From Acidobacteriota bacterium (GTDB taxonomy: Bacteria; Acidobacteriota; Thermoanaerobaculia; Thermoanaerobaculales; Sulfomarinibacteraceae): 64,000 nt of DNA. This document shows, piece after piece, positions 1 to 64,000 of this stretch. Below the pieces are notes generated by a model that worked only from the letters and a program-made list of their open reading frames with translations, did no database searches and had not been told where the DNA came from. The number at the start of each line of letters is the position of its first letter. The stretch's first letter is position 1. The stretch spans positions 1-64,000 of the forward strand of contig WGCW01000044.1 in assembly GCA_015493585.1 (NCBI GenBank). The letters are read 5' to 3'. Both the position numbers and the translations under genes were made by a program.

Positions 1-236
1 GATTCGACCCTGTCCATGTGTTGACGGCCCCGTTGTTGCATCGCTTGACTCTTCTTGAGGTATTTCGCGAACACAAACCAGAGCACGATCAAGATGAGCA
101 ACGGCGCCCATGACAGCAACGCCGTGGCCGCTGAACCAGAGTTCGATCCGACGGCTCCTTGAGTTGCCGCGGCAGGAGCCGGAACAACTGACACCATCGC
201 CGTTGAAAGAGCCAAAGCACATATTCTCCCTCTCAT
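1..236 (-). CDS. small single-TM membrane protein, partial (runs off left edge)
   Basis: Not in ORF track. Minus-strand reading from ATG at 236: MRGRICALALSTAMVSVVPAPAAATQGAVGSNSGSAATALLSWAPLLILIVLWFVFAKYLKKSQAMQQRGRQHMDRVE..., signal-like N-terminus, one TM segment, SD-like GGGGAG just upstream. Confidence 0.6.
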   Translation of the reverse strand, partial: MRGRICALALSTAMVSVVPAPAAATQGAVGSNSGSAATALLSWAPLLILIVLWFVFAKYLKKSQAMQQRGRQHMDRVE

Positions 237-497
237 CGTTTCTCCCCTCGTGTCCTTCGATTTTGGCGGTTCGTAGAACGCCCTGCCGCTCAGCGGAGAG
301 CTGCACTCCGCCATGGCACAGCCTCCCGGCGGCTAACCACTCGTTCTGCATCCTAAGTGACGTGTTGTAACGCAGCAGGGTGTTCTGCATCATTCGGTTG
401 TGTATCTCCAAGTAACATCGTACCACGGTGTTGCTCTCCCATCCGCGCTGCGGAATGAGCATCATCGATGGATGCAAACACGTCATCCGCAGCGCGG

Positions 498-650
498 TGG
501 CCGGCTCTGTTGGACCAGGTGCGGCAGGCCTTGCGAATCCGTCCTCTCAGCCAGCGGACGGAACGGCCCTCCATCGCCCGGACCAAGCGGTTGGTCCCCT
601 TTCACCGCGAACGCCACGGACACGGACAGGGGAAGGAGCTACGTAAGGGC
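498..650 (+). pseudogene. tyrosine recombinase (integron integrase/Xer-like) N-terminal SAM-like domain remnant
   Basis: Frame of ORF 468..869 contains PALLDQVRQALRIRPLSQRTERPSIARTKRLVPFHRERHGHGQGKEL, which resembles the LLDQVR..LR.RHYS.RTE.AY..WI+RF..FH.KRHP pattern of IntI-type integrases; no catalytic domain follows. Confidence 0.55.
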
Positions 651-798
651 TTTTCTCCTGTGCGTCCGGTGGTTTTCCGGGGCGCATGGCCCGGTTCATC
701 GTGTGCGGCACGGGTCCCGCTCAGCAAGCCGGACGGCGTGACCGGCACCACGGATGGATGCCATTGTCATGCATTGGAGCCCGTACTTATCAGAACGC

Positions 799-852
799 TA
801 GATCCATGTACCTGGCACGGATCTCTAGATCCATGTACCTGGCACGGATCTG
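799..852. repeat. 27-bp tandem direct repeat x2 (tagatccatgtacctggcacggatct[c/g])
   Basis: Two adjacent 27-nt copies identical except the last base; each unit bounded by AGATCC...GGATCT. Confidence 0.9.
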
Positions 853-986
853 TCGCCCGCTCCCGGTGAGCTCGAACCGCCGCCCGGCGGGACCGACGCG
901 TCTTGAAGCCCCGGAAGGAGGGTGACGCAGAAGGGAGCGTGAAGAAGACCGCGTTGGGCCGGGGCCCGATGGCGTTTGACGGTATT

Positions 987-1016
987 TTGACTTACCCGAA
1001 GGGCCCCGGCTATACT
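987..1016 (+). promoter_or_regulatory. sigma70-like promoter TTGACT-18-TATACT
   Basis: -35 at 987-992, -10 at 1011-1016, upstream of CDS at 1048 with GGAGGT-like SD. Confidence 0.5.
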
Positions 1017-1047
1017 GGATTATCGATTCCAATGGAGGTCCGAGGTC

Positions 1048-3564
1048 ATGTATCGAAGGTCTTTTCGTGCCGGTCTCGTCGCTGGAATGCTCCTCGTGGT
1101 GGGTTTGGGTGGTGGGCTCACCCTGGCAGAGGAGCTGATACCGGAAGGAGGGCGTCTTCCCGAGCTCGTTGCAGCCCCTATCCAGAGCACATCGTTGATC
1201 GCCCTGAGCGCCGACCGGTTGACCCCGTCCGATACGATCGAGCTCGTCCTGCCGGCGGGGCTCGGCGAGGCGAGCGGCCTTGGAAACGGATGGACCCGTG
1301 CCCGGGTGGCCGGGAACGGGCTGATGGAGCGGTGGGATTACTCCGGCCTCAGCTCGCGGTCGCTGAGGCTGAAACTTAACACCGGCGGTCTGGAACCTGG
1401 CCAGCGTGGCCTGCTCTCCCTGTTTTCGACCGACCCTCGGACCGGCGACCAGGTGCAGGCTCACTGGTGGATCGGCTCCAGCGGGGGTCACCCGTCCCTC
1501 GCGTGGGCAGGCGCCGCACGGGTTGTCAACATGGTTCGTGTGACGCTGGCGCCGGGGGCGCCCCAGCGCTGGGCGGATGTTCCACGTGACGGGAGCGGCC
1601 GGCTCTTGCTCCGGCAAACCGATCGCCGGCTGGCCGGGATGCTTCCTTGGGCGGCTGAGCGGCAGCCCTTCATCCAGGCTCAATCTCTCTCTGCCGAATC
1701 GTTGGCCGCTTCCTCGTCGATCACGGTCTCCACGACATGGGATCTCGATTTCACCAACTACCAGTGCGAGTCGTGGAACGGCCTGCTTCTCCAGGTGAAT
1801 ACCGCCCCTGCCGATGCTGTGATCACGACGTTTGATATCAGCTACACGGTGTACCAGTCGGTCGATATCGCTCGCTACAAGTCCGAAGCCGCGCGCCCGG
1901 TCACGGTCAATCTCTGGACCGACACCGTGCCCCTCTATAACGGCCAGGCGGCCAATACCGGCAACACCTGGCACACCGTCCACAAGACGGGCCTGACCGC
2001 CTGGGCGGGTAAGTCGGTGAACTTCTACCCGGGCTATATTCTCGGCTGCTGCAATCTCTACGGACACGAGTCCGCCTATCTCGATCAGTGGAGCCTCACC
2101 CTTTACTACAATACGGGTGGAACCGGCGGGAGCGTCGATCTCGTTGCCGACAGCGTCAGCACGGATTTCGATACGATTGCCGCAGGAGGAGAGGCCGGAT
2201 ATTACTATTCGGCTCACGTCACTGGAAGCGGGAGCGTCGGGAGCGCATTCAACAGCGGTGTGTACCTGTCGAACGATGCCCATATCAGCTCATCGGACAT
2301 GCTGCTCGAGACCATCCATGAGTCCTCCGCCCTCTCGGCCGGTGATCAGTTTGGAGCCAGGAGCTTCTCCAACCAGGTCATCATCCCTAGTACCGTCTCG
2401 CCCGGCACGTACTGGCTCGGCGTCATCGTCGATGATGGCAATGCCGTCGCGGAAACCGATGAGAGCAACAACGCAGCCAGCCATCAGATCACCATAGCCG
2501 GCAGCTCGTCAAAGCCGAATCTTAAGGTCAGTGGATGCTCGGTTTCCCCATCGCATGTCAGCGTGGGCGGCTCCGTCCAGCTGAGCTACCGCGCGCAAAA
2601 TGTTGGCGCCACCGGAGCGGCCTACTTTTCATATGGGTTGTTCGTCTCAAACGATCAAACGTTCGATGCCTCGGATCAGATCGTTGCGGGTCTCGATGTT
2701 CCCGGTGGGTGGCCGGCCGGATACGACTCCGGCTCCCAAACGTTCACGATTCCGCTGACCGGCCTGGCCGCCGGAACCTACTACGTTGGGTTCATGGCAG
2801 ACGTCAGTAATCAGGTTCCCGAAACCAACGAAGGGGATAATTTCTGCGTTGCCCAGGTGACGGTCGGGAGCGGAGGCGTCACGCACTGGCTGATCGCTGG
2901 AGCAGCTTCAACCGCCGGAGGCGGCAACAACTGGAAGACCCAGATTTCCATCGTCAACCCCGATACGGCCACCCACACGGCCAACCTGTACTACGTGGCC
3001 AAGGGCGCTCCTTGGCCGGGCGTGCTGCTGTCCGGCCCGATCACCCTTGGCCCCAACCAGGCGCGTTTCATCGATGACGTCCTCGCGTCTCTTCGTCCGA
3101 CGAGCGGCATGCTGTACGTCATCACCGATGCCCCAGGTCCGGTCGTGACGACACGGACGTTCAACGAGGTCAGCGGGGCGGGCCGTTTTGGCCAGGGGAT
3201 CACGGCGGAGCCGATTGGATCGTCCTGCGTGCCGGAGCTGATCCTCCCGATGGTGCACTCGGTTCCCAACCAGTACTACACGAATCTGGGGCTGGTCCAG
3301 GCCGGTGCGGGCTCTTTCTCGGTCGATGTGACGATCTACGCTTCAGATGGGACAGCGCTGGCGAGCACGACCTACACCCAGACGGCGGCCTTCAACCAAC
3401 TGACCAACATCTTCGATCACATGGGCATCGGCTCGATGGCGGTCACTGGCGGATGGATTCGGATTCGCCTGACCAACGGCTGTCCGGCGCACTGGACCGC
3501 GTACGCCTCGATCGTTGACGAGTCGACGGGCGATCCCACCTACGTCGCACCGGTTGTGCCGTAG
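1048..3564 (+). CDS. secreted CARDB-domain protein with C-terminal beta-rich repeat domain
   Basis: 838 aa, signal peptide MYRRSFRAGLVAGMLLVVGLGGGLTLAEE; CARDB-like segments (DVADETDESNN / VPETNEGDN type motifs). Confidence 0.75.
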   Translation: MYRRSFRAGLVAGMLLVVGLGGGLTLAEELIPEGGRLPELVAAPIQSTSLIALSADRLTPSDTIELVLPAGLGEASGLGNGWTRARVAGNGLMERWDYSGLSSRSLRLKLNTGGLEPGQRGLLSLFSTDPRTGDQVQAHWWIGSSGGHPSLAWAGAARVVNMVRVTLAPGAPQRWADVPRDGSGRLLLRQTDRRLAGMLPWAAERQPFIQAQSLSAESLAASSSITVSTTWDLDFTNYQCESWNGLLLQVNTAPADAVITTFDISYTVYQSVDIARYKSEAARPVTVNLWTDTVPLYNGQAANTGNTWHTVHKTGLTAWAGKSVNFYPGYILGCCNLYGHESAYLDQWSLTLYYNTGGTGGSVDLVADSVSTDFDTIAAGGEAGYYYSAHVTGSGSVGSAFNSGVYLSNDAHISSSDMLLETIHESSALSAGDQFGARSFSNQVIIPSTVSPGTYWLGVIVDDGNAVAETDESNNAASHQITIAGSSSKPNLKVSGCSVSPSHVSVGGSVQLSYRAQNVGATGAAYFSYGLFVSNDQTFDASDQIVAGLDVPGGWPAGYDSGSQTFTIPLTGLAAGTYYVGFMADVSNQVPETNEGDNFCVAQVTVGSGGVTHWLIAGAASTAGGGNNWKTQISIVNPDTATHTANLYYVAKGAPWPGVLLSGPITLGPNQARFIDDVLASLRPTSGMLYVITDAPGPVVTTRTFNEVSGAGRFGQGITAEPIGSSCVPELILPMVHSVPNQYYTNLGLVQAGAGSFSVDVTIYASDGTALASTTYTQTAAFNQLTNIFDHMGIGSMAVTGGWIRIRLTNGCPAHWTAYASIVDESTGDPTYVAPVVP

Positions 3565-3917
3565 GTTTTCGCCCCCTGAGGCTACGGATGAGAGGGTTGC
3601 CTTCGTCAGGGCGTTTTGGGAACTGAAGCGGCGGAACGGTTGCTCCTGTGAGTGCCGTTCTTAATGGTGAGCCATGACATCCTCCGGAGGACGAGGAGGG
3701 CAAGGTTTTGCCGGATGCCATGATCGTGCGGCGGTTATCTTCCGTACTCATGCCGGTTCCATGGAGTGCGGCCATGTTACGGCGGGGCGTAGATTGATCA
3801 CAACCATTGCCTTGAAGAAGATGCTTGTGCCTCTTTTCATTGAATCATTGAACGCCGCGAAAATGAGCAGAGCTGTGCCGCGATGATCTGGGATCCGGGC
3901 TGATACAATCGGGGAGA

Positions 3918-6332
3918 ATGATGTTTTCTTCTCACGGTTTCCGGTTGACAGGCGCCAGCGTGCTTGCGGTCATCGTGCTGGGAGCGTCTGTCGCCTGGGC
4001 CGGGCCGTGGAGCCACCTCCCTCAAGCTATCGCCCGCCTGGCAGCTCATCCCGGCGACCGCAAGGCCCGGCAGGTACTGAGCGCCGTAGAGCTTTCCCTT
4101 GTGAGGGAAGCGCAACGGGACCACCTCGCAGCGGTTCGCTCGCTGCAAAATACCTACGACGAGCTGGTGATGTCGCTTCCCGGCGGAAACCGCCGGATCA
4201 CCGCGCTCCATGCGAAGGTAGCCGGTGCGCTCGTTGGGGCTGGAGACCGTGCGTTTGCCGCGCACGATGTGGCGAAAGCCGGGCGTGCGTGGACGCTCGC
4301 GGCTCAGATCGGTGGTGATGGCGCAGCCCTCCAGCGGCTACGCACGTTGCTCGTTCCTCCAGCACATCCGAAGCCTGGCCAATCGTGGGAGTCCCCCATT
4401 GATGGCACGACGTTCATTTGGCAGCCGAAGATGCGCTTCCTCATGGGGTGCACTCCCCGGGACCATGACTGTATGCCCGATGAGAAGTACCTGCGCTGGG
4501 TGACCTCACCCGGCTTTTGGATCGGCCGGACCGAAGTCACAAACGAGCAGTACGCGCGCTGCGTGCACGCTGGCGTGTGCTCGCCGCCCGCGGACCCGTC
4601 CCGCCTCGACGACCTCACGGCTGCGACGCTCCCGGTCGTTGGAGTGACGTGGGACCAGGCAGTCACGTACGTGCAGTGGGCGGGACAACGGCTGCCGACT
4701 GAAGCCGAGTGGGAGCGCGCCGCCCGGGGGCGGCACCCCAACTGGCGGTTTCCGTGGGGCCGGTCCAAGGAACGGCAACGGGCCAACGTGGAGGGCGTAG
4801 AAGGCACCGACGTTTTTCCCGGGCTGGCTCCCGTTGCGTCATTCCCGGCGACAGGATGGGGACTCTACGATATGGCGGGCAACGTCTGGGAGTGGTGCCA
4901 GGATCCGTATCACAAGAATCTGATACAGGCTCCGCGCGATGGATCGGCCTGGCTCGAAGGCGGGATTGGCCACGTCGTTCGCGGTGGCTCGTGGCGGCGG
5001 ACGATCCGGCTCGCACGGGTCTCGGCGCGCTCCTGGCACGAGGCCTGGTATTACGCTGATGATCTTGGTTTTCGTGGCGTCATCAGCGGGAGCGTTCCAG
5101 ACGCCGATGTTCTGGCGACGGCGAAAACAGCCTATGCCCTCCGGGTTCCTCCCGGGCACGACCTCGACAATGCCAGTCTCGATACCGCTGACCAGCGCTA
5201 CTTGCAGCGGCGGGCGGTGACCTGGCTGCTGGTCGAGGGGAGGCCGTGGGAGGCGCTCCCCAAGGTTGCTGCTCTCCTGGGACGGGATCCTGACGACCCA
5301 ATCTCAAAGGATCTACTCGATCACCTGGCCACGCGGCTGGCCCGTGAGGCGGCTCACGAGAGTCCGGACGCCCTTCAACGCGCCGTCGAGAGCTGCCAAC
5401 ACGTCATGCGGCGGGCGCAGCTCACGGCACGGCGTCTCCCAATGCTCAACGCCCGCCTCGCTCAGGCGCTCAAGACAGCAGGACAGGAACGGCGGCAAAC
5501 GGGAGACACCCGGGGCGCAGCTGCGTGCTTCAAACTCGCGCTGCACCTGGTGCCTCATGATCAGGAGGTGGCACGGCTCCTCCGGGATGTGACGCCACGG
5601 CTCGGAACGATCTGCCGCTGGCCCGGCGATGGGCGAATGATGATCTGGATCCCACACGGTTCGTTCCTGATGGGCCGTGGCCGGGGCGACGACGAAGCCA
5701 TGACGGATGAAGAACCTGCCAGGACTGTACGGGTGCACGGATTCTGGATGGACCGTACCGAGGTCACCAACGCCGCGTACAAGGTGTGCGTCAAAGATGG
5801 TGTCTGCACGCCCCCAAAACGCAGGAAATGGTACGACAATCCGGAAGACGCGGATCATCCGGTGGTCGGCGTGACCTGGTTCCAGGCGTGGACCTACGCT
5901 CATTGGGCGGGGAAGCGTCTCCCAACCGAGGCTGAATGGGAGTACGCCGCACGGGCCGGGTCGACGAGCCGCTACCCATGGGGCAATGACTGGAAAAACG
6001 GGATGGGCAACGCGTTTGGTGCGGTTGGCAAGGATTTCTGGGGGGGGACAGCGCCAGTTGGGAGTTTCCCCCCGAACCGTTGGGGTCTGGTAGATATGAT
6101 TGGGAACGCGCTCGAATGGGTCGAGGACGTCTTCCACGACAGCTATCAGAACGGTCCCGACAATTGGCGGGCCTGGAATCAACTGACCGGGCCGCAGCGG
6201 GCAAGGCAACGGGTCCTTCGTGGTGGCGGATACAACGATTTTGCCCCAAAGTTGCGGGTTTCGGCACGGGCGCATCAAAAGCCGGACGAGTGGACGAACG
6301 CCTCCGGTTTCAGATGCGCCGCCGACCAGTAG
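3918..6332 (+). CDS. protein with two formylglycine-generating-enzyme (SUMF1/FGE-sulfatase) fold domains separated by a helical region
   Basis: Two copies of FLMG...WIGRTEVTNEQY / WMDRTEVTNAAY, VGVTW.QA..Y..WAG.RLPTEAEWE, MAGNVWEW / MIGNALEW, VLRGG motifs. Confidence 0.85.
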   Translation: MMFSSHGFRLTGASVLAVIVLGASVAWAGPWSHLPQAIARLAAHPGDRKARQVLSAVELSLVREAQRDHLAAVRSLQNTYDELVMSLPGGNRRITALHAKVAGALVGAGDRAFAAHDVAKAGRAWTLAAQIGGDGAALQRLRTLLVPPAHPKPGQSWESPIDGTTFIWQPKMRFLMGCTPRDHDCMPDEKYLRWVTSPGFWIGRTEVTNEQYARCVHAGVCSPPADPSRLDDLTAATLPVVGVTWDQAVTYVQWAGQRLPTEAEWERAARGRHPNWRFPWGRSKERQRANVEGVEGTDVFPGLAPVASFPATGWGLYDMAGNVWEWCQDPYHKNLIQAPRDGSAWLEGGIGHVVRGGSWRRTIRLARVSARSWHEAWYYADDLGFRGVISGSVPDADVLATAKTAYALRVPPGHDLDNASLDTADQRYLQRRAVTWLLVEGRPWEALPKVAALLGRDPDDPISKDLLDHLATRLAREAAHESPDALQRAVESCQHVMRRAQLTARRLPMLNARLAQALKTAGQERRQTGDTRGAAACFKLALHLVPHDQEVARLLRDVTPRLGTICRWPGDGRMMIWIPHGSFLMGRGRGDDEAMTDEEPARTVRVHGFWMDRTEVTNAAYKVCVKDGVCTPPKRRKWYDNPEDADHPVVGVTWFQAWTYAHWAGKRLPTEAEWEYAARAGSTSRYPWGNDWKNGMGNAFGAVGKDFWGGTAPVGSFPPNRWGLVDMIGNALEWVEDVFHDSYQNGPDNWRAWNQLTGPQRARQRVLRGGGYNDFAPKLRVSARAHQKPDEWTNASGFRCAADQ

Positions 6333-6390
6333 ACTCGCGGACGCCGATTCCTGACCGCGACCACAGGAGATCGCGAGTGAATGATGCGCG

Positions 6391-7533
6391 CTATAAGCCG
6401 GCCTTTTCCAAAATGCGATCGAGAGCTGCCATCTCGCCCTTCGTCACGTAGAAGTGCGGGGAAAACCTGACGTACCCCTGGCGAACCGAGCAGATTACGT
6501 GCCGGTCGCGCAGACGTTCCACCGCGTCTTGGGGTGCGACTTTTGGGGGACGGCCCGCGACAATCCCGGCTATTGGGTGACCGGAGCCCGGAGAGTAGAG
6601 CTCCCAACCATGCGCGAGCAAAATCCGGGTCAGAAGGCGGGAGAGCATCTCGATCCTGCCGGAGATGATGCCTGGCCCGACCTGGGTCAGGAGATCAAGG
6701 GCGGCCGCCAACCCTGCCAGGCCGATCCCGTTAGGCGAGCCGGGCTCGAAACGCCTTCCATCCTGGAAGAACGAGAGGCGATGGAGGAAGTAATCGTTCC
6801 GTTCAAGCTCGACGTTCCGCCACCCTGACATCACTGGTTCAAGCCGGGTGCGGATCTCCGGGCTCAATGCCATCAGCCCCTGGCCTTCCGGTCCCAGGAG
6901 CCACTTGTGCCCATCGGCAATGACGGCGCCTGCACCGAGCCGCCGCATATTGATCTCGATGGCGCCAAGCCCTTGAATGGCATCGATGACGAGGAGGATC
7001 CCTCGCGCCGCACACAGTGCCGCCAGCTCCTCCAGGGGCGCAACCCACCCTGTGTGAAAGGCGACCCAGGACACGGCCAGCACCCTGGTCGAAGCCGTGA
7101 TCAACGGCTCGACCGCTTCAGTTCGGATTCTTCCGTCTGGTTGCGCGTACCGTACGATGCGAACACCCAGGCGTTTGAGGTGCAGCCACGGAGCCACGTT
7201 CGCGGCGAACTCCTCCTCCCCGATCAGCACCTCGTCTCCGGCACCGAGCCCGAGCCCTTCCGCCACCAAGCTGAGCCCCACCGATGTGCTTGTGACGAGC
7301 GAGATATCTTCCGCCGCGCAGCCGATGAGCTGAGCGCCGAGATGGCGGCAGGTCATCGCATGCTGACGCCACGCGTCAAGCGGCGTTCCTCCGCCAAGCT
7401 CCTGCTCCTCGATCCGGTGCCGCATCGCCTCAGCGACCGGCCGCGGCAACGGTGCGAGCGCGGCGTGATCCAGGTACAGGAACCGTTCCCTGACCGGAAA
7501 GCTCTCCAGCCATGCGCCGATCTCGAAGCTCAT
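6391..7533 (-). CDS. class V aminotransferase (PLP-dependent, cysteine desulfurase-like fold)
   Basis: 380 aa; LVTSTSVGLSLVAEGLGLGAGDEVLI, LLVIDAIQGLGA, ADGHKWLLGPEG (PLP lysine) motifs. Confidence 0.85.
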   Translation of the reverse strand: MSFEIGAWLESFPVRERFLYLDHAALAPLPRPVAEAMRHRIEEQELGGGTPLDAWRQHAMTCRHLGAQLIGCAAEDISLVTSTSVGLSLVAEGLGLGAGDEVLIGEEEFAANVAPWLHLKRLGVRIVRYAQPDGRIRTEAVEPLITASTRVLAVSWVAFHTGWVAPLEELAALCAARGILLVIDAIQGLGAIEINMRRLGAGAVIADGHKWLLGPEGQGLMALSPEIRTRLEPVMSGWRNVELERNDYFLHRLSFFQDGRRFEPGSPNGIGLAGLAAALDLLTQVGPGIISGRIEMLSRLLTRILLAHGWELYSPGSGHPIAGIVAGRPPKVAPQDAVERLRDRHVICSVRQGYVRFSPHFYVTKGEMAALDRILEKAGL

Positions 7534-7629
7534 ACCCGCATCATACCCGAGCCCCTGGACGCCGGCTGCCGGCGGGTGAGCCTCGACGCCTGGCGTCTTT
7601 CACCTGACGATGCCGATGTATCGAGTACG

Positions 7630-7658
7630 AAAAAGGCCGCTTCCGAAGAGGCGACCTA
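7630..7658 (-). terminator. putative Rho-independent terminator after tRNA-Arg
   Basis: Minus strand AGGTCGCCTC-TTCG-GAAGCGGCCTTTTT: imperfect stem with UUCG loop then U-run. Confidence 0.5.
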
Positions 7659-7673
7659 AGTACTTGAAAACAA

Positions 7674-7750
7674 TGGCGCGCCGGAAGGGACTCGAACCCC
7701 TAACCCCCTGATCCGTAGTCAGGTGCTCTATCCAATTGAGCCACCGGCGC
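7674..7750 (-). tRNA. tRNA-Arg(ACG)
   Basis: Minus strand GCGCCGGTGGCTCAATTGGATAGAGCACCTGACTACGGATCAGGGGGTTAGGGGTTCGAGTCCCTTCCGGCGCGCCA; cloverleaf arms pair, loop CTACGGA, GGTTCGAGTCC T-arm, encoded CCA. Confidence 0.97.
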
Positions 7751-8038
7751 AGCCGGAGGGAAACAAAATATGCCACAGGTTCCTGAGGATTGCAACAATC
7801 GCGGCGCTTTCTTGCTCTTCACCTTCCGTTTCGGGGAAGCGGTGGAGGATGAACCCGTTGTGCGCGGAAGTGTGCGGGTCAGTGACGTTTGTCAGACCGC
7901 AACTGAGGCGGTCATAAAGCAAGGTGTCCGTGTCAAGGCGATGGGAGCACCGGCCCATCTGTAGTGACAGCGATCGCCGGGGGATCTGATGGCTGAGGTG
8001 GGCTGGCGCTTGGAAGGGATCCCTGATACAACCTGAAC

Positions 8039-11000
8039 ATGCGTGTGCGCCACTTTTTCCGCTCGCCTGGCCTGCCGCCGAACCGGACCGCGCCGCTGCT
8101 GGAACGGGTGCGCCGGGAGGTGATCACAGGTCTTGAAGGGATCGAGACCGAAGTCTGTTTCAACGTTGCGCTCGACCGGGAGCTGAGCGCCGGGGAAACC
8201 GCCGTGCTCAGGTGGTTGCTGTCGGAGACGTTCGATCCCGCCGGGTTCGCATCCACGAGCTTCCTCGATTCGGCCCGTGGCCCCGTGCTCGAGGTCGGAC
8301 CGAGGATGACGTTCACGACCGCATGGTCGACCAACGCCGTCTCGATCTGCCACGCCTGCGGGCTCGATGCGGTCCGCAGGATCGAGCGTTCCCGGCGGTA
8401 CCTGCTGGCCGGGGTGACATCGCTCGATGCGGAGCAGGAACGCAGGTTCTTCGAACTCGTGCATGACCGGATGACCGAATGCCCCTACCCGGAACCACTG
8501 ACATCGTTCGAGACCGGCATCGAACCAGAGCCCGTGCACGTGGTTCCCGTCCTCGAGGAGGGACGGGCGGCGCTCGAGCGGCTCAACCGGATGATGGGGC
8601 TGGCGTTCGACGAGGCCGATCTTTCCTACTACACCACGCTCTTTGCCGAAAAGCTGCGCCGGAACCCAACGGACGTTGAGCTTTTTGACATCGCCCAGTC
8701 CAACAGTGAGCACTCCCGCCACTGGTTCTTCAAGGGCCGTCTCCTCATCGATGGTGAGGAGATGCCGCACTCACTGATGCAGGTCGTCAAGGCGCCACTC
8801 GACGCCAATCCGAACAACAGCGTCATCGCGTTTGCCGATAACTCGAGCTCGATCCGCGGGTTCACAACGCCGGCAGTGATCCCGGAGCGCCCGGGCCAGC
8901 CGGGTCCACTGATCTCCCGCACGCTCGACCTCGATGTCATCTTCACCGCGGAGACCCACAACTTCCCCTCCGGCGTTGCACCGTTTCCTGGAGCTGAGAC
9001 GGGATCCGGCGGACGGATCCGGGACACTCATGCCGCCGGGCGCGGGTCGCTCGTCGTGGCGGGCACCGCCGGCTATTGCGTCGGCAATCTCCAGATCCCT
9101 GGAGAACCGGTGCCGTGGGAGGACCAGACATTCGAGTATCCGCAAACCCTGGCCTCCCCGCTCGAGATCGAGATCGAGGCGTCCAACGGCGCGTCGGACT
9201 ACGGCAACAAGTTCGGCGAGCCGCTGATCGCCGGATTCACCCGGTCGTACGGGCTGAGGCTGCCGTCCGGAGAACGTCGCGAGTGGATCAAGCCGATCAT
9301 GTTTTCGGGGGGCATCGGGCTCATTGATCACCGGCATTCCCATAAGGACGATCCCGAGCCAGGCATGCTGGTCGTCAAGGTTGGCGGACCGGCGTACCGG
9401 ATTGGGATGGGCGGTGGCGCCGCATCCTCGATGGTCCAGGGGGAGAATGCGGACGAGCTCGATTTCAACGCCGTCCAGCGCGGCGATGCCGAGATGGAGC
9501 AGAAGCTCAACCGCGTGATTCGCGCCTGCTCGGAGCTTGGGGACGCCAATCCGATCGTCTCGATTCACGACCAGGGAGCCGGTGGCAACTGTAACGTTCT
9601 CAAGGAGATCGTCGCTCCAGCCGGGGCGCGCATTGAGATCCGTTCCATCCCAGTCGGTGATGAAACGCTCTCCGTGCTGGAGATCTGGGGGGCCGAGTAT
9701 CAAGAGAACGATGCGCTGCTCATCCGCCCCGGGCATGCGGAGCTCTTCCGCGCCCTGTGCGAGCGCGAGCAGGTCCCGTTCGCGTTCGTTGGAACGGTCA
9801 CCGGGGACGGCCGGATCGTTGTCCACGATGAACGGGACGATACGGCGCCGGTCGATCTCGATCTCGAGGATGTGCTCGGCGACATGCCCCGCAAGACGTT
9901 CAACCTCGAACGGATCGAGCCCGAGCTCCAACCGGTGCGTCTCCCCGGCGGGACCGGTATCCGTGAGGCGCTCGACCGGGTGCTGCGGGTGCTGGCGGTC
10001 GGCTCAAAGCGGTTCTTGACGACCAAAGTCGACCGCGCGGTGACGGGGCTCGTGGCCCGCCAGCAGTGTGCTGGCCCGCTCCAGCTCACCGTGTCCGATG
10101 TCGCCGTTATCGCGAGCAGCCACAACGCAATCACCGGAGGGGCGACGGCGATCGGCGAGCAACCGCTGAAGGGCTTGATCGATCCGGCCGCGATGGCCCG
10201 CATGAGCGTCGGCGAGGCGTTGACCAACCTGGTGTGGGCGCGCGTGACCGCGCTCGAAGACGTCCGTTGCTCGGCCAACTGGATGTGGGCGGCCAAGCTC
10301 CCCGGGGAGGGCGCGCGCCTGTGGGACGCCGCCGTCGCCATGCGGGACCTGATGCTTGAGCTGGGGATTGCCGTCGACGGCGGGAAGGACAGCCTCTCGA
10401 TGGCCGCCCTGGCCCCGGCACCGGGCGGAGGAACCGAAACGGTCAAGGCGCCGGGAGCGCTGGTCATTTCGGCGTACTGCACCTGCCCCGACATCACGGC
10501 GACGGTGACGCCGGATTTGGAGCTGCCCGGGAGCGGCCGGCTGATCCTGATCGATCTCGGATCGGGCCGGAACCGCCTCGGCGGCTCGGCGCTCGCCCAA
10601 GCTTTCGGGCAGACCGGCAACGAGGTTCCTGATGTTGACGATCCATCGCTCTTGGCGCGTAGCTTCAACGCTGTGCAGGAGCTTGTGGCAAAGGGTCTCA
10701 TCACCGCCGGCCACGACCGTTCGGACGGCGGTCTGATCACGACCCTGCTCGAGATGGCGTTTGCCGGCAACTGCGGGCTGGCCGCCGACATTCCAAGCGC
10801 AGGCGCCGGCCCGCTCGCTGCCCTCTTTGCCGAAGAGCTGGGGTTCGTGCTCGAAGTCTCCCAGGAGCATCTGGAAGAAGTAGGCGATATTCTCAAGGCC
10901 CACGATGTTCCGGCGGTGGCCATCGGCGCCACCCTCGAGGAGCCACGGATCCGGGTCCGGGCCGATGGGGAGCTCATCCTCGACGAGGACATGCGCACCC

Positions 11001-11959
11001 TGCGCGATGCATGGGAGGCGACCTCCTTTGCCCTCGAACGGTTGCAGGCGGACCCGGCGTGCGTCGAGCAGGAACGGTCCGGGCTTGCCTCGCGCACGGC
11101 CCCGGCGTTTTCACTCTCCTTCCAGCCGCAGCCCACGGCTCCCGCTCTCCTTGCCAGACGTGGCAGCTGTCCGGTCGCCGTCCTGCGGGAGGAGGGCTCC
11201 AACTCCGACCGTGAGATGGCAGCCGCCCTGGCGGCCGCCGGTTTCGAGCCGTGGGACGTGACGATGTCCGACCTCCTCGCCGGCCGGATCACGCTCGATC
11301 GCTTCCGGGGGCTCGTCGCCGTCGGCGGCTTCTCCTACGCCGATGTCCTGGACTCGGCCAAGGGGTGGGCCGGCGTCATCCGCTTCAACGAGGCGTTGCG
11401 CGAGGAGTTCAGCGCCTTTGCTGACCGGGACGACACCTTCATGCTCGGCGTCTGTAACGGCTGCCAGCTCTTTGCGCTCCTCGGTCTCGTGCCGTGGCGT
11501 GGGATCCCGGACACCGTGCAACCCCGCTTCATCCAGAACACTTCCGGACGCTTCGAGTCGCGCTTTGCCACCGTCCGCATCTTGGAGAGCCCGTCGATCT
11601 TTTTGCGCGGGATGGAAGGCTCCGTGCTCGGTATTTGGCTGCAGCACGGCGAGGGCCGGGCACACTTCCCAGATCACACCATCCTTGACAGAGTCGAAGC
11701 CGAAAAGCTGGCCCCCGTCCGGTACGCGAACGATGCGGGCGAGCCAACCGCTGACTATCCGTTCAACCCGAACGGATCGCCGCACGGCATCGCTGCGCTG
11801 ACCTCTCCGGACGGCCGCATCCTGGCGATCATGCCGCATCCCGAGCGGACCTTCCTGACGTGGCAGTGGGGATGGATGCCGCCACACTGGCGCCGGGAGC
11901 TCGAGGCCTCTCCCTGGCTCAGGTTCTTCCAGAACGCGCGTGCCTGGTGCGGAAGATGA
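8039..11959 (+). CDS. purL: phosphoribosylformylglycinamidine synthase, long single-chain form
   Basis: 1306 aa; FTAETHNFPSGVAPFPGAETGSGGRIRDTHA, IHDQGAGGNCNVLKE, C-terminal glutaminase FMLGVCNGCQLFALLG...MPHPERTF. Confidence 0.97.
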   Translation: MRVRHFFRSPGLPPNRTAPLLERVRREVITGLEGIETEVCFNVALDRELSAGETAVLRWLLSETFDPAGFASTSFLDSARGPVLEVGPRMTFTTAWSTNAVSICHACGLDAVRRIERSRRYLLAGVTSLDAEQERRFFELVHDRMTECPYPEPLTSFETGIEPEPVHVVPVLEEGRAALERLNRMMGLAFDEADLSYYTTLFAEKLRRNPTDVELFDIAQSNSEHSRHWFFKGRLLIDGEEMPHSLMQVVKAPLDANPNNSVIAFADNSSSIRGFTTPAVIPERPGQPGPLISRTLDLDVIFTAETHNFPSGVAPFPGAETGSGGRIRDTHAAGRGSLVVAGTAGYCVGNLQIPGEPVPWEDQTFEYPQTLASPLEIEIEASNGASDYGNKFGEPLIAGFTRSYGLRLPSGERREWIKPIMFSGGIGLIDHRHSHKDDPEPGMLVVKVGGPAYRIGMGGGAASSMVQGENADELDFNAVQRGDAEMEQKLNRVIRACSELGDANPIVSIHDQGAGGNCNVLKEIVAPAGARIEIRSIPVGDETLSVLEIWGAEYQENDALLIRPGHAELFRALCEREQVPFAFVGTVTGDGRIVVHDERDDTAPVDLDLEDVLGDMPRKTFNLERIEPELQPVRLPGGTGIREALDRVLRVLAVGSKRFLTTKVDRAVTGLVARQQCAGPLQLTVSDVAVIASSHNAITGGATAIGEQPLKGLIDPAAMARMSVGEALTNLVWARVTALEDVRCSANWMWAAKLPGEGARLWDAAVAMRDLMLELGIAVDGGKDSLSMAALAPAPGGGTETVKAPGALVISAYCTCPDITATVTPDLELPGSGRLILIDLGSGRNRLGGSALAQAFGQTGNEVPDVDDPSLLARSFNAVQELVAKGLITAGHDRSDGGLITTLLEMAFAGNCGLAADIPSAGAGPLAALFAEELGFVLEVSQEHLEEVGDILKAHDVPAVAIGATLEEPRIRVRADGELILDEDMRTLRDAWEATSFALERLQADPACVEQERSGLASRTAPAFSLSFQPQPTAPALLARRGSCPVAVLREEGSNSDREMAAALAAAGFEPWDVTMSDLLAGRITLDRFRGLVAVGGFSYADVLDSAKGWAGVIRFNEALREEFSAFADRDDTFMLGVCNGCQLFALLGLVPWRGIPDTVQPRFIQNTSGRFESRFATVRILESPSIFLRGMEGSVLGIWLQHGEGRAHFPDHTILDRVEAEKLAPVRYANDAGEPTADYPFNPNGSPHGIAALTSPDGRILAIMPHPERTFLTWQWGWMPPHWRRELEASPWLRFFQNARAWCGR

Positions 11960-12029
11960 CGCGGGAGGGGGATTCGTGCGATCATGTGAAAAACCGGACG
12001 ATGCGTTCCGGCATTTCGACATGAGGTGA

Positions 12030-13325
12030 ATGACGGTGGAGAGCAACGGCTTTGGCTGGGAACGGCGCAGTGGGCCCCGAGTGCCGCTCTCGGGCGAGCT
12101 CGTGATCTTCGTCGAGAGTACCGGCCAGTTCCTCGAACGGCATGGAAAAGATATTTCCGAGGGGGGGATGTTCCTCGAAAGCCCTGCGCCTCCTCCTCCA
12201 GGAACCCGTCTGCGCTTCCTGATTCAACCATCTGGAGGTTCGGGGCTGATCCGGGGGCTTGCCGAGGTCGCCTGGCGGCGTCAGGAGGCCGAGGGACCGG
12301 ACCGCCCGGCCGGCATGGGCCTGCGCTTCCTCAGCATGAACCCCGAGGGCCAGGCGTTGATCCGCCGGCTGGTCGCCGAGCGCGCTGGGACTCCTCCTCC
12401 GGCGATACAGCCAGAACCTGAGCTCGAAGAACCATTTCCCGTCGAGCCTGAGCCGGTTCCTCCCTCGTCCCACCCCGCCGAGGATGTCTTCGAAGAGGCT
12501 CCATCACAGTCCGCACCAGAACCCGCCGTCGAAGAGGAGGAGCCTGAGGAGCCGGAGACGCTCCTCGATCGGCCGCTCCCCGAGATCGGCCGGCCGTTCG
12601 GGTACGACGAGCATCAAGCCTCCCGGCGCCGCAGGAAGGTCCGGCTCATGACAGCCATGATCATCCTCGGCATCGTCGTCTTGGCCGGTCTCGCGGCGTG
12701 GTACATGGGGTGGTTGGGCTCCACTGGTGTAGCGCTCAGAACCGTGACGGCACACCGGGAGGTTGCGCAGCGGGGATCGAACATGACAGGCGTGACGACG
12801 GCGGAGCGGATGCCGCCGGCATCCGCCACACCTGCAGCAGCCCCGGCGGCTGGCCCAACCGCCTCTGCCCCGGCGGCCGCGGCCCCAACATCGACACCAA
12901 TGCCCACCGCAACGGCCACACGAGGGCCGAACCCATCGCCAACCCCGGCCCGTGTTCCCACGCCGCCGCCTCCCCCGCCGCCGGCACATGCAATTCGCTC
13001 GATCCGGTGGGCCCGGTTTTCGGGGGGCACGACCGTTCGCATCGTCCCGGCAGGCGCGTTGACGCCGGGGCAGGTGCATCTCGTTCGGCTCGACGATCCT
13101 CCCCGTGTGCTCGTGCGCATCCGCGGCATCCGGTCGCCCTACCCAAAGCCGGTGATCCAGGTTGGAACTTCGGAGCTTCAGAGGATGCGCGTTTGGCTGC
13201 ACCGAGAGCTCTCGCCCCCCGAGCTCTACGTCGTACTCGATCTGAAACGGGCGGGCCTTGGTGTGACGGAGCACCTGAAGCGGAGCACGATCATCGTCAC
13301 GCTGAGCCGGCCGCGCGCCCGCTAG
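12030..13325 (+). CDS. PilZ domain - TM - Pro/Ala linker - AMIN-like domain protein
   Basis: N-term PilZ motifs RRSGPR and DISEGGMFLE; one TM (LMTAMIILGIVVLAGLAAWYMGWL); P/A/T-rich linker; C-term ...DDPPRVLVRIRGI...LYVVLDLKRAG... AMIN-like. Confidence 0.7.
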   Translation: MTVESNGFGWERRSGPRVPLSGELVIFVESTGQFLERHGKDISEGGMFLESPAPPPPGTRLRFLIQPSGGSGLIRGLAEVAWRRQEAEGPDRPAGMGLRFLSMNPEGQALIRRLVAERAGTPPPAIQPEPELEEPFPVEPEPVPPSSHPAEDVFEEAPSQSAPEPAVEEEEPEEPETLLDRPLPEIGRPFGYDEHQASRRRRKVRLMTAMIILGIVVLAGLAAWYMGWLGSTGVALRTVTAHREVAQRGSNMTGVTTAERMPPASATPAAAPAAGPTASAPAAAAPTSTPMPTATATRGPNPSPTPARVPTPPPPPPPAHAIRSIRWARFSGGTTVRIVPAGALTPGQVHLVRLDDPPRVLVRIRGIRSPYPKPVIQVGTSELQRMRVWLHRELSPPELYVVLDLKRAGLGVTEHLKRSTIIVTLSRPRAR

Positions 13326-13394
13326 CCGGCGCGTGCGCACCACGTGTTCCGCTGGCCGCATGGTAGAATCTGCGCCGCTGGGAGTGGAGGACGT

Positions 13395-14714
13395 ATGCCA
13401 CAGTTGAACCCCGGGGAGCTCGAAATCGACCTGTTTTGTAAGGGTCTGAAGATTGATCCATCGTGCCGGCTCGACCGGGATGCGCGCCTGTTTGCGAGGA
13501 CCCGTGCCGGTCTGGGGTCCGGGCTTGAGATCGTCATTCCGGGGGATCTCAAAGATATCTGGATGAACGTTCCGGTCGAGGAGGATTTCTGCGCCCTGTC
13601 TCCCTACGTCATGCGGTTTACCGAGATGCTCGGCTACCACGTCGTCGACACCCGGTCCGGCCAGACGTACAGCGTCGAGATCCCAGAGACGCCGTCGTGG
13701 TACGAACGGAAGACATCGTCCGGTGTTCCCATGTCTCGCATCGGCGTGCTGCAGGGCACGTACCTCGGCATCTACATCTCGGAGGCGTGCATGTTCTGGA
13801 CGCCTCAGGAGAACGCGAACTGCAAGTTCTGCACGTCCGGCGTCAACGTCGGCGTCAACGAGCTGACGCGGAAGCGGGTTCGTGACGTCGTCGAGGTCGC
13901 CCGTGCGGCCAAGGAAGAGTCCGGTGTCACGTTCACCCACTTCAACGCCGGGTATCAATGGGAAGACATGCCGGAGCACACGCGGGCGCACGGTCTCAAC
14001 CGTGCGGCGCCGTTCGTCAAGGCGGTCCGCGAGGAGGTTGGCGGCTTCATCGGCGTCCAGGTCGCACCGGTCTTACCCCGTGATCACTGGAAATACGACT
14101 GGTTGACCGAGCTGGGCACTGACCACTTCTCGTTCTGCTACGAGTTCCACAACCCGGAGTACTTCAAGAAGTTCTGTCCGGGCAAGTACGGACACTTGGG
14201 GCAAGATGCCTTCTTCCGCGCCCTGGAGTACACGTCCAAGCTCCTCGGCAAAGGGAAGGTCTCCGGAGAGATCATCGCGGGCCTCGAACCGATCGAGGAC
14301 ACGCTCAAGGCGATCGACTACATCACGTCGGCCGGTGCCTTCCCGACGGTCTGCATTTTCAGGCCGTTGATCGGCGCCGATCTCGAACACTATCCCTCTC
14401 CTTCGTACGAGGACATGCGGCGCGTCTTCGAGCACATGTGGCGTGCGATGGTCCGGAACAAGATTCCGATCGAAATCGTCCCGAACATCGAGGTCAGCTT
14501 GGTCGTCCAGCCCGGCGATGCCGCCTATCTCGTGCCCAGGGACCGCACGTGGAAGGCGTACCGGCGGCGGAATGCCATGCTGAGAAAACTCGCCAAGCCG
14601 GTGGTCTGGTGGAAGATGAAGCCACATCCGGTCAAGGCCTCCGCTACTGACCATCCGAAGCTTCCGCCGGCTCCATCTGCCGCGCCGAAACCCGGGTCCG
14701 AGGCAGCGGCGTGA
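13395..14714 (+). CDS. radical SAM family protein with atypical CX10CX2C cluster motif
   Basis: ATG at 13395 (track start 13344 is upstream of the SD); ISEACMFWTPQENANCKFCTSGVNVG followed by a TIM-barrel-like sequence. Confidence 0.7.
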   Translation: MPQLNPGELEIDLFCKGLKIDPSCRLDRDARLFARTRAGLGSGLEIVIPGDLKDIWMNVPVEEDFCALSPYVMRFTEMLGYHVVDTRSGQTYSVEIPETPSWYERKTSSGVPMSRIGVLQGTYLGIYISEACMFWTPQENANCKFCTSGVNVGVNELTRKRVRDVVEVARAAKEESGVTFTHFNAGYQWEDMPEHTRAHGLNRAAPFVKAVREEVGGFIGVQVAPVLPRDHWKYDWLTELGTDHFSFCYEFHNPEYFKKFCPGKYGHLGQDAFFRALEYTSKLLGKGKVSGEIIAGLEPIEDTLKAIDYITSAGAFPTVCIFRPLIGADLEHYPSPSYEDMRRVFEHMWRAMVRNKIPIEIVPNIEVSLVVQPGDAAYLVPRDRTWKAYRRRNAMLRKLAKPVVWWKMKPHPVKASATDHPKLPPAPSAAPKPGSEAAA

Positions 14715-15142
14715 TCGTCAACATCACGGACGAGGGTGTCGAAGACGCGATGGCCACTGCCGCCGCGTTACCTGGCGGGCTGGACGTCTGGCGCCGTTTG
14801 CGCGATGGATCCGAACCTTTTCTGATCATTCCGGGCCGGACCGGCCTCGAGTGGGGCGTCGACAACCGGATCAAGGACGCGCCGAACCGGGCACGGCTCA
14901 AGCTGTTCGTTCCGGAAGGCCGGGCCGGCCTCGTCGTCCTTGTGGCGTTCAAGATTTCGCAGATCGCTTGGTCCCGCGACCGGTACGCCTACGGTGTGTG
15001 GGAAATCCCCGTTTCCGGTGGGAAGGCCACCCCAGATCCCGCCCATCTCGAGGCGTGGATTGCGTTTCAGCTGGCCGGCTTCCATCCGGAGCGCCGCCCG
15101 GAAACCTTGATCCGTCAGATCAGCTACGATATCCCCGATTGA
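14711..15142 (+). CDS. hypothetical protein, translationally coupled to radical SAM gene
   Basis: GTG start overlaps upstream TGA stop (GTGA); 143 aa, no recognised motif. Confidence 0.65.
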   Translation: MIVNITDEGVEDAMATAAALPGGLDVWRRLRDGSEPFLIIPGRTGLEWGVDNRIKDAPNRARLKLFVPEGRAGLVVLVAFKISQIAWSRDRYAYGVWEIPVSGGKATPDPAHLEAWIAFQLAGFHPERRPETLIRQISYDIPD

Positions 15143-15164
15143 GATCAAGAACCGCCGCTGGCCG

Positions 15165-16523
15165 TCATCCGGCTGACGATGGCCGCAGCAGGCCGGCAAG
15201 ATCGGACACGCGGGCGATGGGGATCGTGCCGGCGTTCGTGTCCGCCGTGCCCTGCCGGGCGGGGATCGCGAAGCGTCCAAACCCCATTGCGGCCGCTTCA
15301 CGCAGCCGGTCTTCAGCGCGGCTGACGGCGCGCACCTCTCCCAGCAGCCCGATCTCGCCGAAGATGGCCAGGTCCTCGGGGAGAGGACGATCCGCTGCAG
15401 ACGACAGCAGCGCCGCCGTCACGGCGAGGTCGAGCGCGGGCTCCCGCAGCGACAACCCGCCGACGATGTTGACGAAGACATCCCGCTCGCCGAACGCAGC
15501 CCCCGTGGTGCGCTCCGCCACGGCGAGGAGCAGCGCCAGCCGGGATGGATCAAATCCCTGTGCGACACGGCGCGGGGTCCCCAGGCGTGACGGCGTCACC
15601 AGCGCCTGGACCTCGACGAGCAACGGTGAGGTTCCCTCGATCGCGACGGCGACGGCCGATCCGGGCGCACCGGCTTGCCGGTCGTCGAGCAGCCAGGCCG
15701 AGGGGTTGTGGACCTCCTCGAGGCCGTGACCGGTCATCGAGAAGAGGGCGAGCTCTGCGACCGTGCCGAAACGGTTCTTGCCCGCCCGGAGGATGCGCAG
15801 ATCGTGACCCGGTTCCCCGTCCATCGAGAGCACGACGTCGACGAGGTGCTCGAGCAGCTTGGGACCGGCGATCATCCCCGCCTTGGTAACGTGGCCGGCG
15901 AGCAGAACGGGGACATCCGTTGTTTTCGCCAGCTCCTGGAAACGGGCGGCGGCCTGACGGACCTGGCCGACGGAGCCCGCCGGGGCGTCGATCTCGTCGA
16001 CCGTCATCGTCTGAATCGAGTCGACGATGACGGCGGCCGGGCTCATGCCGTCGAGCCGTCCGAGCACCGCCGAGCAGGAGGTCTCCGGCAGGAGGAGCAC
16101 CTCAGGGTGATCAACGCCGAGACGCCGCGCGCGCATGGCCACCTGTTGGGCCGACTCCTCGCCGCTGACGTAGAGGACCGGTGAGCTGGAGCCGGCAAGC
16201 TGGCCCGCCATCTGAAGCATGAACGTTGACTTGCCGATGCCCGGTGCTCCGGCCAGCAGCACGATCGAGCCCGCAACGAGCCCGCCGCCCAACACGCGAT
16301 CCAGGCCTTCGATGTGCGTTGGCCTGCGGACCTGGACCTGGGCTGCAGCTTGATTGACCGGAATGGGCGTGACCGCATCCCGGCGGGTCCGCGAGGCCCG
16401 CCCTTTCTTCGAAGGCTCTGGAGCTGCTGCGAAGCTGTTCCAGGCGCCGCACCCAGGGCAGCGTCCAAGCCACTTTCGCGACTCGTAGCCGCACTCGGTG
16501 CAGAAGTAGAGCTCCCGGCTCAC
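15165..16523 (-). CDS. radA: DNA repair protein RadA
   Basis: N-term zinc finger CTECGYESRKWLGRCPGCGAWNS, Walker A GAPGIGKST, KNRFG motif, Lon-like C-term. Confidence 0.97.
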   Translation of the reverse strand: MSRELYFCTECGYESRKWLGRCPGCGAWNSFAAAPEPSKKGRASRTRRDAVTPIPVNQAAAQVQVRRPTHIEGLDRVLGGGLVAGSIVLLAGAPGIGKSTFMLQMAGQLAGSSSPVLYVSGEESAQQVAMRARRLGVDHPEVLLLPETSCSAVLGRLDGMSPAAVIVDSIQTMTVDEIDAPAGSVGQVRQAAARFQELAKTTDVPVLLAGHVTKAGMIAGPKLLEHLVDVVLSMDGEPGHDLRILRAGKNRFGTVAELALFSMTGHGLEEVHNPSAWLLDDRQAGAPGSAVAVAIEGTSPLLVEVQALVTPSRLGTPRRVAQGFDPSRLALLLAVAERTTGAAFGERDVFVNIVGGLSLREPALDLAVTAALLSSAADRPLPEDLAIFGEIGLLGEVRAVSRAEDRLREAAAMGFGRFAIPARQGTADTNAGTIPIARVSDLAGLLRPSSAG

Positions 16524-16529
16524 CCGGCG

Positions 16530-18014
16530 TCAGAAGCCCTTGCCCGCCAGGCCAAGCATGTACTTCATGTCTTCATCGGTCCAGGTCAATCCGGCGCCAA
16601 GCAAGATACTCGAGTGCGCGGCGTACGTCGGATCGTCCCAGCCAGCCGTCAGGAACATGTTCCGGTTGAGGTAGAACCGGCTCTCGAACCGGATGTGTGG
16701 CGAGTTGCTCTCCTTGCGGCTAAAGTCCCACGCTTCGAGGCTGAGCCGCATCGGGTGGTGGAGCACGGTGATGTTCTGATCGATGCCAACCCCGCCACGC
16801 GACTCGAAAAGACCTGCACGAACGATGGTGTTGGGGAGTAAACGGTACCCCATTTGCGCGTTGAACGCACTGGAGTACTCGTCCTGTTTGGTCGTCGTCC
16901 TGGTGTAGGTCTCGCTATGGCCGTTGCCGTAATCCGTCGTGACCGTTTCCACCTTCGTCTTGAGCCGTCCAAACGGCGGATCAACGTACTCGATCCGGAA
17001 GAATCGCCGTTGATCGGTCCACAGATCGAAGCCGAAGGTCGAACGCGATTCGCTGACGTTCGGCAACGATTCTCCAGACAGCGTCATGTTGAGGTGATAG
17101 CGTTGGAAACGTCCAACGGTATTCTGGAACGTCTTGACACCGCCCTGAATCGACTTCAACGTATCGTTGACATTGTCCACGGTGGTATCGTCGTTGATCA
17201 GCTTGCCGATGCTCCCCTGTCCTTTGGCGATCTTGGTCGTGATGGTGTTGAGGTTGTTCGCCGTCACCTTGAGCCGGGCCGTCAGGTCACGGATATTGTC
17301 GATCGAATCGTGCACGCCGGGACGGTTCTCCTCGACGGTCCGGTCGAGGGCGTCGGCGAGCTTGGCGATCTTGTCGGCCAGCCTTGGCAGCTCCTGTTTG
17401 AGCTCAGCCGAAAAGTCGCGGAAGTTCGCGGTCGTCGCGCCGACGTTGGCCTGATTGGCCTTGATCAGATCCTTGAGCGAGGCGGTGAGCTCCCGGACAT
17501 TGTCGATGATCTCATCGAGCTTTTCGGCGCCCTGCTGGCCGCCGATCGACTGCCGGAGGGCAAAGGTGACCTGTTTGACATCGTCGCCGATCGCTGAGGC
17601 CTTTTGCAGCACGTCATCGAAGCTGGGAGCCGCCACACCGTTGAGCGGCGTCCCGGGCTGAAGCAACGGTGCGTTTGGATTGCCCGGCAAGACCTCGACG
17701 TACTTGTCACCGAGCATGCCCAGACTGACGATCCTGGCAGACGCGCCTTGGTGTAACCGGACATCAGGATCGAGCGAGAGAATCAGCTCGGCCCGGCCGT
17801 CCTTGAGGAAGATCCTCGTGACCTTGCCCACGCGGACCCCTGCGATGCGGACGTCGGATTTCTTGTCGACGCCCGCGACCGATGGAAAGTAGGCGCTGAC
17901 GACCTGCCGGTGCCCCCGTTCTCCAATCGGAATGTCCTGAATCTTGATGATGAAGATTCCAAGGATGATCAAGCCGATAAGCATGAAGAGGCCAATTTTT
18001 GCAGCTGGAGTCAT
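16530..18014 (-). CDS. MCE/MlaD-family lipid transport substrate-binding protein
   Basis: N-term TM then MCE domain VRIAGVRVGKVTRIFL...LGMLGDKYVEVLPG; in mla gene order. Confidence 0.9.
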   Translation of the reverse strand: MTPAAKIGLFMLIGLIILGIFIIKIQDIPIGERGHRQVVSAYFPSVAGVDKKSDVRIAGVRVGKVTRIFLKDGRAELILSLDPDVRLHQGASARIVSLGMLGDKYVEVLPGNPNAPLLQPGTPLNGVAAPSFDDVLQKASAIGDDVKQVTFALRQSIGGQQGAEKLDEIIDNVRELTASLKDLIKANQANVGATTANFRDFSAELKQELPRLADKIAKLADALDRTVEENRPGVHDSIDNIRDLTARLKVTANNLNTITTKIAKGQGSIGKLINDDTTVDNVNDTLKSIQGGVKTFQNTVGRFQRYHLNMTLSGESLPNVSESRSTFGFDLWTDQRRFFRIEYVDPPFGRLKTKVETVTTDYGNGHSETYTRTTTKQDEYSSAFNAQMGYRLLPNTIVRAGLFESRGGVGIDQNITVLHHPMRLSLEAWDFSRKESNSPHIRFESRFYLNRNMFLTAGWDDPTYAAHSSILLGAGLTWTDEDMKYMLGLAGKGF

Positions 18015-18793
18015 ACGAAGTCCTCCTCATCTGCGGGGATCTCCCCGTTGAGAAATGCCTGGACGTATGGATCTGGATTCTGCCGGAACTCGTCCGGCGA
18101 GCCCTCGGCGATGATGACCCCGTGACGAATCATCGCGAGGCGGTCCGCAATGCCAAACGCGAGGTTGAGATCGTGCGTGATCGTTACCGCCGTGACACCA
18201 AGCTGGTCGTGCATGTGCCTGATGACGCGGGCGATCGCCGCCGTATTGATCGGATCGAGCCCCGTGGTCGGCTCATCGAAGAGGAGGATCTCAGGTTTCA
18301 GAGCGATCGCCCTGGCGAATCCAACCCTCCGGCGCATGCCTCCTGAGAGCTCTGCTGGGAACTTGTCCTCGATCCCCTCCATACGCACGAGACTCAAGCA
18401 CTCGTGAACCCTGTCAGCAACCTCGTCCTCGGACCAGCGCGTGTGCCGGCGGATGGGGAAGGCGATATTGTCGAACACGTTCATCGAGTCAAAGAGCGCA
18501 CCCTCCTGGAAGCTCATTCCGATGTGTTTGCGGAGCTCGAGGCATTCGGAGGCCGGCGCGATCGTGATGTCGATGCCTTCGACGATGACGTTGCCTTCAT
18601 CCGGCTGGAGCAAGCCGATCAGGTGTTTGAGGAAGACGCTCTTCCCGGCGCCAGAGGCACCAAGGATGACGAGCGACTCTCCCGGATAGATGTCGAGATC
18701 GATGTCGCGCAGCACATGCTTCTCGCCGAACGATTTCTTCAACCCAATCACGCTGATGATCGGTTTCGGCGTTGTGGATGCCTGTACGGCCAT
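18011..18793 (-). CDS. MlaF-type ABC transporter ATP-binding protein
   Basis: Walker A GASGAGKS, signature LSGGMRRRVGFARA, Walker B EILLFDEPTTGLDP. Confidence 0.95.
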   Translation of the reverse strand: MAVQASTTPKPIISVIGLKKSFGEKHVLRDIDLDIYPGESLVILGASGAGKSVFLKHLIGLLQPDEGNVIVEGIDITIAPASECLELRKHIGMSFQEGALFDSMNVFDNIAFPIRRHTRWSEDEVADRVHECLSLVRMEGIEDKFPAELSGGMRRRVGFARAIALKPEILLFDEPTTGLDPINTAAIARVIRHMHDQLGVTAVTITHDLNLAFGIADRLAMIRHGVIIAEGSPDEFRQNPDPYVQAFLNGEIPADEEDFV

Positions 18794-18802
18794 CGTTCCC
18801 CC

Positions 18803-19573
18803 TTAGAACAGGATCTTGGTCAGGAAGAAATCTGACAAGAGAATCGAAAGCGAGCCCATGACGACGGCGTTGGTGGTCGACCGGCCCACCCCCTCCGCAC
18901 CCCCGCTCGTGTAGAACCCCTTCGTGCACCCGGTGACGGCCAGGATCAGGCCGAAGAATGCCGCCTTGATCAGGCCGGAGGTAACGTCGTTGACCTCCAG
19001 GTACTGGAACGTGCTGTGCCAGTACTGCACGGTATTGGCGTGGAAGAGACCGACGGCAACGAGCCATCCGCCAACGATGCCGATGGCGTCACCAACCAAC
19101 ACCAGGAGCGGGAGCATGAAAAAGCTCGCGCCGACCCGGGGGACGATCAGGTAGTGAATCGGCTCGGTCGCCATCGCGTAGAGGGCATCGACCTGTTCGG
19201 TGACACGCATCGTCCCCAGCTCGGCCGCAAGCGATGATCCGATTCTCCCGGCGACCATCAGGCCGACGAGCACCGGCCCAAGCTCGCGGGTCATCGACAG
19301 GGCGACGACCGAACCGACAAACCCTTCGGCATGGAAGCGTTCGAATCCCCGGTACGTCTGCAGGGCGAGGACCATCCCCGTGAACATCGTCGTCAGGAAG
19401 ATGACGGGAATGGAGTCATATCCAACACGGACCATCTGCCGGAGCCACTCGGCAAAATCGAACGGCCGCCGCACCGACCACAGGAGTGTTTGGGCCAGGA
19501 TATTGAAAAAACGCCCGATCTCCTCGAGGACGTCGATGAACCAGCGTCCTAGGCTGTCCAGCCATCCCATCAT
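18803..19573 (-). CDS. MlaE-family ABC transporter permease
   Basis: Start moved to MMGWLDSLGRWF; GPVLVGLMVAGRIGSSLAAELGTMRVTEQVDALYAM motif. Confidence 0.95.
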   Translation of the reverse strand: MMGWLDSLGRWFIDVLEEIGRFFNILAQTLLWSVRRPFDFAEWLRQMVRVGYDSIPVIFLTTMFTGMVLALQTYRGFERFHAEGFVGSVVALSMTRELGPVLVGLMVAGRIGSSLAAELGTMRVTEQVDALYAMATEPIHYLIVPRVGASFFMLPLLVLVGDAIGIVGGWLVAVGLFHANTVQYWHSTFQYLEVNDVTSGLIKAAFFGLILAVTGCTKGFYTSGGAEGVGRSTTNAVVMGSLSILLSDFFLTKILF

Positions 19574-19589
19574 CGTGCTGTTCTCCCGT

Positions 19590-20975
19590 TCACCACGGTT
19601 CTCCCTCGCTCTCCTGCGGCATCGCAGCGTTTTCGAAACGCGTGTACTCGTGCTGAAAGACCAGGTCGATCTCACCGATCGGACCGTTGCGCTGTTTGGC
19701 AATGATCAACTGGGCCAAGCGCCGTTGCTCGACGTCCTGATCGTAGACCGACGGCCGGACGATGAACATCACGACGTCCGCATCCTGCTCGATGCTCCCG
19801 GATTCCCTGAGGTCAGAGAGTTGCGGCCGATGGTCGCCACCGCGCCGGTCGGGCTGGCGGGAAAGCTGTGAGAGCACCAGCAGCGGAACGTCGAGCTCTT
19901 TGGCTACCGCCTTAAGCCCCCGTGAAATGGAGGAGACTTCTTCGTTCCGGTTCGAGAATCTGCCGCCGGCTGACATCAACTGAAGGTAGTCAACCATCAC
20001 GAGGTCGAGCCCCCGCTCCATCTTCAGACGTCTGGCCTTTGCGGAAAGCTCGAGCACGGTGATCCCCGGCGTGTCGTCGATCCAGATGTTCGCCTCTTCC
20101 AGCGCCTGGGCGGCCATCACCAGCTTCGTCCAGTCAGCCTTGGCCAGGTATCCCGAGGTAATCCGCTTCTGATCGACCCTGGCCTCCGCGGCGAGCATCC
20201 GCCGCACCAGCTGGTCCGCCGACATCTCAAGGGAGAAGATCGCTACCTTCTGCTTTCCCTTGAGCGCCGCGTGTGTACAGATGTTGACGCCGAGCGACGT
20301 CTTGCCCATCGACGGCCGGGCCGCCAGGATGATCAAATCCTTCTTTTGCAGCCCCGAGGTCAGCTCGTTGACACGTTGAAAGCCGGTATCGAGGCCGGTC
20401 AGGGTCGAGTGGGTGTCCCGAGCCTCCTTGAGCATCTGGATTTCACGCTGCGTCAATTCCCGGATAGGGACGAGACCGCCAGCCAGCGTATCTTCGGCAA
20501 TCTGGTAGACCTCACGCTGAGCCGACTCAACGGCATCCTTTGCCTCCCCCTGATCGAGCGTACAGGTGGTCAGGATCTTCTGAGCTGCCGTAATCAACCG
20601 GCGTTTGACCGCCTTGTCGTGGACGATGCCGGCGTAATGCCGGACGTTCGCCACATCCGGCAAGGCATCGACCAGCGAGGAGAGGTACGAGACGCCGCCG
20701 GCACGTTCGATCGTCCCCTCTTCCCTCATGAAATTGGTCACCGTCAAGAGATCGGCGCTCTGGCTGCGTTGATGCAACGTTTGGCACGCTTCGTAGACGA
20801 GCCGGTGACTGTCGAGGTAAAACTCGTCCACTCGAAGCACTTCAAGGATGCTCAGCAACGCACCCGGATCCAGCAAAATGGCGCCGAGCACCGCCCGTTC
20901 CGCCTCCGGGTCGTGGGGAAGACGGGATACCTCAGTCTCTGGTGGAAGATGCGCCGGTGGAGCGATGACGTTCAT
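19590..20975 (-). CDS. dnaB: replicative DNA helicase
   Basis: PHDPEAERAVLGAILLD; Walker A ARPSMGKTSL; DYLQLM; start moved to MNVIAPPAHLPPE. Confidence 0.97.
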   Translation of the reverse strand: MNVIAPPAHLPPETEVSRLPHDPEAERAVLGAILLDPGALLSILEVLRVDEFYLDSHRLVYEACQTLHQRSQSADLLTVTNFMREEGTIERAGGVSYLSSLVDALPDVANVRHYAGIVHDKAVKRRLITAAQKILTTCTLDQGEAKDAVESAQREVYQIAEDTLAGGLVPIRELTQREIQMLKEARDTHSTLTGLDTGFQRVNELTSGLQKKDLIILAARPSMGKTSLGVNICTHAALKGKQKVAIFSLEMSADQLVRRMLAAEARVDQKRITSGYLAKADWTKLVMAAQALEEANIWIDDTPGITVLELSAKARRLKMERGLDLVMVDYLQLMSAGGRFSNRNEEVSSISRGLKAVAKELDVPLLVLSQLSRQPDRRGGDHRPQLSDLRESGSIEQDADVVMFIVRPSVYDQDVEQRRLAQLIIAKQRNGPIGEIDLVFQHEYTRFENAAMPQESEGEPW

Positions 20976-22078
20976 AGGCGACTCATTGTACCATCCGGCC
21001 CCCGGTCCATTGACGCGTGCTGGAGCCGGAAAATGACCCGGTGCAGCTCCTCGATCGACACACGTTGATCGGGGATGACCCCATCCGTCGTCGGCAACAC
21101 CCATGCGACACCGCCGGCATCAGCCTTCTTGTCGCGTGCGACAAGCTCAACGAGGCTGTCCGGATCGAGATCATCGAGCGGCGGAAGGGGACCGGCAGCG
21201 TCGAGTGCTCGTGCGAGCCTCCGCCAAGCCTCGTCCGTCATCAGGCCACGTTCGAGCGCCAGGAGCGCGGCTGCCCGGATCCCCCAGGCAACGGCCTCAC
21301 CGTGGAGGAACCGCCGGTATCCCGTGGCGGTTTCCAGCGCGTGGCCAAGGGTATGCCCGAGGTTGAGGACGCGCCGCAGCCCCCGTTCCCGTTCATCCTC
21401 CCCGACCACGCGAGCTTTGACGCGAACGGCCCGGGCAATCATCCGTTCCCACTGGAGCGCGTCAGCCCGTGCGAACGGCCCCCGTGGCATCAGGTCCAAC
21501 ATCTCGTGATCACCGATCCATGCGGTCTTGACCGCTTCGGCCAATCCGGCGCGGAGCTCACGTGGGGGGAGCGTTTCCAGCGTGTTGACATCGGCGACGA
21601 CGAGGCTGGGCGCCCAGAACGCCCCGATGAGGTTCTTGCCCGCGTCGAGGTTGATCCCCGTCTTGCCCCCGACCGAGGCGTCGATCATCGCCAGGAGCGT
21701 TGTTGGGACCGCAATCCAGCGAATGCCCCGCAGATAGACGGCGGCGGCAAACCCGGCGAGATCTGTTGTCACACCGCCGCCAACCGCCATCACCGTGTCG
21801 CGCCGCTGCCAGCCGAGTGAGAGCAACCACCGGCAGATCGCTTCGACCTGCGGCCATCTCTTGAAACGTTCCCCATCGGGCAGCTCGTAGATGCCAACGG
21901 CTCCCAACGAGGCCGCCGCTCGCCGGCCCCACAACGGTGCCACCGTTGTGTTCGAGATTGCTGCGATCCTCATCTCCCCGTCCACGGAACGTACCAGCTC
22001 TGGCAGGGCCTGCAGGAGATCGAAACCGATCCGCACCTCGTAGTGTCCTCGTTCCCCGGTGACGGTGATGCGTTCCAT
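20972..22078 (-). CDS. aroB: 3-dehydroquinate synthase
   Basis: GGGVTTDLAGFAAAVYLRGI, PTTLLAMIDASVGGKTGINLDAGKNLIGAF, GLAEAVKTAWIGD, LNLGHTLGHALE. Confidence 0.97.
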   Translation of the reverse strand: MERITVTGERGHYEVRIGFDLLQALPELVRSVDGEMRIAAISNTTVAPLWGRRAAASLGAVGIYELPDGERFKRWPQVEAICRWLLSLGWQRRDTVMAVGGGVTTDLAGFAAAVYLRGIRWIAVPTTLLAMIDASVGGKTGINLDAGKNLIGAFWAPSLVVADVNTLETLPPRELRAGLAEAVKTAWIGDHEMLDLMPRGPFARADALQWERMIARAVRVKARVVGEDERERGLRRVLNLGHTLGHALETATGYRRFLHGEAVAWGIRAAALLALERGLMTDEAWRRLARALDAAGPLPPLDDLDPDSLVELVARDKKADAGGVAWVLPTTDGVIPDQRVSIEELHRVIFRLQHASMDRGPDGTMSRL

Positions 22079-22120
22079 GCGCTCATCCTACCCCAGCGGC
22101 TCAAGCGGGTGGCGTATGCC

Positions 22121-22146
22121 AAAAAAACGGGGCCCGAAGGCCCCGG
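22121..22146 (-). terminator. Rho-independent terminator
   Basis: Minus strand CCGGGGCC-TTCG-GGCCCCGTTTTTTT directly downstream of the aroB-to-receptor gap; strong GC stem plus T7. Confidence 0.85.
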
Positions 22147-22166
22147 TAGATGCGTTGGGAAAGTCT

Positions 22167-25037
22167 CTAGAACCGGATCTTTGCGGCGATTTGGAACTGC
22201 CGGGGGCTGCCCGAGTGGTTGAGCTTGCCGAAGTAGGGATCCAGGTAGGTGTTCGTCGCCGGGTTGTGGTTCCACCATTCGTAGCGGACCAGCTGGGTGT
22301 TCGTTGTATACCAGTTCTCGCTGTCGAACACGTTGAACATTTCGAAGATCAGTTGGAGCTCGTAGTCTCCAGCCAGCTTGAAGTTCTTGGTCAGGCGCAT
22401 GTCGACGTTGTGGAACCACGGCTGCCGGAAAGTGTTCCGGCGGTAGTGCTTGTACACACCGGGAGCGATCTCCCAGGTGGCACGGTCACGGTAGTACCCG
22501 TCCTTGTTGAGATCCCGGCCGTCCGTTGCGGTGAACGGAAATCCCGAGCGGATCCGCACGATCGTCGAGAAGATAAAACCGTAGGGCAGTTGGAAGGTAG
22601 CCGAAGCGACGAAGCGGTGCTTGACGTCAAAGTTGGACGGACCCCAATCGGCACCGATGTTGTACTGATCCTCGGCGAGGCCAGAGCTCGACGACGAGAC
22701 CGAACGCTCATTCGAGTCCTCATCGCGGGAACGTGAGTAGGTGTAGGAGGCGTTGAGCATCCAGCCGTTGGAGAACCGCTTGTTGGCCTTGATAATGATC
22801 GCCTTGTAGTTGGCCTTCGCGTCGGACTTGAACATCAGGATTTTCGTGAAGTCTGGGTAGTTGGGGTGCGCGTACGACGAAATGTACGTCGGACGCCCGT
22901 CGATCGTTGTCCCACCGTCCGGAGCGATGTTCTGGTCCTGCTTGCGTTCGAGCTTCCGCGTCTTCGAGTAGACGAGATCGACGCCGAGTGAAAAGTCCGG
23001 AGCGACTTCGGCCTCATACCCTAGCGATGCGCGCCAGGTCTCTGGATTTTCAAAGTTCGGGTCGTAGACGAAGATGGAGGGCCTGGACACGGGCAGATCG
23101 CCGAGCGAACCAAACCGGTTCGGCCACTGGGGACACTCGTCATAACGGCAGTTGAGATCGGCCCGGACGACCCGGACGCCGTTCGTCAGCATAGCGTTGG
23201 CATCGAGCAGGGTCGGGACGTTGTCGTAGAACATGCCAATACCGCCGCGCAGGACCTGCTTCCCATCGCCATTGATATCCCACGCAAACCCCGCACGCGG
23301 CGCGATGTTATTCGTATCGTCGGGGATCTGGCCGGTCAGCGGGAAGTTCGGATTGGTTTCCTTCGGATCCGGATGATCCTCGAGATCGTAGCGGACACCG
23401 TAAGTCAGAGTCACATTTGGCGTTACCTGCCACTCGTCCTGCACGTACGCCCCGTAGTACTTCGTGTTGAACTCGACGGTGCCGTTGTACGGCGAAAACG
23501 CCTGTGTGTACCGGTAGACGTTGTCGTTAAAGAAATCGTTCCAAGAACGGAAGTAGTACTGTCCGCCCCCGAAGCGGAAGAAGCCGTCATCGTACCTGAC
23601 GAAGTTGTAGTTGATCCCGGCTTTCAATGTGTGTTGGCCAACGTAGTAGGTGAAGTTGTCCTTGATCTGCGTCCGGTTCTCATTCAGGTAGTTCGGGAGG
23701 AAGTTGTTCTGTCCGAACGTAGCATCGTAATGGCTCCCAATCCGGACCTCCGGGATTGACGTTACGTTGGCCTCGCGCGGCCGCTTCTCCCACGCGTACT
23801 GAACGATCAGCTCGTTGAACGTGTTGTCACCAAGAACCGAGTTGAGGTTGGCAACGGCGGAGTTGAAGAAGTTTCTCTCGTATCCGTTGTTCGACCAGCC
23901 GGACGTGTCATAGTTGTTCGTCAGGTTCTCGCCATCCTCGTAGTTGTAGTTGTCCCGGAAGGTCAACAGGTGATTGTTGCTGATCTGCCAATCGAGCTTG
24001 ATGAGGATGGCGTCAGCATCATTCGTCTGTTTGACGTTGCCGATTTCCTTCGAATAGTTGAGCCCGGTCAGGGCTTCCCAGTCCGCGACGCGCCCGGACG
24101 GGAAATGCCGGAAATAGCGCAGGGTTGGCTGATCGAGCCGCTGGCCGTCATAGGAAAAGAAGTAGTGCAGCTTGTCCTTGATGATCGGGCCGCCGACGGC
24201 CGCACCGAACTGACGCCGGACGAAGTTGGACCCGCCCCGGTGGTCGGCGTAATCACCGACGAAGCTCTCGGGCCGGTAGTAGAAGAACGCCTCGCCCTTG
24301 AGCTGGTTGGTTCCAGACTTCGTGATCGCGTTGATGACGCCGCCCGATGCGTTGTACTGCACACTGTAGGCCGACGACACGACCTGGAACTCCTTGATCG
24401 CCGCCTGAGAAAACGTGAATGGGGGACGGGTGCCACCGCGCTCCTCGCCGAAGAACGACGACTGATCATTGGCGCCGTCAACGTTGAACGAGTTGTGAAT
24501 ACCTTTGGCGCCCTCGATGTGGGTTCTTCCAACACTGTCGGGAACCGCCGCCGGAGTCAGGGCGATGAAGTCGAGGAAATTACGGCCGTTGAGGGGCAAA
24601 TTCTCGATCTGGTTACTTGTCACGGTTGACGTAATATTGGCGCTCGATGTGTCAACGACGGGCGCCTGGGCCGTGACAACGATCTCCTCCTTGACGGAGG
24701 AAATCTTGAGCTTGAAATCGATGCTGACCGCAGATCCGAGGGATACGGCCACACCCTTCTTGATCTCGGACTTGAAGCCGTTCATGTCGACCCGGATGTC
24801 GTAGGTCCCGGATGGCAGGAAGTCCAGCCGGTACAGGCCATCTTTGCTGGTGACCGTCCGCCGGAAAAAGCCGGTCGCTTCATTGGTTGCCGTCACGGTT
24901 GCGCCCGGGAGCGCCCCTCCATTCGGATCCGTCACCAGCCCTTGCAACTGGCCGGTCGCGGAGTTGGACTGGGCATGACCCGCCAACGGGACCAGCACAA
25001 ATGCAACGGCAATCAGCCACACAAGACTCCTCTTCAT
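22167..25037 (-). CDS. Oar-like TonB-dependent receptor with carboxypeptidase-regulatory-like N-terminal domain
   Basis: Signal peptide MKRSLVWLIAVAFVLVPLAGHA; GLVTDPNGGALPGATVTATNEATG; plug/barrel sequence; terminal ...IAAKIRF. Confidence 0.92.
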   Translation of the reverse strand: MKRSLVWLIAVAFVLVPLAGHAQSNSATGQLQGLVTDPNGGALPGATVTATNEATGFFRRTVTSKDGLYRLDFLPSGTYDIRVDMNGFKSEIKKGVAVSLGSAVSIDFKLKISSVKEEIVVTAQAPVVDTSSANITSTVTSNQIENLPLNGRNFLDFIALTPAAVPDSVGRTHIEGAKGIHNSFNVDGANDQSSFFGEERGGTRPPFTFSQAAIKEFQVVSSAYSVQYNASGGVINAITKSGTNQLKGEAFFYYRPESFVGDYADHRGGSNFVRRQFGAAVGGPIIKDKLHYFFSYDGQRLDQPTLRYFRHFPSGRVADWEALTGLNYSKEIGNVKQTNDADAILIKLDWQISNNHLLTFRDNYNYEDGENLTNNYDTSGWSNNGYERNFFNSAVANLNSVLGDNTFNELIVQYAWEKRPREANVTSIPEVRIGSHYDATFGQNNFLPNYLNENRTQIKDNFTYYVGQHTLKAGINYNFVRYDDGFFRFGGGQYYFRSWNDFFNDNVYRYTQAFSPYNGTVEFNTKYYGAYVQDEWQVTPNVTLTYGVRYDLEDHPDPKETNPNFPLTGQIPDDTNNIAPRAGFAWDINGDGKQVLRGGIGMFYDNVPTLLDANAMLTNGVRVVRADLNCRYDECPQWPNRFGSLGDLPVSRPSIFVYDPNFENPETWRASLGYEAEVAPDFSLGVDLVYSKTRKLERKQDQNIAPDGGTTIDGRPTYISSYAHPNYPDFTKILMFKSDAKANYKAIIIKANKRFSNGWMLNASYTYSRSRDEDSNERSVSSSSSGLAEDQYNIGADWGPSNFDVKHRFVASATFQLPYGFIFSTIVRIRSGFPFTATDGRDLNKDGYYRDRATWEIAPGVYKHYRRNTFRQPWFHNVDMRLTKNFKLAGDYELQLIFEMFNVFDSENWYTTNTQLVRYEWWNHNPATNTYLDPYFGKLNHSGSPRQFQIAAKIRF

Positions 25038-25129
25038 ATGAAACATCCTTCTTCCTCCTCCCTTGGGGAATTCCAGAATCGATTTACCGTCTCAAGCTCC
25101 GTCCGATGATGTCGTCCCACGGGCATACT

Positions 25130-25642
25130 TTAGCGGCGATCGAGGCGGTTGACAAGGGGTGCGCGTGCCCCGGGAGAATCTTCTGGGCGCCAGGTCATAA
25201 TCAGCGCGTCCTCACCGTCCCCGTAGTACCCGGGGCGACGCCCAACCTCCTGGAAATGGAGCTCTTGATACAGCGCAATCGCACCGGTATTGGAGACTCG
25301 CACCTCAAGCGTGACGCTTTCACCGGCAAACACTTCTGCATGCCTCTTGGCAAGTTCAATCAGAAACGCTGCGAGACCCCTGCGCCGGAATTCGGGCCGT
25401 GTCGCGATTTTGAGGATGTGGAGATCGAGGTATTGCCACGCGGCGAGTAGATAGGCGAGAATCTCTCCCCCCTCGCTGGTGAGCACGCGGTGAAAGCGGC
25501 CCGGCGCATAGACCTCGGCCAAGAGAAGGTGGCCGGGCCAGGGATCCGAAAAACAGATCTGTTCGAGCCGTTCCAGCGTGCGAACATCACCGGGTGCTGG
25601 AGCCCGCACGGAGAACCGGGGTGTGGGCTGCCTCTCAGCCAC
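25130..25642 (-). CDS. rimI: ribosomal-protein-alanine N-acetyltransferase (GNAT)
   Basis: GTG start at 25642; LHILKIATRPEFRRRGLAAFLIELAKRHA...LEVRVSNTGAIALYQELHFQEVGRRPGYYGDGEDALIM. Confidence 0.9.
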   Translation of the reverse strand: MAERQPTPRFSVRAPAPGDVRTLERLEQICFSDPWPGHLLLAEVYAPGRFHRVLTSEGGEILAYLLAAWQYLDLHILKIATRPEFRRRGLAAFLIELAKRHAEVFAGESVTLEVRVSNTGAIALYQELHFQEVGRRPGYYGDGEDALIMTWRPEDSPGARAPLVNRLDRR

Positions 25643-26261
25643 GCGGACCTCCCGCAACCGGGGGGCCCTCCACGTACCACGGTTCTGCCGGCTGGCCCGG
25701 TGCATCGCGGGCGCGCAACCGCAGGAGCGCCTCGGCGCTCGAAAGGGGGGCTTCCCCCCGGCGTGCGGGTCCAAGATCAACATCGGGTGGCGCCAGCCAG
25801 GGACCGTACGCCGCTGCATCCTGAACCTTCATGATTGTGACCGGAGCATCAGGGATGGGGACCCCATCGAGACCAAGGTGCATAGGACGCGCATAGATTT
25901 CACCTCTGCGTCCCGGCATGGCCGTCCACACCGTTTTGCCTGTCATGGTCCGCGCGGCCTGCACACTGAGGCTGTCGTAGGCTGTTACTGCGATGCCGGC
26001 CGCCGTGGCCAGACCGAAAGCCGTCGCAAGCCCCGCCCGGATTCCGGTGAATGAGCCGGGGCCGCGGCTGACAACGACACTATCGAGGGCGTCCGGATCC
26101 AGACCTGCATCCTCGAAGAGCAGGTCTACGGCAGCTATCAGGAGCGCTGAACGTGGCGCTCCACCCGCAAGCCGGACGAAGGATGGTGCTGGCCACTGAC
26201 CGGCGATCAGGGCAACCTCCAACGTCGGGCTACACGTGAAAAGAGCGAGCACCACCGGCAT
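25635..26261 (-). CDS. tsaB: tRNA threonylcarbamoyladenosine biosynthesis protein TsaB
   Basis: DSVVVSRGPGSFTGIRAGLATAFGLATAAGI motif; adjacent to rimI. Confidence 0.92.
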   Translation of the reverse strand: MPVVLALFTCSPTLEVALIAGQWPAPSFVRLAGGAPRSALLIAAVDLLFEDAGLDPDALDSVVVSRGPGSFTGIRAGLATAFGLATAAGIAVTAYDSLSVQAARTMTGKTVWTAMPGRRGEIYARPMHLGLDGVPIPDAPVTIMKVQDAAAYGPWLAPPDVDLGPARRGEAPLSSAEALLRLRARDAPGQPAEPWYVEGPPVAGGPRG

Positions 26262-26304
26262 GTCTGGAGTGTATCAAAGGCACCCGACCGGCGCCTCACT
26301 GGTG

Positions 26305-28131
26305 CTAGCTCGAGGCCTCGGCCTCGGGGATGTGGAGCACGTCCCCCGGGTGGATTCGGGAGGTCCGAAGTTTGTTGGCATGACGGAGCGCCCGGACAGT
26401 CGTCCGGAAGCGGCGGGCGATCTCGAAAAGTGTGTCTCCGCGGTGGACCGTGTACACGTTCCCGGATGATGTGGCGGTCGCAACGCGGCGTACACGCGTA
26501 TGGCGGGACCGGAAACGTGTCGGAATGACGAGACGTTGACGGGGATGAATCAGCGAGCGGCGGCTCAGCCGATTGGCGGCACGCAGCCGGCTGACGGGCA
26601 CGTCAAAGGCGCGAGCAATGTCCCACAGGGTGTCGTGCGCCTGAACGACGTAGATCTTTTCGCCGGGCCGCACCCGGATCTTCCGGCGTGAACGAGCTGC
26701 CGTGCGCCGCGTGAAGAGACCGAGCCGGGGCACGATGAGGTTCTGACCAGGGTGAATGAGATTTCGCCTCAGGCCGTTAGCTTGGCGGATCGAAGCGACG
26801 GTGGAGCCGTACCGTCTGGCGATCGTATACAGCGAATCGCCGCGGACCACCGTATGGATGAGCCGTGGAGCCCACCGCTTTCTCGGGACGGAGTGCAGCA
26901 GCGCCTCTGCCTTGGCGCGCATGCCACGTGGGAGACGCAGCCGGGTGACCTGACGGGCCGGCGTCAGGTCGCGCCGAATGGCCGGATTGAGTTTGCGGAG
27001 CTCGTCGAGCGGGATATGGAGTCGCGATGAGAGGAACTGGAGATCGACGGCGTCGGGAACGTCAATCGTGTCAAAGGCCCATGGTGCGGACGCTGGGGGA
27101 GCCAGGCCAAACCGGGCCGGGTCCTTCGCAACGATGACGGACGCGATGAACGCGGGGACGTAGTTCCGCGTTTCCCGTGGGAGATACCGGCGAATCTTCC
27201 AGAAGTCGGTGCTGTGGGCCCTCCGGATCGCGCGCCGCACGTTCCCGGCCCCGGAGTTGTAGGCCGCCAGCGCCAGGTACCAGTCGCCGAACTGGCTATA
27301 CAGATCGGACAAGTGGGCGATCGCCGCGTCCGTAGAGCGCTCGGGGTCCCGCCGCTCGTCGATCAGCGGAGAAACGCGCAGGCCGTAGAGCCGCCCCGTC
27401 GAGGCGATGAACTGCCACATCCCTGTGGCCCGGGCGTGAGATCTCGCGACCGGCGAGAAAGCTGATTCGATCAACGGAAGATAGGCGAGATCCTGCGGAA
27501 GGCCGGCCGCCTTCAATCGGGCACGGATCATCGGGAGGTACGCAGCACCCCGCTGGAGGCCCTTTACGATCCTCGAACGGTACTCGTTGGGATCGGTGAA
27601 CATGTCGAGGTAATGCTGAACCGCGGGATTGATGACCAGCGGAAGGTCGCTCGAGGGCAGTGTCTCAGCACGGTTGGACGGCACCGGCGACGCGATGTCG
27701 GGGAGATCCGCCTGAATGATCTTCGCCATGCCGCCCGAGTCATCCGCCGTTTCGCTGTCCGGACGGCTCTCGAGCTGATCATCCAACGATGCAGATTCTT
27801 CCAAAACCTGCGCGGCATACGTCATGTAGCGGGGGTTGACGGGATACCCGGCGGGAGGCTGAAAAATAACGGCCAGCGCCTGGTCGCTTGACGCCAGCGC
27901 GCAGGTGGTATCACCGGCTGCCGCGGCGCGGCGAGCCGCAGCGAGGAGCTGCTCGCACCGGCTCCGCGCACTGGCCTCCCACGTTGAGAACGTCTGGCGG
28001 GCCGGAGCTGCCGGGTGCGCGGCACCCCGCCGTTGTACGGGCTTCACCGATGTGCAGGCCCAGGAGATGATGAGACCGGCGGCGATGAGGCCCAACGGCC
28101 GCCAACGCCGGAGCTGGACCGGAAATCTCAC
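26305..28131 (-). CDS. membrane-bound lytic murein transglycosylase with three LysM domains (MltD-like)
   Basis: IESAFSPVARSHARATGMWQFIASTGRLYGL (SLT catalytic Glu), ALAAYNSGAGNVRRAI, three LysM repeats. Confidence 0.93.
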   Translation of the reverse strand: MRFPVQLRRWRPLGLIAAGLIISWACTSVKPVQRRGAAHPAAPARQTFSTWEASARSRCEQLLAAARRAAAAGDTTCALASSDQALAVIFQPPAGYPVNPRYMTYAAQVLEESASLDDQLESRPDSETADDSGGMAKIIQADLPDIASPVPSNRAETLPSSDLPLVINPAVQHYLDMFTDPNEYRSRIVKGLQRGAAYLPMIRARLKAAGLPQDLAYLPLIESAFSPVARSHARATGMWQFIASTGRLYGLRVSPLIDERRDPERSTDAAIAHLSDLYSQFGDWYLALAAYNSGAGNVRRAIRRAHSTDFWKIRRYLPRETRNYVPAFIASVIVAKDPARFGLAPPASAPWAFDTIDVPDAVDLQFLSSRLHIPLDELRKLNPAIRRDLTPARQVTRLRLPRGMRAKAEALLHSVPRKRWAPRLIHTVVRGDSLYTIARRYGSTVASIRQANGLRRNLIHPGQNLIVPRLGLFTRRTAARSRRKIRVRPGEKIYVVQAHDTLWDIARAFDVPVSRLRAANRLSRRSLIHPRQRLVIPTRFRSRHTRVRRVATATSSGNVYTVHRGDTLFEIARRFRTTVRALRHANKLRTSRIHPGDVLHIPEAEASS

Positions 28132-29549
28132 GAAGAGCGCTCCAGCTTGATGGTCAGGAAAACAGCAAGCTCCTCCAGAGCTTTCGCCTTCTCGACCGGG
28201 ATCTTCAGGGGTTCGAGCGTGCCGATTGTTTGACCATCACGGCCCTTGAGACGTACGGCGACCTCGATGTTCTGGAGCTTCTTGAAAATGTCCGGCCCGA
28301 AACGCTCTGCGATCTTTCGCCGAATGGTCCGGGATCGCTCCAGCTCCCCGGCCAGCAGCGAATCCAGATCGACATCGGGAGCGCGGAACGATGCTGGGCC
28401 CCCCTTCATCGTCGCTTGGCGGCGGAGCGTGTCGAGCTCTGCAAGGATGTCCATCTGATTGGAGACCTTGACACGCTTCATGGGAGGTGGCGCCACAGCC
28501 TCTGCGGCCGGTTCGTCAGGTTCGACCGGTTCGCTCAAGACTTCAGGTTCCTCGGCGGACCCAGGCGCCCCGGAGGGTGCTGGTTGGGATAGCACCTCCG
28601 GGGTTGCCACTTCAGCCGAGGCAGCGGTAGTCGCGTTTTCATCCACGGCCGCCGCTGGGGCAGCCGTGGGGTTCGCCTCGGTTAGCGCCTCAGGAACGGC
28701 TTCCACCGGAGCGCCGGAATCCGTGGGCGGCGCTTCGGCAGAACCAGACGACGTGGGAACGGCGCGGAGGCGGGCTCCAGCTGCCGGGCTCGCCCCCGGC
28801 GTCTCGGCCGCTGCGGCGGTGTGTGCCGGAGATTCGACAGCATCGGCAACGGCGTGGGCCAAGGAAGCCGCAGATACAGGGCGCGCCGCCGGAGGCTCAG
28901 AGAGGCGGGGACGCGTTTGCCGGGGGGGCGCCATCGCGGGTTTCTTCTGTTCGGGAGTCGTCAGGCGGCTCCGGAGCTTCTTCAAGGTCAGCTTTGTGAC
29001 CTCTTTCAGCGTTTCGAACACGCCGGTTCCATTGATCGCAGACGCTTCGAAGTACGGGTGAGCACCGTCCGGATTAAGATCCGCCTGAAGCTCCTCGATC
29101 GTCAGGATGTTTTTCAGGTCACGCTTGTTGTACTGGAACACGAGCGGGATGTCGTCGAGCTTGAGGCCAAGCTCCTGCAGGTTGGTTTTCAGGTTGGCGA
29201 GGCTCTCCTGATTAGCTTCGCGCATGGGCCGCTGGGAGTCGGCTACGAACACGACTCCATCGACCCCTTTGAGCACGAGCTTCCGCGTCGTGTTGTAAAA
29301 GACCTGACCCGGAACCGTATAGAGCTGAAGGCGCGTCTTGAACCCTCCGATCGTTCCCACCTCGATCGGCAACAGGTCGAAGAAGAGGGTGCGATCGGAT
29401 TCTGTCTCCAAGGAGACCATCTCGCCACGTGAGCTTGGTGATGTTTTCGCGTAGATGAAGCTGAGGTTCGTCGTCTTTCCGCACAAACCCGGACCGTAAT
29501 AAACGATCTTTGCGGCCATTTGCATGGTGGCCCAGTTGAAGAAAACCAT
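28128..29549 (-). CDS. MglA-like small GTPase with long disordered linker and C-terminal domain
   Basis: GPGLCGKTTNLSFIY (P-loop), LYTVPGQVFYN, FQYNKRDL; then ~200 aa A/P/E-rich linker and a charged C-terminal domain; overlaps next gene by 4 nt. Confidence 0.88.
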   Translation of the reverse strand: MVFFNWATMQMAAKIVYYGPGLCGKTTNLSFIYAKTSPSSRGEMVSLETESDRTLFFDLLPIEVGTIGGFKTRLQLYTVPGQVFYNTTRKLVLKGVDGVVFVADSQRPMREANQESLANLKTNLQELGLKLDDIPLVFQYNKRDLKNILTIEELQADLNPDGAHPYFEASAINGTGVFETLKEVTKLTLKKLRSRLTTPEQKKPAMAPPRQTRPRLSEPPAARPVSAASLAHAVADAVESPAHTAAAAETPGASPAAGARLRAVPTSSGSAEAPPTDSGAPVEAVPEALTEANPTAAPAAAVDENATTAASAEVATPEVLSQPAPSGAPGSAEEPEVLSEPVEPDEPAAEAVAPPPMKRVKVSNQMDILAELDTLRRQATMKGGPASFRAPDVDLDSLLAGELERSRTIRRKIAERFGPDIFKKLQNIEVAVRLKGRDGQTIGTLEPLKIPVEKAKALEELAVFLTIKLERSS

Positions 29550-29717
29550 CCTACTCCCCCGGCGCTCTACGCCAGTTCATACGCTTATGCAACGTAACAC
29601 AGGCAGCTCAAATAGGTCAATCGGCGAAAGTCCGGAAGTTGTTGCGCTGTGCGCCGCTTCTTTGCGAGACCGGGAGGAAGAGGCATGAAACGCAGAGGCG
29701 CCAGGGGGCGCAGGCGC

Positions 29718-29791
29718 AGCCATCCCTCCCCTGTCATCCTGAGTCGCATCCCGGAGATGAAGCCATCCCTCCCCTGTCATCCTGAGTCGCA
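29718..29791. repeat. 31-nt perfect direct repeat pair AGCCATCCCTCCCCTGTCATCCTGAGTCGCA (29718-29748, 29761-29791)
   Basis: Directly read; second copy is the start of the larger duplicated element. Confidence 0.9.
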
Positions 29792-30030
29792 CGCCGGAGG
29801 CATGCGGCGAAGGATCTGGGCGGAGGCGGCTCGTCACTGCGCATCTCACGCCACGCCACTCAAAACCGTCACGACCGCAGACGAACCACTCTCTTTCCCC
29901 GCTCTCCCGGCGTTCTCATCGAGAAACTCCCTTGGGCGGCGGCAAGAGGGCATGTCTGTTTCCACGTCCGTAGCAGTTATTCAACACTGTCCCCATCTCG
30001 TGATGAGCCATCGGGGGAACCTAACCGCAG
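29776..30030 (+). repeat. copy A of ~250-bp imperfect direct repeat
   Basis: Shares with 30544-30780 blocks gtcat[c/t]ctgag, gaagaa/gaaggatctgggcgg, aaaaccgtcacga/aagaccgtcacga, cggcgttctca, attcaacactgtccccatctcgtga, ctaaccgc in same order. Confidence 0.8.
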
Positions 30031-30209
30031 AGAGCGCAAAGAGAACGGAGCTGCCTTCGACCTCGTACCCCGGGTTCTGTGCGTGGATGGTCTATTCAAC
30101 CCTGGCGCCAGTTCAGGTTTTTGGGCGAGGTCCTCAAGCCCGTCTTGGCCACAGAGGCGACACGGTATGGCCGGTGCATGCGAGCCCCCCGCCCAGATCC
30201 TTCGCCTCC

Positions 30210-30350
30210 GGCTCAGGATGACATGTGGGGGATATGACGGCTCAGGATGACATGTGGGGGATATGACGGCTCAGGATGACCAGGGAAGGGGGCATGGCTC
30301 AGGATGACCAGGGAAGGGGCATGGCCCAGGATGACACGAGGAGCAGTCAT
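30210..30350 (+). repeat. 5-unit tandem array, 27-29 nt units beginning GGCTCAGGATGAC
   Basis: Units 30210-30238, 30239-30267 (identical), 30268-30295, 30296-30322 (near identical), 30323-30350 (diverged). Confidence 0.9.
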
Positions 30351-30543
30351 ACTGAGGAGGCGAAACCTTTCCTCTACCGTCGTTCTGAGCACCCACATGC
30401 CCCAGTGTGGGGTACCGAGACGGTGGACGAACAGGGATTCGGATGCAGTTTCTCGATGTTTTGTATGATCAGTACGTTACGTTTCTTTCTTCGACGCGAC
30501 GTAATTGCTGTTAGTTGAGAGGAGGCGAAGGTTTTCCCCCAGT

Positions 30544-30780
30544 GTCATTCTGAGGAGGCGTAGCCGACGAAGAATCTGGGCGGGTGGGCGATGCTACGGA
30601 TTGCACGTGGCGCCACCCAAGACCGTCACGATCGCTCACGCACGAACATCTCCTCCGCGGTCCCGGCGTTCTCAGCGAGAAATCTCCTAGATGGGTGGGG
30701 GAAAACACACGGCAGCCGCACGCTGATATTCAACACTGTCCCCATCTCGTGAAGATCTGTCTGGAGAATCTAACCGCGCA
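30544..30780 (+). repeat. copy B of ~250-bp imperfect direct repeat
   Basis: See copy A at 29776-30030. Confidence 0.8.
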
Positions 30781-31216
30781 GGGGGCGGGGTAGGCAGAGA
30801 GAAAAGGAGCTCAGAGGCACAAGGGAGCAGAGACAGTCTGCCAGGCGGCCGATCGTGCGGGCCGCTCCGCGTGGTATCGCCGCTTCGCCCGCTTTGCAGG
30901 GCAAACCTGCGATTCCGGGGATTTCTTGTGGTGAAGCCGAAGCTAGCGCCTGCGTCTCTCTCGATCCGCGTCGGCTTTCCCGAGAGCGCGACGCCCTCTC
31001 GGAGAGGTTGTTGCACCGTGCCGTTGGGAGAGGAGAGGCCATTGAGTGGCCTGCGGCCATTCCTTTAATTCTGCGGCGCCATGGCGAGTAGTGGATGGCG
31101 GATCGCTCTGCTGGCCGCGTTTGAGACGTCAGTCCTGCTCAACTGATCTTGCTGAGCGCGCGGCGCACCGTGCCTGGGAAGTGATACGCTCAGAGAGACG
31201 AGAGAGGAGGTGTATC

Positions 31217-32443
31217 GTGTCACTCGACAAGCTCAACGCAGCATTGACCACCGAGATCAAAGCCCTGCAACGCGAAGGACGGGCGAAGGACCCTGAACGT
31301 GTGATCACGGGGTATCTCGAGCCGGAGGGGGACCGTGGTCCCCGGTACCGTCTCCAGGGCGCCGATCAGCTCTTCATTCGCATGAACTCCAACAGCTACC
31401 TGTCTCTGTCCAACCATCCCAAACTCCTCGAGGCCGCCGACCGGGCCACCCGCGAGTTTGGCGTCGGCCCCGGAGCGGTCCGGTTCATCGACGGGACCTT
31501 CAAACACCACATTGAGCTCGAGAACCGGATCGCCGCGTTTCTCGGACGGCCGGCGGCCCGCATCTTCAACTCCGCGTACACGGCGAACCTCGGGCTCGCG
31601 ATGACCTTGGGGTCACCGGAGACCTACTGGATCGGGGATCAGCTCAACCACAACAGCATTATCCGGGCGATGCGGATCGCCGGCGTCCCCAAGGAAAACA
31701 AGGCGATCTTTGCCCACAATGACATGGACGAGCTTGGCCGCTGCCTGGACAACGTCCCGGCCGGGATCAAGCGCGTGGTCGTCATCTTCGACGGGATTTT
31801 CTCGATGCGCGGTGACAATGCACCACTTGACGAGATCGTTCGCCGGTGCGAGCCATACCGTGATCGCTTCCCCGAGGGGCTTGTCACCGTGATCGATGAC
31901 AGCCACGGCATCGGGGCGTACGGCGCAAGCGGACGCGGTACCGAGGAGTTCACCGGCGCCCGTGCGGATATCGTCGTTGGCACCTTTGGCAAGGCGTTCG
32001 GCGTCAACGGAGGCTTCATCGCCTCGAGCGCCGAAGTCGTTGAGGCCGTTCGTCAGAAGGCGGACACCTACATCTACACGAATCCGTTGGGCGTTGCCGA
32101 CTGTGCGGCGGCTCTCGTAGCGCTCGATATCGCTGATAGTCCCGAGGGCGCACGCCGCCTTGCTCACCTCAAGGACCGCATCGCCCAGTTCAGATCCGGC
32201 ATCGAGCGTCTTGGGTGGGAGTCGATCCCAGGGCCGCATCCGGTTGTGCCGCTGCTCGTTCGCGACACCGCGAGGACGCGCGCACTGGTGCGCCACTTCT
32301 ATGACAATGGCGTCCTCGTCGTTGGCTTGGCGTACCCGGTCGTCCCGCGTGGAGACGAGACTATCCGGTTCCAGATCAACGCAGCACACACCGAGGCCGA
32401 CGTCGACCAGGCGCTTGCGGCGCTCGAATCGTTCACCGGTTGA
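31217..32443 (+). CDS. alpha-oxoamine synthase family aminotransferase (glycine C-acetyltransferase / KBL-like)
   Basis: GTG start after GAGGAGG SD; MSLDKLNAALTTEIKALQREG, DDSHGIGAYGASGRG, GTFGKAFGVNGG. Confidence 0.88.
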   Translation: MSLDKLNAALTTEIKALQREGRAKDPERVITGYLEPEGDRGPRYRLQGADQLFIRMNSNSYLSLSNHPKLLEAADRATREFGVGPGAVRFIDGTFKHHIELENRIAAFLGRPAARIFNSAYTANLGLAMTLGSPETYWIGDQLNHNSIIRAMRIAGVPKENKAIFAHNDMDELGRCLDNVPAGIKRVVVIFDGIFSMRGDNAPLDEIVRRCEPYRDRFPEGLVTVIDDSHGIGAYGASGRGTEEFTGARADIVVGTFGKAFGVNGGFIASSAEVVEAVRQKADTYIYTNPLGVADCAAALVALDIADSPEGARRLAHLKDRIAQFRSGIERLGWESIPGPHPVVPLLVRDTARTRALVRHFYDNGVLVVGLAYPVVPRGDETIRFQINAAHTEADVDQALAALESFTG

Positions 32444-32455
32444 GAGGGGAGGCCC

Positions 32456-32626
32456 ATGGCGCGACGAGGCGTATACAAGATCGACAAACGTCAGAGAGAG
32501 CTTGCAAAGCAGAAAAAACGGCGTGAGAAGCTCGAACGCAAACACAACAAGAACACCGCTCGCGACGAAGATCCCCCGGATTCAGAAGAGGATCAAAGCC
32601 CCTCCGGCCCCACTGAGCCAGGCTGA
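32456..32626 (+). CDS. small highly charged hypothetical protein (56 aa), below ORF-track cutoff
   Basis: ATG preceded by GGGGAGG; MARRGVYKIDKRQRELAKQKKREKLERKHNKNTARDEDPPDSEEDQSPSGPTEPG. Confidence 0.6.
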   Translation: MARRGVYKIDKRQRELAKQKKRREKLERKHNKNTARDEDPPDSEEDQSPSGPTEPG

Positions 32627-32731
32627 CGCCCGGGCGGATTCCAGGTTGGTGGCGCCTGACGGGCCGGCACCCGGTTGGGCCAGTCTTCGTGGCGCCTCCG
32701 GGTCCATGGGCCGGTGCTCCTGACACACATT

Positions 32732-32753
32732 GGGCGGGCCTTAAGGCCCGCCC
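32732..32753. terminator. GC-rich hairpin GGGCGGGCC-TTAA-GGCCCGCCC between convergent genes
   Basis: Perfect 9-bp stem, 4-nt loop; no strong T-run on either side. Confidence 0.5.
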
Positions 32754-32776
32754 GGGCACACAAGCCCGCCTGTTTC

Positions 32777-33367
32777 TTACCAGCAACCGGCGGTGTAGCC
32801 ACGCATGTGCGAACCGTTCCAGCCATGCATCCCCCGGAGGGAGCCGCCGCGATCGTTCCAGTTCCAGACGTGACCACCGGACCTCCAGTCGCGGTTGGCA
32901 GCCCGCTCCCATGGGCAGGACCACCCGCCATACCAGCGGGCGTTCCCCATGAGCCACGCCGAGGGGGCGGCGCCCCGGGCACGCTGCTCGGGCGTCAGGA
33001 TTTTTCCTACCTGAGCGCTGGCGTCGAACCACGCATCGTCCAGGCGATTTTCCAGCGTGCGGATGTCGGCGCGCAGCGAGCGTGCACGGTCCAGATCGGG
33101 GTTCGGTGATTTCATGATGGCCTCAAGCTCCACGCGCTTTGCCTCGATTGTGCGCTCCACCGGCAGTGTCTTCTGCTCCAGGTTCGAGCGGATCCGCTCC
33201 AGTTGCTGGAGCTGGCCACTGGTCAGATTGCCCGTGGGTGCCATCATGCTCCCCCGGGCCGCCTGCCGATGGTGTCCGGCTCCCCCCGCCATGGCAAGGG
33301 CTGAGATCCCAACGACGGCTCCGATGACGGCCAGTACTGTCCATAACCTCGTATTGCTGCGGTGCAT
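32777..33367 (-). CDS. Spy/CpxP/ZraP-like periplasmic metal-sensor/chaperone family protein with W/G/H-rich tail
   Basis: ATG at 33367 after AGGAGGT; signal peptide; LTSGQLQQLERIRSNLEQKTLPVERTIEAKRVELEAIM...LTPEQRARG. Confidence 0.75.
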   Translation of the reverse strand: MHRSNTRLWTVLAVIGAVVGISALAMAGGAGHHRQAARGSMMAPTGNLTSGQLQQLERIRSNLEQKTLPVERTIEAKRVELEAIMKSPNPDLDRARSLRADIRTLENRLDDAWFDASAQVGKILTPEQRARGAAPSAWLMGNARWYGGWSCPWERAANRDWRSGGHVWNWNDRGGSLRGMHGWNGSHMRGYTAGCW

Positions 33368-33464
33368 GTTCTGTGACCTCCTTTCATTGGTCACTTGATC
33401 AGACGGTCGAGTATTACGAAACGTGACGGGGATGCCCGAAGATCCGTGTCCGATCCATCCTGGT

Positions 33465-34286
33465 TCACTTCCAACCGCACCGGTCGCCCCAGCAGGAACC
33501 CTCCGGTGGCGGAGAGCTCTTCAATGATTCGGGCGAGGTGCGGCTTATCCAGCGGCCCCGTTCGCCGCACATCTCGATGGCTCGTTGGACCATGGGGCGC
33601 TGTGACGCGTGGACCCGTGGCGCTACCTGCTCGAGGACCTGCCGCTCGTACCCGTTAAAGAGCTCGAGCTTCTTGAGGAACAACCGAAGCCGGCCTTCGG
33701 GGAGGGTTCTCGCGTTCTCCAGCGCCAGGGAGCCGTCGCGCAGCAGACGGCGGATGAGACCGGGGTCGATGCGGCCCTCGGTGCCGGCCATCTCCACGAG
33801 TTCTCCGAGCCGGCGGTCGGCAAAGGTCAGCCGAAGCTCCGCACGGTGACCTGGGCTGGCCGTCAACCCGACAGCAACCTTTTCCTTGGCGAGCTTGACC
33901 GGGTAGAACAGATCTCCCGGGACGGTGTCAGCCGAGGCTCCCCCTAGGACGACGAGAACCATCACAGCAGCGAGGCCCACAACGAGCCGACGCAGAGGCC
34001 GCGAGAGACGGAAGGGGAGGATACGCCCCCCGGGAGAGCCATCGGATGATGGGGATTGGCCGAAGGCTGCGCGCCCCGCCATGACGGTGCCCGCTTCGAC
34101 CAGGAGGCGGCGGGTTGTAGAGGGGTCTGGCTCCGCCCTGGGAAGTTGCTGCAAAAAGGTGGCGGTCTTAAGCAGCGGTTCCAGCTCCTCCCGATTGCCT
34201 GGGTGGCGTTCGAGACATTCGGCCACCGTGGTCCCGGTGAGGATCTCGTCCAGGCACCGGTCGAGGATCGTTTCCAGCTCGTTCAT
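33465..34286 (-). CDS. DUF5667-like anti-sigma-type membrane protein (3' end probably frameshifted; corrected end ~33391)
   Basis: MNELETILDRCLDEILTGTTVAECLERHP...; one TM; LFYPVKLAKEKVAVGLTASPGHRAELRLTFADRRLGEL typical of DUF5667; 4-nt overlap with sigma gene. Confidence 0.75.
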   Translation of the reverse strand: MNELETILDRCLDEILTGTTVAECLERHPGNREELEPLLKTATFLQQLPRAEPDPSTTRRLLVEAGTVMAGRAAFGQSPSSDGSPGGRILPFRLSRPLRRLVVGLAAVMVLVVLGGASADTVPGDLFYPVKLAKEKVAVGLTASPGHRAELRLTFADRRLGELVEMAGTEGRIDPGLIRRLLRDGSLALENARTLPEGRLRLFLKKLELFNGYERQVLEQVAPRVHASQRPMVQRAIEMCGERGRWISRTSPESLKSSPPPEGSCWGDRCGWK

Positions 34287-34828
34287 CGTTCTGCCCTCCT
34301 CAACGTCAGATGGGCTCGCAGGGCACGCAGCGCCCGGACCTGTTGCGCCCGGACCGCCTCTGCCGATTTGCCAAGGATCTCGCCGATCTCAGAGCCGCTG
34401 TAGCCCTCGATGAAGCGTAAGTGAAGCAGTTCCTGCTGTTCCTCGTTGAGCCCTTCCATGGCACGTTCGAGGTCGATCCTGAGATCCGCTCCGCTCGCAA
34501 AGGAACCGGTCGCGGAACTTCTGGCATGGCCATCCGCATCCAACGGCACCTCGTCGCGGACGGCGCGACGCCGGTGGCGATCCGTCAGCAGGTTGGCGGC
34601 GATCCGGTACAGCCAGGCCGGAAAGAATCCCTTCTGGCTGGGCAGAGCCTTGACAGCCCTCAGGCAGACCTCGCTGGCCAGGTCTTCGGCCTCATCCATT
34701 GGGGCCCGCCGCAACATGTAGCGGTAGACCTGGGGATGAAAAGCCTCACAGATCTCTGCCAACGCCAGTGTATTGCCTCGCTTCGCTGCTTGCACCGTTT
34801 CCTCCACGTGCGCTTTGTCCACGTGCAC
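34283..34828 (-). CDS. ECF-type sigma-70 family RNA polymerase sigma factor
   Basis: AEDLASEVCLRAVKALP...PAWLYRIAANLLTDRHRR...LHLRFIEGYSGSEIGEILGKSAEAVRAQQVRALRALR. Confidence 0.93.
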   Translation of the reverse strand: MHVDKAHVEETVQAAKRGNTLALAEICEAFHPQVYRYMLRRAPMDEAEDLASEVCLRAVKALPSQKGFFPAWLYRIAANLLTDRHRRRAVRDEVPLDADGHARSSATGSFASGADLRIDLERAMEGLNEEQQELLHLRFIEGYSGSEIGEILGKSAEAVRAQQVRALRALRAHLTLRRAER

Positions 34829-34929
34829 GCTCCTTTCTCGTCAAGACGTGCCGGGCCGGCCATCCGTGACGGTGCCTCCGCCACGTAGGGGGGCGGGAGG
34901 GCCTGGCCCGGCGGTGTCTCAGCTTCGGC

Positions 34930-35295
34930 TCATTCCGGCCTGTCCGGGTCGGCCGACCGGATAGCACCGGCATCCCGGTCGCCGGTGCGGATACGCACGG
35001 CCTCCATGAGATCGAGGACGAAGATCTTACCGTCACCGCGCCGGCCGCTGTGCGCTGCGGTGGCGATGGCCTCAACAATGGCTCCGGTCTGGCCATCCAG
35101 AGCCGCAATTTCCAGGCGCACCTTGCCGGTGAACTCCGTCAGCTCCTCCCGGGCCGTCTGGGTGTCGCGCCCCTTTCCTTGGCCGAATCCTCGTACCTGC
35201 GAGACCGACATGCCGGGGAAGCGAGGCAGGTGAAGCAAGGCGTGCTCCACCCTGGTCAAAGCGTGGGGTTGAATGTAGGCGATGATGAGCTTCAT
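34930..35295 (-). CDS. PII-like (GlnB-family) protein, heavy-metal-efflux associated
   Basis: MKLIIAYIQPHALTRVEHALLHLPRFPGMSVSQVRGFGQGKGRD...TAAHSGRRGDGKIFVLDLMEAVRIRTGD; abuts CusA-like gene. Confidence 0.88.
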   Translation of the reverse strand: MKLIIAYIQPHALTRVEHALLHLPRFPGMSVSQVRGFGQGKGRDTQTAREELTEFTGKVRLEIAALDGQTGAIVEAIATAAHSGRRGDGKIFVLDLMEAVRIRTGDRDAGAIRSADPDRPE

Positions 35296-35297
35296 GA

Positions 35298-38413
<3,116 letters not shown>

Positions 38414-38414
<1 letters not shown>

Positions 38415-39625
38415 TATTCCTCCTCGCCGAGCTCGTCCTTGAGGAGCTCTCCCTTGAGCGTGAATGCCCCGCGAGCGGCGATCCGGTCACCCTCGTCCAG
38501 TCCTTCAGCGATCTCCAGCTGGCCATCAAAGGTGCGGGAAACGGTGACGGGCACCGGCTGGAAGCGTCCTGGGCTCTTCTCCCGGAACACCACAGCGCGC
38601 CCCTCCACCTTCTGAACGGCCTCCCGGGGGACGGTCAGCGCCTCCTTGGCAGCCGGTACGGATACCGTGGCCCGTACGAACATCCCTGGAAGAAGCCGTC
38701 CGTTGGGGTTAGTCAGGCGGACGCGGACCCGAGCCGCCCGGGTTTGGGGTTCAACCTCGCCGATGAAGTCGATCTTGCCGTCGAATGTCTCGGTGGGAAT
38801 GGCCTCGGCGACGATCCTTACGGTCTGACCCTTTCGGATCCCTGCGAGGTCCTTCTCGTACACATCGAGCCATGCCCAGAGGCGTGTGAGATCTGAGATG
38901 ACGACGAGGGTCTGCAGGCGGTCGACGACCTCGCCGCGGGCGACCTCCAGGCGCGTCACGGTTCCCGTCATCGGCGACCGCACGGCCAGCTCCGGAGAAA
39001 CAATCCCGTGCAGCGAGGTGCCGTCCCGTAGGCTCTGCCCGAGGTGGCGGATCTCCCGCTCACTCATGTCGAACAGATGCAGGCGGTTCTCGGCAAAAGC
39101 CAGCGCTGCCTCGGCCCGTCGCAGGGCCCCCTCACGTTGGAGGAATTCGCCCTGGGAAATGGCCTTCTTCTCAACGAGCCGGCGCGCGCGGTCGGCGGAC
39201 TGCTTGACCACCCGGTACTCGGCCAGGCGGGAGAGGTACTCAGCCTGTGCCTCGCCGAGCTCCGGGCTATCCAGCACGCACACGGCGTCGCCCCGGCGGA
39301 CGGAGCTTCCGAAATCCTTGAGGAGCTCGAGCACCCGGCCGGAGATCCGTGAGGAGATGCGGGCCGTGCGGGTCTCGTCGTAGGCAGCAGATCCGGTCAG
39401 CTCGACCTGGCGGAGGGGACGGGTTCTGGCAACAGTGACGACCTCGATGCCGGCTGCCCGCATCTGCCGGGCGTCAAGCTCGACGGCCCTGGGGCCGGCG
39501 TTCTCAACGTGCTGAGGCTTCGAGGTTGGTGGGGGCGTCTTGGAGCAGGCCGTGCCAAGGCCGATGGCCAGGGCGAACAAGCCGATCCAAAGCGGACGAA
39601 GGATCGTGACGGTGGACGTGCTCAT
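38414..39625 (-). CDS. CusB/CzcB-family efflux RND periplasmic adaptor
   Basis: Lipoprotein-like N-term (GLGTACSK); AYDETRTARISSRISGRVLELLKDFGSSVRRGDAVCVLDSPEL. Confidence 0.93.
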
Positions 39626-40917
39626 GATGCGTTCTCCTTGGAAGTCATGGGAGGAAGGCTCGACGGAGGTGCGGCCAGCTTGAGCCGCCCCGTCAGCAGG
39701 TCGATCTCCACCCTGAGCAGGTGAAGCTCGAGCCGCGCCTGGAGATCCTCCAGCTCGGCGTCTTGGGCGTTCCGGCGGGCATCCAGCAGATCGAGGATCG
39801 AGGTTTCGCCTTCGCGGTACGAGAGCTCGGCGAGCCGTGTCGCCTCCCGCGCTGCCGGCAGGATCGTGCCGGTGAACCGGAGAGCGATGCGACGGGCCGC
39901 TTCGTACCGGGCTGCCGCCGCATCGAGGCGGGAGAGCAGGGCACGCCGGCGTTCTTCAACCCTTGCGAGTGCTCTGCGATGCTCCGCGGCGGCCGCAGCG
40001 ACGGCTGGCCGGTTCCGGTTCCATAGCGGCACCTTGAAGGCCACGGAGAGTGAGACGGAGCGGCTGTCATAGTCGTTGGCCCGGGCAACCCGCGTGACGA
40101 AGCTCGGCAGGGCCATGGAACGCTCGACAGCGGTCTGTGCCGCGGCGGCCCTTGCCCGCATGAGCGCAGCGGTCAACTCGGGGTTGGCGATGATCACGCT
40201 GGAGGCTAGCGCGGAAGCATCGATGCCAGGAGGGGTGTGGCTCAGGGATGACCGTAAGGTGAAATGGGTGGGGAGACGCCCCTTCGAGAGACGGACGAGG
40301 ATAGCGGCGAAAGCATCCCGCCCGGCCCGGGCCAGATCTGCCTCGCGCCGGGTTCGGCCGAGCTCGACCTCCATTCGGAGCCTTTCCAGCTCGCGAGCTT
40401 CTCCCAGCTTTACCCGCAGTGCCGTGAACTCAGCGAGCCTCTGCACCATCTCGACCTGGGCCTCCAGCAGCTCCACACGGCGCTGGGCGGCGGCGAGCTT
40501 GAGGAGGATCGCCCGGATCCTGGCGATGGTCCGCGCGCGGGTATTGGTTAGGTCGGCGGCCGCCACCGCGATCCTCGCCCTGGCGGCCGTGGTTGCCTTG
40601 CCGTACCTCCAGGGTGCCGGAAGCTCAAGCTCCAAGCCGGCGCTCCATTCGAAATCCGATGCAGGGCCGAAGCGGTCCTCTCCGTGGCCTCCGCCAAGAT
40701 CCAGGGTCGGATCGGGAAGGCGGCGGACAGCGCTCAACCGGGCCTCGGCAGCATTGACAGCGGCAGCAGCCGCCTCGATCGAAGGGAACCCTTCGAGGAT
40801 GGTGGCCTCAACTTCGGACGGACTGAGTGAGGGGACGGGCGTTCCGGCGAGGGTAGCCGGAACCGCTCCCGCAAGGGTCAAGAAAAGAATGATCGTCAAT
40901 CGTGAAACAGTCGTCAT
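39622..40917 (-). CDS. TolC/CzcC-family outer membrane efflux protein
   Basis: Signal peptide, coiled-coil TolC-like repeats, PDPTLDLGGG...VPLWNRNRPAVAAAAAE. Confidence 0.92.
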   Translation of the reverse strand: MTTVSRLTIILFLTLAGAVPATLAGTPVPSLSPSEVEATILEGFPSIEAAAAAVNAAEARLSAVRRLPDPTLDLGGGHGEDRFGPASDFEWSAGLELELPAPWRYGKATTAARARIAVAAADLTNTRARTIARIRAILLKLAAAQRRVELLEAQVEMVQRLAEFTALRVKLGEARELERLRMEVELGRTRREADLARAGRDAFAAILVRLSKGRLPTHFTLRSSLSHTPPGIDASALASSVIIANPELTAALMRARAAAAQTAVERSMALPSFVTRVARANDYDSRSVSLSVAFKVPLWNRNRPAVAAAAAEHRRALARVEERRRALLSRLDAAAARYEAARRIALRFTGTILPAAREATRLAELSYREGETSILDLLDARRNAQDAELEDLQARLELHLLRVEIDLLTGRLKLAAPPSSLPPMTSKENAS

Positions 40918-40992
40918 GATCCCTCCGTGGGGGTGTCTCTGTCCGGTGCAACTGGACCGGTGTTGGATTTCGAAAAGGGGTGTGGAGTGGGA

Positions 40993-41298
40993 TCAGGCGG
41001 CGCGGGGAGGCTCGCTGAGCACCGGGAGGGAGAACCCCTCTGGTGCTGGAGGAATGGGCATCTCGACCGTTCGTACGGGAGTGCTGACCCAGGCCGTCGT
41101 GGCCTCGACGGGAACCCAACTGGCGTGACAGATGCAGTCGCAGTACGTTGCTGCCTCAACCGTAGACGAGGCCGTCAAGCTCGCCTGGAGGGAGAGCTCT
41201 CCGCCAGGGCCCGCATGCGCACACGGAACCGCCACGCCAGTCATTGTGACCAGGAGCAGGAGTGCCGCAGCGGCCCGGATCCAGGGGTACGTTCTCAT
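40993..41298 (-). CDS. small secreted hypothetical protein with CDCICH motif
   Basis: Signal peptide MRTYPWIRAAAALLLLVTMTGVAVPCAHA; YCDCICHASWVP; first gene of efflux operon. Confidence 0.7.
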   Translation of the reverse strand: MRTYPWIRAAAALLLLVTMTGVAVPCAHAGPGGELSLQASLTASSTVEAATYCDCICHASWVPVEATTAWVSTPVRTVEMPIPPAPEGFSLPVLSEPPRAA

Positions 41299-41307
41299 CG
41301 TATGAGC

Positions 41308-41336
41308 AAACTAGCAAAGATTGATGGGCGTGTCAA
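41308..41336 (-). promoter_or_regulatory. sigma70-like promoter TTGACA-17-TAGTTT upstream of efflux operon
   Basis: Minus strand -35 at 41336-41331, -10 at 41313-41308; predicted TSS only a few nt from ATG 41298. Confidence 0.5.
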
Positions 41337-41543
41337 GCGTGCCTCGCGCGCCTTACGACCACATGCGAATGCCGTGTGTTTCACAGCCTGCCAGGGACCC
41401 AGCCAGTACAATGGTTACCGCATCCCGGGACGTTCCCCGGTGGCTCGGTCCGGTTAGGGCCAACACCATCCTTCGGTCGGCCTGTCTTCAAGCTCGTCCT
41501 CTCTCGGGGAAGAAAACCCGTCACGGTGCTGCGAGGCGTGCAT

Positions 41544-42335
41544 TCAAAACCAGAGCCGGATGCCGCCGACCAATGCGGTGTCCACGGGATCCCGGCCCTC
41601 CTTACGCCCGAGGCCGGCCGTCGCACCATAGCGGCGGAACCAAGTGACGCCGAGGTAGGGTGCCACCTCCCGGCGGATCTCGTAGCGCAGCCTCAGGCCC
41701 AGCCCCAGGGAGTTGAAACCGGTGCCAACCTCCATCTCGCCCACGGTCTGAAAGGCGTACAGGGCCTCCATGCGGAACTGGAGGACGAGCCGCTGGGTGA
41801 TCAGCAGGTCGTACGTGGCCTGGAGGTCGGCCGAAACATCGGCATCCTGGCTGATCCGCAGGTTGGCGTCGATCTCGAAGGCGTAGGGGGCAAGCCCCTG
41901 GATGCCGATGACCGCCATGACGCGGTCGGCGCCGGGGCCAGGGCCCCAGCGGCGCTGGTAGCCCAGACCGCCCTGGATGTCCCAGAAGGGCGAGATCAGG
42001 CGGCCGTAGAGCAGGTCCAGCCGTTCGATCTCGCCCCCGCCACCTGCGGTGAGAGCCTGACCCTCGCTCTCGATCCAGAACCTGTCGAGATCGCCACCAA
42101 TCCAGCCGAGGAAATCCCACCCCACGGCGCTGGGTCCATCGCCATTGCGGTACTCCAACTGATCGAAGAGGAAGAAACTGTTGACCTGGCTGTCGTGGAT
42201 AGGCGCCGGCCATCCCTCCGGGGAGCCACTGGGGTTGGACCCGGTCTGTGCGAAGCCCTTCCCGGACGGAATGAGCAGGCCCATTACGAGGAGCAGGAGC
42301 AAGCCCGGGCCGCACGTGGTCAGCCGGTGCCTCAT
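41544..42335 (-). CDS. copB: copper resistance protein B
   Basis: HDSQVNSFFLFDQLEYRNGDGPSAVGWDFLGWIGGDLDRFWIESEGQ...LRYEIRREVAPYLGVTWFRRYGATAG. Confidence 0.92.
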   Translation of the reverse strand: MRHRLTTCGPGLLLLLVMGLLIPSGKGFAQTGSNPSGSPEGWPAPIHDSQVNSFFLFDQLEYRNGDGPSAVGWDFLGWIGGDLDRFWIESEGQALTAGGGGEIERLDLLYGRLISPFWDIQGGLGYQRRWGPGPGADRVMAVIGIQGLAPYAFEIDANLRISQDADVSADLQATYDLLITQRLVLQFRMEALYAFQTVGEMEVGTGFNSLGLGLRLRYEIRREVAPYLGVTWFRRYGATAGLGRKEGRDPVDTALVGGIRLWF

Positions 42336-44170
42336 GACACCCTCACGACGCGGAACATACCCGCGTCCATGTGGTAGAGCAGGTGGCAGTGGAAGGCCCA
42401 CCGGCCCGGAGCGTCCACCGAGATCAACACGCTGAGCCGCTCTGCAGGCTTGACGCTAACGGTGTGTTTACGCGGGATGCGGCGGCCGTGACCGTTCTCA
42501 AGCTCCATCCACATGCCGTGGAGGTGGATGGGATGCTCCATCATGGTGTCGTTGACCATGACCAGCCGCAAACGTTCGCCGTTGTTGAACTCAATCGGGT
42601 GATCGGTCTCGGAAAACTTCTTGCCGTCGAAGCCCCAGATGTACCGTTCCATGTTTCCGGTCAGATGCAGCTCGATCTCACGGTTCACGGGACGTCCGTC
42701 GAAATCGTCGTCGAGGCGCTTGAGGTCCGTATACGCGAAGACGCGGTGACCCACGTCGGCAAGTCCGATCCCCGGCTCGCCGAGGCGGTTCCTCAGCAGC
42801 GTGGGAACCGAGCTGTTCTCGGGGCCGTGATGGTCGGGTCCGTGGCGGCCAACCACCGGGCCGTACCATACGCCCATCCCCGGCATGGGCCGTTCCTTCT
42901 TCATGGCCATGCCGGACATGGCCTTCCCGCCGCCTTCCGGAGCGCCCATGGCCATACCGGGCATCTCCATACCCATATCCACCATGGTCAGCACGGGCCG
43001 CTTTCTCAACGGCGGCACCGCAGCGCTCATGCCGGGACGTGGCGCAAGCGTACCGCGGGCGAAGCCGCTGCGGTCCATGGATTCCGCGAACACCGTGTAG
43101 GCCTTATCCTCCGGCTCGACGATGACGTCGTAGGTTTCGGCGACCGGTAACTGCATCTCGGCCACGGTGACCGGCTCCACATTCTGGCCGTCGGCGGCCA
43201 CCACGGTCATGGGCAGGCCGGGGATCCGGAAGTTGAAATAGCTTTGCGTCGCCGCGTTGATGATCCGGAGGCGGACCCGTTCACCGGGCCGGAACAGCCC
43301 GGTCCAGTTATCCCCGGGCGCCCGGCCGTTGACCAGGTAGGTGTAGGTGTACGCCGTAATGTCGGCGATATCCGTCGGACTCATGCGCATCCTGCCCCAC
43401 GTCAGGCGATCCTTCACGGTTGCACCACGACCGTTTTTCGAGGCGTCGTGGAAGAAATCCTCCAGGGTACGCTTCTGAAAGTTGTAGTAGCTGCCCATCT
43501 TCTTGAGCTTGGCCAGCACCTTGTAGGGGTTCTCGAAGGTCCAGTCGGAAAGCATGATGACAAGATCGCGGTCGTAGGAGAAGGGCTCCGACCCCGAAGG
43601 CTCCACGACCAGGGGTCCGAAATGGCCGAGCTGCTCCTGGAGCCCGCTGTGGCTGTGGTACCAGTAGGTGCCGTTCTGCCGTACCGGGTAGTGGTAGGTG
43701 AAGGTCTCACCGGGGGGAATGCCCGGATACGCGACGCCGGGCACGCCGTCCATATCGAACGGCAGGATGATCCCGTGCCAGTGGATCGACGTCGCCTCGT
43801 TCAGATCGTTGCGGACCCGGATGGTGACGTCCTCGCCCTCGTACAGGCGGATCAGCGGCCCGGGGACCTGGCCGTTGACGGCGATGGCCCGGCTGGGCCG
43901 GCCGCCCACGGTCACATCCATGGAGCCAACGACCAGGTCGATGGGATCGCCGGGCCTCCGGCGGCTCAGGCTCCCATCCGCGCCGTTCATTTCCCTGGCA
44001 TCGGCGGGCAGCAGGCCGTCCAGGGTCAGAGCTAGGCCCGTCGCGCCCGCAAGCCGTAAGAACCGCCGCCGGTTCAGGAGAAAGGTGTCCGACCGATCGT
44101 CATCTCGACCGGTTTCGTCGCGTCCATCCGCCGGCGATCCTACGAGAGAAGTTTTGCATCCACGTGACAC
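42332..44170 (-). CDS. copA: copper resistance system multicopper oxidase
   Basis: Tat signal NRRRFLRLAGATGLALTL; HWHGIILPFDMDGVPG, YWYHSHSG, HPIHLHGMWMELENG, WAFHCHLLYHMDAGMFRVVRV; Met-rich segment. Confidence 0.95.
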   Translation of the reverse strand: MSRGCKTSLVGSPADGRDETGRDDDRSDTFLLNRRRFLRLAGATGLALTLDGLLPADAREMNGADGSLSRRRPGDPIDLVVGSMDVTVGGRPSRAIAVNGQVPGPLIRLYEGEDVTIRVRNDLNEATSIHWHGIILPFDMDGVPGVAYPGIPPGETFTYHYPVRQNGTYWYHSHSGLQEQLGHFGPLVVEPSGSEPFSYDRDLVIMLSDWTFENPYKVLAKLKKMGSYYNFQKRTLEDFFHDASKNGRGATVKDRLTWGRMRMSPTDIADITAYTYTYLVNGRAPGDNWTGLFRPGERVRLRIINAATQSYFNFRIPGLPMTVVAADGQNVEPVTVAEMQLPVAETYDVIVEPEDKAYTVFAESMDRSGFARGTLAPRPGMSAAVPPLRKRPVLTMVDMGMEMPGMAMGAPEGGGKAMSGMAMKKERPMPGMGVWYGPVVGRHGPDHHGPENSSVPTLLRNRLGEPGIGLADVGHRVFAYTDLKRLDDDFDGRPVNREIELHLTGNMERYIWGFDGKKFSETDHPIEFNNGERLRLVMVNDTMMEHPIHLHGMWMELENGHGRRIPRKHTVSVKPAERLSVLISVDAPGRWAFHCHLLYHMDAGMFRVVRVS

Positions 44171-44252
44171 ACCTTGATCGTATCACATGGAAACCCCGTG
44201 CACCCACCTTCGACAGTTAGGCCGTGCGCGGGGCGCACGTCACGGTTTCGAG

Positions 44253-46232
44253 GACGATGGCGGTGGGCGCATCGCCAAAAAGATGGCCGGCTACCACCGG
44301 TTCCACGCCGTACGGGTGGCGGTGGGTGAGACGCTGAGGGCGGCAGGGTAATCGGGATCCCTGCGTGAGCTGCTCTCAGTGGAAGCGGGGAGCGTTGTCT
44401 TCACCACCATCCACAAGTTCTTCCCCGACGAGAAGGGCGATCTGCCCGGGCCACGCGGAGCGCGGCAGGCAGGCCGCCATCCGACGCTCTCCGAGCGGCG
44501 TCATATCGTGGTCATCGCCGACGAGGCGCACCACAGCCAGTACGACTTCATCGACGGCTTCGCGCGGCACATGCGTGACGCCCTGCCGAACGCCTCCTTC
44601 ATCGGCTTCACGGGCACCCCTATCGAGAAGGCCGACGCCAACACGCGGGCGGTGTTCGGCGATTACATCAGCATTTACGACATCCAGCGCGCGGTCGAGG
44701 ACGGCGCCACGGTGCCGATCTACTACGAGAGCCGGCTCGCCAAGCTGGCGCTGGACGCAGCGGAGCGGCCCAGGATCGACCCCGACTTCGAGGAGGTGAC
44801 CGAGGGCGAGGAGATCGAGCGCAAGGAGAAGCTCAAGACCAAGTGGGCACAGCTCGAGGCCGTGGTGGGCGCGCCGAAGCGGCTCGCGCTGGTGGCGCGC
44901 GACATCGTCGAGCACTTCGAGAGGCGCCTGGAGGTCATGGACGGCAAGGCCATGGTCGTGTGCATGAGCCGGCGCATCTGTGTGGAGCTCTACGGCGAGA
45001 TCGTGAAGCTCCGGCCGGAGTGGGCGAGCGAGGCGGACGAAGAGGGCACGATCAAGGTCGTCATGACCGGCTCGGCCTCCGATCCCCCGGCGTGGCAGCG
45101 GCACATCCGCAACAAGCCCCGGCGCGAGGCATTGGCCAACCGCTTCCGGGACCCCGCTGATCCGCTGCGCATGGTGCTCGTGCGCGACATGTGGCTCACC
45201 GGCTTCGACTGCCCGAGTCTGCACACCATGTACGGGGACAAGCCCATGCGCGGCCACGGACTGATGCAGGCCATCGCGCGGGTGAACCGGGTGTTCAGGG
45301 ATAAGCCCGGCGGCTTGGTAGTGGATTACATCGGCCTGGCCCCAGAGCTGAAGGCGGCGCTGGCGACGTACACCGAGAGCGGCGGAACTGGCCGGACCGC
45401 CCTCGACCAGGAGAACGGCAAGGACCGCTGCATCCGGGCGGTCCGCGAGCTCTCCCAGGCCTTCGCCCTGGCGGTGCCCCACGAGGACGCGCTGCGCATC
45501 CGTGACGACGTGGCCTTCTTCCAGGCGGTGCAGTCGGTACTTGCCAAGCGCGCGCCGGCCGAGGCCCGCCCCGAGGAGGAACTCGATCAAGCGGTGCGCC
45601 AGATCATCTCGCGCGCCGTGGCCCCGGAAGGCGTCGTGGACATTTTCGCTGGCGCCGGTCTCGAGAAGCCGGACATCTCGATCCTGTCGGAGGAGTTTCT
45701 TGCCGAGGTGCGTGGCATGCCGCAGCGGAACCTGGCCGTGGAGCTCTTGCAGAAGCTCCTCAAGGGCGAGATCAAGACGCGCCGCCGCAAGAACGTGGTC
45801 CAGGCCCGCTCCTTCGCCGAGATGCTCGAGCACACGATCCGCAAGTACCAGAACCGTGCGGTCGAGGCGGCGCAGGTGATCGAAGAGCTGATCCAGCTCG
45901 CCCGGGAGATGCGCGAGGCGGACGCGCGCGGCGTCGAGCTCGGCCTGACCGAAGACGAGGTCGCGTTCTACGATGCCTTGGAGACGAACGACAGCGCCGT
46001 CAAGGTGCTCGGCGACGAAACGCTTCGCGGCATCGCCCGGGAGCTCGTGGAGACCGTGCGCAACAACGTCACCATCGACTGGACCCTGCGCGAGAACGTG
46101 CGCGCACGGCTGCGCGTGCTGGTCAAGCGCACCCTGCGTAAGTACGGATACCCACCCGACAAGCAGGAGAAAGCGACGCAAACGGTGCTGGAGCAGGCAG
46201 AGGTGTTGTCGGCCGAATGGGCGCCGGCGTGA
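44253..46232 (+). pseudogene. hsdR: type I restriction endonuclease subunit R (HsdR) remnant: N-terminus and motif I region missing, TAA at 44349
   Basis: [32 protein letters not shown][33 protein letters not shown]...[23 protein letters not shown] in one frame; C-terminal helicase half intact; no Walker A, no hsdM/hsdS nearby. Confidence 0.8.
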
Positions 46233-46279
46233 GGCAGGCGTCGCACAACAGCATGCCGTGACAGAGCAGAGCATACTGC

Positions 46280-46485
46280 TGAGTTCTCCGGATGTCGTAG
46301 AGACGGTGAGGGCATAGTTTTGGGGACGAAGCGGGAACCGGCCCATCGGGCGGCAGGTGCGTGAGGAGCGCGTCAACGTCGGCCTTCTCGGTACCCCGGG
46401 GGTGGCGGTTGCAGTGGCAGAGGGCGAGACGCGTGACCCAGGCGACGGAGGCCTGCTCCGCCCGCTCCGGAGTTCGCTCTCTACG
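46280..46485 (-). pseudogene. tyrosine recombinase (IntI/Xer-like) N-terminal domain remnant with 1-nt frameshift
   Basis: Minus strand ERTPERAEQASVAWVTRLALCHCNRHPRGTEKADVDALLTHLPPDGPVPASS / QNYALT; frame changes at a C/A run near 46324-46328. Confidence 0.55.
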
Positions 46486-46727
46486 TTGAAAACTTTGCGA
46501 ACTCCTCAACTGTCCACCGCGTGCATGATTCGCTCACCACTGACATGACGTTCCCACTGGAGCGCTCAGGTTTCGCAGTGCGGACAGTGGACACCTCCGT
46601 GTCTTGGGGCGGCGATGCCGTCGAAGAAGTGAGGCAGCGGCTTCTCCGGGAGTCCAGCCTGGAGCGTCTCAGCGAGGCCACCGGCATTTTTGACGAACGG
46701 GGAGATGACGGATATGATCAGAGGTCG

Positions 46728-48446
46728 ATGACTGAAAGGGATACGGTGCGGCTTCATCCAGCGTTGCTGGAACGGCTCGTGGCCATCGCGCGCCGGATGG
46801 AGGAGGTGCGCAGGCCCCGGGAAGCGGCTGATCTCCTCGAGATCGCGGCGGTTCTGTCCCCTCAGGGTGCCCATCTGCTCGACGAAGCGGAGAAGCTCCG
46901 GACGGAACCGGAGGAGGACCTGGAGCGAGAGCTCAAGCGGCGGAACCTCGAGTCCTCCCACGCGATTGGGATGGGGCACATTTTTCAGACCCGAGGCGAT
47001 CTCGACCGCGCCATGGAGATGTTCGATTTTGCCAAGCTTCGAACGCGCTACAACTACCTTGGGTATGCGGCGGCCGGCTACCTGCACCTTCGCAACGACA
47101 ACCCGGCCGAGGCGCTCCGGGAATTCTCTCAGGCCCGCCGCCTCAATCCTCTGGACCTCCGCCTGGCGATCGAGGCATCCCGGGCGGCGATGCAGATCGA
47201 GAGTTACGAAGTCGCTCTGGAGCATGCGGTCGATGCCTTGTTGCTCTCGCAGTGGGAGACCGACCGCGAGCAACAGCGGGACCGGCGGCGGGTGACAACG
47301 CTTGCGCGCCTGAGCGGGACGGACGATTCCAAGCTCGACGCGCTCATTGCCGAACGGGCGAAGGCCCTCCAGAAGGCCTGCGATCATGTGGCGTTGAGTC
47401 AAGCCAGGATCTTCTCGGCCCGCCACATCAAGCGGCGCCGCAAGACCGTCAGCCGGGAACCGGCAGCGCGCGAAGATCTCATCGTGCGCGCCGCTGAGCT
47501 CCGGCAAATGGCGCTCCTCGACCACTTCAACGACGATCAGTTGATCTCGCTTGCCCACTTGGTGCATCCCGCCACCTTCGAGCAGGCCCAGGTCATCTTC
47601 CGCGAGGATCTCGAGGGGCGCGACCTCTTCCTGGTGCGTGAAGGCACCGTCCACATGACGCGCCGGACACCGGCAGGCACCCAGATCCTGGCTGCGCTCG
47701 GCCCCGGTTCGCTCTTCGGCGAGGTCGCCTTCCTCGATGAGGAGCCACGCTCGGCGACGGCGATCGGGACGAACGGAGGCTCTCTCTTTATGATCCTGGC
47801 CGGTGAGCTCGATGCGGCCATCGCGTCGGACCGGGAGCTGGCGGTCAGCCTCTTATGGGCGTTTTGGAAGACGCTGACCGAGAAGGTCCGTGCCGCCAAC
47901 CTCGAGATGGGCGAGCTGTGGGAGACGAACGACGAGGCGCAACGCCGGGAGATCGAGCGCGAGCCGGGCGAGGCCGTCGACATTGGGACCGAGGAGAAGC
48001 TCGACCTCCTGCGAAGCCAGGGGCTCACCGGCCAGGAGCTCCGGCTGCTCGCATCATTCGCCCACGAGCGCCGGTACCAACCGGAATCGGTGATCTTCAC
48101 CGAAGGGGAGCGTGGCGATAGCCTCTACATCGTCGTCGACGGCGCCGTCCGGATTTCCAGGCTCGTCCCCGGAGTGGGCGAGGAATGCCTGACCATTCTC
48201 CGCCGGGGCGATATCTTTGGCGAGATGGCCCTCGTCGATGGGCAGCCGCGTTCTGCAGACGCCCGGGCACACACCGAAGGGTGCACCATCTTCTCAATCA
48301 GCCGGTCGGCGCTTCACGACGCGCTGGCGATGGATCCCGATGCCTCGGTTCAGTTCCTGTCGTTGCTGTGCAGGATCCTCTGCCGCCGCCTGCGTGCGAT
48401 GAACGACCGGCTCGTCGCCTGGAGGGTGATGGCCGCCCATCAGTAA
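46728..48446 (+). CDS. TPR-like plus tandem cyclic-nucleotide-binding-domain protein
   Basis: Start at MTERDTVRLHPALLERL; helical repeats with FQTRGDLDRAMEMF; two cNBD copies (DLFLVREGTVHMTRRTP...GSLFGEVAFLDEEPRSATA and DSLYIVVDGAVRISRL...GDIFGEMALVDGQPRSADARA). Confidence 0.85.
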   Translation: MTERDTVRLHPALLERLVAIARRMEEVRRPREAADLLEIAAVLSPQGAHLLDEAEKLRTEPEEDLERELKRRNLESSHAIGMGHIFQTRGDLDRAMEMFDFAKLRTRYNYLGYAAAGYLHLRNDNPAEALREFSQARRLNPLDLRLAIEASRAAMQIESYEVALEHAVDALLLSQWETDREQQRDRRRVTTLARLSGTDDSKLDALIAERAKALQKACDHVALSQARIFSARHIKRRRKTVSREPAAREDLIVRAAELRQMALLDHFNDDQLISLAHLVHPATFEQAQVIFREDLEGRDLFLVREGTVHMTRRTPAGTQILAALGPGSLFGEVAFLDEEPRSATAIGTNGGSLFMILAGELDAAIASDRELAVSLLWAFWKTLTEKVRAANLEMGELWETNDEAQRREIEREPGEAVDIGTEEKLDLLRSQGLTGQELRLLASFAHERRYQPESVIFTEGERGDSLYIVVDGAVRISRLVPGVGEECLTILRRGDIFGEMALVDGQPRSADARAHTEGCTIFSISRSALHDALAMDPDASVQFLSLLCRILCRRLRAMNDRLVAWRVMAAHQ

Positions 48447-48493
48447 CGCCCGGCAGCTCAGCCCCTTCGTCTACGGCCGCCACGAGGCTCTAT

Positions 48494-48716
48494 GAGGTTG
48501 TTGCGCTGTGCGGAACTCGTGTGATCCCAGCGGATACGACCACGATGGAAGCACGCTCACCCCAACGCCAAGGCAACCGGTCGCGGGGAGAGCGCCCGAG
48601 GGAGCGCGGACTTCAGTCCGCATCGCGCGCTCAACGCGTTCTGGTACAAAAAGATGCGGACTGAAGTCCGCGCTCCAAAGCTCCCTCCGGCCGACGGGGC
48701 ACAGCGCAACAACCTC
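48494..48716. repeat. composite inverted-repeat element: 18-bp outer IRs, 24-bp inner IRs
   Basis: Outer GAGGTTGTTGCGCTGTGC (48494-48511) / GCACAGCGCAACAACCTC (48699-48716); inner GGAGCGCGGACTTCAGTCCGCATC (48601-48624) / GATGCGGACTGAAGTCCGCGCTCC (48653-48676), both perfect. Confidence 0.92.
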
Positions 48717-48765
48717 TCTATGAAGATCTGCGGCTGCCAGATCTTGGAATGAGTACAATACGCGG

Positions 48766-49440
48766 GTGGAGATTCTTCGCTATTTCGTGTCGACCGGGTG
48801 GGTGTCGAAGGTCGTTCTCCTCACCCTCCTTCTGTTTTCCCTCGGATCATGGTCGGTCATCCTCGCCAAGTGGCGCGAGCTTGCGGCTGCGCGCTCCGCG
48901 TCGGATGGCTTCATCAAAATGTTTCGTAAGGCGGGCCGTCTCAACGAAGTGGCCGAGGCGGCACCATCGTTTCGGGCATCCCCGCTCGTGGCGATGTTTC
49001 AGGCTGGGTACGCGGAGCTCGAAGCTCAGGTCCGGGTTGCGCGGCGGCGAGGCGATACCGAAGGCAACATTCATGTGCGGAGCTTAGATGGCGTTGCCAG
49101 AGCGGTCGAACGGGCGATCGGTGCGGAGCAGGAACGGCTGCAACGAGCTTTAGCGTTTCTCGCGACCACGGCCAGCGTCACGCCGTTCATCGGACTTTTT
49201 GGAACAGTCTGGGGCATCATGATCACGTTTCGGGCGATCGGCGCGACAGGATCGACGTCGATCGTCACAGTTGCGCCCGGCATTGCCGAGGCGCTCGTCA
49301 ACACCGCCGCAGGCCTGGTCGCTGCCATTCCGGCGGTCATCGCTTACAACCACCTGCTCAGCAAGGTCCGTCACCTGCGAAGGCGGATGGATGACTTTTT
49401 GCTCGAGCTCGTCAACCTGATCGAACGCAACTTTTCGTAG
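48766..49440 (+). CDS. tolQ: TolQ/ExbB-type proton channel
   Basis: TPFIGLFGTVWGIMITFRAIGATGSTSIVTVAPGIAEALVNTAAGLVAAIPAVIAYN. Confidence 0.93.
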   Translation: MEILRYFVSTGWVSKVVLLTLLLFSLGSWSVILAKWRELAAARSASDGFIKMFRKAGRLNEVAEAAPSFRASPLVAMFQAGYAELEAQVRVARRRGDTEGNIHVRSLDGVARAVERAIGAEQERLQRALAFLATTASVTPFIGLFGTVWGIMITFRAIGATGSTSIVTVAPGIAEALVNTAAGLVAAIPAVIAYNHLLSKVRHLRRRMDDFLLELVNLIERNFS

Positions 49441-49444
49441 TGCG

Positions 49445-49867
49445 ATGGAGTGGAAACCTTCTTCCGGTGAAGACATGGGCAGCATGGCGGATATCAACGT
49501 CACACCGTTGGTCGATGTCATGCTCGTGCTGTTGATCATCTTCATCATCACGGCGCCAATGCTCGTCCAGGGGGTCAAGGTCAACCTGCCCAAGCAGAAC
49601 GCTGCCAGCATTGCCTCGAAACAGCAGGAACCGATCGTGCTGACCCTGACGGCCGATCGTTTGATCTATCTCGGCGATCAACCGGTTCACCTCAAGCTCC
49701 TGCCGCAACGGCTCGGAGCCGCGCTGGGAGGCCAGCCGCGGCCGGTCTACCTCAAGGCGGACGCAAAGCTCCCGTACGGTTTCGTCGTCAAGGTCCTGGC
49801 CGTGCTCGACAAGGTCGGCGTCGAACATGTCGGCATGGTGACGCAGCCCGAGGGGAGGGGTCCATGA
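49445..49867 (+). CDS. tolR: TolR/ExbD family protein
   Basis: MADINVTPLVDVMLVLLIIFIITAPMLVQGVKVNLPK. Confidence 0.93.
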   Translation: MEWKPSSGEDMGSMADINVTPLVDVMLVLLIIFIITAPMLVQGVKVNLPKQNAASIASKQQEPIVLTLTADRLIYLGDQPVHLKLLPQRLGAALGGQPRPVYLKADAKLPYGFVVKVLAVLDKVGVEHVGMVTQPEGRGP

Positions 49868-49923
49868 GCGGGGAGGAGACTCGCGGATGGGAGCGGGACG
49901 CCGATGATCCCAGGAGCGCCTAG

Positions 49924-50652
49924 ATGGACCCGGTTTCCCGCGTCCTCGAAGATCGCGCCCGCTTCAAGAGACCGTGGCTCCCGTGGATCGCCATCGCGGT
50001 CGCGTTCCACGTCCTCATCGGCGCGACGGTAATTCTTGCAGCCCGCCTGTCTCCCCGGCAGGTCATGACCTTGCCCTCGGTCTCAGTCCAGCTCGTCCAC
50101 CTGCCGAAACGCCACGGTCCGTCCCAACCGGGCCGTGTTCCGGTCCCAACGGCTGCGCCCGCGCCGGCGGCAACGCCAGCTCCGACGGCTCAGCCGAAGC
50201 CAACCCCGGCGCCACACGCGACGCGTCCGCCGGAGAAGGCCCCAAGACCCCCCAGTAAGAACGCCATGCCGGCGATCGGTGCGACGCCCGGCGCAGCGAC
50301 GCCAGCGCCAGCGGCCGCCGGTGGGAGCGGCCTGCACCTGGCCGGATCTGGGGCAAGCGGTCAACCCGCCATTCCCTCCGACTTCCAGTTCACGTACTAT
50401 GTACAGAGGATGCTGGCGCTGATCGAGGGCCACTGGTACAAGCCTCCCGCACCGCCTGGCACGCGTGCCGTCGTTCGTTTCCAGATTCTCAGGAGCGGCC
50501 AACTCGCCGGCATCGAGATTGAGAAGAGCTCCGGCTCTCCGAGCTTCGACAGAGCAGCCTTGCGAGCGATGTACGCGACAAATCCGCTTCCGCCGCTGCC
50601 GCCCGGATATGGGCCATCATCGTTGACCGTTCACCTTGCCTTTTCGGAGTGA
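49924..50652 (+). CDS. TonB/TolA C-terminal family protein
   Basis: N-term TM, Pro/Ala-rich spacer, C-term YVQRMLALIEGHWYKPPAPPGTRAVVRFQILRSGQLAGIEIEKSSGSPSFDRAALRAMYATNPLPPLPPGY. Confidence 0.9.
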   Translation: MDPVSRVLEDRARFKRPWLPWIAIAVAFHVLIGATVILAARLSPRQVMTLPSVSVQLVHLPKRHGPSQPGRVPVPTAAPAPAATPAPTAQPKPTPAPHATRPPEKAPRPPSKNAMPAIGATPGAATPAPAAAGGSGLHLAGSGASGQPAIPSDFQFTYYVQRMLALIEGHWYKPPAPPGTRAVVRFQILRSGQLAGIEIEKSSGSPSFDRAALRAMYATNPLPPLPPGYGPSSLTVHLAFSE

Positions 50653-51944
50653 CCATGCACCGTCTCAGCGTCTGGATGACCGCTACTCTCATATTGATCG
50701 CGGGCTTTCTCCCCGCCCAAAACGAGCTCTACCTCCAGATCACCCAGTCCCGTCTGGCCCGGGTTTCGGTGGCTGCCCCACCCCTGCTGGTGCTGCCAGG
50801 AACCCCGGCGGAGCAGGCCGGACTCTTCCAGAGCACGCTGGACGGGGATCTCGCGGCATCGGCCCCGATTTCCGTTCTCGATCCGAAGCTCTACGCGCTG
50901 GTCAAACCCGATCCGCGCCCCAAGATTCTCCATGAACGATGGAGGTCGATCGGCGCGCAGTTCCTTCTGACGGGCACGATTTCCAAGGCCGGAGGACAGC
51001 TCGTCGTTGAGGCGCGTCTCGTGGACCTCGCATCGGGGGAGTTTGCCTTCGCCAAACGGTACCGTGCCGGTCTGGCCTCCGCCAAGTTGATGGCCCACAC
51101 ACTTGCGAACGATCTCGTCAAGGTATTCACGGGCAGGCCCGGCCCATTCCTGTCCCGGATTGCCTTTGTCTCAGACCGCACCGGGCACCCGGAGCTCTGG
51201 GAGATGGCATGGGATGGAACCGGAGCGCGCCAGTTGACGAAGCACGGGAGCATCGCGATTGGACCTGCCTGGTCCCCCGATGGATCGAGAATCGCTTTCA
51301 CCTCATTTCTACGGGGCGGTCCCGCCCTCTACCTGCTGACCCCGAGCGAGGGATACCTCAAGCCACTCTGGAGCCAGGGAGGCGTGAACTCGTCGCCCAG
51401 CTTCTCGCCCGACGGGAAGAAAATCGCCTTTGCTTCGAGCCGGGATGGCAACGTCGACATCTGGGTGATCCCAACGGCTGGCGGAACCCCTCAGAGGCTG
51501 ACCACGGCCAGCGCCATCGACACCCAACCGGCGTGGTCTCCCAACGGACGCCAGATCGCGTTCACGTCGGCCCGGTCCGGCTCACCGCAGATCTACATCA
51601 TGGATGCCGACGGTTCCAACGTCAGGCGCCTGACCTTCAATGGCGGCTATTACGACGAAGCCGCCTGGTTCCCGGACGGTTCCCGCCTGATCTGCACCAC
51701 CCGCACAGGCGGACGTTTCCAGCTCGCGACGATCGACGTTGCGACGACCCAGGTGACGATCCTGCCCGGCCCCGGGAATAACGAGTCCCCGTGCTTCTCA
51801 CCGGACGGCTCGATGATCGCCTTCGTCTCTGATCGCACGGGAACCCAGCAGATTTACACGACCGATCCGAAGGGCCGTCCCAAACAGTTGACCTCGAAGG
51901 GCACCAACTATGGACCAACGTGGACGGGAGCCGGGGGAGAGTAA
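50649..51944 (+). CDS. tolB: Tol-Pal system beta-propeller protein TolB
   Basis: RIAFVSDRTGHPELWEMAWDGTGARQLTKHGSIAIGPAWSPDGSRIAFTS; repeated WD40-like TolB blades. Confidence 0.93.
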   Translation: MTMHRLSVWMTATLILIAGFLPAQNELYLQITQSRLARVSVAAPPLLVLPGTPAEQAGLFQSTLDGDLAASAPISVLDPKLYALVKPDPRPKILHERWRSIGAQFLLTGTISKAGGQLVVEARLVDLASGEFAFAKRYRAGLASAKLMAHTLANDLVKVFTGRPGPFLSRIAFVSDRTGHPELWEMAWDGTGARQLTKHGSIAIGPAWSPDGSRIAFTSFLRGGPALYLLTPSEGYLKPLWSQGGVNSSPSFSPDGKKIAFASSRDGNVDIWVIPTAGGTPQRLTTASAIDTQPAWSPNGRQIAFTSARSGSPQIYIMDADGSNVRRLTFNGGYYDEAAWFPDGSRLICTTRTGGRFQLATIDVATTQVTILPGPGNNESPCFSPDGSMIAFVSDRTGTQQIYTTDPKGRPKQLTSKGTNYGPTWTGAGGE

Positions 51945-51978
51945 GATACCAACGCCGTGAGTGTGCAAGGAGGACGTG

Positions 51979-52413
51979 ATGGGTGATCGCAAGTACCGCC
52001 ACCGGGGCTACATGGATGACGACGATGAGCGTGAGCGGCCGAGGAAGCGGGGACCTTCCGGGCAGGGCCGCCTGGAGGGAGCCCCGAGGGGAAGAGGCGT
52101 TGGCCTCCCCGGCGATGTCGTTTTTGCCTGTGCCCGGTGTGGCACGAAGATCAAGCAGCTTGGCGTGATCGCACCCGATGCCCGATGCCCAAAATGCGGC
52201 GAGCCGCTCCACACATGCACGAACTGCGCCTCCTTCGACACCAGCGCCCGGTTCGAATGCCGCAAGCCGGTCAAGGTGCGCGTTGAGAGCAAGTCGAAAG
52301 CAAACGATTGCCCCTACTTCCGCCCGAAAGCGGTGCGGGACCTCTCCTCTCGCGGCCCGTCCTCACCTGACGATGCCCGGGCCGCCTTCGACGCGCTGTT
52401 CAAGAAGGATTAA
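51979..52413 (+). CDS. zinc-ribbon hypothetical protein
   Basis: CARCGTKIKQLGVIAPDARCPKCGEPLHTCTNCASFDTSARFEC; multiple CxxC. Confidence 0.75.
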   Translation: MGDRKYRHRGYMDDDDERERPRKRGPSGQGRLEGAPRGRGVGLPGDVVFACARCGTKIKQLGVIAPDARCPKCGEPLHTCTNCASFDTSARFECRKPVKVRVESKSKANDCPYFRPKAVRDLSSRGPSSPDDARAAFDALFKKD

Positions 52414-53756
52414 TGGACGTTGATCACCGATCGAGAAAGGACACGCAACAGATGACCTCTCAAGTTGGTCTGTTCCACCCCTCGCGCCGGCCTTACCGGT
52501 TTACCGTTCTGCTCTTCGTCAGCCTGCTGACGTACGGGAGCTACTTTGCGTACGACTCGCTCGGAGCCATCGCTCCAACCCTGCTCAAGGCGCTCGGCGT
52601 TGATCGCGGCGCGATCGGGGCGACCTACACGCTCTACAGCGTTGCCGCTATCGTGTCGGTCTTCCTCGGTGGCATGCTGATCGACCGGATCGGGACGCGT
52701 GCAGCGACGTTCATCTTCGCGTCGCTCGTTGTCTTCGGCGCAACGGTTGTCGCGCTCGCTCCAGGGATCTGGTGGATCTATGTCGGCCGCTTCATCTTCG
52801 GCGCAGGATCTGAGTCGCTCGTCGTTGCTCAGAGCGCGATCCTCGCCCGCTGGTTCAAAGGCAAGGAGTTGGCGCTCTCGTTCGGGATCGCGCTGACCAT
52901 CAGCCGTCTCGGCACGCTGTTCTCCTTCAACACCGAAGAGCTGATCGCGAAGTACTTCCACAACTACAAGGCCGCGTTGTGGGCCGCGGTTCTGCTCTGT
53001 CTCCTCTCGCTTGGTGCCGCGCTGATCTACTGGTGGATGGACGCCCGTGCCGAGAGGGTCTTGAAGCTCGAGGAGGGCGAGGCCGAGGACAAGGTCGTGC
53101 TCTCGGACATCAAGAGGTTCCCGAGGTCGTTCTGGTACGTCGCGCTCCTGTGTGTCACCTTCTACTCCGCGATCTTCCCCTTCACAGCGCTTTCGACCGA
53201 CTTCTTCCACGACAAGTGGGGGCTTCCGCTGGCTGCGGGAGGTACGGGCTCGTTCTTCTCACAGGTCTTCTCGAACTTCCTCCACATGTTCTCGACGGCC
53301 GGCGGCACGACGAGCATCATCATCTTCGCCTCAATGATCTTCGCACCGTTTGCCGGTCAGCTGGTCGATAAGATCGGTCATCGCGCCACTCTGATGGTCT
53401 TCGGAGCGTTGTTGATGATCCCCAGTTACCTGCTGATGGCGTTCACGCACATCCCGCCGCGCTGGCCGATGATCATGCTCGGCGCCGCATTCGTGCTGGT
53501 TCCTGCAGCGATGTGGCCGTCCGTGCCGCTGATCGTCCCCAAGGAGCTGACCGGCTCCGCGTTTGGGCTGATCACGATGATCCAAAACATCGGCCTGGCC
53601 CTGTTCCCATTCTTCAACGGAAAGCTGCGGGACATCACCCACACGTACACGGCGAGCATGATGATGTTCGCATGCCTCGGTGTGGCCGGTCTCATTTTTG
53701 CCTACCTCCTCAAGCGGGCTGACACACACGAGGGAGGCGCACTGGAAAGGCCGTAG
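52413..53756 (+). CDS. MFS transporter
   Basis: 447 aa, ~12 hydrophobic segments; LGGMLIDRIGTRAATF, DKIGHRATLMVFGALLMIP. Confidence 0.9.
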   Translation: MDVDHRSRKDTQQMTSQVGLFHPSRRPYRFTVLLFVSLLTYGSYFAYDSLGAIAPTLLKALGVDRGAIGATYTLYSVAAIVSVFLGGMLIDRIGTRAATFIFASLVVFGATVVALAPGIWWIYVGRFIFGAGSESLVVAQSAILARWFKGKELALSFGIALTISRLGTLFSFNTEELIAKYFHNYKAALWAAVLLCLLSLGAALIYWWMDARAERVLKLEEGEAEDKVVLSDIKRFPRSFWYVALLCVTFYSAIFPFTALSTDFFHDKWGLPLAAGGTGSFFSQVFSNFLHMFSTAGGTTSIIIFASMIFAPFAGQLVDKIGHRATLMVFGALLMIPSYLLMAFTHIPPRWPMIMLGAAFVLVPAAMWPSVPLIVPKELTGSAFGLITMIQNIGLALFPFFNGKLRDITHTYTASMMMFACLGVAGLIFAYLLKRADTHEGGALERP

Positions 53757-53814
53757 GGAACCCGGCGGTATCGCTCTGACTGACGGGCTTCGAGACGCTT
53801 GAGGGACGGGCAGC

Positions 53815-54165
53815 TCAGCTCGCCGGGGCTTCCGGCGTGTCCCCGGAAGCTGGCGCGAGCAGGACGGCGGTGCCGTAGGCGAGGAGCTCAGCGGCACCTT
53901 GCATGGTTTCGGAGGTCATGAAACGGACGCTGACAACGGCGTCCGCACCGAGCTCCTTGGCCTCATCGATCATCCGGTCGAGCGCCTGCTCCCGGACCTC
54001 GGCGAGCATTTTGGTGTACTCCTTGACCTCGCCGCCGACGATGTTCCGCATCAACGCCATGATGTCCTTACCGATGTTTCTGGCACGGACCGCGTTGCCA
54101 CGGACGAGGCCCAGCGTCCGGACGATCTTCCGGCCCGCGATGGTTTCGGTCGTCGTGATGATCAT
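53815..54165 (-). CDS. YbjQ-family (heavy-metal-binding domain) protein
   Basis: MIITTTETIAGRKIVRTLGLVRGNAVRARNIGKDIMALMRNIVGGEVKEYTKML...ELGADAVVSVRFMTSETM. Confidence 0.92.
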   Translation of the reverse strand: MIITTTETIAGRKIVRTLGLVRGNAVRARNIGKDIMALMRNIVGGEVKEYTKMLAEVREQALDRMIDEAKELGADAVVSVRFMTSETMQGAAELLAYGTAVLLAPASGDTPEAPAS

Positions 54166-54605
54166 TTCATGATTCTCCTGTACCTGTCGGTCTTGAGGTC
54201 CCTCAGCCGGTCCAACAGCGCCGAGAGCAACAGCAGCGCTCCTGCGGCGATACCGCCAAAAGTCATGATGCGGACGATCGCCCCTTGAGATCCCCGCCAG
54301 GCTTCCCACAATGCGTAGCCGAGCACGAAGATCACCCAGGGGATCGCCAGCCACCAACCCAGCAGCCGGAACGTCAGACTGGCTCCGGTCCGCGGCCGTT
54401 CGTCCCACTCCTCATCGGAGGGGACTGGCAAGCCGGTCGTCATGGCAGCGTTTCGAATCCGCCGCAGATCCTCGTACAGCGCCCGGCAGTGGGGACACCG
54501 CTCGAGATGGAGGCGGACCTTCTGCTCATCGGCCTGGGTCAGCTCACCGTCGAGGAAGGCGGTGATCAGCCTCTCATCAAAGCCCATCGGGCACCGGTCA
54601 CGCAT
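54162..54605 (-). CDS. anti-sigma factor with zf-HC2-type domain and TM segments
   Basis: LITAFLDGELTQADEQKVRLHLERCPHCRALYEDLRR. Confidence 0.88.
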   Translation of the reverse strand: MRDRCPMGFDERLITAFLDGELTQADEQKVRLHLERCPHCRALYEDLRRIRNAAMTTGLPVPSDEEWDERPRTGASLTFRLLGWWLAIPWVIFVLGYALWEAWRGSQGAIVRIMTFGGIAAGALLLLSALLDRLRDLKTDRYRRIMK

Positions 54606-55224
54606 CGGCCGCCTCCTCCCCCGCCAGCCCGGTCTGCATGCTGGCGTGAACGGCCTGCCGGACCATCAACCGCCCACGGTGGAGGCGGGACATCACTGTT
54701 CCTCTTGGTAACCGGAGGATCCGCGCGATTTCGGCGTACGCCAGGCCGTGATAGTCCCGCAGGACGAGCACCTCCCGGTAATGGACGGGAAGCTCCTGGA
54801 CGGCGCGCCAGACAACTGACTGAAGCTGCCACCGGGAGGCCGTGGCTTCCGGTCCGGGGCCGGCTGCCGGGAGATCGTTTCCCCGTGCCTCGGTCAGCTC
54901 CTCCAACGACGATGCGCGGCGCACCCGTGCGCGGCGGAGCCGGTCCCGGGCCAAGTTACGGACGATCCGGTACAGCCATGGGCGAACCGGGCGCCGGGGA
55001 TCGAAGCGGCGCAGTGAACGAAAGAACCGGAGCATCGTATCCTGGGCCAGGTCGGCAGCGTCCTCCCGGTTCCCGGTCAGCTGCAACGCGAGGACGTACG
55101 CGAGCTTTCGGCAGAACGCTCCGAGCTCCTCGAGCGCGGCGGCATCACCGCTTTTCGCACGGACGATCAACCGCATCTCATCGGAGGGCACATCCGCGGC
55201 AGGGAGGCTCATCGTCATGCTCAC
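54598..55224 (-). CDS. ECF-type sigma-70 family RNA polymerase sigma factor
   Basis: NREDAADLAQDTMLRFFRSLRRFDPRRPVRPWLYRIVRNLARDRLRR...VLRDYHGLAYAEIARILRLPRGTVMSRLHRGR. Confidence 0.95.
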   Translation of the reverse strand: MSMTMSLPAADVPSDEMRLIVRAKSGDAAALEELGAFCRKLAYVLALQLTGNREDAADLAQDTMLRFFRSLRRFDPRRPVRPWLYRIVRNLARDRLRRARVRRASSLEELTEARGNDLPAAGPGPEATASRWQLQSVVWRAVQELPVHYREVLVLRDYHGLAYAEIARILRLPRGTVMSRLHRGRLMVRQAVHASMQTGLAGEEAADA

Positions 55225-55315
55225 GCATCATTCTACGCCTGCGCGCCTCTTCTATTCCCGGTCTCCCGATCTTTGGGGGATACGCATGGCGAAATGGTGT
55301 ATACTCCGCACCGGT

Positions 55316-55339
55316 GCCCCGCGGGCGGGGCGTTTTTTT
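55316..55339 (+). terminator. Rho-independent terminator-like hairpin in 5' leader
   Basis: GCCCCG-CGGG-CGGGGC-G-TTTTTTT, directly after a TATACT -10-like box and 2 nt before ATG 55342. Confidence 0.65.
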
Positions 55340-55341
55340 CG

Positions 55342-56211
55342 ATGCGTTCTCGATCTTCCATGATTTCACGCCGCCGTTTCTTGAGGCTTGGCTCGGCCGG
55401 GGCCGTGACGGTTCTTGGCCTAACCGGCAGTAGCTTTGCCGAGGTGCAGGGCCTCCCTGGGCTTCGCCGGATCACGCTGAAGCTGCCCGCGCTGCCCCCG
55501 GCCTGGGATGGGCTGCGGATCCTTCAGGTTTCCGACGTCCATGCTGGCCCGTACATGTCTGTGAAACGGATGCAGAGGATCCGAAAGCTGATCGAACGGA
55601 TCCCCGCCGATCTGATCGTTTTCACCGGCGACCAGATGGACCGCCGGCCTTCGGACGCCCCCGCCTTCGTCGAGGGATTTTCTGGGATCTCGGCCCCTCT
55701 TGGCGTCTACGGAATCCTCGGAAACCATGATCACTTCATCGATCCGGCACGTTCTGAGTGGGCCCTCCGGGCTGCCGGCATCCGGCCGCTCATCAACGAG
55801 ACCAGGGTGCTCAGACGTGCGGGTCAGGGGCTAGCCCTGATCGGCCTTGAAGATCTCAATGCGTCGGGGAGCCGCGCGCCTGATTTCTCACTCCTTGGCC
55901 GGTACGGATCGAGCTTCAGAATCTGTCTGATCCACCAGCCGCGGGCCTGGCACGAGGCGTTGAAAGCGGGCGCCCACCTGACTCTCTCAGGTCACACTCA
56001 CGGCGGCCAGATCGCCCTTCCGTCGCGTCACGTCAATATGGCGCGGTTGCAGACCCGGTACATCGCTGGACCCTACCGGCGCGATGATGCCTTCCTCTAC
56101 GTGTCGCGGGGGATCGGGGTTGGTGCGCTCCCAATCCGCGTCGGCGCTCCCCCGGAGATCGACCTCATCACGCTGCGAACCACCGCGATCTCTGTCCGCG
56201 CTGCGGCATAA
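55342..56211 (+). CDS. Tat-exported metallophosphoesterase
   Basis: MISRRRFLRLGSAGAVTVLGLTG; LQVSDVHAGPYMS, VFTGDQMD, GILGNHDH, LSGHTHGGQIALP. Confidence 0.93.
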   Translation: MRSRSSMISRRRFLRLGSAGAVTVLGLTGSSFAEVQGLPGLRRITLKLPALPPAWDGLRILQVSDVHAGPYMSVKRMQRIRKLIERIPADLIVFTGDQMDRRPSDAPAFVEGFSGISAPLGVYGILGNHDHFIDPARSEWALRAAGIRPLINETRVLRRAGQGLALIGLEDLNASGSRAPDFSLLGRYGSSFRICLIHQPRAWHEALKAGAHLTLSGHTHGGQIALPSRHVNMARLQTRYIAGPYRRDDAFLYVSRGIGVGALPIRVGAPPEIDLITLRTTAISVRAAA

Positions 56212-56281
56212 CACCAGACAAAACCGATCGGCTGAAAATGCGTCCCCGGCATCCCTCAGCCATCGAGGGTAGAATGGCTCC

Positions 56282-57172
56282 ATGCAGCAGCGATTGGCGG
56301 GTCTCGTCAGGAGCCTCCGTCCTCAGCAATGGGTGAAGAACGGGTTCGTGCTCGTACCGCTGGTCTTCTCCGACCATGCCGGGGATGTTCCGGCGATCGG
56401 GCGGGTCGTGCTCGCGGTTGCGGCATTTTGCGCCGCCTCGTCGGCGATGTACCTCGTCAACGACCTCCTCGATGCCCCTCGCGACCGGGTCCATCCCGTC
56501 AAGCGGCTGCGGCCGATCGCATCGGGACTGGTGCCCTTTTCATGGGCGCTCCTCTCAGCCGGCACACTGACCGGCATCGCCGTGGCGATCAGCTTCGCCG
56601 TTGGCCGCCCCTTCCTGCTCGTACTCGGCGCCTACGTCGTGCTGACCCTCCTGTACTCGGCGGGCCTCAAACGGGCCGTCTTCGTCGACGTGCTGGTGGT
56701 CGCGGCCGGGTTCGTCCTCCGGGTCGTCGGTGGTGCGGTGGTTATCCCGGTCCCTGTCTCGAGCTGGCTCCTGCTGTGCGCGTACCTGCTTGCCCTGTAT
56801 CTGGCGCTGGGAAAGCGGCGAGCCGAGCTGGTGCTCCTCGGTGAGGGCGCCGGCGATCACCGGGCCGTCCTCGGACACTACTCGTTGCCGCTGGTCGATC
56901 AATCGATCTCCGTCATCCTCGGCGCTACCGTCGTGGCCTACGCCGTCTACACCGTTGCGCCGGAAACGGTCGCCAAGGTTGGCTCGAGCGGCCTGATGAC
57001 GACGGTGCCGATCGTCATCTACGGCCTCTTCCGCTACCTGTACCTGCTGCACCGCCAGGACCTCGGCGGGAACCCTGCCAAGACGCTGCTGACAGATCTT
57101 CCTCTCGCGGCATGCGTGATCCTCTGGCTAGCCGTGGCTGCCGTGGTGATCTCGTTCGGTCCAATGAGATAG
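56282..57172 (+). CDS. UbiA-family prenyltransferase (decaprenyl-phosphate phosphoribosyltransferase-like)
   Basis: LRPQQWVKNGFVLVPLVFS, YLVNDLLDAPRDRVHPVKRLRPIASG. Confidence 0.88.
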   Translation: MQQRLAGLVRSLRPQQWVKNGFVLVPLVFSDHAGDVPAIGRVVLAVAAFCAASSAMYLVNDLLDAPRDRVHPVKRLRPIASGLVPFSWALLSAGTLTGIAVAISFAVGRPFLLVLGAYVVLTLLYSAGLKRAVFVDVLVVAAGFVLRVVGGAVVIPVPVSSWLLLCAYLLALYLALGKRRAELVLLGEGAGDHRAVLGHYSLPLVDQSISVILGATVVAYAVYTVAPETVAKVGSSGLMTTVPIVIYGLFRYLYLLHRQDLGGNPAKTLLTDLPLAACVILWLAVAAVVISFGPMR

Positions 57173-57191
57173 CGTTGCCTGCGCGTTTCGT

Positions 57192-58568
57192 CTACGCGAA
57201 GGACGCTGCGACCTGGGCGGCGGTTTCTCTCGCCTGGCGGATGCAGTCGTTCGTGGAGACACCCCGGTAGAACGAGCCGGTCAGGAAGACCCCGGCGGCC
57301 CGCGCGGCGGCGGTTGCTGCCGAGACGCGCTCGAGATGACCGATCGTGTACTGGGCGATGCCGCGGGGATGGCGAACGATCCACGTCCGGGCGGGGGTGG
57401 CGGCCCTGCCGAAGAGCTGAGCGAGCACCGTGCCGGTTCTCGTACGGATGGCCTCGTCATCGAGATTGATGCTGCCTGGATCGCGGGCGCCGCCCAGCAT
57501 GGTTCGAAGGAGCAGATGATCCGGCGGCGCCTGCCCCGGGAAGATGTCGTGGCAGTAGAGACATCCCAGGATCCCGAGCGGCTCAGTCCCGGGCACGAGG
57601 AACCCGAAGCCGGAGACCGGCCGTCCAAACGCCATGATGCCCTCGTAGGAATCCATGACGACGGTGACCGGGGCAGTTGGGATGGCCCGGAGCGGCTCGA
57701 CGGCGGCCGGCGCAAGTTCCGCGAGGATGGCAGCCGCAGCGTAGGCGGGGGTGGCGACGATGACGGCATCTGCTGTGATCTTGGCGCCTTCTCCATGCAG
57801 GACAAACCCGTCATCCCGGCGGCTCATCGACCGGATTGGAGCTTTGAGGGCCAGCCGTTCGCCGAGATGAGCGGCAATTGCCTTGGGGAGCGCTCCCATG
57901 CCCTCACGAAACGTCGTCAGCGTCCCGCCGGGACCGCTCGGACCACCGGAGGAGGCACCCGTCCGGCGGGCGGCCCGGGCCTTCGCGATCATCGCCCGCG
58001 TCAGGGAGCCGTACTCAGCTTCCATCGCCGCCATCTTCGGAAAGGTCGCGGCGAGGGAAAGCTGCCTCGAATCACCGGCATACACCCCTGTCACCATGGC
58101 ATCGACGAGGATGCGCGCGGCCCCCTCCCCGATCCGCCTCCGCGCAAAGTCGAACACCGACTCGTCCCTGCCGGGATGCTTTCGCGCGAACGGCTCACCC
58201 AAGAGTCTGAGCCGGGCGCCCAACCCAAGGACGTTTGATGCCATGAACGCGAGCGGCGAGAGCGGAATCCGGCGCAGCCGGCCCTTGCGGACGATGAACC
58301 GGTCCGACGACGTGTCCGACGCCCGGATCAGATGAGCCCCGAGACCGGCGGCCTCCGCCAGCTCCAGCGTGTCCGGCGCATTGTCGAGGAAACCCTGCGG
58401 CCCCCACTCGAGGATGTGACCATCCGCGGAGACCGACCACATCTTTCCCCCCGGCCGGTCCGATGCCTCCAAGACGATGACATCGCTGATCCCGTGATCG
58501 TGCTCCAGCCAAAACGCAGCAGCCAGTCCTGCGATCCCTCCCCCGATGACGGCAACGCGGTGTTTCAC
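57192..58568 (-). CDS. hemY: protoporphyrinogen oxidase
   Basis: VAVIGGGIAGLAAAFWLE...VLEASDRPGGKMWS...EWGPQGFLDN; C-term GVFLTGSFYRGVSTNDCIRQA. Confidence 0.9.
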   Translation of the reverse strand: MKHRVAVIGGGIAGLAAAFWLEHDHGISDVIVLEASDRPGGKMWSVSADGHILEWGPQGFLDNAPDTLELAEAAGLGAHLIRASDTSSDRFIVRKGRLRRIPLSPLAFMASNVLGLGARLRLLGEPFARKHPGRDESVFDFARRRIGEGAARILVDAMVTGVYAGDSRQLSLAATFPKMAAMEAEYGSLTRAMIAKARAARRTGASSGGPSGPGGTLTTFREGMGALPKAIAAHLGERLALKAPIRSMSRRDDGFVLHGEGAKITADAVIVATPAYAAAAILAELAPAAVEPLRAIPTAPVTVVMDSYEGIMAFGRPVSGFGFLVPGTEPLGILGCLYCHDIFPGQAPPDHLLLRTMLGGARDPGSINLDDEAIRTRTGTVLAQLFGRAATPARTWIVRHPRGIAQYTIGHLERVSAATAAARAAGVFLTGSFYRGVSTNDCIRQARETAAQVAASFA

Positions 58569-58595
58569 GACGTCTCGACCCTCCAGCCATCAAGA

Positions 58596-59591
58596 TCATA
58601 CCGGTTCGGCGGGCACGGGTGCGGTTTCCCCTTCTCCGGAGGTATTGCGGGCGAGGTCCTGAAGCCCATCACCGATCAGCGCCAGGGCGATAACGAGGGA
58701 TGCGATGGCAAGCCCGGGGAACGTCGAGAGCCACCACCCCTGGAGCAGGACCTTGTGCCCCTCGGCAACCAGCGAGCCCCAGGTTGGTGTCGAGGGAGGG
58801 ATACCCAGGCCGAGGTAGGAGAGCGTCGCTTCAGCGAGCACGAGGTCGCCCAGGCGCAGGGCGGCATCCTGAGCGACCGGCCCAACGAGGTTCGGGGCGT
58901 AGTGCAGCTCCCAGATCCGCCACCACGGGCTCCCAGCCACCCGCGCCGCCTGGACGAACTCCCGCTGCCTGAGGGAGAGCACCTGCCCGCGGACCAGGCG
59001 CGCCAACCCCATCCAGGAGCTCAGCCCAAGGACAAGGATCAGCGCCGGCGGGCCCGGCCTGAAGAGCGCAACCGCCAAGATGAGCAGGAAAAGAATCGGG
59101 AAGGCGAGGAAGGCGTCGACCAGCCGCATCAGGAGTGAATCGGCCAGCGGGCCGAACGTCGCCGCGGCCAGTCCGATGCTTCCCCCCACGATCAGGGCAA
59201 TCAGCAGGGCGAGCGAGGCAACGGCCAGCGAGATCCGCCCGCCGGTCAACGATTCGCGCAACAGATCACGCCCGAACCGGTCACTGCCCAGCCAGTACCG
59301 GTGCGTCGCAAGCTTAGCGATCCGGCCGCGCGGAATGTCGATCCGGCGTTCGCCGGGGCCACGTACCACGATATGGCCGGCATCGCGCGCAACACGTGGC
59401 GAGATGTAGACGGCGCCATCGGTCAGGAGCACGACGGTCACCCGGCTTCCCGGGGGAAGCAGGGCGGCGCGGGCCGGATCCATGCCGGGGAGCGGGCGGA
59501 TCAGCCACGGCCCAGCGATGCACGCGATGATCATCAGGACGATCACAGCGGCCCCGGTCCTCAGCCGCGGTGGGGCGGTCCGCACGCTCAT
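58596..59591 (-). CDS. oligopeptide-type ABC transporter permease (OppC/DppC-like)
   Basis: WLGSDRFGRDLLRESLTGGRISLAVA; EFVQAARVAGSPWWRIWELHYAPN. Confidence 0.92.
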   Translation of the reverse strand: MSVRTAPPRLRTGAAVIVLMIIACIAGPWLIRPLPGMDPARAALLPPGSRVTVVLLTDGAVYISPRVARDAGHIVVRGPGERRIDIPRGRIAKLATHRYWLGSDRFGRDLLRESLTGGRISLAVASLALLIALIVGGSIGLAAATFGPLADSLLMRLVDAFLAFPILFLLILAVALFRPGPPALILVLGLSSWMGLARLVRGQVLSLRQREFVQAARVAGSPWWRIWELHYAPNLVGPVAQDAALRLGDLVLAEATLSYLGLGIPPSTPTWGSLVAEGHKVLLQGWWLSTFPGLAIASLVIALALIGDGLQDLARNTSGEGETAPVPAEPV

Positions 59592-60556
59592 CGCGGGCTC
59601 CGGGCCCGGGGATCGACGATCAGGTAGAGCACGTCCGACACGAGGTTGCCGAGGATCACCGCGCCCGCTCCCAGCAGCGTCACTGCAAGAATGAGCGGAA
59701 CATCCCGGGCCCACGCGGCGGTCCACAGAACGCGGCCGATTCCGGGCCACGCGAAGATGACTTCAATGACCAGTGAACCGGATACGAGGAAGGGGATCGC
59801 CAGACCAAGGAGCGTCACGAGCGGCAGGAGTGCGGGCCGCAGGGCGTGAACGAGCAGCACCCTGCGCCGGGAAAGACCCCTCGCTCGAGCGGCGAGAAGG
59901 TAGGGCGCCTCGTGCAGGTCGAGCAGCGCCGCCCGGAGGTAGCGGGCAGTCCCAGCGGCTCCAACAACTCCCAGAACACCGGCTGGCAGGATGAGGTGCC
60001 TGATGAGATCGGCGAAGCGGACACTGGAGCTCGCGCCGATGGCACCGACGGAATGCATGTGTGAGGCCGGGAGCCATCCGAGGATGACGGAGAAGAACAG
60101 GATGGCCAGCCCCGCCAGCCAGAACGATGGCATGCCGTACAGCCCAAGGCTGAAAACCGTGCAGATCCGGTCGAACCAGCTCCGTGGGCGGGCAACGGCG
60201 ATCAACGCCAGGAGGATTCCGAGGGCGAAATCGAGCGTCAGTGCCGTTCCAGCGAGCAGCAGCGTCGGTGGCAGGGCCCTCGCAACCACGCGGCTAACCG
60301 GCTGGCGGTAGAGGAACGATACGCCGAGATCGCCGCGGGCCAGCGCGGCCAGCCAGCGGACGTACTGTTCGCCCAGGGGCCGGTCGAGGCCAAACTGCTC
60401 CTCGATATGCGCCCGCGCCTGTGGTCCAAGCTGCGGATTGTCGATCAGGTCGGCGACCGTGCCGGGAACGGCGTGGACCGCGAGGAAGGTCAGGGTCACG
60501 ACCAGCCAGAGCAGGGGAACCGCAATCGCCAGGCGCCGGAGGATCAAACGTGCCAT
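59588..60556 (-). CDS. oligopeptide-type ABC transporter permease (OppB/DppB-like)
   Basis: FGLDRPLGEQYVRWLAALARGDLGVSFLYRQPVSRVV; YLLAARARGLSRRRVLLVHALRPALLPLVT. Confidence 0.92.
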   Translation of the reverse strand: MARLILRRLAIAVPLLWLVVTLTFLAVHAVPGTVADLIDNPQLGPQARAHIEEQFGLDRPLGEQYVRWLAALARGDLGVSFLYRQPVSRVVARALPPTLLLAGTALTLDFALGILLALIAVARPRSWFDRICTVFSLGLYGMPSFWLAGLAILFFSVILGWLPASHMHSVGAIGASSSVRFADLIRHLILPAGVLGVVGAAGTARYLRAALLDLHEAPYLLAARARGLSRRRVLLVHALRPALLPLVTLLGLAIPFLVSGSLVIEVIFAWPGIGRVLWTAAWARDVPLILAVTLLGAGAVILGNLVSDVLYLIVDPRARSPR

Positions 60557-60619
60557 CGGACTATCTGCTCCTGCAAGCGCCGGACTGGATGGGCGCTCCG
60601 AACGGCCGGATTGGCCCGG

Positions 60620-62245
60620 TCACCGGCGGGGGCTCGAGACGGTCCACTCATCGACGTTGAAGTACGCGGTGGCATCGTTGATGATGGCGTGCTGAATCCT
60701 CCGGTTGATCCCGTCGAGCCGCTCCCCCTCGTAGAGGAACGTATACGGCTGGTCGCGATGAACTAGCTCCTGGAAACGATCGAGCAGCGGCTTTTGGGCC
60801 GCCGCGGTCTCCAGAGCCGGAAGCCGGTCGATCAACCGGTCGACTTCGGGATTGGCATAGCCAACGTAGTTGTAGGTCGGCGCTCCCGGCGGCGCCGAAT
60901 GCCAGAGCGGCGCCGGGTCAACCTGCGTCCCCTCGCGCCAGGCACTGACGTACGCGTCGAAGGTGCCGTGCTCGAGGCGGGAGAGCATCGTGCCCCACTC
61001 AATGAAGCGGATGTCGACCTTGATCCCGACCCTCCTGAGCTGACCCGCAACCATCTGGCAGATGTCTTCACGCATCTCGTTACCGGCGTTCGTCATCAGC
61101 TCGAAGGCGAACGGTTTCCCATCACGATCGAGGATGCCGTCGCCGTTCGTGTCCGTCCATCCGGCCGAGGTCAGCAACGTGCGCGCCCGCGCCGGATCGT
61201 AGGGGTACGGAACGAGGGCATGGTCGTACGCCCACATCGTCGAGAGCACCGGGCCGGTGGCCAGGCGGCCGTACCCGCGCACCACTGTGTCGAGGATCGT
61301 TTGCCGGTCCAAAGCGAGCGTCAGGGCTCGCCGGACGCGCGCATCGTCAAAGGGTGCCTTCCTGCAGTTCCACCCGATATATCCGTAGCTGCGGTCGGGA
61401 AAGTGGATCAGCCTGACACGCGGATCATTCCGGAGCTGTCCAGCCTGCCGGGGAGGAATGCCCTGCATGAAATCGATCTCTCCCGTACGAAGCTGGGTCA
61501 GCAGATTCCCTTGATCGGGAACGATGCGCCAGATCAACCGGTCGAGAAACGGCCGTCCCTTCTTCCAGTACAGCGGGTTGCGTTTGAGCACGAACTGCTG
61601 TTGCGGCGTTGCCGAGTCCAGCATGAACGGGCCGGCTGAGAGTGCGAGCTTCCGCCAGTCCTGCCGGTCCCACGTCCCATAGGGAATCGAGCTCCACGCA
61701 TGGGCGGGAATGATCGGACCATCGTTGGCATCCATGAGCTCATACGGGTAGCGGTGCGTGAAATGAAAGCGGACCGTGTGAGCATCGGGAGCATCGACCG
61801 AGCGGATCTTCCGCTTCAGGTTCTCGATCTCCCATCCGATCTCTGGATTGGTCCTCGTCCGGTAGCTGAAGAGCACATCGGCAGACGTGACGGGGACACC
61901 ATCGCTCCAATGCGCGCCAGACCTCAGATGAAACGTCAACGTCAGGTGGTCGGGCGAGAACTTCCACGAGCTCGCCAGATTGGGCGTGAAGGATGGTGGA
62001 TGGGTACGGTAGTCGACCTGTTCGATCGCCAGCGTCGGGTAGAGCAAGCTCAAGACGTCGTCACCAAGGGCAGTCTCGTTGAGATACGGGTTCCAGTTGT
62101 GGATGCCGGAAAGCGTGCCAATAACAACGGTACCGCCATGCGCCGGAGCCGTGACCTGGCCCGGCTTCGTTGTGGGAGCAGAGGGGCCACACGCGGCGGC
62201 AAAGGCGATGACTGCTCCTAAAATGGCGAACGGCGCACGTTTCAT
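60620..62245 (-). CDS. ABC transporter substrate-binding lipoprotein, SBP family 5
   Basis: Lipobox AFAAACGP; LASSWKFSPDHLTLTFHLRSGAHWSDGVPVTSADVLFSY; family 5 pattern. Confidence 0.93.
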   Translation of the reverse strand: MKRAPFAILGAVIAFAAACGPSAPTTKPGQVTAPAHGGTVVIGTLSGIHNWNPYLNETALGDDVLSLLYPTLAIEQVDYRTHPPSFTPNLASSWKFSPDHLTLTFHLRSGAHWSDGVPVTSADVLFSYRTRTNPEIGWEIENLKRKIRSVDAPDAHTVRFHFTHRYPYELMDANDGPIIPAHAWSSIPYGTWDRQDWRKLALSAGPFMLDSATPQQQFVLKRNPLYWKKGRPFLDRLIWRIVPDQGNLLTQLRTGEIDFMQGIPPRQAGQLRNDPRVRLIHFPDRSYGYIGWNCRKAPFDDARVRRALTLALDRQTILDTVVRGYGRLATGPVLSTMWAYDHALVPYPYDPARARTLLTSAGWTDTNGDGILDRDGKPFAFELMTNAGNEMREDICQMVAGQLRRVGIKVDIRFIEWGTMLSRLEHGTFDAYVSAWREGTQVDPAPLWHSAPPGAPTYNYVGYANPEVDRLIDRLPALETAAAQKPLLDRFQELVHRDQPYTFLYEGERLDGINRRIQHAIINDATAYFNVDEWTVSSPRR

Positions 62246-62255
62246 TCGGCCCATT

Positions 62256-63647
62256 TTATCCAGAGCCCCCACGGGTTACGGGAATGGCGTAGCGCTTGAG
62301 CTTCTCGTACAGGGTCGACCGGGAGATACCCAGGACCGTTGCGGTGCGTTTGATGTTCCCGCCGGTCGCGTGGAGCACGCGAGCGATGTGCTCCCGCTCG
62401 ACATCTGCGAGCGGACGCAGGACGGTTTCGTTCCCGCCCGCGAGATTCTTCGGAAGGTGCCGGACCGTGATCTGGCCGCGTCCCGCGAGAATGATCGCCC
62501 GCTCCAGGACATTTCTCAGCTCACGGACGTTCCCCGGCCAGGAGTAGCGGCGCAACAGATCCCGGGCGCGGGCGCTGATGCCGGTGACGGCACATCCGGT
62601 CAACGGGTTCAAAGTGGCGATGAAGTAGGCGGTCAGATCGTCCAGATCCTCCACGCGTTCGCGGAGAGGTGGGATGACGACCGGAAACACATTGAGACGG
62701 TAGAACAGATCCCTCCGGAACGTCCCATGCCCGGTCATCTCCTCCAGATCGCGGTGGGTCGCAGCGATGATCCGGACATCAACCGGAAGCTGGCGCACCC
62801 CGCCCACTCTCCGGAACGTCCGGTCCTCCAGCGCCTTGAGGACCTTGGCCTGGGTCTGGAGGTCGAGGTCTGCGACTTCATCGAGGAAGAGTGTGCCCCC
62901 GTTGGCCACCTCCATCAGTCCGGGCTTACGGGCGTGGGCGCCCGTGAACGCGCCGCGTTCGTGCCCAAAGATTTCGGATTCGGCGAGCTGAGGCTGAATG
63001 CTCGCGCAGTTGACATCGACAAACGGTCCGGCCGCGCGTTTCGAGAGCCGGTGGATCTCACGCGCCAGCATCCCCTTCCCCGTGCCGGACTCGCCGCGCA
63101 GCAGGACGGAGGCTCCCGTGGGAGCGACCCGAACGACCTGATCACGAACTTCGGCCATGGCGTGGCTGGAGCCGACAATATGGGGCATGCCGCCGGAGTC
63201 CGACGCGCGTTTGTTGGCGATGGCATTTTTGTACGTCTCGACGTGCTGGCGGTTTCGATGCTCCTGGAGCTCACGCTTGATGATGTTGAGGAACAGTGCG
63301 GGTTCGACTGGCTTGGGAACGAAGTTGTCAGCCCCCCGCCTCATGCTCTCAACGACGGTCTCGACGTCGGACAGGCCCGTCATGACGATGACCGAAATAA
63401 TCTCGCCCATCTCCCGGATTTCATCCAAAAGCTCGAAGCCGCTGCCGTCGGGCAGCGTCAGGTCCAGGAGCACAAGATCCGGGACCCGCTGCGCCAGGAC
63501 GGCACGGGCCTCGGCCAAAGAATGCGCCGTTGCCACCGTGGCGGCGCGGCTCGCAAGAATCTCCTCGATCACCGAGCACAGATCGGGATCGTCATCGACG
63601 ATGAGGATGTCGCCCTGCCGTTCAGCGGTTGCCCCAGCTGCGGTCAT
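62256..63647 (-). CDS. sigma-54-dependent response regulator (NtrC family)
   Basis: Receiver ILIVDDDPDLC; AAA+ GESGTGKGMLAREIH, GAFTGAHARKPGLMEVANGGTLFLDEV; C-term HTH ILHATGGNIKRTATVLGISRSTLYEKLKRY. Confidence 0.95.
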   Translation of the reverse strand: MTAAGATAERQGDILIVDDDPDLCSVIEEILASRAATVATAHSLAEARAVLAQRVPDLVLLDLTLPDGSGFELLDEIREMGEIISVIVMTGLSDVETVVESMRRGADNFVPKPVEPALFLNIIKRELQEHRNRQHVETYKNAIANKRASDSGGMPHIVGSSHAMAEVRDQVVRVAPTGASVLLRGESGTGKGMLAREIHRLSKRAAGPFVDVNCASIQPQLAESEIFGHERGAFTGAHARKPGLMEVANGGTLFLDEVADLDLQTQAKVLKALEDRTFRRVGGVRQLPVDVRIIAATHRDLEEMTGHGTFRRDLFYRLNVFPVVIPPLRERVEDLDDLTAYFIATLNPLTGCAVTGISARARDLLRRYSWPGNVRELRNVLERAIILAGRGQITVRHLPKNLAGGNETVLRPLADVEREHIARVLHATGGNIKRTATVLGISRSTLYEKLKRYAIPVTRGGSG

Positions 63648-63744
63648 ACCGTTTGAGTATACCGCGTGTGGAGCAGCCCAGCCGGGTGCACCCGCGTTCT
63701 CCCAACGCACATCGTGGGATTCCCCCGACCCCGTTGCGGGGACA

Positions 63745-63780
63745 CAAAAGAGCCGCTTCCGGGGGATGGGGAAGCGGCTC
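63745..63780 (-). terminator. Rho-independent terminator
   Basis: Minus strand GAGCCGCTTCC-CCATCCCCC-GGAAGCGGCTC-TTTTGTG: 11-bp perfect stem then T-run, downstream of PKD gene. Confidence 0.85.
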
Positions 63781-63800
63781 ACCGGGAGGGAAAACTCAGC

Positions 63801-64000
63801 TCAGCGGGTCAGGGACTGTGAGAAATCAATCATCCGCCGGGCCGAGCGGGACTGGCCTGAGGTATCGGTGACGGTCAACATGACCTTGAACTGCGATCCG
63901 TCGAGCGGGAAGGTGTGGTCAATGACGATGTCCTTGCGACCGCTGATGATGGTGCCGTCATCGAAGTCCCATTCGTAGGAGACGATGCCGTGATCGTCGG
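63801..64000 (-). CDS. PKD-domain protein, C-terminal part (runs off right edge)
   Basis: Minus strand DDHGIVSYEWDFDDGTIISGRKDIVIDHTFPLDGSQFKVMLTVTDTSGQSRSARRMIDFSQSLTR-stop. Confidence 0.75.
   Translation of the reverse strand, partial: DDHGIVSYEWDFDDGTIISGRKDIVIDHTFPLDGSQFKVMLTVTDTSGQSRSARRMIDFSQSLTR

Follow-up and report, generated by a model that had tools for sequence, protein, structure and literature searches.

The gene pair at the locus

We analysed a 64,000-nucleotide stretch of an Acidobacteriota contig, referred to below as the window, and focused on two forward-strand genes within it (Table 1). Among named genomes, the closest relatives of the source genome were Acidobacteriota / Thermoanaerobaculia MAGs. 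The first encodes a radical SAM protein (rSAM), and its reading frame runs from an ATG at 13395 to a TGA at 14714. The second encodes a small protein, designated P2, and runs from a GTG at 14711 to a TGA at 15142. An earlier note, made from the sequence alone, had stated that the GTG of the 143-aa gene overlaps the rSAM stop, and this was confirmed: the two frames share 4 nt, and the sequence GAGG lies 7 nt 5' of the P2 start. The same 4-nt overlap was seen in relatives from the window's family and in Planctomycetota, at many of the loci where P2 is adjacent to rSAM.

In the window, purL (assigned by eye) and then a PilZ-domain gene were located 5' of rSAM, whereas radA and Mla-type transporter genes (also by eye) were located 3' of the pair on the opposite strand. 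We saw no connection between these neighbours and either rSAM or P2.

Table 1. Features of the rSAM-P2 locus, numbered from the first nucleotide of the window
Feature	Position	Strand	Basis
rSAM gene, 439 aa; BioB/PylB-like barrel after an N-terminal domain	13395..14714	+	Match to NF045502 variant_rSAM; AlphaFold2; Foldseek
Codons of C132-X10-C143-X2-C146, predicted [4Fe-4S] ligands	13788..13832	+	Cysteines kept in 61 relatives
GTGA, P2 start overlapping rSAM stop; putative translational coupling	14711..14714	+	Sequence; overlap repeated in relatives
P2 gene, 143 aa; not assigned to a described family; alpha/beta fold modelled with confidence; adjacency and fusion mark it as partner of rSAM	14711..15142	+	

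The cysteine motif

The translation of rSAM reads ACMFWTPQENANCKFCTSG in the motif region, that is, C132-X10-C143-X2-C146, and the product around it reads EACMFWTPQENANCKFCTSG. The earlier note was thus correct in giving the spacing as CX10CX2C instead of the canonical CX3CX2C. An alignment of 61 relatives, which takes in distant and paralogous sequences, showed C132, C143 and C146 to be invariant, and for this reason the motif is not a product of chance. The first gap was X10 in 44 of these sequences, X11 in 11 and X9 in three, with X13, X14 and X3 found once each. The three clustered cysteines are the predicted ligands of a radical SAM [4Fe-4S] cluster. Three further cysteines (C15, C248 and C320) were conserved in at least 90% of the aligned rSAM rows, and a second cofactor site is possible there.

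The novelty that the earlier note implied for the wide motif did not hold. With the NCBIfam model NF045502 (variant_rSAM), whose cut-off is 125 bits, residues 69–351 of rSAM scored 177.7 bits, and a relative from the Nit1C gene cluster carries CX9CX2C; the wide motif is therefore a real but already known variant. A search of open-licence literature found no paper containing both CX10CX2C and radical SAM.

Family and fold of the large protein

Other models matched rSAM poorly. The Pfam Radical_SAM model barely registered it (14.4 bits), and scores fell below the cut-offs for TIGR04043, the MSMEG_0568 family of Nit1C (108 versus 303.7 bits), PylB (25.0 versus 348.2), LipS2 (21.2 versus 270) and BioB (16 versus 377). 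Because of these sub-cut-off scores, rSAM is not to be filed under any of the four families. Among the plasmid matches listed, those that were annotated were of the MSMEG_0568 type, and all were below 60% identity.

The AlphaFold2 model of rSAM had a mean pLDDT of 92.7 and a pTM of 0.92, and a Foldseek search with this model returned radical SAM barrels, with PylB (3t7v) as the best match (E = 1.9e-6) and MgmA, AprD4, HydG and LipA among the others. Model and matches together indicated a (partial) TIM barrel. A profile of the rSAM family run against the PDB sequence set recovered MqnE, BioB, ThiH, PylB, HydG and HydE. The barrel is preceded by an N-terminal domain of ~120 residues with the motif RAGLGSGLE, which is kept in nearly all relatives. 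Values of dN/dS for rSAM ranged from 0.045 to 0.10, compared with 0.11–0.26 for P2.

The small protein P2

The earlier note had assigned P2 to no recognised family, and our searches of Pfam, NCBIfam and PHROGs agreed, yielding nothing meaningful. A Pfam search of 23 P2 proteins likewise gave no meaningful match, glycyl-radical families included. P2 is nonetheless a real gene under purifying selection, because its dN/dS was 0.11–0.26 against four family relatives (dS about 0.9–1.8) and its start, (V/M)IVN, is kept among relatives.

The structure model of P2 was confident (pLDDT 94.2, pTM 0.88), and the predicted secondary structure consisted of two helices, five strands and one helix. Fold searches gave no significant match, with a best E of 0.11 in the PDB and 0.052 among viral models; weak matches to helix-grip and primase-like folds were not significant and were set aside. 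The fold is thus unmatched among solved structures and viral models, and it may be known among predicted cellular structures.

Across 23 homologues, the invariant residues of P2 were M1, R60, K81, S83, S88, D90, R91, Y94, G95, P126, R129, P130, R135 and P142, and these homologues shared no conserved cysteine, Cys-rich motif or redox cofactor motif. The excess of invariant basic residues (R60, K81, R91, R129, R135) suggests an anionic ligand, as far as residue conservation can indicate; alternatively, these residues could bind RNA or protein.

Pairing across genomes

Sampling of the window's class alone suggested that P2 was merely a local neighbour. An rSAM match was present in 53 of the 148 genomes searched, P2 occurred in only six genomes, all from the window's own family, and the neighbours of rSAM elsewhere in the class were varied. 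A scan of named genomes overturned this reading. P2 was found beside or fused to rSAM in 24 of 95 non-redundant loci, and adjacency extended over Acidobacteriota, Planctomycetota and Eisenbacteria, where the Eisenbacteria sample includes one MAG titled Latescibacterota. In two Eisenbacteria genomes (L101 and L209) the two proteins formed a single ORF of 572 aa, with P2 following rSAM and with diverged linkers between them. The gene order was swapped, with P2 5' of rSAM, at L090, and also in G157 and G257 as judged from coordinates.

Searched for in its own right, P2 was detected in 12 genomes of the Acidobacteriota sample (n = 297), 12 of the Planctomycetota sample (n = 246) and 6 of the Eisenbacteria sample (n = 47). 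Among these 30 genomes the two genes were adjacent in 23, fused in two and unlinked in three, and the remaining two had no detected rSAM; that is, rSAM was present in 28 of 30. For one of the two exceptions the assembly is 80% complete; congeners of the other do carry rSAM. Within Acidobacteriota, 10 of 12 P2-bearing genomes had rSAM, compared with 60 of the full 297 (Fisher's test, p = 2.8e-6, a value that ignores shared descent). The unlinked copies came from three Acidobacteriota genomes of one family; in this family (L168–L171) P2 lay directly 3' of a gene reading as cysS, far from rSAM.

At L172 (1351–3413), in a genome that is 80% complete and in which rSAM was not found, a divergent P2 lay between a QueD-like and an SDR-type gene and overlapped the latter by 4 nt.

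The earlier note had asked whether the 143-aa gene is always adjacent, and the answer was no: many rSAM relatives had no P2, including near relatives and the nearest order, and some copies of P2 were unlinked. Of 25 genomes tested that had no visible rSAM-adjacent P2, six carried P2 elsewhere or on another contig, and in two of these (L100, L151) rSAM reached the contig end, so that adjacency is possible there. Because P2-less rSAM is common, P2 must be dispensable for the role of the wider family, or else those enzymes differ in function. In a quick tree of rSAM, in which long branches were flagged, P2-bearing rows fell in several patches within one large clade, and P2 was present in none of the Brocadia-type and deeper Acidobacteriota clades. 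An ancient pair that lost P2 repeatedly would account for this distribution, as would repeated acquisition. We also observed that a MAG titled Candidatus Kuenenia stuttgartiensis (L098) carries a P2-type rSAM grouping with another planctomycete, L111, and apart from the Brocadia rSAM clade; the title of this genome may be wrong.

The earlier note had also proposed that the two genes are functionally paired, a claim to be given up if the neighbour was not conserved across relatives. Within the class, where P2 is confined to one family, the neighbour indeed was not conserved; however, it reappears in other phyla, and class-only sampling would for this reason misfire as a refutation. Occurrence of the pair in three phyla, together with the 4-nt overlaps, the swapped order and the two fusions, supported functional pairing.

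Gene context of the relatives

No third gene recurred with the pair among the flanking genes of the sampled loci, which were variable housekeeping genes in Planctomycetota and elsewhere; the surroundings of the pair therefore give no hint of its substrate. Planctomycetota loci had a shared set of neighbours (Tmk, HolB, CTP, ComM, MoaC and MoaB, by eye), but we rejected this set as a pathway because it is not shared elsewhere.

Some neighbours were noted in subsets of loci. A Nudix-type gene was located 3' of rSAM, or of rSAM and P2, at L101:6784–7188, L086:3492–3740, L107 and L127 (the gene after rSAM); these comprise Eisenbacteria loci and, with a P2-less rSAM, one Omnitrophota locus and another bacterial MAG. 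As a functional clue it is weak. In four P2-less loci from Aminicenantes and Thermoanaerobaculum-type genomes (L132, L136, L147, L148), a gene of ~80 aa resembling NfuA/NifU lay just 5' of rSAM, with a 186-aa call between the two at L148; rSAM was followed at L132, L147 and L148 by large genes that resemble Mfd and SurA as judged by eye. In one family relative only, a TtcA-like (PP-loop) gene overlapped the rSAM start (L032:6416–7189).

A proposed two-subunit enzyme

The pairing of rSAM with P2 is well supported, and very probably the two work as one enzyme. More specifically, we propose that they are the large and small subunits of a single radical SAM enzyme of the BioB/PylB/HydE type, a reading to which we give about an even chance. 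On the proposed mechanism, C132, C143 and C146 would sit on an extended loop of the TIM barrel and hold the [4Fe-4S] cluster, with which the large subunit would cleave SAM to a 5'-deoxyadenosyl radical, and this radical would abstract hydrogen from a small molecule serving as substrate. Docked on the barrel, P2 might use R60, K81, R91, R129 and R135 to help in binding or presenting a substrate that is anionic, so that its role would be in substrate binding and not in catalysis. The complex would probably be a lasting one, also where the subunits are separate proteins, because of the fusions and the dedicated pairing.

We considered three other explanations. P2 could be a dedicated chaperone, an electron-donor docking factor or a cluster-maturation factor that stays outside the catalytic assembly. 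Many lineages keep rSAM without P2, as might be expected of a helper, and Fe-S housekeeping genes (Nfu-like and ScdA/YtfE-like, by eye) adjoin some P2-less homologues; but P2 has neither a Cys-rich or redox cofactor motif nor a family match, and permanent fusions point to a structural subunit. We regard this explanation as unlikely, while giving it the most weight of the three.

P2 could instead be a protein substrate that rSAM modifies, for example at the invariant YG, a lysine or an arginine, with modified P2 as the working product. The dedicated one-to-one pairing in single copy agrees with such a role, as do the small strictly invariant set (which includes S83, S88, D90, R91, Y94 and G95) and the three Acidobacteriota genomes in which P2 lies away from rSAM, as a substrate protein could. 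However, fusion to the C-terminus of the enzyme is not what one expects of a substrate, even if a single-turnover reaction in cis can be imagined, and P2 is a whole conserved domain, unlike a RiPP leader with a variable core. Thioether chemistry needs a cysteine and none is conserved, and no Pfam match, to glycyl-radical families or otherwise, was obtained. This explanation seemed to us slightly less probable again than a helper role.

That rSAM is ordinary and its downstream neighbour unrelated, with an incidental overlap, would agree with the single-family range of P2 and the varied rSAM neighbours in the window's class, but it is contradicted by cross-phylum adjacency in unrelated contexts, by the fusions and by the swapped order, and we consider it very improbable.

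The two-subunit reading, if correct, has several consequences. By itself the wide motif would deserve no more than a footnote. With a conserved and sometimes fused P2 of no known family, however, what had been an anonymous 'radical SAM protein' becomes a defined two-protein enzyme, open to expression and assay. For annotation, a P2 gene is a cue to look for rSAM, and within the clade that bears P2 an rSAM gene is likewise a cue to look for P2. A P2 that contributes to the active site would give the radical SAM superfamily a new accessory architecture.

The earlier note had singled out the pair as a candidate for an undescribed two-gene system, and our results support this more strongly than sequence alone had done; a search of open-licence papers found no description of the rSAM-P2 pair. 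Our estimate falls a little short of even that this is a previously undescribed two-subunit enzyme present in three phyla, making some metabolite or modification, with a P2 fold absent from the PDB (or, more remotely, that P2 itself undergoes radical modification to become a new kind of catalytic protein).

Comparison with known systems

Two-component radical SAM enzymes include AprD4/AprD3, Dph1-Dph2, LipS1/LipS2 and PqqE/PqqD, and the pair described here resembles them in joining a radical SAM protein to a dedicated second protein. P2 is not a recognition domain of the PqqD type: Pfam gave no such relation in 23 P2 proteins, and P2 lacks the winged helix of PqqD and RiPP recognition elements. 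NF045502, which covers the window's rSAM, is a broad domain model named 'radical SAM protein' that states no function and does not mention P2.

The MSMEG_0568 (Nit1C) radical SAM protein is homologous to rSAM over both the N-terminal domain and the barrel, with 27% identity, and its motif CIRYESRKKTCQFC (CX9CX2C) is wide like that of rSAM. The Nit1C member differs in having a C-terminal CX2CX2C, which rSAM lacks, and in sitting with nitrilase, GNAT, AIRS-like and flavoprotein genes, none of which occur at the window locus. A role in Nit1C or cyanide metabolism was rejected for rSAM on account of the missing gene cluster and the sub-cut-off score. As of 2005 no reaction was known for any Nit1C gene (PMC1199592), and we found nothing on MSMEG_0568 in open-licence papers.

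Profile and fold matches place rSAM with PylB, BioB, HydE, HydG, ThiH, MqnE and LipA, of which PylB was the best by fold; the first gap in rSAM is X10 and not the canonical X3. HcgA (HmdB), from the same clade, has CX5CX2C and has been reported to hold a [4Fe-4S] cluster and to produce 5'-deoxyadenosine (PMC10100467). HcgA provides a precedent for a widened motif inside this clade, but its gap is X5 and not X10, it acts in the synthesis of the [Fe]-hydrogenase cofactor, and it has no P2. What appears to be new here is the pair, not the motif.
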